From assembly GCA_024639625.1 (NCBI GenBank), contig JAHEIA010000003.1, positions 1 through 18,976 of the forward strand: a stretch of DNA of 18,976 nucleotides, written 5' to 3'. The notes under the pieces are model-generated. The model saw nothing but the letters and a program-made list of their open reading frames with translations. It ran no database searches and was not told where the DNA came from. This DNA is from Chromatiales bacterium. GTDB taxonomy: Bacteria; Pseudomonadota; Gammaproteobacteria; Chromatiales; Chromatiaceae. Within the stretch, counting starts at the first letter, position 1, and each line of letters starts with the position of its first letter. Below are positions 1-18,976 of the stretch, one piece after another. The translations under genes and the position numbers were made by a program.

Positions 1-240
1 GCTGATTGGTGCGGACCGTGCAAGATGATCGCGCCGGTTCTCGATGAGATTGCCGGTGAGTATACGGGTAAGCTCAAGATCGCCAAGCTCAACATTGACG
101 AGAACCCGAACGTTCCGCCGCGCTACGGTATACGAGGCATACCCACTCTGATGTTGTTCAAGGACGGTGAGGTGGAAGCCATAAAAGTCGGGGCCGTGTC
201 CAAATCGCAGCTGGTTGCGTTTTTGGACGGAAATCTCTGA
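1..240 (+). CDS. trxA: thioredoxin 1, 3' part (5' end outside window)
   Basis: General dithiol-disulfide oxidoreductase of the cytoplasm, reduced by thioredoxin reductase and donating electrons to ribonucleotide reductase and other proteins. The reading frame is open from base 1, so about 28 N-terminal residues are missing. The visible part begins [10 protein letters not shown], which carries the redox WCGPC site. It continues through [21 protein letters not shown], with the cis-proline of GIPT that packs on the active site, and ends DGNL. It aligns nearly residue for residue with E. coli thioredoxin 1. Position directly upstream of rho on the same strand is a common gammaproteobacterial arrangement. 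No intrinsic terminator is evident after the stop, so read-through into the rho leader is possible. Confidence 0.97.
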
Positions 241-436
241 TGAACGACGGCCCCCGCGTTCGTGACAGACGTTGGGCGGCGGAAACAGCAAAACGAAGTC
301 TCAAGCGCCAGAGAGCGTCTCTCTAAACGATATCGCATTCTAATTTCCTAACAACCACCCCTCCGGTGAGACGGCGGCCGCCGCGGCGGCCGCAACATTC
401 ACCAACCCCAGAAGAGAACGAAATACGTAAACCACC
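241..436 (+). promoter_or_regulatory. rho leader region with C-rich, G-free tracts (possible rut-type autoregulatory leader)
   Basis: This stretch between trxA and rho holds no credible gene. Bases 336-364 and 393-410 contain no G and are rich in C and A, which is the composition Rho prefers for loading. They flank a 20-bp GC-only palindrome at 374-393. E. coli rho is known to be autoregulated by Rho-dependent attenuation in its leader. I infer the same here from composition and position only. No convincing -35/-10 pair was identified. The purine-rich stretch nearest the rho ATG (411-420) lies about 16 bases upstream, which is far for a Shine-Dalgarno. Confidence 0.4.
374..393. repeat. 20-bp perfect GC-only palindrome in the rho leader
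   Basis: Bases 374-393 read the same on both strands, consist only of G and C, and are centred between 383 and 384. The two ends are each an 8-bp GCGGCCGC unit. In RNA it could fold back only with a small loop, or pair between two molecules. It sits between two G-free tracts upstream of rho. Its function is unknown. It could be a pause or attenuation structure or a chance product of high GC. Confidence 0.6.
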
Positions 437-1693
<1,257 letters not shown>

Positions 1694-1732
1694 GCCAGGT
1701 TTCCTTGGTCCGGTGGACCAAGGAAACCTGGC
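1694..1732 (+). other. perfect 18-bp hairpin starting right after the rho stop codon
   Basis: The left arm 1694-1711 is exactly complementary to the right arm 1715-1732, with a three-base GGT loop (1712-1714). The stem begins on the first base after TGA. No T-run follows: the next bases are GAAAGACC. It is therefore not a standard intrinsic terminator on this strand. It could stabilise the 3' end of rho mRNA after Rho-dependent termination downstream, act as a U-less terminator, or be a DNA-level operator, since a 39-bp inverted repeat is also a good protein site. The structure is certain from sequence and the role is inferred. Confidence 0.65.
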
Positions 1733-2669
<937 letters not shown>

Positions 2670-2677
2670 GTGCTGTC

Positions 2678-4099
2678 ATGGGTCAAGAAATCGCAGGCAG
2701 TCATTTCGAAGAGCGCGATTTCGTGGAATTCCGCGCTCGATTGCAGCGCGAGACGGCCCTCCTAGAACGATGGTTTGACGAAGGACGCTTCGCTCTGGGA
2801 CCGCCCGTTGGCGGCTTCGAGGTGGAAGCCTGGTTAGTGGACAGCGCGACCCGACCTGCGAACGTCAACGAGTGGTTTCTCGACCGCTTGAACAGTCCTC
2901 TGGTGGTCCCCGAACTTGCCACATTCAACGTCGAGATCAACAGCAGTCCAGTGATCTTGACGGGGCAGCCCCTCTCCGCCATGGCCGAAGAGTTGAAGGA
3001 GACCCTCGGAGGCTGTCAACGGGTCGCCGCCGAGTATGGTGCCTCTCTGGCGACCATCGGGATCCTCCCCACTGCGCGCGTCGAGGATTTCACCCTTGCC
3101 AACATGTCACCCATGCAGCGCTACCGGGCCCTCAACGAGCAGGTGTTCCGCTTGCGTCAGGGACGTCCGCTGCGCTTCGAGATCAAGGGCAGGGACCGCT
3201 TGCAGATCGAGCATTCGGACGTCATGCTCGAGGCCGCAGCGACTTCGTTCCAGATCCACATCAAGGTCGATGCCGCCGCCGGACCCGGCTACTACAACGC
3301 GTCGAAGATTTTGTCGGCCCCGATGGTCGCCCTGGGGGCGAACTCGCCTTTTCTTTTCGGCAGGGACCTGTGGGCCGAGACCCGGATCCCATTGTTCGAA
3401 CAAGCGGTTGCCGTAGGGGCGAGCGATCTTAGCAAACGGGTAACGCTCGGTATACGCTATGTGGATCGCTCCGTAATGGAGTGCTTTACGGCGAATCTGA
3501 ATCGCTTTCCGATCTTGTTGCCCCGCCTGATGGACGAGCCCACGGAAAACTTGGCTCATCTGCGTCTGCACAACGGTACCATCTGGCGCTGGAACCGACC
3601 GCTGATCGGATTCGATCCGGATGGCGCGCCGCATCTACGCATCGAGCACCGCGTGGTTTCCGCGGGCCCCAGTGTCGCCGACATGATCGCCAACGCGGCC
3701 ATGTATTACGGTTGCGTCGTTTCGTTGGCCCGGCAGCCGGAGCCGGTGGAGAGGCTGATGCCGTTTGAACGGGCGCACAGTAATTTCTATGCGGCCGCTC
3801 GCGACGGGCTGGACGCGCAGATCTTCTGGCTCAACGGACGCATGATGGGGGTGCGGCGGGTGATCAGTGACATCCTGCTTCCCCTGGCGCGCGACGGGTT
3901 GCTCGCACTTGGCATCGATGCGCAAGAAGCGGAGCATTGGTTGGAGATCGTCGGCGCACGGGTCGCCAGCGGCCAAAACGGGGCCGTCTGGCAGCGGGCC
4001 TTCGTCGAGCGCTACGGCGCGGACATGGAAGACCTGACCCTGGCCTACCTGGCAAACCAAGCGGGCGGTGCGCCGGTTCATACCTGGCAGGTCGGCTAA
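2678..4099 (+). CDS. GCS2-family carboxylate-amine ligase (glutamate-cysteine ligase-like), substrate unknown
   Basis: This is a member of the ATP-dependent glutamate-cysteine ligase family 2 fold (relatives: YbdK, EgtA, plant-type GshA), which activates a gamma-carboxylate and joins it to an amine. The 473-residue product shows the N-terminal FEVEAWLVD (47-55), ELATFNVEINSSP (79-91, acidic metal ligands), ATSFQIHIKV (189-197), ALGANSPFLFG (218-228) and HLRIEHRVVSAGPSVADMIA (319-338). It is about 100 residues longer than YbdK-type proteins. ATG 2678 has GAG seven bases upstream. A TTG at 2666 overlapping the murU stop is the alternative and would add four residues. The next gene is an M14 amidohydrolase, so a ligase/hydrolase pair is plausible. 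Glutathione synthesis itself is possible but not shown, as no gshB is seen. Confidence 0.75.
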   Translation: MGQEIAGSHFEERDFVEFRARLQRETALLERWFDEGRFALGPPVGGFEVEAWLVDSATRPANVNEWFLDRLNSPLVVPELATFNVEINSSPVILTGQPLSAMAEELKETLGGCQRVAAEYGASLATIGILPTARVEDFTLANMSPMQRYRALNEQVFRLRQGRPLRFEIKGRDRLQIEHSDVMLEAAATSFQIHIKVDAAAGPGYYNASKILSAPMVALGANSPFLFGRDLWAETRIPLFEQAVAVGASDLSKRVTLGIRYVDRSVMECFTANLNRFPILLPRLMDEPTENLAHLRLHNGTIWRWNRPLIGFDPDGAPHLRIEHRVVSAGPSVADMIANAAMYYGCVVSLARQPEPVERLMPFERAHSNFYAAARDGLDAQIFWLNGRMMGVRRVISDILLPLARDGLLALGIDAQEAEHWLEIVGARVASGQNGAVWQRAFVERYGADMEDLTLAYLANQAGGAPVHTWQVG

Positions 4100-4134
4100 T
4101 GGCCGCTTTCCGCGGAAGCCACGAAGTGGAATGA
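4099..4134 (+). other. 11-codon mini-ORF bridging the ligase stop and the M14 start
   Basis: The ligase ends in TAATG, whose ATG (4099-4101) opens an 11-codon frame (MAAFRGSHEVE). Its TGA stop (4132-4134) overlaps the ATGATG at which the M14 gene starts. Such stop-start chains can couple translation of neighbouring genes. There is no strong Shine-Dalgarno for it, and 11 codons could arise by chance, so treat it as an observation and not a proven peptide. Confidence 0.25.
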
Positions 4135-5174
4135 TGTTTTTGGTGTTGCAGGAACTCGAACAACTGCCTCCGGGCATCCTGGACCTGGAGGCTCACCAAC
4201 TGCTCGCCGCTCTGGGTGGGCCGGCGCTGATTCATTTGCCGGGACGGCGGCAACCCGCGTTGATGGTATCCGTCCTGTTGCACGGCAATGAAACCGTCGG
4301 CTGGGAGGCGCTGCGCGTGGTCTTGCGGCAGTACCGTGAGCGGGAATTGCCGCGTGCGCTGAGCCTGTTTATCGGTAACGTGGCTGCAGCCGCGCGCCGG
4401 GTGCGCCGGCTGCACGGGCAGCCTGACTACAATCGGGTTTGGCCCGGTTGCGAGACGGACGAGGACACGCCGGAACATGCGCTGATGGCCCGGGTCGTGG
4501 AGCGCATGGCGGCGCGGGGCGTCTTCGCCAGTGTCGACATCCACAATAACACCGGCATCAATCCCCACTACGCCTGCGTGAACCGGATCGATCATCGCTT
4601 CCTGCATCTAGCGACCTTGTTCAGCCGCACCGTGGTGTATTTCCTGCGTCCTCGAGGCGTACAGTCGATGGCGTTGGCGCCGCATTGTCCGGCGGTTACC
4701 TTGGAGTGCGGCAAGGTAGGACAGTCCCACGGGGTGGAGCATGCGCGGGATTATCTCGTCGCCTGTCTGCACCTGGCCGAGCACAGCATCCAGCCGGTAG
4801 CGGAGCACGATATTGACCTGTTTCACACCGTGGCTCAGGTGAAGGTGCGGCCCGAGGTGGATTTCGGCTTCGGCGCGCAGCCGTATGATCTGCGTTTCGG
4901 CGGGGATCTGGACCGGATGAATTTCCGCGAGCTGCCGCGCGGTACAACGCTCGGCTGGCTGAGGGCGGAGCAGCCGGAGGGTGTTGGTCTGGAGGTAAAG
5001 GACGAGAACGGGTGCGATGTTACCGATCGGTTTTTCGTCCGCGAAGACGGCGAATTGCGGGTGCGGGTGCCGGTGATGCCCTCGATGCTGACCACCGACG
5101 TCTCAGTGATTCGCCAGGACTGTCTTTGTTACTTGATGGAGCGCTACGATATCGCCGGCACGCCTGGTTCGTGA
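4131..5174 (+). CDS. M14-type zinc carboxypeptidase/amidohydrolase of the succinylglutamate desuccinylase/aspartoacylase family
   Basis: Predicted zinc-dependent hydrolase that removes an acyl or amino-acyl group from an amine, as AstE and aspartoacylase do. The 347-residue product has the zinc motif HGNE (His51, Glu54). DYNRVWPG (99-106) is the equivalent of the substrate-binding Asn-Arg. DIHNNTG (137-142) carries the third zinc His. TLECGK (190-195) carries the catalytic Glu. A C-terminal beta-rich domain (about 225-345) contains EGVGLEVKDENG. ATG 4131 was chosen because the longer frame overlaps the ligase gene and adds a basic tail with no family match. ATG 4134 is an equal alternative. 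The true substrate is unknown. Pairing with the GCS2 ligase suggests a gamma-glutamyl or similar amide, which is inference. It ends 23 bases from the convergent elyC-like gene. Confidence 0.8.
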   Translation: MMFLVLQELEQLPPGILDLEAHQLLAALGGPALIHLPGRRQPALMVSVLLHGNETVGWEALRVVLRQYRERELPRALSLFIGNVAAAARRVRRLHGQPDYNRVWPGCETDEDTPEHALMARVVERMAARGVFASVDIHNNTGINPHYACVNRIDHRFLHLATLFSRTVVYFLRPRGVQSMALAPHCPAVTLECGKVGQSHGVEHARDYLVACLHLAEHSIQPVAEHDIDLFHTVAQVKVRPEVDFGFGAQPYDLRFGGDLDRMNFRELPRGTTLGWLRAEQPEGVGLEVKDENGCDVTDRFFVREDGELRVRVPVMPSMLTTDVSVIRQDCLCYLMERYDIAGTPGS

Positions 5175-5197
5175 AGGGTTCGGGTCGGCAATAGGCC

Positions 5198-5941
5198 CTA
5201 GTTGCGGAATCGATACCAGAGCATACCCAGCAGTTCGTGCAAGGCGACGGAGCTTCCGGCGGCTGCTTGCGCAGAGGGCAACCAGTCGCGGAGCCCGTGT
5301 TCGGGAAGCGTGGAGAATATCGTCGGAGCCGGGACCGCGTCTACCCCGGCGGTGCGGAAGGAGCGCAGGGCCCGAGGCATGTGCCAGCTGTGAGTGACCA
5401 GCAGGACGCGTCCGACACCATGGCTCTCCAGCAGGTGCTTCGTCAGCAGCGCATTCTCGCGGGTGGTTCGGCTCGCCGCCTCTATCGCCAGGACCTCGGC
5501 TGCGTACTCCTGTTCCAGGACCTCGCGCATGAGCACCGCCTCCGCGATCTCATCGTCTTCGCCGCCGCCGCTCGGAATGATCGGGATGCCGCTCCGGTGG
5601 TGCAGCCAAGCGGCGTAGCGCACGCGTTCCAACAACTCGTGGCCCAGGGTGTCGCCCCCGTATTCCGGGGCATTGGGGTAACGGCCGCCTCCGAGCACGA
5701 TGATGGCTTGCGACGCGCTGGAGCGCGCCTGTTCGGGCGACAAGGCGGGGTGGGTCTGCAAACCCTGGAGCAGCCGGGACGCAACGTAGGGCGTGCTGAT
5801 CAGGTAGAACACAGCGAGTGCGGCGAATATCATGCCGCGCCCGGCGCGGTTGCCGATCCAGGCCCCGGTCGCAATCACCAGCAACAGGCTCCCCGGGGGT
5901 AACAGCAGGGCCTCCATCAGTCGCGTAAGCTCCCACTCCAT
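5198..5941 (-). CDS. elyC: DUF218 (YdcF/ElyC/SanA family) inner-membrane envelope protein
   Basis: ElyC-type proteins are two-helix inner-membrane proteins with a periplasmic DUF218 domain, linked in E. coli to envelope integrity and undecaprenyl-phosphate-dependent peptidoglycan synthesis. The 247-residue product has hydrophobic helices near 10-27 (LLLPPGSLLLVIATGAWIG) and 33-51. It then has DUF218 blocks: AIIVLGGGRYPNAPEYGG, SGGGEDDEIAEAVLM, ASRTTRENALLTKHLLESHG, LLVTHSWHMPRALRSFRTAG. ATG 5941 was preferred over GTG 5950 because GGTGA lies five bases before it. It is last in the minus-strand run, 71 bases after lipA. The symbol elyC is a family-level assignment, and YdcF-like proteins of unknown role are the alternative. 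Confidence 0.75.
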   Translation of the reverse strand: MEWELTRLMEALLLPPGSLLLVIATGAWIGNRAGRGMIFAALAVFYLISTPYVASRLLQGLQTHPALSPEQARSSASQAIIVLGGGRYPNAPEYGGDTLGHELLERVRYAAWLHHRSGIPIIPSGGGEDDEIAEAVLMREVLEQEYAAEVLAIEAASRTTRENALLTKHLLESHGVGRVLLVTHSWHMPRALRSFRTAGVDAVPAPTIFSTLPEHGLRDWLPSAQAAAGSSVALHELLGMLWYRFRN

Positions 5942-6011
5942 ACCGCTCACCGCGCCTGACGGCGGCTCCGCACGCCTCCGGAAGGGTTTTCGCCGTCGTG
6001 CGTGCTCCGCA

Positions 6012-6983
6012 TCAGTCGAGAACCGGTTTCGCCTGCAGGTCGGCGTGGTAGGAGGAACGCACCATCGGCCCGCTGGCGACGCTCGAGAAGCCCATCACTC
6101 TGGCTTTGCGTTCGAGCTGTGCGAACTCCGCGGGAGTGACGAAGCGCCGCACCGGGAGGTGGGCCGCACTCGGCTGGAGATATTGTCCGAGGGTGACCAT
6201 CTCGCAGGCGTGGGCCCGCAAGTCGCGCAGCACCTGTTCCACCTCTTCCAGGGTCTCCCCCAGACCCAGCATCAGCCCGGATTTCGTCGGTGTCTGCGGG
6301 TGGTCTTGCTTGAACCTCTGTAGCAAGTGGAGAGACCAGGCGTAGTCGGCGCCAGGGCGGGCCTCGCGATAGAGTCGCGGCACGGTCTCCAGGTTGTGAT
6401 TGAAGACGTCGGGAGCCGACGGCCCGAGCCGCTCGAGAGCTTGCTCCATGCGCCCGCGGAAATCGGGCACCAGGATCTCGATCTGGGTGCGCGGAGCGAG
6501 CGAGCGCACGGCGCGGATGCAGGCCGCGAAGTGTGCGGCGCCTCCGTCACGCAGATCATCCCGGTCCACCGAGGTGATGACCACGTAACGCAGCCCCATG
6601 GCGTTTACCGCCTGCGCCAAATTGGCCGGTTCCTCCGCATCTAGGGGTTGTGGTTTACCGTGGGCTACGTCACAGAAGGGACAGCGCCGGGTACAGATGT
6701 CACCCATGATCATGAAGGTGGCGGTCCCGTGGGCAAAGCACTCGCCGAGATTCGGGCACAGGGCCTCTTCGCACACCGAACTCAGATTGCGGTCACGCAA
6801 GATCCTCTTGATGCGTGCGACGGATTCACCAGCGGGCGCCTTGGCGCGGATCCAGTCCGGCTTTCGCAGTGCCGTTGCCGCAGGCGACACCTTAATCGGG
6901 ATGCGGTCCAGCTTCGCCGACCCGCGTTTGTGACTTTCCGGGGTGCGGCGGGAGGGGGCGTTGTGTGAATCGATTTTCTTCAT
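6012..6983 (-). CDS. lipA: lipoyl synthase (radical SAM)
   Basis: Inserts two sulfur atoms into octanoyl groups bound to lipoyl domains, completing lipoic acid on 2-oxoacid dehydrogenases and GcvH. The 323-residue protein carries the auxiliary [4Fe-4S] motif [12 protein letters not shown] (Cys71, 76, 82), whose cluster is consumed as sulfur source. The radical SAM motif is CTRRCPFC (Cys97, 101, 104). The C-terminal RSSYHA (309-314) contains the Ser that ligates the auxiliary cluster. All key residues are present. The N-terminal 50 residues are basic and variable. Its ATG overlaps the lipB stop by four bases (ATGA at 6980-6983), which implies translational coupling. It is followed by the elyC-like gene. 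Confidence 0.97.
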
Positions 6984-7666
6984 CGCCGTATCGGGTGGGT
7001 TGATTGCATGAGCGTGGCGTATCCCAGCTCGCAGGTCAGCAGATCGGCGAGGTCGGACGCAACCCTGTCGGGGGTAACACCTGCGCCGAGGTCGGCAAGC
7101 TGGGTCACCTGCAGTCCGGGAAAGCCGCAGGGGTTGATGCGGCGGAAGGGTTCCAGGTCCATGTCGACATTGATGCTGAGACCATGGTAGCAGCAGCCTT
7201 TGCGTACCCGCAGACCCAGCGAAGCAACCTTGGAGCCTGCCACATAGACCCCAGGTGCCGTCTTCCTGCGTTCCCCGCGGACACCGTATCCCGAGAGCAA
7301 GCGGATTACGCTTTGCTCAAGGTGCTGCACCAGGCGGCGGATGCCCAATCCCCTGCGGCGCAGATCGACCAGGACATAAGCGACCAGTTGGCCTGGACCG
7401 TGGAACGTGACCTGGCCGCCGCGATCGCTGCATACGATCGGGATGCCCCCGGGGTGCAGTAGGTGTTCGCGCCTTCCGGCTTGGCCGAGGGTGAATACGG
7501 GCGGATGTTGCAGCAGCCAGAGCTCGTCCGCTGTCGCGCTGTCTCGCTGCTCGGTAAAACGTTTCATCTGCTCCCAAATCGGCAGGTATTCCTGAAAACC
7601 GAGATGGCGGATACGCCAACCACCCGCCCGGGATGCTTCGCCTTGGTTGCCCGTGCCCGGCCGCAC
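6980..7666 (-). CDS. lipB: octanoyltransferase (lipoyl(octanoyl) transferase)
   Basis: Transfers octanoate from acyl carrier protein to the lipoyl-domain lysine, the step before LipA. The 228-residue form starts at GTG 7666, which has AGGAGG six bases upstream. An upstream ATG (7708) would lie inside ybeD and lacks this support. Family blocks are [14 protein letters not shown] (51-64), [18 protein letters not shown] (82-99), SKVASLG (145-151) with the active Lys146, [14 protein letters not shown] (161-174) and INPCG (177-181) with the nucleophile Cys180. The TAG stop of ybeD forms part of the lipB Shine-Dalgarno, and the lipB stop overlaps lipA, so the three genes are read together. Confidence 0.96.
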
Positions 7667-7668
7667 CT

Positions 7669-7679
7669 GATGCCTCCTA
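7669..7679 (-). promoter_or_regulatory. lipB Shine-Dalgarno fused with the ybeD stop codon
   Basis: On the minus strand the ybeD stop TAG runs directly into GAGG, giving TAGGAGG (7679-7673), then six bases to GTG 7666. This consensus ribosome site decides the lipB start. It also means ribosomes ending ybeD cover the lipB start signal, a simple coupling device. Confidence 0.75.
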
Positions 7680-7949
7680 CAAGACCATGACGATCTTTTC
7701 GTGGGCACTCAGGGTCCGGTAGATCGCATCCAGTTGCTGCTTGCTGGAGACCTCGATCGTGACCGTGACCGAGCACCATTTCGCTTCGCGGCTGACTCGC
7801 GTGGTGACCCCGGCCTCGTGGATGTCTGGCACGTGCTGGCGCACCAGGGTGACCACCAGTGCATCGAAATCCGGCTCCGCCCGGCCGAAGACCTTGATCG
7901 GGAAACGGCAGGGAAACTCCAACAATGTGGCCGGTTGTTGTTCGCTCAT
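7677..7949 (-). CDS. ybeD: YbeD/DUF493 family small protein
   Basis: A small ACT-like fold protein of unknown exact role, widely found next to lipB in gammaproteobacteria and sometimes proposed to be regulatory. The 90-residue form starts at ATG 7949 (MSEQQPATLLEFPCRFPIKV), with AGG six bases upstream. An upstream ATG at 7982 adds 11 residues but lacks a ribosome site. Family features are LLEFPCRFPIKVFG near the N terminus, VTTRVSREAKWCSVTVTI in the middle and IYRTLSAHEKIVMVL at the end, close to E. coli YbeD (87 residues). No active-site residues are recognisable. Confidence 0.9.
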   Translation of the reverse strand: MSEQQPATLLEFPCRFPIKVFGRAEPDFDALVVTLVRQHVPDIHEAGVTTRVSREAKWCSVTVTIEVSSKQQLDAIYRTLSAHEKIVMVL

Positions 7950-8195
7950 GTGCTGCCTGTCCAGTGCTCGACGGGCACTCATGGTAACGCGAATCCGCCA
8001 CCCGTGCCGAGCGCGATCGCCTACCCGGCCGGGCAGCAGATCTCGTCGGCCAATGTCATGCGTGGACGAGAGCCGAAGCCGAACAACACCGGACGCGCCG
8101 CCGCGGTGCGTCCCCTGATCGGGTGGCAGAGGGACCCTGCGTTCTTGCAGTCGGTCTCCCGCAGGCCGCTTTTCGCGCGGCCGCTGGGTTCAGGG
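7950..8195 (-). other. 246-bp non-coding gap between dat and ybeD with two hairpins
   Basis: This is the longest break within the minus-strand run. No gene on either strand is convincing. A hairpin spans 8091-8113: six outer pairs, an A.C mismatch in the minus-strand RNA, then three inner pairs. Another pairs 8164-8169 with 8177-8182 around seven bases. Neither is followed by a T-run on the minus strand. The gap may carry a promoter for ybeD-lipB-lipA, but no clear -35/-10 pair was found. Confidence 0.4.
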
Positions 8196-9068
8196 TCAGC
8201 CCGGGTATGCTTCGCGGATCCGCTGTTTATAGTCGGAAAACAACCCGGAAAGCCGGCGCCACAGGGGCCCCGGCTCCCCGGTGCCTACCGGCTCCCCATC
8301 CAAGCTGGTGATCGGCAGCAGCTCGCGCGTCGAACTGGTGATCCAGAGCTCTTCTGCGGCCGCCAGCATAGCGCTGGACACTGGTCGCTCGATGATGCGC
8401 AGGGCGTCAGCCCGCGCCAACTCCACCACCAGATCCCGGGTCACGCCGGCCAACAGGTAGGGGCCGTGGGGCGGCGTGACGATCTGCCCCTGGTGGACCA
8501 GGAAGAAGTTGCTCGAGGTGCCTTCGTGGACGAACCCGTCACGCACCAGAAGTGCTTCCGCCGCGCCCTGATCGGTAGCTTGTTGACGCAGCAGGACGTT
8601 CGCCAGCAGCGTGATCGCCTTAATGTCGCAGCATTTCCAGCGAATGTCCTCCAGGGTGATTACCGCCGCCCCCTGTTCGATCTGCTCCCGCGCCGGCTGG
8701 GGCGCGGCATAAGCCATGGCGAAAACCGTCGGCTTCACAGGGTCCGGAAAGCCGTGATCCCGCTTCGCCGCTACGCCGCGGGTGACCTGCAGGTAGATTG
8801 CACGATCGGTTGCTAGGGGTCCCGCTTGCGCGAGCAGACGGTTGAAAACCGCGCGCCACTGCTCTCGGGGAAGCGGGTCTTCCATGCGGATCGACCGCAG
8901 ACTGCGGCTCAGACGCTCGAGGTGTTGGGTCAGGCGGAACAGATGTCCGCCGTAGACGGGGATTACCTCGTAGACCCCGTCGCCGAAGAGGAAGCCACGG
9001 TCCAGAACGGAAACCGTCGCCTGCTCTTTGGGCAAGAAATCGCCGTTCAGATAGACCAGGTCCGACAT
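8196..9068 (-). CDS. dat: D-amino acid aminotransferase (class IV PLP aminotransferase)
   Basis: PLP enzyme predicted to interconvert D-amino acids and 2-oxoacids (D-Ala + 2-oxoglutarate = pyruvate + D-Glu). The 290-residue protein starts MSDLVYLNGDFLPKEQATVS, with VLDRGFLFGDGVYEVIPVYG (21-40). The Schiff-base lysine is in DIKAITLL (Lys150), FVHEGTSSNFF gives the PLP-associated Glu, and SAMLAAAEELWITSSTRELLPI is a typical C-terminal block. Branched-chain aminotransferase or aminodeoxychorismate lyase share the fold. The dacA neighbour, whose product releases D-Ala, favours Dat. GTG 9077, two bases after the dacA stop, is an alternative start giving 293 residues. Neither start has a clear Shine-Dalgarno, which suggests coupling to dacA. 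Confidence 0.88.
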   Translation of the reverse strand: MSDLVYLNGDFLPKEQATVSVLDRGFLFGDGVYEVIPVYGGHLFRLTQHLERLSRSLRSIRMEDPLPREQWRAVFNRLLAQAGPLATDRAIYLQVTRGVAAKRDHGFPDPVKPTVFAMAYAAPQPAREQIEQGAAVITLEDIRWKCCDIKAITLLANVLLRQQATDQGAAEALLVRDGFVHEGTSSNFFLVHQGQIVTPPHGPYLLAGVTRDLVVELARADALRIIERPVSSAMLAAAEELWITSSTRELLPITSLDGEPVGTGEPGPLWRRLSGLFSDYKQRIREAYPG

Positions 9069-9079
9069 CGTCGTCACGC

Positions 9080-10240
9080 TTACTGGAACCAGAGCAACAC
9101 GCTATCGACGGTGCGGCGCCAGAGACCGCCGAGGGCAACCTCCCGCAGGCTGATTAGCGGCGTGCGCGAGGTCTCTTCACCGTCGATCCGGAAGCTCAGA
9201 TAGCCGAGTGCCTCTGCGTCCGCGACTGGCGCAATGACGGTCGGTTCGAGCATGACAACCGCTTCGAGTCCATCGTAGTGACCGCGCGGCAGGGTTACAT
9301 AGGCCGGATCGGCGATGCCGAGACCCAACTCCTTGGTGTCGCCCTTCCAGACGCGAACCCGCGCCAGACTCTGGCCCGGCTCGTAGACCTTATGGCTCTG
9401 GAAGAAGCGGAACCCGTAGTTCAGTAGGGCTTGGGTCTCCTGCTCTCGGGCTCGCTCGCTGGAGGTTCCCATTACCGCGGAGAGCAGGCGCATGTCGCCC
9501 CGCTCGGCCGCAGCGACCAGGCAATAACCTGCCGCATCGGTATGCCCGGTCTTTACCCCGTCAATTGAATCATCCCGCCACAACAGCCGATTTCGGTTGC
9601 GTTGTTTGATCTTGTTGTAGGTGAATTCTTTGATGGCGTACCAGGCGTAGAATTCCGGGAACTCGCGAATCGTGGCCTCGGTAACCTTAGCGATATCTCG
9701 CGCCGTAGTGTAATGCTCGGGATGCGGCAACCCGGTGCTGTTCACGAAATGGGTGTCCTGCATGCCGAGGCGTTGCGCATGGGCGTTCATCAGCGCGGCG
9801 AACGTCTCTTCGCTGCCCGCCACGTGTTCCGCAAGGGCCACGCTGGCGTCGTTCCCGGACTGGATGATCATTCCTTTGAGCAGGTCCTCCACGCTGACCC
9901 CGGTGTTCACTTCGATAAACATCCGCGATCCCGGGGTCTCCCACGCCTTCTTGCTCACCACAACCTGGTCGGAGAGTTGAATGTGCCCAGCCTCGAGTTC
10001 CCGGAACACGGTGTACGCCGACATGATCTTGGTCAAGCTTGCCGGTTCCAGTCGGGCCGTGGCGTCGCGCTCCGCGAGGACCGTGCCGCTGTTCATCTCG
10101 ATCAGCAGATAACCGCTGCTCTCGGTTGCCGGAGGGGCGGGGGTGGGGACGGCCGCCCCCGCCAGCCCGAGATATGCGGCGGACAGCAGGGCGAGAAGTG
10201 AACTGAGCAGTACATTCTTGTGCATCTGACGGGTTCGCAC
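9080..10240 (-). CDS. dacA: D-alanyl-D-alanine carboxypeptidase, PBP5/6 type
   Basis: Periplasmic enzyme that removes the terminal D-Ala from peptidoglycan pentapeptides, anchored by a C-terminal amphipathic helix. The 386-residue precursor has a signal peptide (basic MRTRQMHKN, hydrophobic core to about residue 27, AGAA before the cut). The serine-enzyme motifs are SLTK (Ser68, Lys71), SGN (128-130) and KTG (230-232). The C-terminal PBP5 domain is followed by SLREVALGGLWRRTVDSVLLWF, suited to membrane-surface binding. The start is GTG 10240, with GAGGAG about eight bases upstream; the nearby ATG 10225 has no such site. It lies upstream of dat with a two-base gap to that gene's possible GTG. 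Confidence 0.96.
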   Translation of the reverse strand: MRTRQMHKNVLLSSLLALLSAAYLGLAGAAVPTPAPPATESSGYLLIEMNSGTVLAERDATARLEPASLTKIMSAYTVFRELEAGHIQLSDQVVVSKKAWETPGSRMFIEVNTGVSVEDLLKGMIIQSGNDASVALAEHVAGSEETFAALMNAHAQRLGMQDTHFVNSTGLPHPEHYTTARDIAKVTEATIREFPEFYAWYAIKEFTYNKIKQRNRNRLLWRDDSIDGVKTGHTDAAGYCLVAAAERGDMRLLSAVMGTSSERAREQETQALLNYGFRFFQSHKVYEPGQSLARVRVWKGDTKELGLGIADPAYVTLPRGHYDGLEAVVMLEPTVIAPVADAEALGYLSFRIDGEETSRTPLISLREVALGGLWRRTVDSVLLWFQ

Positions 10241-10364
10241 AGGGCGCTCTCCTCGCGTTGCAGGTGGTATATTCCGGGGCGAATGACCCGACCGGTCGAA
10301 TCGCGAGGTCCCATTCTAACGCCAGGAGCGGCAAATGGTGAGCTACCGGGACCGAATACGGCGG
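10241..10364 (-). other. dacA upstream gap, possible internal promoter
   Basis: This 124-bp gap separates rlpA from dacA. On the minus strand TAGAAT (10319-10314) matches the -10 consensus at five of six positions, but the bases 17 upstream match -35 poorly. A 10-bp palindrome lies at 10289-10298. The dacA Shine-Dalgarno is at 10248-10255. No gene is visible. Confidence 0.3.
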
Positions 10365-11213
10365 TTACTCGACGACCACGTGGAGTTCCGTGAACCCTTG
10401 TTCGGCGAGGTCCGCGGTCAGGGCATCGGTCTTTTCTACGGAAGCAAGCGGGCCTACCTGGACTCGGTATACGGGCTCACCGGCGGCGGTCGCCGGCTGG
10501 ACCCGGATATCGCTGTGTAGACTTTCTTGCAACCGCTCGCGCAGCCGGTCCGCGTTGTAACGGCTGCCGAAGGCGCCGACTTGGACATACATCGCGGGCG
10601 AGATGGGTGGTGCATCGGGCTCGGTTGGGAACGTTGCGAGCGGCTTTCGTGGATCCAGGGCCTGCACCTCCACCAGTCCGGTTCCTGCTGCGGCCACCCC
10701 CAATTTGCTCGCTGCAGCATAGGAAAGATCGATCAGCCGGTTGTCATGAAACGGTCCGCGATCGTTGATCTTGACTACGATGCTGCGACCGTTCTGCAGG
10801 TTGGTGACCCGCGCATAGGTCGGTAGCGGAAGTGTTTTGTGCGCCGCGGTCATGGCATACATGTCATAGGCCTCGCCGCTACTCGTGCGTCGACCGTGGA
10901 ATTTGGTCCCGTACCAGGACGCGATCCCGCGCTCTTTGTAACCTTTGCTGCTAAGCAACACCTGATAGTGCTTGCCCCAGACTTGGTAAGAACTGGGGTT
11001 GCCATAGCGGCTCCGCGGTTCCTGCTTGGGAACGGCGTCGGGTACAGCGCTCAGATCGACAGGGCCTTTCGGCCCTGAGTCCCGAAGTTCGGCCCATTCG
11101 TCGTCACTGCTTGGCGAGGAACTGCAGCCGGCGATGAACATGGCGAGCGTCACCAAGGCGCCGGCAACGACCGTAGGGCCCGTTAGCGTCATCGGTGTGC
11201 GCATCCTCTTCAC
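10365..11213 (-). CDS. rlpA: RlpA-type lytic transglycosylase lipoprotein with SPOR domain
   Basis: Outer-membrane lipoprotein. In Pseudomonas, RlpA cleaves glycan strands lacking stem peptides at the septum. The 282-residue precursor has a hydrophobic signal and a lipobox-like IAGC with Cys30. It has a double-psi beta-barrel domain (about 95-180): GIASWYGTKFHGRRTSSGEAYD, AMTAAHKTLPLPTYARVTN, VVKINDRGPFHDNRLIDLS. The Glu, His and Asp typical of the catalytic barrel are present. A C-terminal SPOR domain (about 207-282; MYVQVGAFGSRYNADRLRERL, VYRVQVGPLASVEKTDALTADL) binds denuded glycan. GTG 11213 overlaps the mltB stop (GTGA) and has AGGA close upstream. ATG 11204 or 11192 are alternatives that keep the signal peptide. 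Confidence 0.95.
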   Translation of the reverse strand: MKRMRTPMTLTGPTVVAGALVTLAMFIAGCSSSPSSDDEWAELRDSGPKGPVDLSAVPDAVPKQEPRSRYGNPSSYQVWGKHYQVLLSSKGYKERGIASWYGTKFHGRRTSSGEAYDMYAMTAAHKTLPLPTYARVTNLQNGRSIVVKINDRGPFHDNRLIDLSYAAASKLGVAAAGTGLVEVQALDPRKPLATFPTEPDAPPISPAMYVQVGAFGSRYNADRLRERLQESLHSDIRVQPATAAGEPVYRVQVGPLASVEKTDALTADLAEQGFTELHVVVE

Positions 11214-12208
11214 TCTTCCTGTAGCGGACCCGGGGATAGGTCTGCCGTGCGCAGGCGCAAGATCTCGCGGCTAAGTTGGTAAACCGCCATGGCATATAGG
11301 TTGCTGTGATTGTAGCGCGTGATGACATAGAAGTTGTCGAATCCGAGCCAATATTCGTTCTCCGTGCCATTGTCGAGCCGGATCAAGGATACCGGGGCCC
11401 CGGCCGGCGGGGCTTCTTGCGCGCGGATTCCCGCCTCCATCAACCTGGGGTAGGCGATACTGGGCTTCACCCCCGCCCGAAGGAATTCCGCATGGCTGCT
11501 GTTCGCGCCGATACCACGGCTCACGATCGGCTCGCCGGGGCGCCAACCGTGGGATAGGAAGTAGTTGGCTACGCTGCCGATGACGTCTGCGTGGTTTTCC
11601 CAGAGATCGCGCCGCCCATCACCGTCCAAATCTACCGCGTAGTGCCGATAACTACTGGGGATGAACTGGGGCATCCCCATGGCACCGGCGTAGGACCCCT
11701 TGGGCTCCAGGGGCTTGAACCCTTCCTCGCGCGCCAGCAGCAAGAAATGCTCCAGCTCACTGCGAAAGAAGGCCGACCTTTTCGGGTAGCCGAAGGCGAG
11801 CGTGGTGAGCGCGTCCAACACTCGGTAGCCGCCGGTATAGCCGCCATAGCGCGTCTCCACCCCGATGATCGCGACGATGATTTCCGGCGGGACCCCGGTG
11901 TTCTCCGCGACCTGAGCGAGCAACTGTGCGTTTTCCCGCCAATACCTCGCCCCTGCGGACGCTCGCTCCGGGGTGACGAAGATCCGTCGGTACTGGTGCC
12001 AGGGTTTGGCCTCTGCAGGCCTGGAGATCGCAGCAATGATGTCTTTACGAAACGCGGTCTCACGCAGCAACGCAGCGATTTCCGCTTCCTGGAACCCGTG
12101 TTTGCTGGCCATCTCGGCGGCGAACTCCGCCTCTTCTGGTGTAATCTCTGCCGACCCGGAGCAGGGGGTAAACAGGATGGCAAAACAAAGCGCTAATAGT
12201 CTTCGCAC
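11210..12208 (-). CDS. mltB: membrane-bound-type lytic murein transglycosylase B family (MltB/SltB)
   Basis: Cleaves the MurNAc-GlcNAc bond with formation of 1,6-anhydroMurNAc during wall turnover. The 332-residue product contains the catalytic Glu118 in IIGVETRYGGYTGGYRVLDA, FFRSELEHFLLLARE, the GSYAGAMGMPQFIPSSYRHYA block, and a DLDGDGRRDLWE loop (193-204) like the Ca-binding EF-hand of E. coli Slt35. The start is GTG 12208, giving a short signal peptide (MRRLLALCFAILFTPCSGSA). The Cys16 context FTPC does not fit a lipobox, so a soluble periplasmic form is more likely than a lipoprotein. It starts 10 bases after the rodA stop and overlaps rlpA by four bases. Confidence 0.95.
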   Translation of the reverse strand: MRRLLALCFAILFTPCSGSAEITPEEAEFAAEMASKHGFQEAEIAALLRETAFRKDIIAAISRPAEAKPWHQYRRIFVTPERASAGARYWRENAQLLAQVAENTGVPPEIIVAIIGVETRYGGYTGGYRVLDALTTLAFGYPKRSAFFRSELEHFLLLAREEGFKPLEPKGSYAGAMGMPQFIPSSYRHYAVDLDGDGRRDLWENHADVIGSVANYFLSHGWRPGEPIVSRGIGANSSHAEFLRAGVKPSIAYPRLMEAGIRAQEAPPAGAPVSLIRLDNGTENEYWLGFDNFYVITRYNHSNLYAMAVYQLSREILRLRTADLSPGPLQEE

Positions 12209-12218
12209 GTAGAGATTC

Positions 12219-13355
12219 TCAGGTTGGAAGCAGTTTCCGGTGTGTATGTAGGGACATCAGAATACCGAAGCCTGCGAGGATGGTCACTAGCGAAGTGCCG
12301 CCATAACTCACCAGCGGTAGGGGCACTCCAACCACCGGCAGGATCCCGGTCACCATGCCGACGTTGACGATGAGATAAACCGAGAACACCAGGGTGAGCG
12401 CGCCTCCGAGCAGCCGGCTGAAGGCATCTTGCGCCTGGGTGGCGATAAATAGGCCGCGCGTTATGATGAATAGATAAATCCCGAGCAAAAGGATCACGCC
12501 GGTCAGCCCGAGTTCTTCGGCCAGCACGGCAAAAATAAAATCGGTCGTGCGTTCCGGTAGGAACTCCAGATGCGACTGGGTCCCGTTGAGCCAGCCTTTA
12601 CCGTAGATACCGCCCGAGCCTACGGCGATCTTCGACTGGATGATATGGTAGCCGGCTCCGAGCGGATCCCGTTCGGGGTCGAGGAAGGTGAGCACCCGCT
12701 GCCTTTGATAGGGTCGCATCAGGTACCAGATCAAGGGTGTCAGGGCTGATATCACAACGCCCAGCGAAAGGATCCAGCGCCAGCTGATGCCGGCAAGAAA
12801 GAGCACGAATATTCCTGCGCAAGCGACCAGAAGCGCAGTACCGAGATCCGGCTGTTTGGCGATCAGGAGAACCGGAACGATGGTCAATCCGCTGCCGATC
12901 AAGGCTCGCGGGAGGGTGGGTGGCATCGGGTTTTCCGCGAAGTACCAGGCGACCATCATGGGGACTGTCAGTTTCGCGAGTTCGGACGGTTGGAAACGAA
13001 ATATTCCGAGATCCAGCCAGCGCTGCGCGCCCTTGCCGACCTCGCCGAACAGGATCACCGCGAGCAGCATGAGCACGGATACGCCGAACAACCAGGGCGA
13101 CCAGCGGCGCAGATGACCGGGAGGGACCTGAGCGACAACGAACATGGCGAGAAAGGCCAGGCCGAGACGCAATCCCTGCCGGCGCACCTGATCCAGGTCC
13201 TGGTCGGCAGCGCTGTAGAGAACGAGCAGACCGTAGCCGCAGAGAAGAACCAGCCCGGTCAGCAGGGGTAGGTCGAGGTGCAGCCGGGCGAGCAGCCCCG
13301 GCGGTTTTGCCGGATTGGAGGGCTGGAGCGAGCTCAATGAATTGGGCAATGACAT
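12219..13355 (-). CDS. rodA: rod-shape SEDS peptidoglycan glycosyltransferase RodA
   Basis: Polytopic inner-membrane polymerase that extends glycan strands from lipid II in complex with PBP2. The 378-residue protein has about ten hydrophobic helices. SEDS signatures are GAQRWLDLG (109-117), FQPSELAK (121-128), KQPDLGTA (167-174), SHLEFLPERTTDFIFAVLAEELG (about 261-283, with the conserved catalytic-type Asp272) and VVGVPLPLVSYGGTS near the C terminus. A 24-residue cytoplasmic tail precedes the first helix. The ATG lies four bases after the mrdA stop, as expected for the PBP2-RodA pair. No strong Shine-Dalgarno is seen, which fits translational coupling. Confidence 0.97.
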   Translation of the reverse strand: MSLPNSLSSLQPSNPAKPPGLLARLHLDLPLLTGLVLLCGYGLLVLYSAADQDLDQVRRQGLRLGLAFLAMFVVAQVPPGHLRRWSPWLFGVSVLMLLAVILFGEVGKGAQRWLDLGIFRFQPSELAKLTVPMMVAWYFAENPMPPTLPRALIGSGLTIVPVLLIAKQPDLGTALLVACAGIFVLFLAGISWRWILSLGVVISALTPLIWYLMRPYQRQRVLTFLDPERDPLGAGYHIIQSKIAVGSGGIYGKGWLNGTQSHLEFLPERTTDFIFAVLAEELGLTGVILLLGIYLFIITRGLFIATQAQDAFSRLLGGALTLVFSVYLIVNVGMVTGILPVVGVPLPLVSYGGTSLVTILAGFGILMSLHTHRKLLPT

Positions 13356-13359
13356 ACAG

Positions 13360-15198
13360 CTATTTCGCGCCCAGGAGGTAACGGTCCATGACCCGCTTCG
13401 CGATCGGTGCGGCTACCGAACTTCCGTGGCCGCCGTTTTCCACCACCACGCCGACTGCGATGCGGGGCTCCTCGACCGGCGCAAAAGCGACGAATAAGGC
13501 GTGATCCCGCATCTTTTCATCAATATTCTCCTCGTCGTATTTTTCGTCCTGCTTGACCGTGAATACTTGTGCCGTACCCGTCTTTCCCGCGATCGTGTAG
13601 TCGTCGCTGCGGATCCGCTTCGCGGTGCCGCGCGTCCCTTCCACCACGTTCACCATGGCAGCAACCACCTGCTGCCAGGTCCGGTCGCCCACTTCGGGCG
13701 GTTGCAGAGACTCCCCACCGGATGTTGTGGGCTGTTCCGCGTCGGCGAAGATCACCGAGCGCACGACTCGCGGGCGAACGCGCTTGCCCCGCGCAGCGAG
13801 GGTCGCGGTGGCGCTCGCCAGTTGCAGCGGGGTGGTCAAGAAGTAGCCTTGCCCGATGCCGGCGATCAGGGTTTCTCCCGGAAACCAGGGCATGTTGCGT
13901 TGGGCGCGTTTCCATTCCCGGGAGGGGAGTAGGCCACCGAGTTCCCCGGTCAGGTCCACCCCGGTGCGTCGACCGAAGCCGAATCGCGAAAGAAACCGCT
14001 GCATCCCGTCGATACCCAGGGTTCGCGCCAGGTCGTAGAAATACACGTCGCAAGACTGCGTGATCGCGTCGACCATGTCCATCGGTCCGTGGCCTCCGCG
14101 CTTCCAGTCGCGATATTTGTGGGTGTGGCCGGGGAGTTGATAGAAGCCCGGACAGTATTTCGTTTGTTCGGCATTCAGGACGTTGGCTTCTAGGCCTGCC
14201 AGCGCCATAAAGGGCTTGATGGTCGAACCTGGTGGGTATTGCCCGCGCAGCGCCCGGTTGAAGAGCGGCTTGTCCGGCGATTCCTTAAGCGCAGTGTAGT
14301 CCGCGGTATTGATACCTTCGACAAATAGATTGGGATCGAACCCGGGCTTGCTGACCAGCGCCAAGACGCCCCCGGTGCCCGGGTCGATTGCGACGACTGC
14401 GCCATTGTAATCGCCCAAGGCCGCGGTTGCCTCTTCCTGGAGCCCGATATCGAGAAACAACCGCAGGTCGTTACCCGGCACCGGGGCTCGGCTTTCGAGG
14501 ATGCGCAGGACCCGGCCTTGGGCGTTGACCTCCACTTGCTGCAGGCCCACTTCGCCGTGCAGGATGCCTTCGTATGCCTTTTCCACGCCGTTTTTCCCGA
14601 TGTGGCTGGTGGCGCTGTAATTCGATGTGTCGATGCGCTGCAATTCATCCTCGTTGATGCGACCGACATAACCCAGCACGTGGGCGGTCTTCTCCGCGAG
14701 CGGGTACGAGCGCAACAGTTTGGCTTCGATGTCGACCCCGGGAAAACGATGTCGGTGGACTGCAAAGCGGGCTACTTCCTCTTCCGACAGGCGAACCCGA
14801 ATCGGTATCTTGTCGAAACGTCGGCGTTGCTGCTTGAGTCGTTCAAACCGTGTCAGGTCTATGTCGTCTATCGGGATGATCTTGTTCAACTCCTCTATCG
14901 TCCATGCCAGATCCTTGACCGCTTCCGGCGTTATCTCAAGGCTGTAGGAGGGGAGGTTCTGTGCCAGGAGCACTCCGTTGCGGTCGTAGATAAGACCTCG
15001 CGTGGGCGCCAGCGGCTGCAGTTTGACCCGGTTGTCCAGGGACCGGGTCGAGAAGTGTTCGTGCTGCAGGACTTGCAGATCGGCAAGCCTCAGGCAAAGC
15101 GCCAGCACCAGCAGCAACACGAAGCTTCCCGCGACGATGGTCCGCCCGAGGAACAGGCGGCTCTCCCGGAGGTGGTCTCTGATTGCGAATTGCAGCAT
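13360..15198 (-). CDS. mrdA: penicillin-binding protein 2 (elongasome transpeptidase)
   Basis: Class B PBP that cross-links peptidoglycan during side-wall growth and activates RodA. The 612-residue protein has one N-terminal helix (about 21-38), then the pedestal domain (LAPTRGLIYDRNGVLLAQN, about 63-81). The transpeptidase motifs are STIK (Ser325, Lys328), SCD (382-384) and KTG (539-541). Cys349, Asp364, His370 and Cys383 fall where a zinc site has been described in Pseudomonas PBP2, with Cys instead of Asp at the first position (numbering comparison from memory). ATG 15198 begins MLQFAIRDHLRESRLF, a normal cytoplasmic tail. It follows mreD by 45 bases and precedes rodA by four. Confidence 0.97.
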   Translation of the reverse strand: MLQFAIRDHLRESRLFLGRTIVAGSFVLLLVLALCLRLADLQVLQHEHFSTRSLDNRVKLQPLAPTRGLIYDRNGVLLAQNLPSYSLEITPEAVKDLAWTIEELNKIIPIDDIDLTRFERLKQQRRRFDKIPIRVRLSEEEVARFAVHRHRFPGVDIEAKLLRSYPLAEKTAHVLGYVGRINEDELQRIDTSNYSATSHIGKNGVEKAYEGILHGEVGLQQVEVNAQGRVLRILESRAPVPGNDLRLFLDIGLQEEATAALGDYNGAVVAIDPGTGGVLALVSKPGFDPNLFVEGINTADYTALKESPDKPLFNRALRGQYPPGSTIKPFMALAGLEANVLNAEQTKYCPGFYQLPGHTHKYRDWKRGGHGPMDMVDAITQSCDVYFYDLARTLGIDGMQRFLSRFGFGRRTGVDLTGELGGLLPSREWKRAQRNMPWFPGETLIAGIGQGYFLTTPLQLASATATLAARGKRVRPRVVRSVIFADAEQPTTSGGESLQPPEVGDRTWQQVVAAMVNVVEGTRGTAKRIRSDDYTIAGKTGTAQVFTVKQDEKYDEENIDEKMRDHALFVAFAPVEEPRIAVGVVVENGGHGSSVAAPIAKRVMDRYLLGAK

Positions 15199-15243
15199 GG
15201 TTCGAACAAAATTTTCCTGAGGCGACTGTTTACCGGTGCCGTC

Positions 15244-15732
15244 TCATCTGACCAGAAAACGCCGCCGAATATCCCGTAAGACGATGAACAGCCAGGGCCA
15301 GAGAAGCATTCCTACCAATGGTGGAACCCAGTACCACAGGGGTGGGGCCGGCTCTCCCGTAGCTCCGGCGACCCAGAGCGTCAGCAATCGATCGACCAGC
15401 AACAAGACCAGCACTGTGAGTGCCTGCTGCCAGAGCGGGAACAGGCGGATCCGTTGGTGCAGCTTTACGGCCAAGAACGCGACTACGGAGAGACCAAGTG
15501 CGTGCTGTCCCAGGAGGCTGCCGGAGAGCACGTCGAGCAGGATCCCGATCGTCCATCCGACACCGACCCCGACCCGATCGGGTAGGGCGATGCACCAGTA
15601 GATCAGGACCATGGCGGGCCAAGGCGGGCGCAATGGCTGCGCCCACTCGGGTAGTGGGAGCACGACGAGGATCAATGCCAGTACGAAACTGACGCCGACG
15701 GTAAGACCTCCTTGATGCTGCACGAGCGTCAT
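15244..15732 (-). CDS. mreD: rod-shape determining membrane protein MreD
   Basis: Small polytopic inner-membrane protein of the elongasome that works with MreC to regulate PBP2-RodA. The 162-residue product is almost entirely hydrophobic, with about five helices. It includes the typical RPPWPAMVLIYWCIALPDRVGVGVGW near the first third, LLDVLSGSLLGQHALGLSVVAFLAVKL in the middle, and a basic tail RDIRRRFLVR. Its ATG overlaps the mreC TGA by four bases (15729-15732). Sequence identity in this family is low, so the call rests on hydropathy, the LDVLxGxxLGxxAL-like block and position. Confidence 0.95.
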   Translation of the reverse strand: MTLVQHQGGLTVGVSFVLALILVVLPLPEWAQPLRPPWPAMVLIYWCIALPDRVGVGVGWTIGILLDVLSGSLLGQHALGLSVVAFLAVKLHQRIRLFPLWQQALTVLVLLLVDRLLTLWVAGATGEPAPPLWYWVPPLVGMLLWPWLFIVLRDIRRRFLVR

Positions 15733-16622
15733 GGAGCGGTGGCTTCCAGGTCGCCTTCAGGGTCGGCAAGAAGTTCGCCATCCAGCTCACTTTCCGTGCC
15801 CGGCTGCAGGGTCCATACCAAGAGCACTTCACGCGTGCGTTCCAGGTGGGCGCTTGGGGTGGCGATAACAGTGGCAAAAGGGTCGCCCGGTTCATGGGCG
15901 ACCCGGGTAACCCGGGCGACCGGATACCCGGGTGGGAAACTGCCTCCCAGCCCGGAGGTAACCAGCAGGTCTCCTTCCCGGATATCCGCGTTGTTCGGCA
16001 GATGGGGGAGTTCCAGCTGGTTGATCTGTCCCATGCCAAAAGCTATCGTGCGCAGCCCGTTCCGATTGACCTGCACCGGCAACGCGTGGCTGGCGTCGGT
16101 GATCATAAGGACTGTGGCGGTGAACGGGTTTACGCGGACCACCTGACCCATGACCGCGTTCGCATCGAGTACTGGTTGGCCAAGATAGGCACCGTTGAGC
16201 GCCCCTTTGTTGATCACCACCTGTTGCTTATACGGGTCCAGGTCGACCGAGAGGAGTTCCGCGATCAACACTCGGTCACCGATCTTGAACGAGGACCCCA
16301 CGAGGTCGCGCAGGCGCATGTTTTCGCTTTCCAGCGCCTCCATTTTCTGCAGCCGAGCCAATAACAGCAGGTTCTCCCGATGCAGGCGCTCGCTCCGCGA
16401 CTCCAGCTCGCTCCGGCTTGCGAAGCTGGCGATCAGGGTCCGTCCTGCATCAACCGGAAGGCCGGCGACGTACTGCAGTGGATAGATGGCGATGGCCAGT
16501 AGAGAGCGCACGGACTCCAGGTGGTGGTGGCGGTGGTCAACCACGACAAAGATCAGGGAGACCAGAGCCGCCACCACTACCCGGGTATTGATCGACGGGC
16601 CTTGTGCGAAAAGGAATTTGAT
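15729..16622 (-). CDS. mreC: rod-shape determining protein MreC, probable ATC start
   Basis: Bitopic periplasmic scaffold that links MreB/MreD to PBP2. If translation starts at ATC 16622, the 297-residue product begins (M)KFLFAQGPSINTRVVVAALV, which aligns with the E. coli start MKPIFSRGPSLQIRLILAVLV as I recall it. It has a helix at about 15-28 and a coiled coil near 57-95. The beta domains include DPYKQQVVINKG, VMGQVVRVNPFTATVLMITDASHALPVQV, LPNNADIREGDLLVTSGLGGSFPPGYPVA. A strong GGAGGTGG lies just upstream of the ATC. An in-frame TAG at 16646-16644 closes the frame, with no ATG, GTG or TTG before GTG 16577. That GTG gives 282 residues, lacks a ribosome site and drops the conserved N terminus. 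A sequencing error at the start codon is possible. Confidence 0.88.
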   Translation of the reverse strand: MKFLFAQGPSINTRVVVAALVSLIFVVVDHRHHHLESVRSLLAIAIYPLQYVAGLPVDAGRTLIASFASRSELESRSERLHRENLLLLARLQKMEALESENMRLRDLVGSSFKIGDRVLIAELLSVDLDPYKQQVVINKGALNGAYLGQPVLDANAVMGQVVRVNPFTATVLMITDASHALPVQVNRNGLRTIAFGMGQINQLELPHLPNNADIREGDLLVTSGLGGSFPPGYPVARVTRVAHEPGDPFATVIATPSAHLERTREVLLVWTLQPGTESELDGELLADPEGDLEATAP

Positions 16623-16650
16623 CGGAAGTCCACCTCCGTTGCGCTAACGG
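16620..16650 (-). promoter_or_regulatory. mreC ribosome-binding site, small hairpin and non-canonical start
   Basis: On the minus strand GGAGGTGG (16637-16630) precedes ATC (16622-16620) by seven bases. A 5-bp stem (16650-16646 with 16640-16636, five-base loop) includes the first two G of the Shine-Dalgarno, so the site may be partly masked. The in-frame TAG (16646-16644) lies within this hairpin. The strong ribosome site fits compensation for a poor start codon; regulation is inferred. Confidence 0.55.
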
Positions 16651-16714
16651 CACCCGGGGTTTCGCTGCGGCGCGGGATGGCCGCCGCAACTGCCCGGCCA
16701 CCGCCCAGGGACAC

Positions 16715-17886
<1,172 letters not shown>

Positions 17887-17934
17887 GGAGTTCTCCTGCT
17901 TGCGAAGTGCAAGTTGCCGGAACGCGCGTAGCGG

Positions 17935-17963
17935 TTTCCAGCAGATCCCGGCCCGGATATCAT
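17935..17963 (+). promoter_or_regulatory. candidate sigma70-type promoter for gatC-gatA
   Basis: TTTCCA (17935-17940) and TATCAT (17958-17963) are separated by exactly 17 bases, matching the consensus at four and five of six positions. The expected transcription start near 17970 gives a leader of about 40 bases before gatC. It is the best promoter match in the divergent region. Confidence 0.5.
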
Positions 17964-18009
17964 AAGCGATTCCGAGATCAACGCATTGCGAAGAGGGTGC
18001 TGGCAACCG

Positions 18010-18297
18010 ATGTCACTGGATCGTGCGGATGTGGAAAAGATCGCCCATTTGGCGAGGCTTGCGCTCAGCGAAGAGGAGGCTAACGGCCTGGCAGTCGATT
18101 TGTCGCGCATCTTGGACCTGGTCGCGCAGATGAACCAGGTCGAAACCGGCGGCGTTGACCCGATGGCGCATCCGCTGGACATGGTGCAGAGGTTGCGGCC
18201 GGACAAGGTGACCGAAAGCGACCAACGGGAAAAGTTTCAATCGGTGGCGCCGATGACGGATCAGGGTTTGTATCTAGTTCCGAGGGTACTCGAATAG
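18010..18297 (+). CDS. gatC: Asp-tRNA(Asn)/Glu-tRNA(Gln) amidotransferase subunit C
   Basis: Small subunit that wraps around GatA and stabilises the GatCAB complex, which amidates mischarged Glu-tRNA(Gln) and/or Asp-tRNA(Asn). The 95-residue product is the usual family length: MSLDRADVEKIAHLARLALS at the start, LSRILDLVAQMNQVETGGVDPMAHPLDM in the middle and DQGLYLVPRVLE at the end. ATG 18010 was chosen because an upstream in-frame ATG (17986) adds eight residues not found in the family. It is the first gene after the divergent promoter region and precedes gatA by 69 bases. Confidence 0.96.
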   Translation: MSLDRADVEKIAHLARLALSEEEANGLAVDLSRILDLVAQMNQVETGGVDPMAHPLDMVQRLRPDKVTESDQREKFQSVAPMTDQGLYLVPRVLE

Positions 18298-18319
18298 CCT
18301 GGTTTCTCGGTTTTTCTGT

Positions 18320-18336
18320 CTGCCGCCTCGCGGCAG
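18320..18336 (+). other. hairpin between gatC and gatA
   Basis: A perfect 7-bp GC-rich stem (18320-18326 with 18330-18336) has a three-base loop. A T5 run (18311-18315) precedes it and none follows, so it is not an intrinsic terminator of gatC. It may tune gatC/gatA ratio or mRNA stability. The gatA Shine-Dalgarno (GGGAAG, 18353-18358) lies downstream and stays free. Confidence 0.4.
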
Positions 18337-18366
18337 GTCACCTACGCAGCTTGGGAAGAATCTCGA

Positions 18367-18976
18367 ATGCACAATAAGAGTATCGCAGAATTGGGTTCGG
18401 AGCTGCGCAAGGGTGCGATTTCGGCGGTCGAACTGGCGCAGAACTACCTGGATCGCGTCGGGCGTTTCGACAGCCGGATCAATAGTTTTATCACGGTCAC
18501 GGGCGAGCAGGCGCTTGCCGATGCCGAAGCGGCCGATCGGCGTTTGGCCGCTGGTACATCCGGACCGCTTACCGGCATCCCGATTGCCCATAAGGACATC
18601 TTTTGCACCGACGGGATCAAAACGAGTTGCGGTTCCCGCATGCTGGACAGCTTCGTTGCCCCTTACGACGCGACGCTGGTCCGGCGCTTGAAAGAGGCCG
18701 GCGTGGTGTTGCTCGGGAAGACGAATATGGACGAATTCGCGATGGGTTCGTCCAACGAAACCAGCTTCTACGGTCCCGTGCGCAACCCGTGGGATCTGGA
18801 AAGCGTACCCGGCGGCTCTTCCGGCGGTTCGGCGGCCGCTGTGGCGGCGCGCTTGGCGGTAGCAGCGACGGGCACCGATACCGGCGGCTCGATTCGTCAA
18901 CCCGCGTCTTTGTGCGGGATTACCGGCCTCAAGCCCACCTATGGCCGGGTATCTAGGTATGGCATGATCGCCTTCG
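18367..18976 (+). CDS. gatA: Asp-tRNA(Asn)/Glu-tRNA(Gln) amidotransferase subunit A, 5' part (runs off the window)
   Basis: Catalytic amidase subunit that hydrolyses glutamine and supplies ammonia to GatB. About 203 residues of the expected 480 or so are present and the frame is still open at the window end. The amidase-signature Ser-cisSer-Lys triad is visible: Lys76 in [10 protein letters not shown], Ser151 in the [11 protein letters not shown] block, and the nucleophile Ser175 in [13 protein letters not shown]. These positions are three lower than the well-studied Staphylococcus numbering. ATG 18367 has GGGAAG about eight bases upstream and gives the normal N terminus [16 protein letters not shown]. 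gatB would be expected next, outside the window. Confidence 0.97.

Follow-up and report, generated by a model that had tools for sequence, protein, structure and literature searches.

Apparent AUU, AUC and AUA start codons of mreC in much of the Gammaproteobacteria and their pairing with strong Shine-Dalgarno sequences

The window analysed here is a whole stretch of 18,976 nucleotides from a Chromatiales bacterium of the class Gammaproteobacteria, taken from a draft assembly of 626 contigs that is 88% complete. The genes mreB, mreC and mreD lie on its minus strand (Table 1), and mreC was identified by the PF04085 domain of its product and by the mreB-mreC-mreD gene order. Across the start of mreC, the minus strand reads GCAACGGAGGTGGACTTCCG ATC AAA TTC CTT TTC GCA CAA GGC CCG TCG ATC AAT ACC CGG GTA GTG, and the frame translates as (I)KFLFAQGPSINTR from the ATC. 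In the window, no ATG, GTG or TTG occurs in frame from the TAG (16646-16644) to the ATC (16622-16620). The window locus thus has no canonical in-frame alternative upstream, and its Shine-Dalgarno (SD) sequence stands at initiation spacing. The aligned place in Escherichia coli K-12 mreC (L217) reads ATG AAG CCA ATT TTT. A sequence-only reading of this DNA had placed the mreC start at the ATC, with an SD seven bases before it, a TAG eight codons upstream and a GTG 15 codons on. These three positions were correct on re-reading, and the proposed start was borne out by comparison, the aligned codon being ATT, ATC or ATA (collectively ATH, or AUH in the transcript) in most relatives.

Table 1. Coordinates of the mreC locus and its start region in the window
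Feature	Position	Strand	Basis or remark
mreC coding sequence including stop	15729..16622	-	PF04085 on the window's own protein (P0001); relatives are named MreC
ATC start codon of mreC (apparent)	16620..16622 (read 16622-16620)	-	aligns with E. coli ATG and with ATT/ATC/ATA of relatives
Shine-Dalgarno sequence GGAGGTGG	16630..16637	-	7 bases 5' of the ATC; duplex energy -10.8 kcal/mol (window row L001)
In-frame TAG	16644..16646	-	eight codons 5' of the mreC ATC
mreC codons 2-14, conserved KxxFxxGPSxxxR	16581..16619	-	shared with relatives; substitutions follow coding periodicity
First in-frame canonical start downstream, GTG	16575..16577	-	15 codons past the ATC; judged not to be the start
mreB-mreC intergenic region	16623..16714	-	direct reading of the window
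mreB, upstream gene, ATG start	16715..17764	-	direct reading of the window
mreD, downstream gene, ATG start	15244..15732	-	overlaps the mreC stop as ATGA

Related loci were collected by searches of increasing breadth. The first search covered 92 genomes, of which 88 matched; the first 30 loci and 57 further 5' ends were read, and nine of these genomes were re-read at greater length. The match in G091, which sits at the edge of a contig and covers the query only from residue 126 onward, was excluded; L074 did not extend far enough to enter the later count. The class search matched 209 of 232 genomes, from which 29 loci (L088-L116, some of them repeating genomes) and 91 places taken by coordinates were used. 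The phylum search matched 126 of 150 genomes and supplied 29 loci (L248-L276, a few of them repeating genomes), along with 20 further places in other classes. For a scan of the named collection, a public Pseudomonas aeruginosa MreC was set first in the alignment and the best 80 loci were kept. These loci come from Pseudomonas, Stutzerimonas, Atopomonas and Pseudomonadaceae, except for one Pantoea and one Paucimonas, and all were entered under the family of the Pseudomonas genomes by our own assignment. Altogether, 325 rows were scored with an N-terminal profile built from such loci, in which the start residue was left unscored. Removal of identical 5' ends reduced them to 282, and the 250 with a recognisable N-terminus were retained, 32 unalignable rows being dropped.

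Thirty loci of the window's family, counting the window itself, have ATC (18), ATT (10) or ATG (2) at the aligned position. Across the 250 distinct 5' ends, the start position holds ATT in 88, ATC in 84, ATA in 20, ATG in 24, GTG in 3, TTG in 2 and another codon in 29, so that ATH occupies 192 of the retained ends, compared with 24 for ATG and 5 for GTG or TTG. Aligned at the nucleotide level, as the sequence-only reading had proposed, the mreC 5' ends of relatives therefore mostly carry ATC, ATT or ATA rather than ATG; its statement that AUC starts are very rare fails for mreC in this class, where ATC alone is found in 84 of 250. No in-frame ATG, GTG or TTG lies between the start and the upstream stop in 169 of the 192 ATH rows (in five of the 169, that stop lies beyond the sequence read), and the other 23 have a canonical codon farther upstream in frame. 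Sorting of all 250 rows by their in-frame codons gave 169 with ATH only, 23 with ATH and a canonical codon upstream, 29 with a canonical codon at the place, 20 with a canonical codon only upstream, 6 lacking a canonical codon but with ATH displaced upstream by one to three codons, and 3 with none of these. The upstream stop lies within five codons in 40 of the 169, and no other ATH or CTG intervenes in 37 of these 40. ATH was found in 63 of 102 families and ATG in 16 (E. coli counted as its own family); with the 58 rows of the named pseudomonad scan set aside, ATH holds 134 of 192 start positions. As judged from these alignments, AUU, AUC or AUA is an apparent mreC start common to much of this bacterial class. 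Twenty loci were also read outside the class but within the phylum, at one or two per family; every one has at least one in-frame canonical start near its N-terminus, so that no AUH start is called for there, and those N-termini do not align.

The best 80 named loci, nearly all from pseudomonads, carry ATH without exception (ATT 63, ATC 13, ATA 4), and in 75 of them the upstream part of the frame is free of canonical starts. Those with ATT include P. putida strains 31303 (L313) and 31800 (L325). In the genus of G338 (Pseudomonas), mreC was present in 25 of 25 genomes, and the 12 loci read, one of which (G342) had already been read earlier, all have ATC or ATA; one of the 12 encodes a protein identical to a public P. 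aeruginosa MreC in 268 of its first 270 residues. The choice of ATT in pseudomonads does not follow the isoleucine codon usage of the same genes (63 of 80 starts vs 255 of 892 isoleucine codons in the best 80 named loci), a comparison whose p-value is only indicative because the sequences are related.

Changes of the start codon were counted on a midpoint-rooted FastTree phylogeny of MreC (first 20 residues omitted) and MreB with 116 rows. At least 28 changes among ATC, ATT and ATA and at least 7 between ATH and ATG were obtained, counts that carry no direction and do not distinguish gain from loss of ATH. At the third base of the start codon, A, C and T replace one another freely, and changes to G are less frequent. 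When all canonical starts were counted on the same tree, upstream ones included, at least 19 changes separated ATH from canonical starts, indicating that the trait is far from fixed.

The point at which translation begins was further delimited by patterns of substitution. In 48 ATH rows from the family of the window, diversity at positions 1, 2 and 3 of codons 2-14 is 0.32, 0.25 and 0.62, compared with 0.70, 0.60 and 0.67 in the 24 bases upstream of the ATH, which show no coding rhythm. This pattern is also present in 63 rows of Pseudomonadaceae and in single rows from 61 further families. The view of the sequence-only reading that the residues ahead of the GTG are translated is upheld by this conservation of codons 2-14 with coding periodicity. 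The comparison thus shows the ATC at 16622-16620 to be the apparent codon from which the window mreC is translated.

Two other accounts of the ATC have to be weighed. The real start might lie elsewhere, at the GTG of 16577, at codon 4, or at an out-of-frame GTG within the SD followed by a frameshift, and automatic annotation does often pick other codons. Among the best 239 listed public MreC proteins (119 from one search, with the window's own left out, and 120 from another; protein sequences only), 36 start at the ATC-aligned place, 57 at codon 4 and 14 upstream, and 132 are without the conserved N-terminus, these classes having been assigned by pattern with at least one long upstream extension falling among the 132. 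The codon-4 records P0121, P0123, P0129, P0009, P0014 and P0020, for example, begin with MFSKGPS or MFTQGPS. However, a start at GTG 16577 would lose the conserved N-terminus and is excluded by the coding constraint on codons 2-14. Codon 4 is itself ATH in only 45 of 192 rows, and GGAG, GAGG or AGGA ends 6-9 bases before codon 1 in 135 of the 154 ATH rows having one, which places this core 15-18 bases from codon 4; at the related locus L249, codon 4 is too far from the SD. A start elsewhere is therefore very improbable. A misreading of ATG as ATC through a sequencing or assembly error, for which the draft state of the 626-contig assembly could be cited, has a negligible probability: ATC, ATT or ATA stands at the same place in 28 of 30 loci of the family and in 80 of the best 80 named loci, and assembly error is refuted by these relatives.

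The start codon was then compared with the strength of the SD, expressed as the duplex energy between the upstream bases and the anti-SD end. Median energies are -7.2 kcal/mol for ATH (n=192), -3.0 for ATG (n=24), -3.5 for GTG or TTG (n=5) and -4.0 for shuffled upstream sequence, and the difference between ATH and ATG persists when family medians are compared (63 vs 16 families, one-sided p=2.4e-7). Of the 192 ATH rows, 169 contain an SD core (GGAG, GAGG, AGGA or GGGG) and 23 lack one; among the 24 ATG rows, 7 contain one. No such contrast is seen in the SD of mreB when these groups are compared (p=0.96, 29 vs 8 families). All 10 ATG-only subtrees have a weaker SD than the three ATH rows closest to each (sign test p=0.002). 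In this test several branches are unsupported, some ATH rows are reused, and four rows whose ATG precedes the aligned place by one to three codons are counted as ATG. Well-supported branches provide only four independent ATH/ATG pairs, with a mean of 2.0-3.0 in the same direction and 0.0-0.1 in the opposite one depending on the threshold, so that significance is out of reach. Several ATG rows run against the trend, with an SD of -5 kcal/mol or stronger: L137 (-8.6), L090 (-6.1), L263 (-5.9), L159 (-5.7), L143 (-5.4), L268 (-5.2) and L267 (-5.0). In terms of predicted duplex energy, ATH starts are shown to be paired with strong SDs and ATG starts mostly with weak ones. Since AUG lineages mostly carry a weak SD, the combined strength of initiation appears to be maintained by selection.

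We consider it probable, with some reserve, that mreC starts at the ATC and that its AUH start serves as dosage control of MreC, holding initiation at a set, limited rate. The initiator tRNA would read the ATC of mreC as fMet, as in infC, and the mismatch in the P-site would lower initiation on an otherwise strong SD site, so that MreC would be synthesised at a set, limited rate. Stabilising selection may act on the initiation rate of mreC, with two combinations able to reach that rate: a strong SD ahead of AUH, or a weak SD ahead of AUG. We infer both the limited output and its benefit for the balance of MreC to MreD. The earlier suggestion that output is kept low by the start codon fits the codon/SD trade-off, while the output level itself is presumed. 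Lowered output from AUH at mreC would follow by analogy with other genes: according to the accessible part of PMC13009471, AUU and AUA starts in Staphylococcus aureus reporters give about 10% of AUG output, with ccpN reaching up to 30% in rich medium. A strong SD could also fully compensate for a weak codon, in which case MreC output need not be low. The importance of dosage is suggested by the accessible portions of two papers. In E. coli, about 180 copies of MreC are reported and overexpressed MreC or MreD disturbs cell shape; MreC changes the PBP2-RodA interaction, MreD suppresses that change, and balanced expression is argued to be important (PMC7793260). Work on P. aeruginosa MreC proposes accumulation past a threshold as a possible "on" signal and cites E. 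coli ribosome profiling in which MreC is about twice as abundant as MreD or PBP2 (PMC8137920), indicating that MreC would be limited there without being the scarcest partner.

The role of the AUH start may also be read in other ways. Under IF3-coupled regulation, which we hold to be rather unlikely, AUH would put mreC, like infC, under discrimination by IF3, and MreC would follow ribosome status and growth state. The window's own assembly, 88% complete, yielded no infC, which probably lies on a missing contig, and the infC of relatives was used instead; in 24 of the 25 resolved loci its conserved start is ATC or ATA (30 fetched, 5 unresolved; counted by eye, with canonical codons farther upstream in frame in several), which is consistent with such coupling, as is the variation of the S. 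aureus ccpN AUA start with the medium in the available excerpts of PMC13009471. However, the at least seven AUH/AUG changes in the class are accompanied by a weaker SD where the codon is AUG, and E. coli manages with an AUG mreC. The tie to initiation fidelity proposed in the sequence-only reading may exist, but such a link to IF3 is not indispensable, as is shown by lineages that combine AUG with a weak SD, for example E. coli. It is similarly doubtful that mreC is a second, widely shared IF3 target, with IF3 availability setting the MreC dose and thereby switching lateral wall synthesis; if true, IF3 and mreC would form a direct translational link from ribosome status to cell shape that is absent from E. 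coli and its close relatives. Historical compensation without a regulatory role, in which an old weak codon offset by a strong SD simply persists at ordinary output, draws on the fact that the codon/SD trade-off equalises strength without showing that strength to be low. Yet 63 of 102 families contain ATH starts although ATG is one base away, and AUU and AUA starts of S. aureus with an extended SD still yield about 10% of AUG output in the accessible text of PMC13009471; we therefore give this reading only a small chance of being correct.

The apparent AUH start places mreC beside a small number of known genes. One of them is infC, which encodes IF3 and shares with mreC the AUU/AUC/AUA start class and the upstream SD, also in relatives of the window; infC differs in being autoregulated by IF3, whereas no description of such a loop was found for mreC, and in several lineages mreC starts with AUG. 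Autoregulation of infC by IF3 was reportedly described by Butler in 1987. The pcnB gene of E. coli, with its AUU start, resembles mreC in having a weak start codon, reported for pcnB to limit expression, while mreC is a morphogenesis gene; the work on this limiting AUU start is said to be that of Binns and Masters in 2002, and genes preferring non-AUG starts were reportedly treated by Gvozdjak and Samanta in 2020. E. coli mreC has the orthologous start position and the N-terminus MKPIFSRGPSLQIR, but combines AUG with a weak SD (-3.0 kcal/mol). In S. aureus, cvfC1 (AUU) and ccpN (AUA) have conserved non-canonical starts, strong SDs and lowered initiation according to the available part of PMC13009471; their SDs are extended, and mreC has 0 occurrences in that text. 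Taken together, mreC joins the conserved genes with AUH starts, adding a wide distribution and an informative codon/SD trade-off.

Some public records already place the start at the ATC-aligned codon. No treatment of a non-AUG mreC start was found among the titles and abstract openings listed from one open-access library with few subscription papers, and the accessible portions of PMC2170320, PMC3831641, PMC3244453 and PMC6212727 do not mention with which codon mreC starts in this class. Across much of a large class, including P. putida and P. fluorescens, a key morphogenesis gene appears to start with AUU, AUC or AUA, a start class known from few genes. An AUH start would explain many of the discordant N-termini among public MreC records. 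Furthermore, mreC offers a natural series of codon/SD combinations for one gene, making it testable whether the dose of MreC is set at initiation and whether IF3 affects cell shape, the latter question being masked in E. coli by the AUG start of its mreC.

The neighbouring genes were also considered at loci with an ATH mreC. By a rough start caller, mreB starts with ATG in 92 of 107 such loci (15 non-ATG). A canonical mreD start lies near the mreC stop in 112 of 113, being ATG in 98, as read by a rough caller of canonical starts only, to which a non-canonical start is detectable solely by absence. The mreC stop and the mreD start of the window overlap as ATGA at 15729-15732, suggesting translational coupling of mreD to mreC, so that the mreC start may also set MreD output. 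The gap between mreB and mreC has a median of 87.5 nt over 194 loci, making translational coupling of mreC to mreB unlikely. A conserved structured leader is not general, with folding z < -2 in only 19 of 94 intergenic regions. Strong mreB-mreC hairpins (z -3.3 to -7.0) were observed at L217, L248, L250, L270, L278 and L279, which include E. coli, Pseudomonas and some others; these hairpins are possibly a second, not general, layer that lowers mreC relative to mreB. At one locus, L180 (genome G269), the start position holds GTT behind a strong SD (ccccggaggttcct), with an in-frame stop seven codons upstream, possibly representing either a GUU start or a sequence error.
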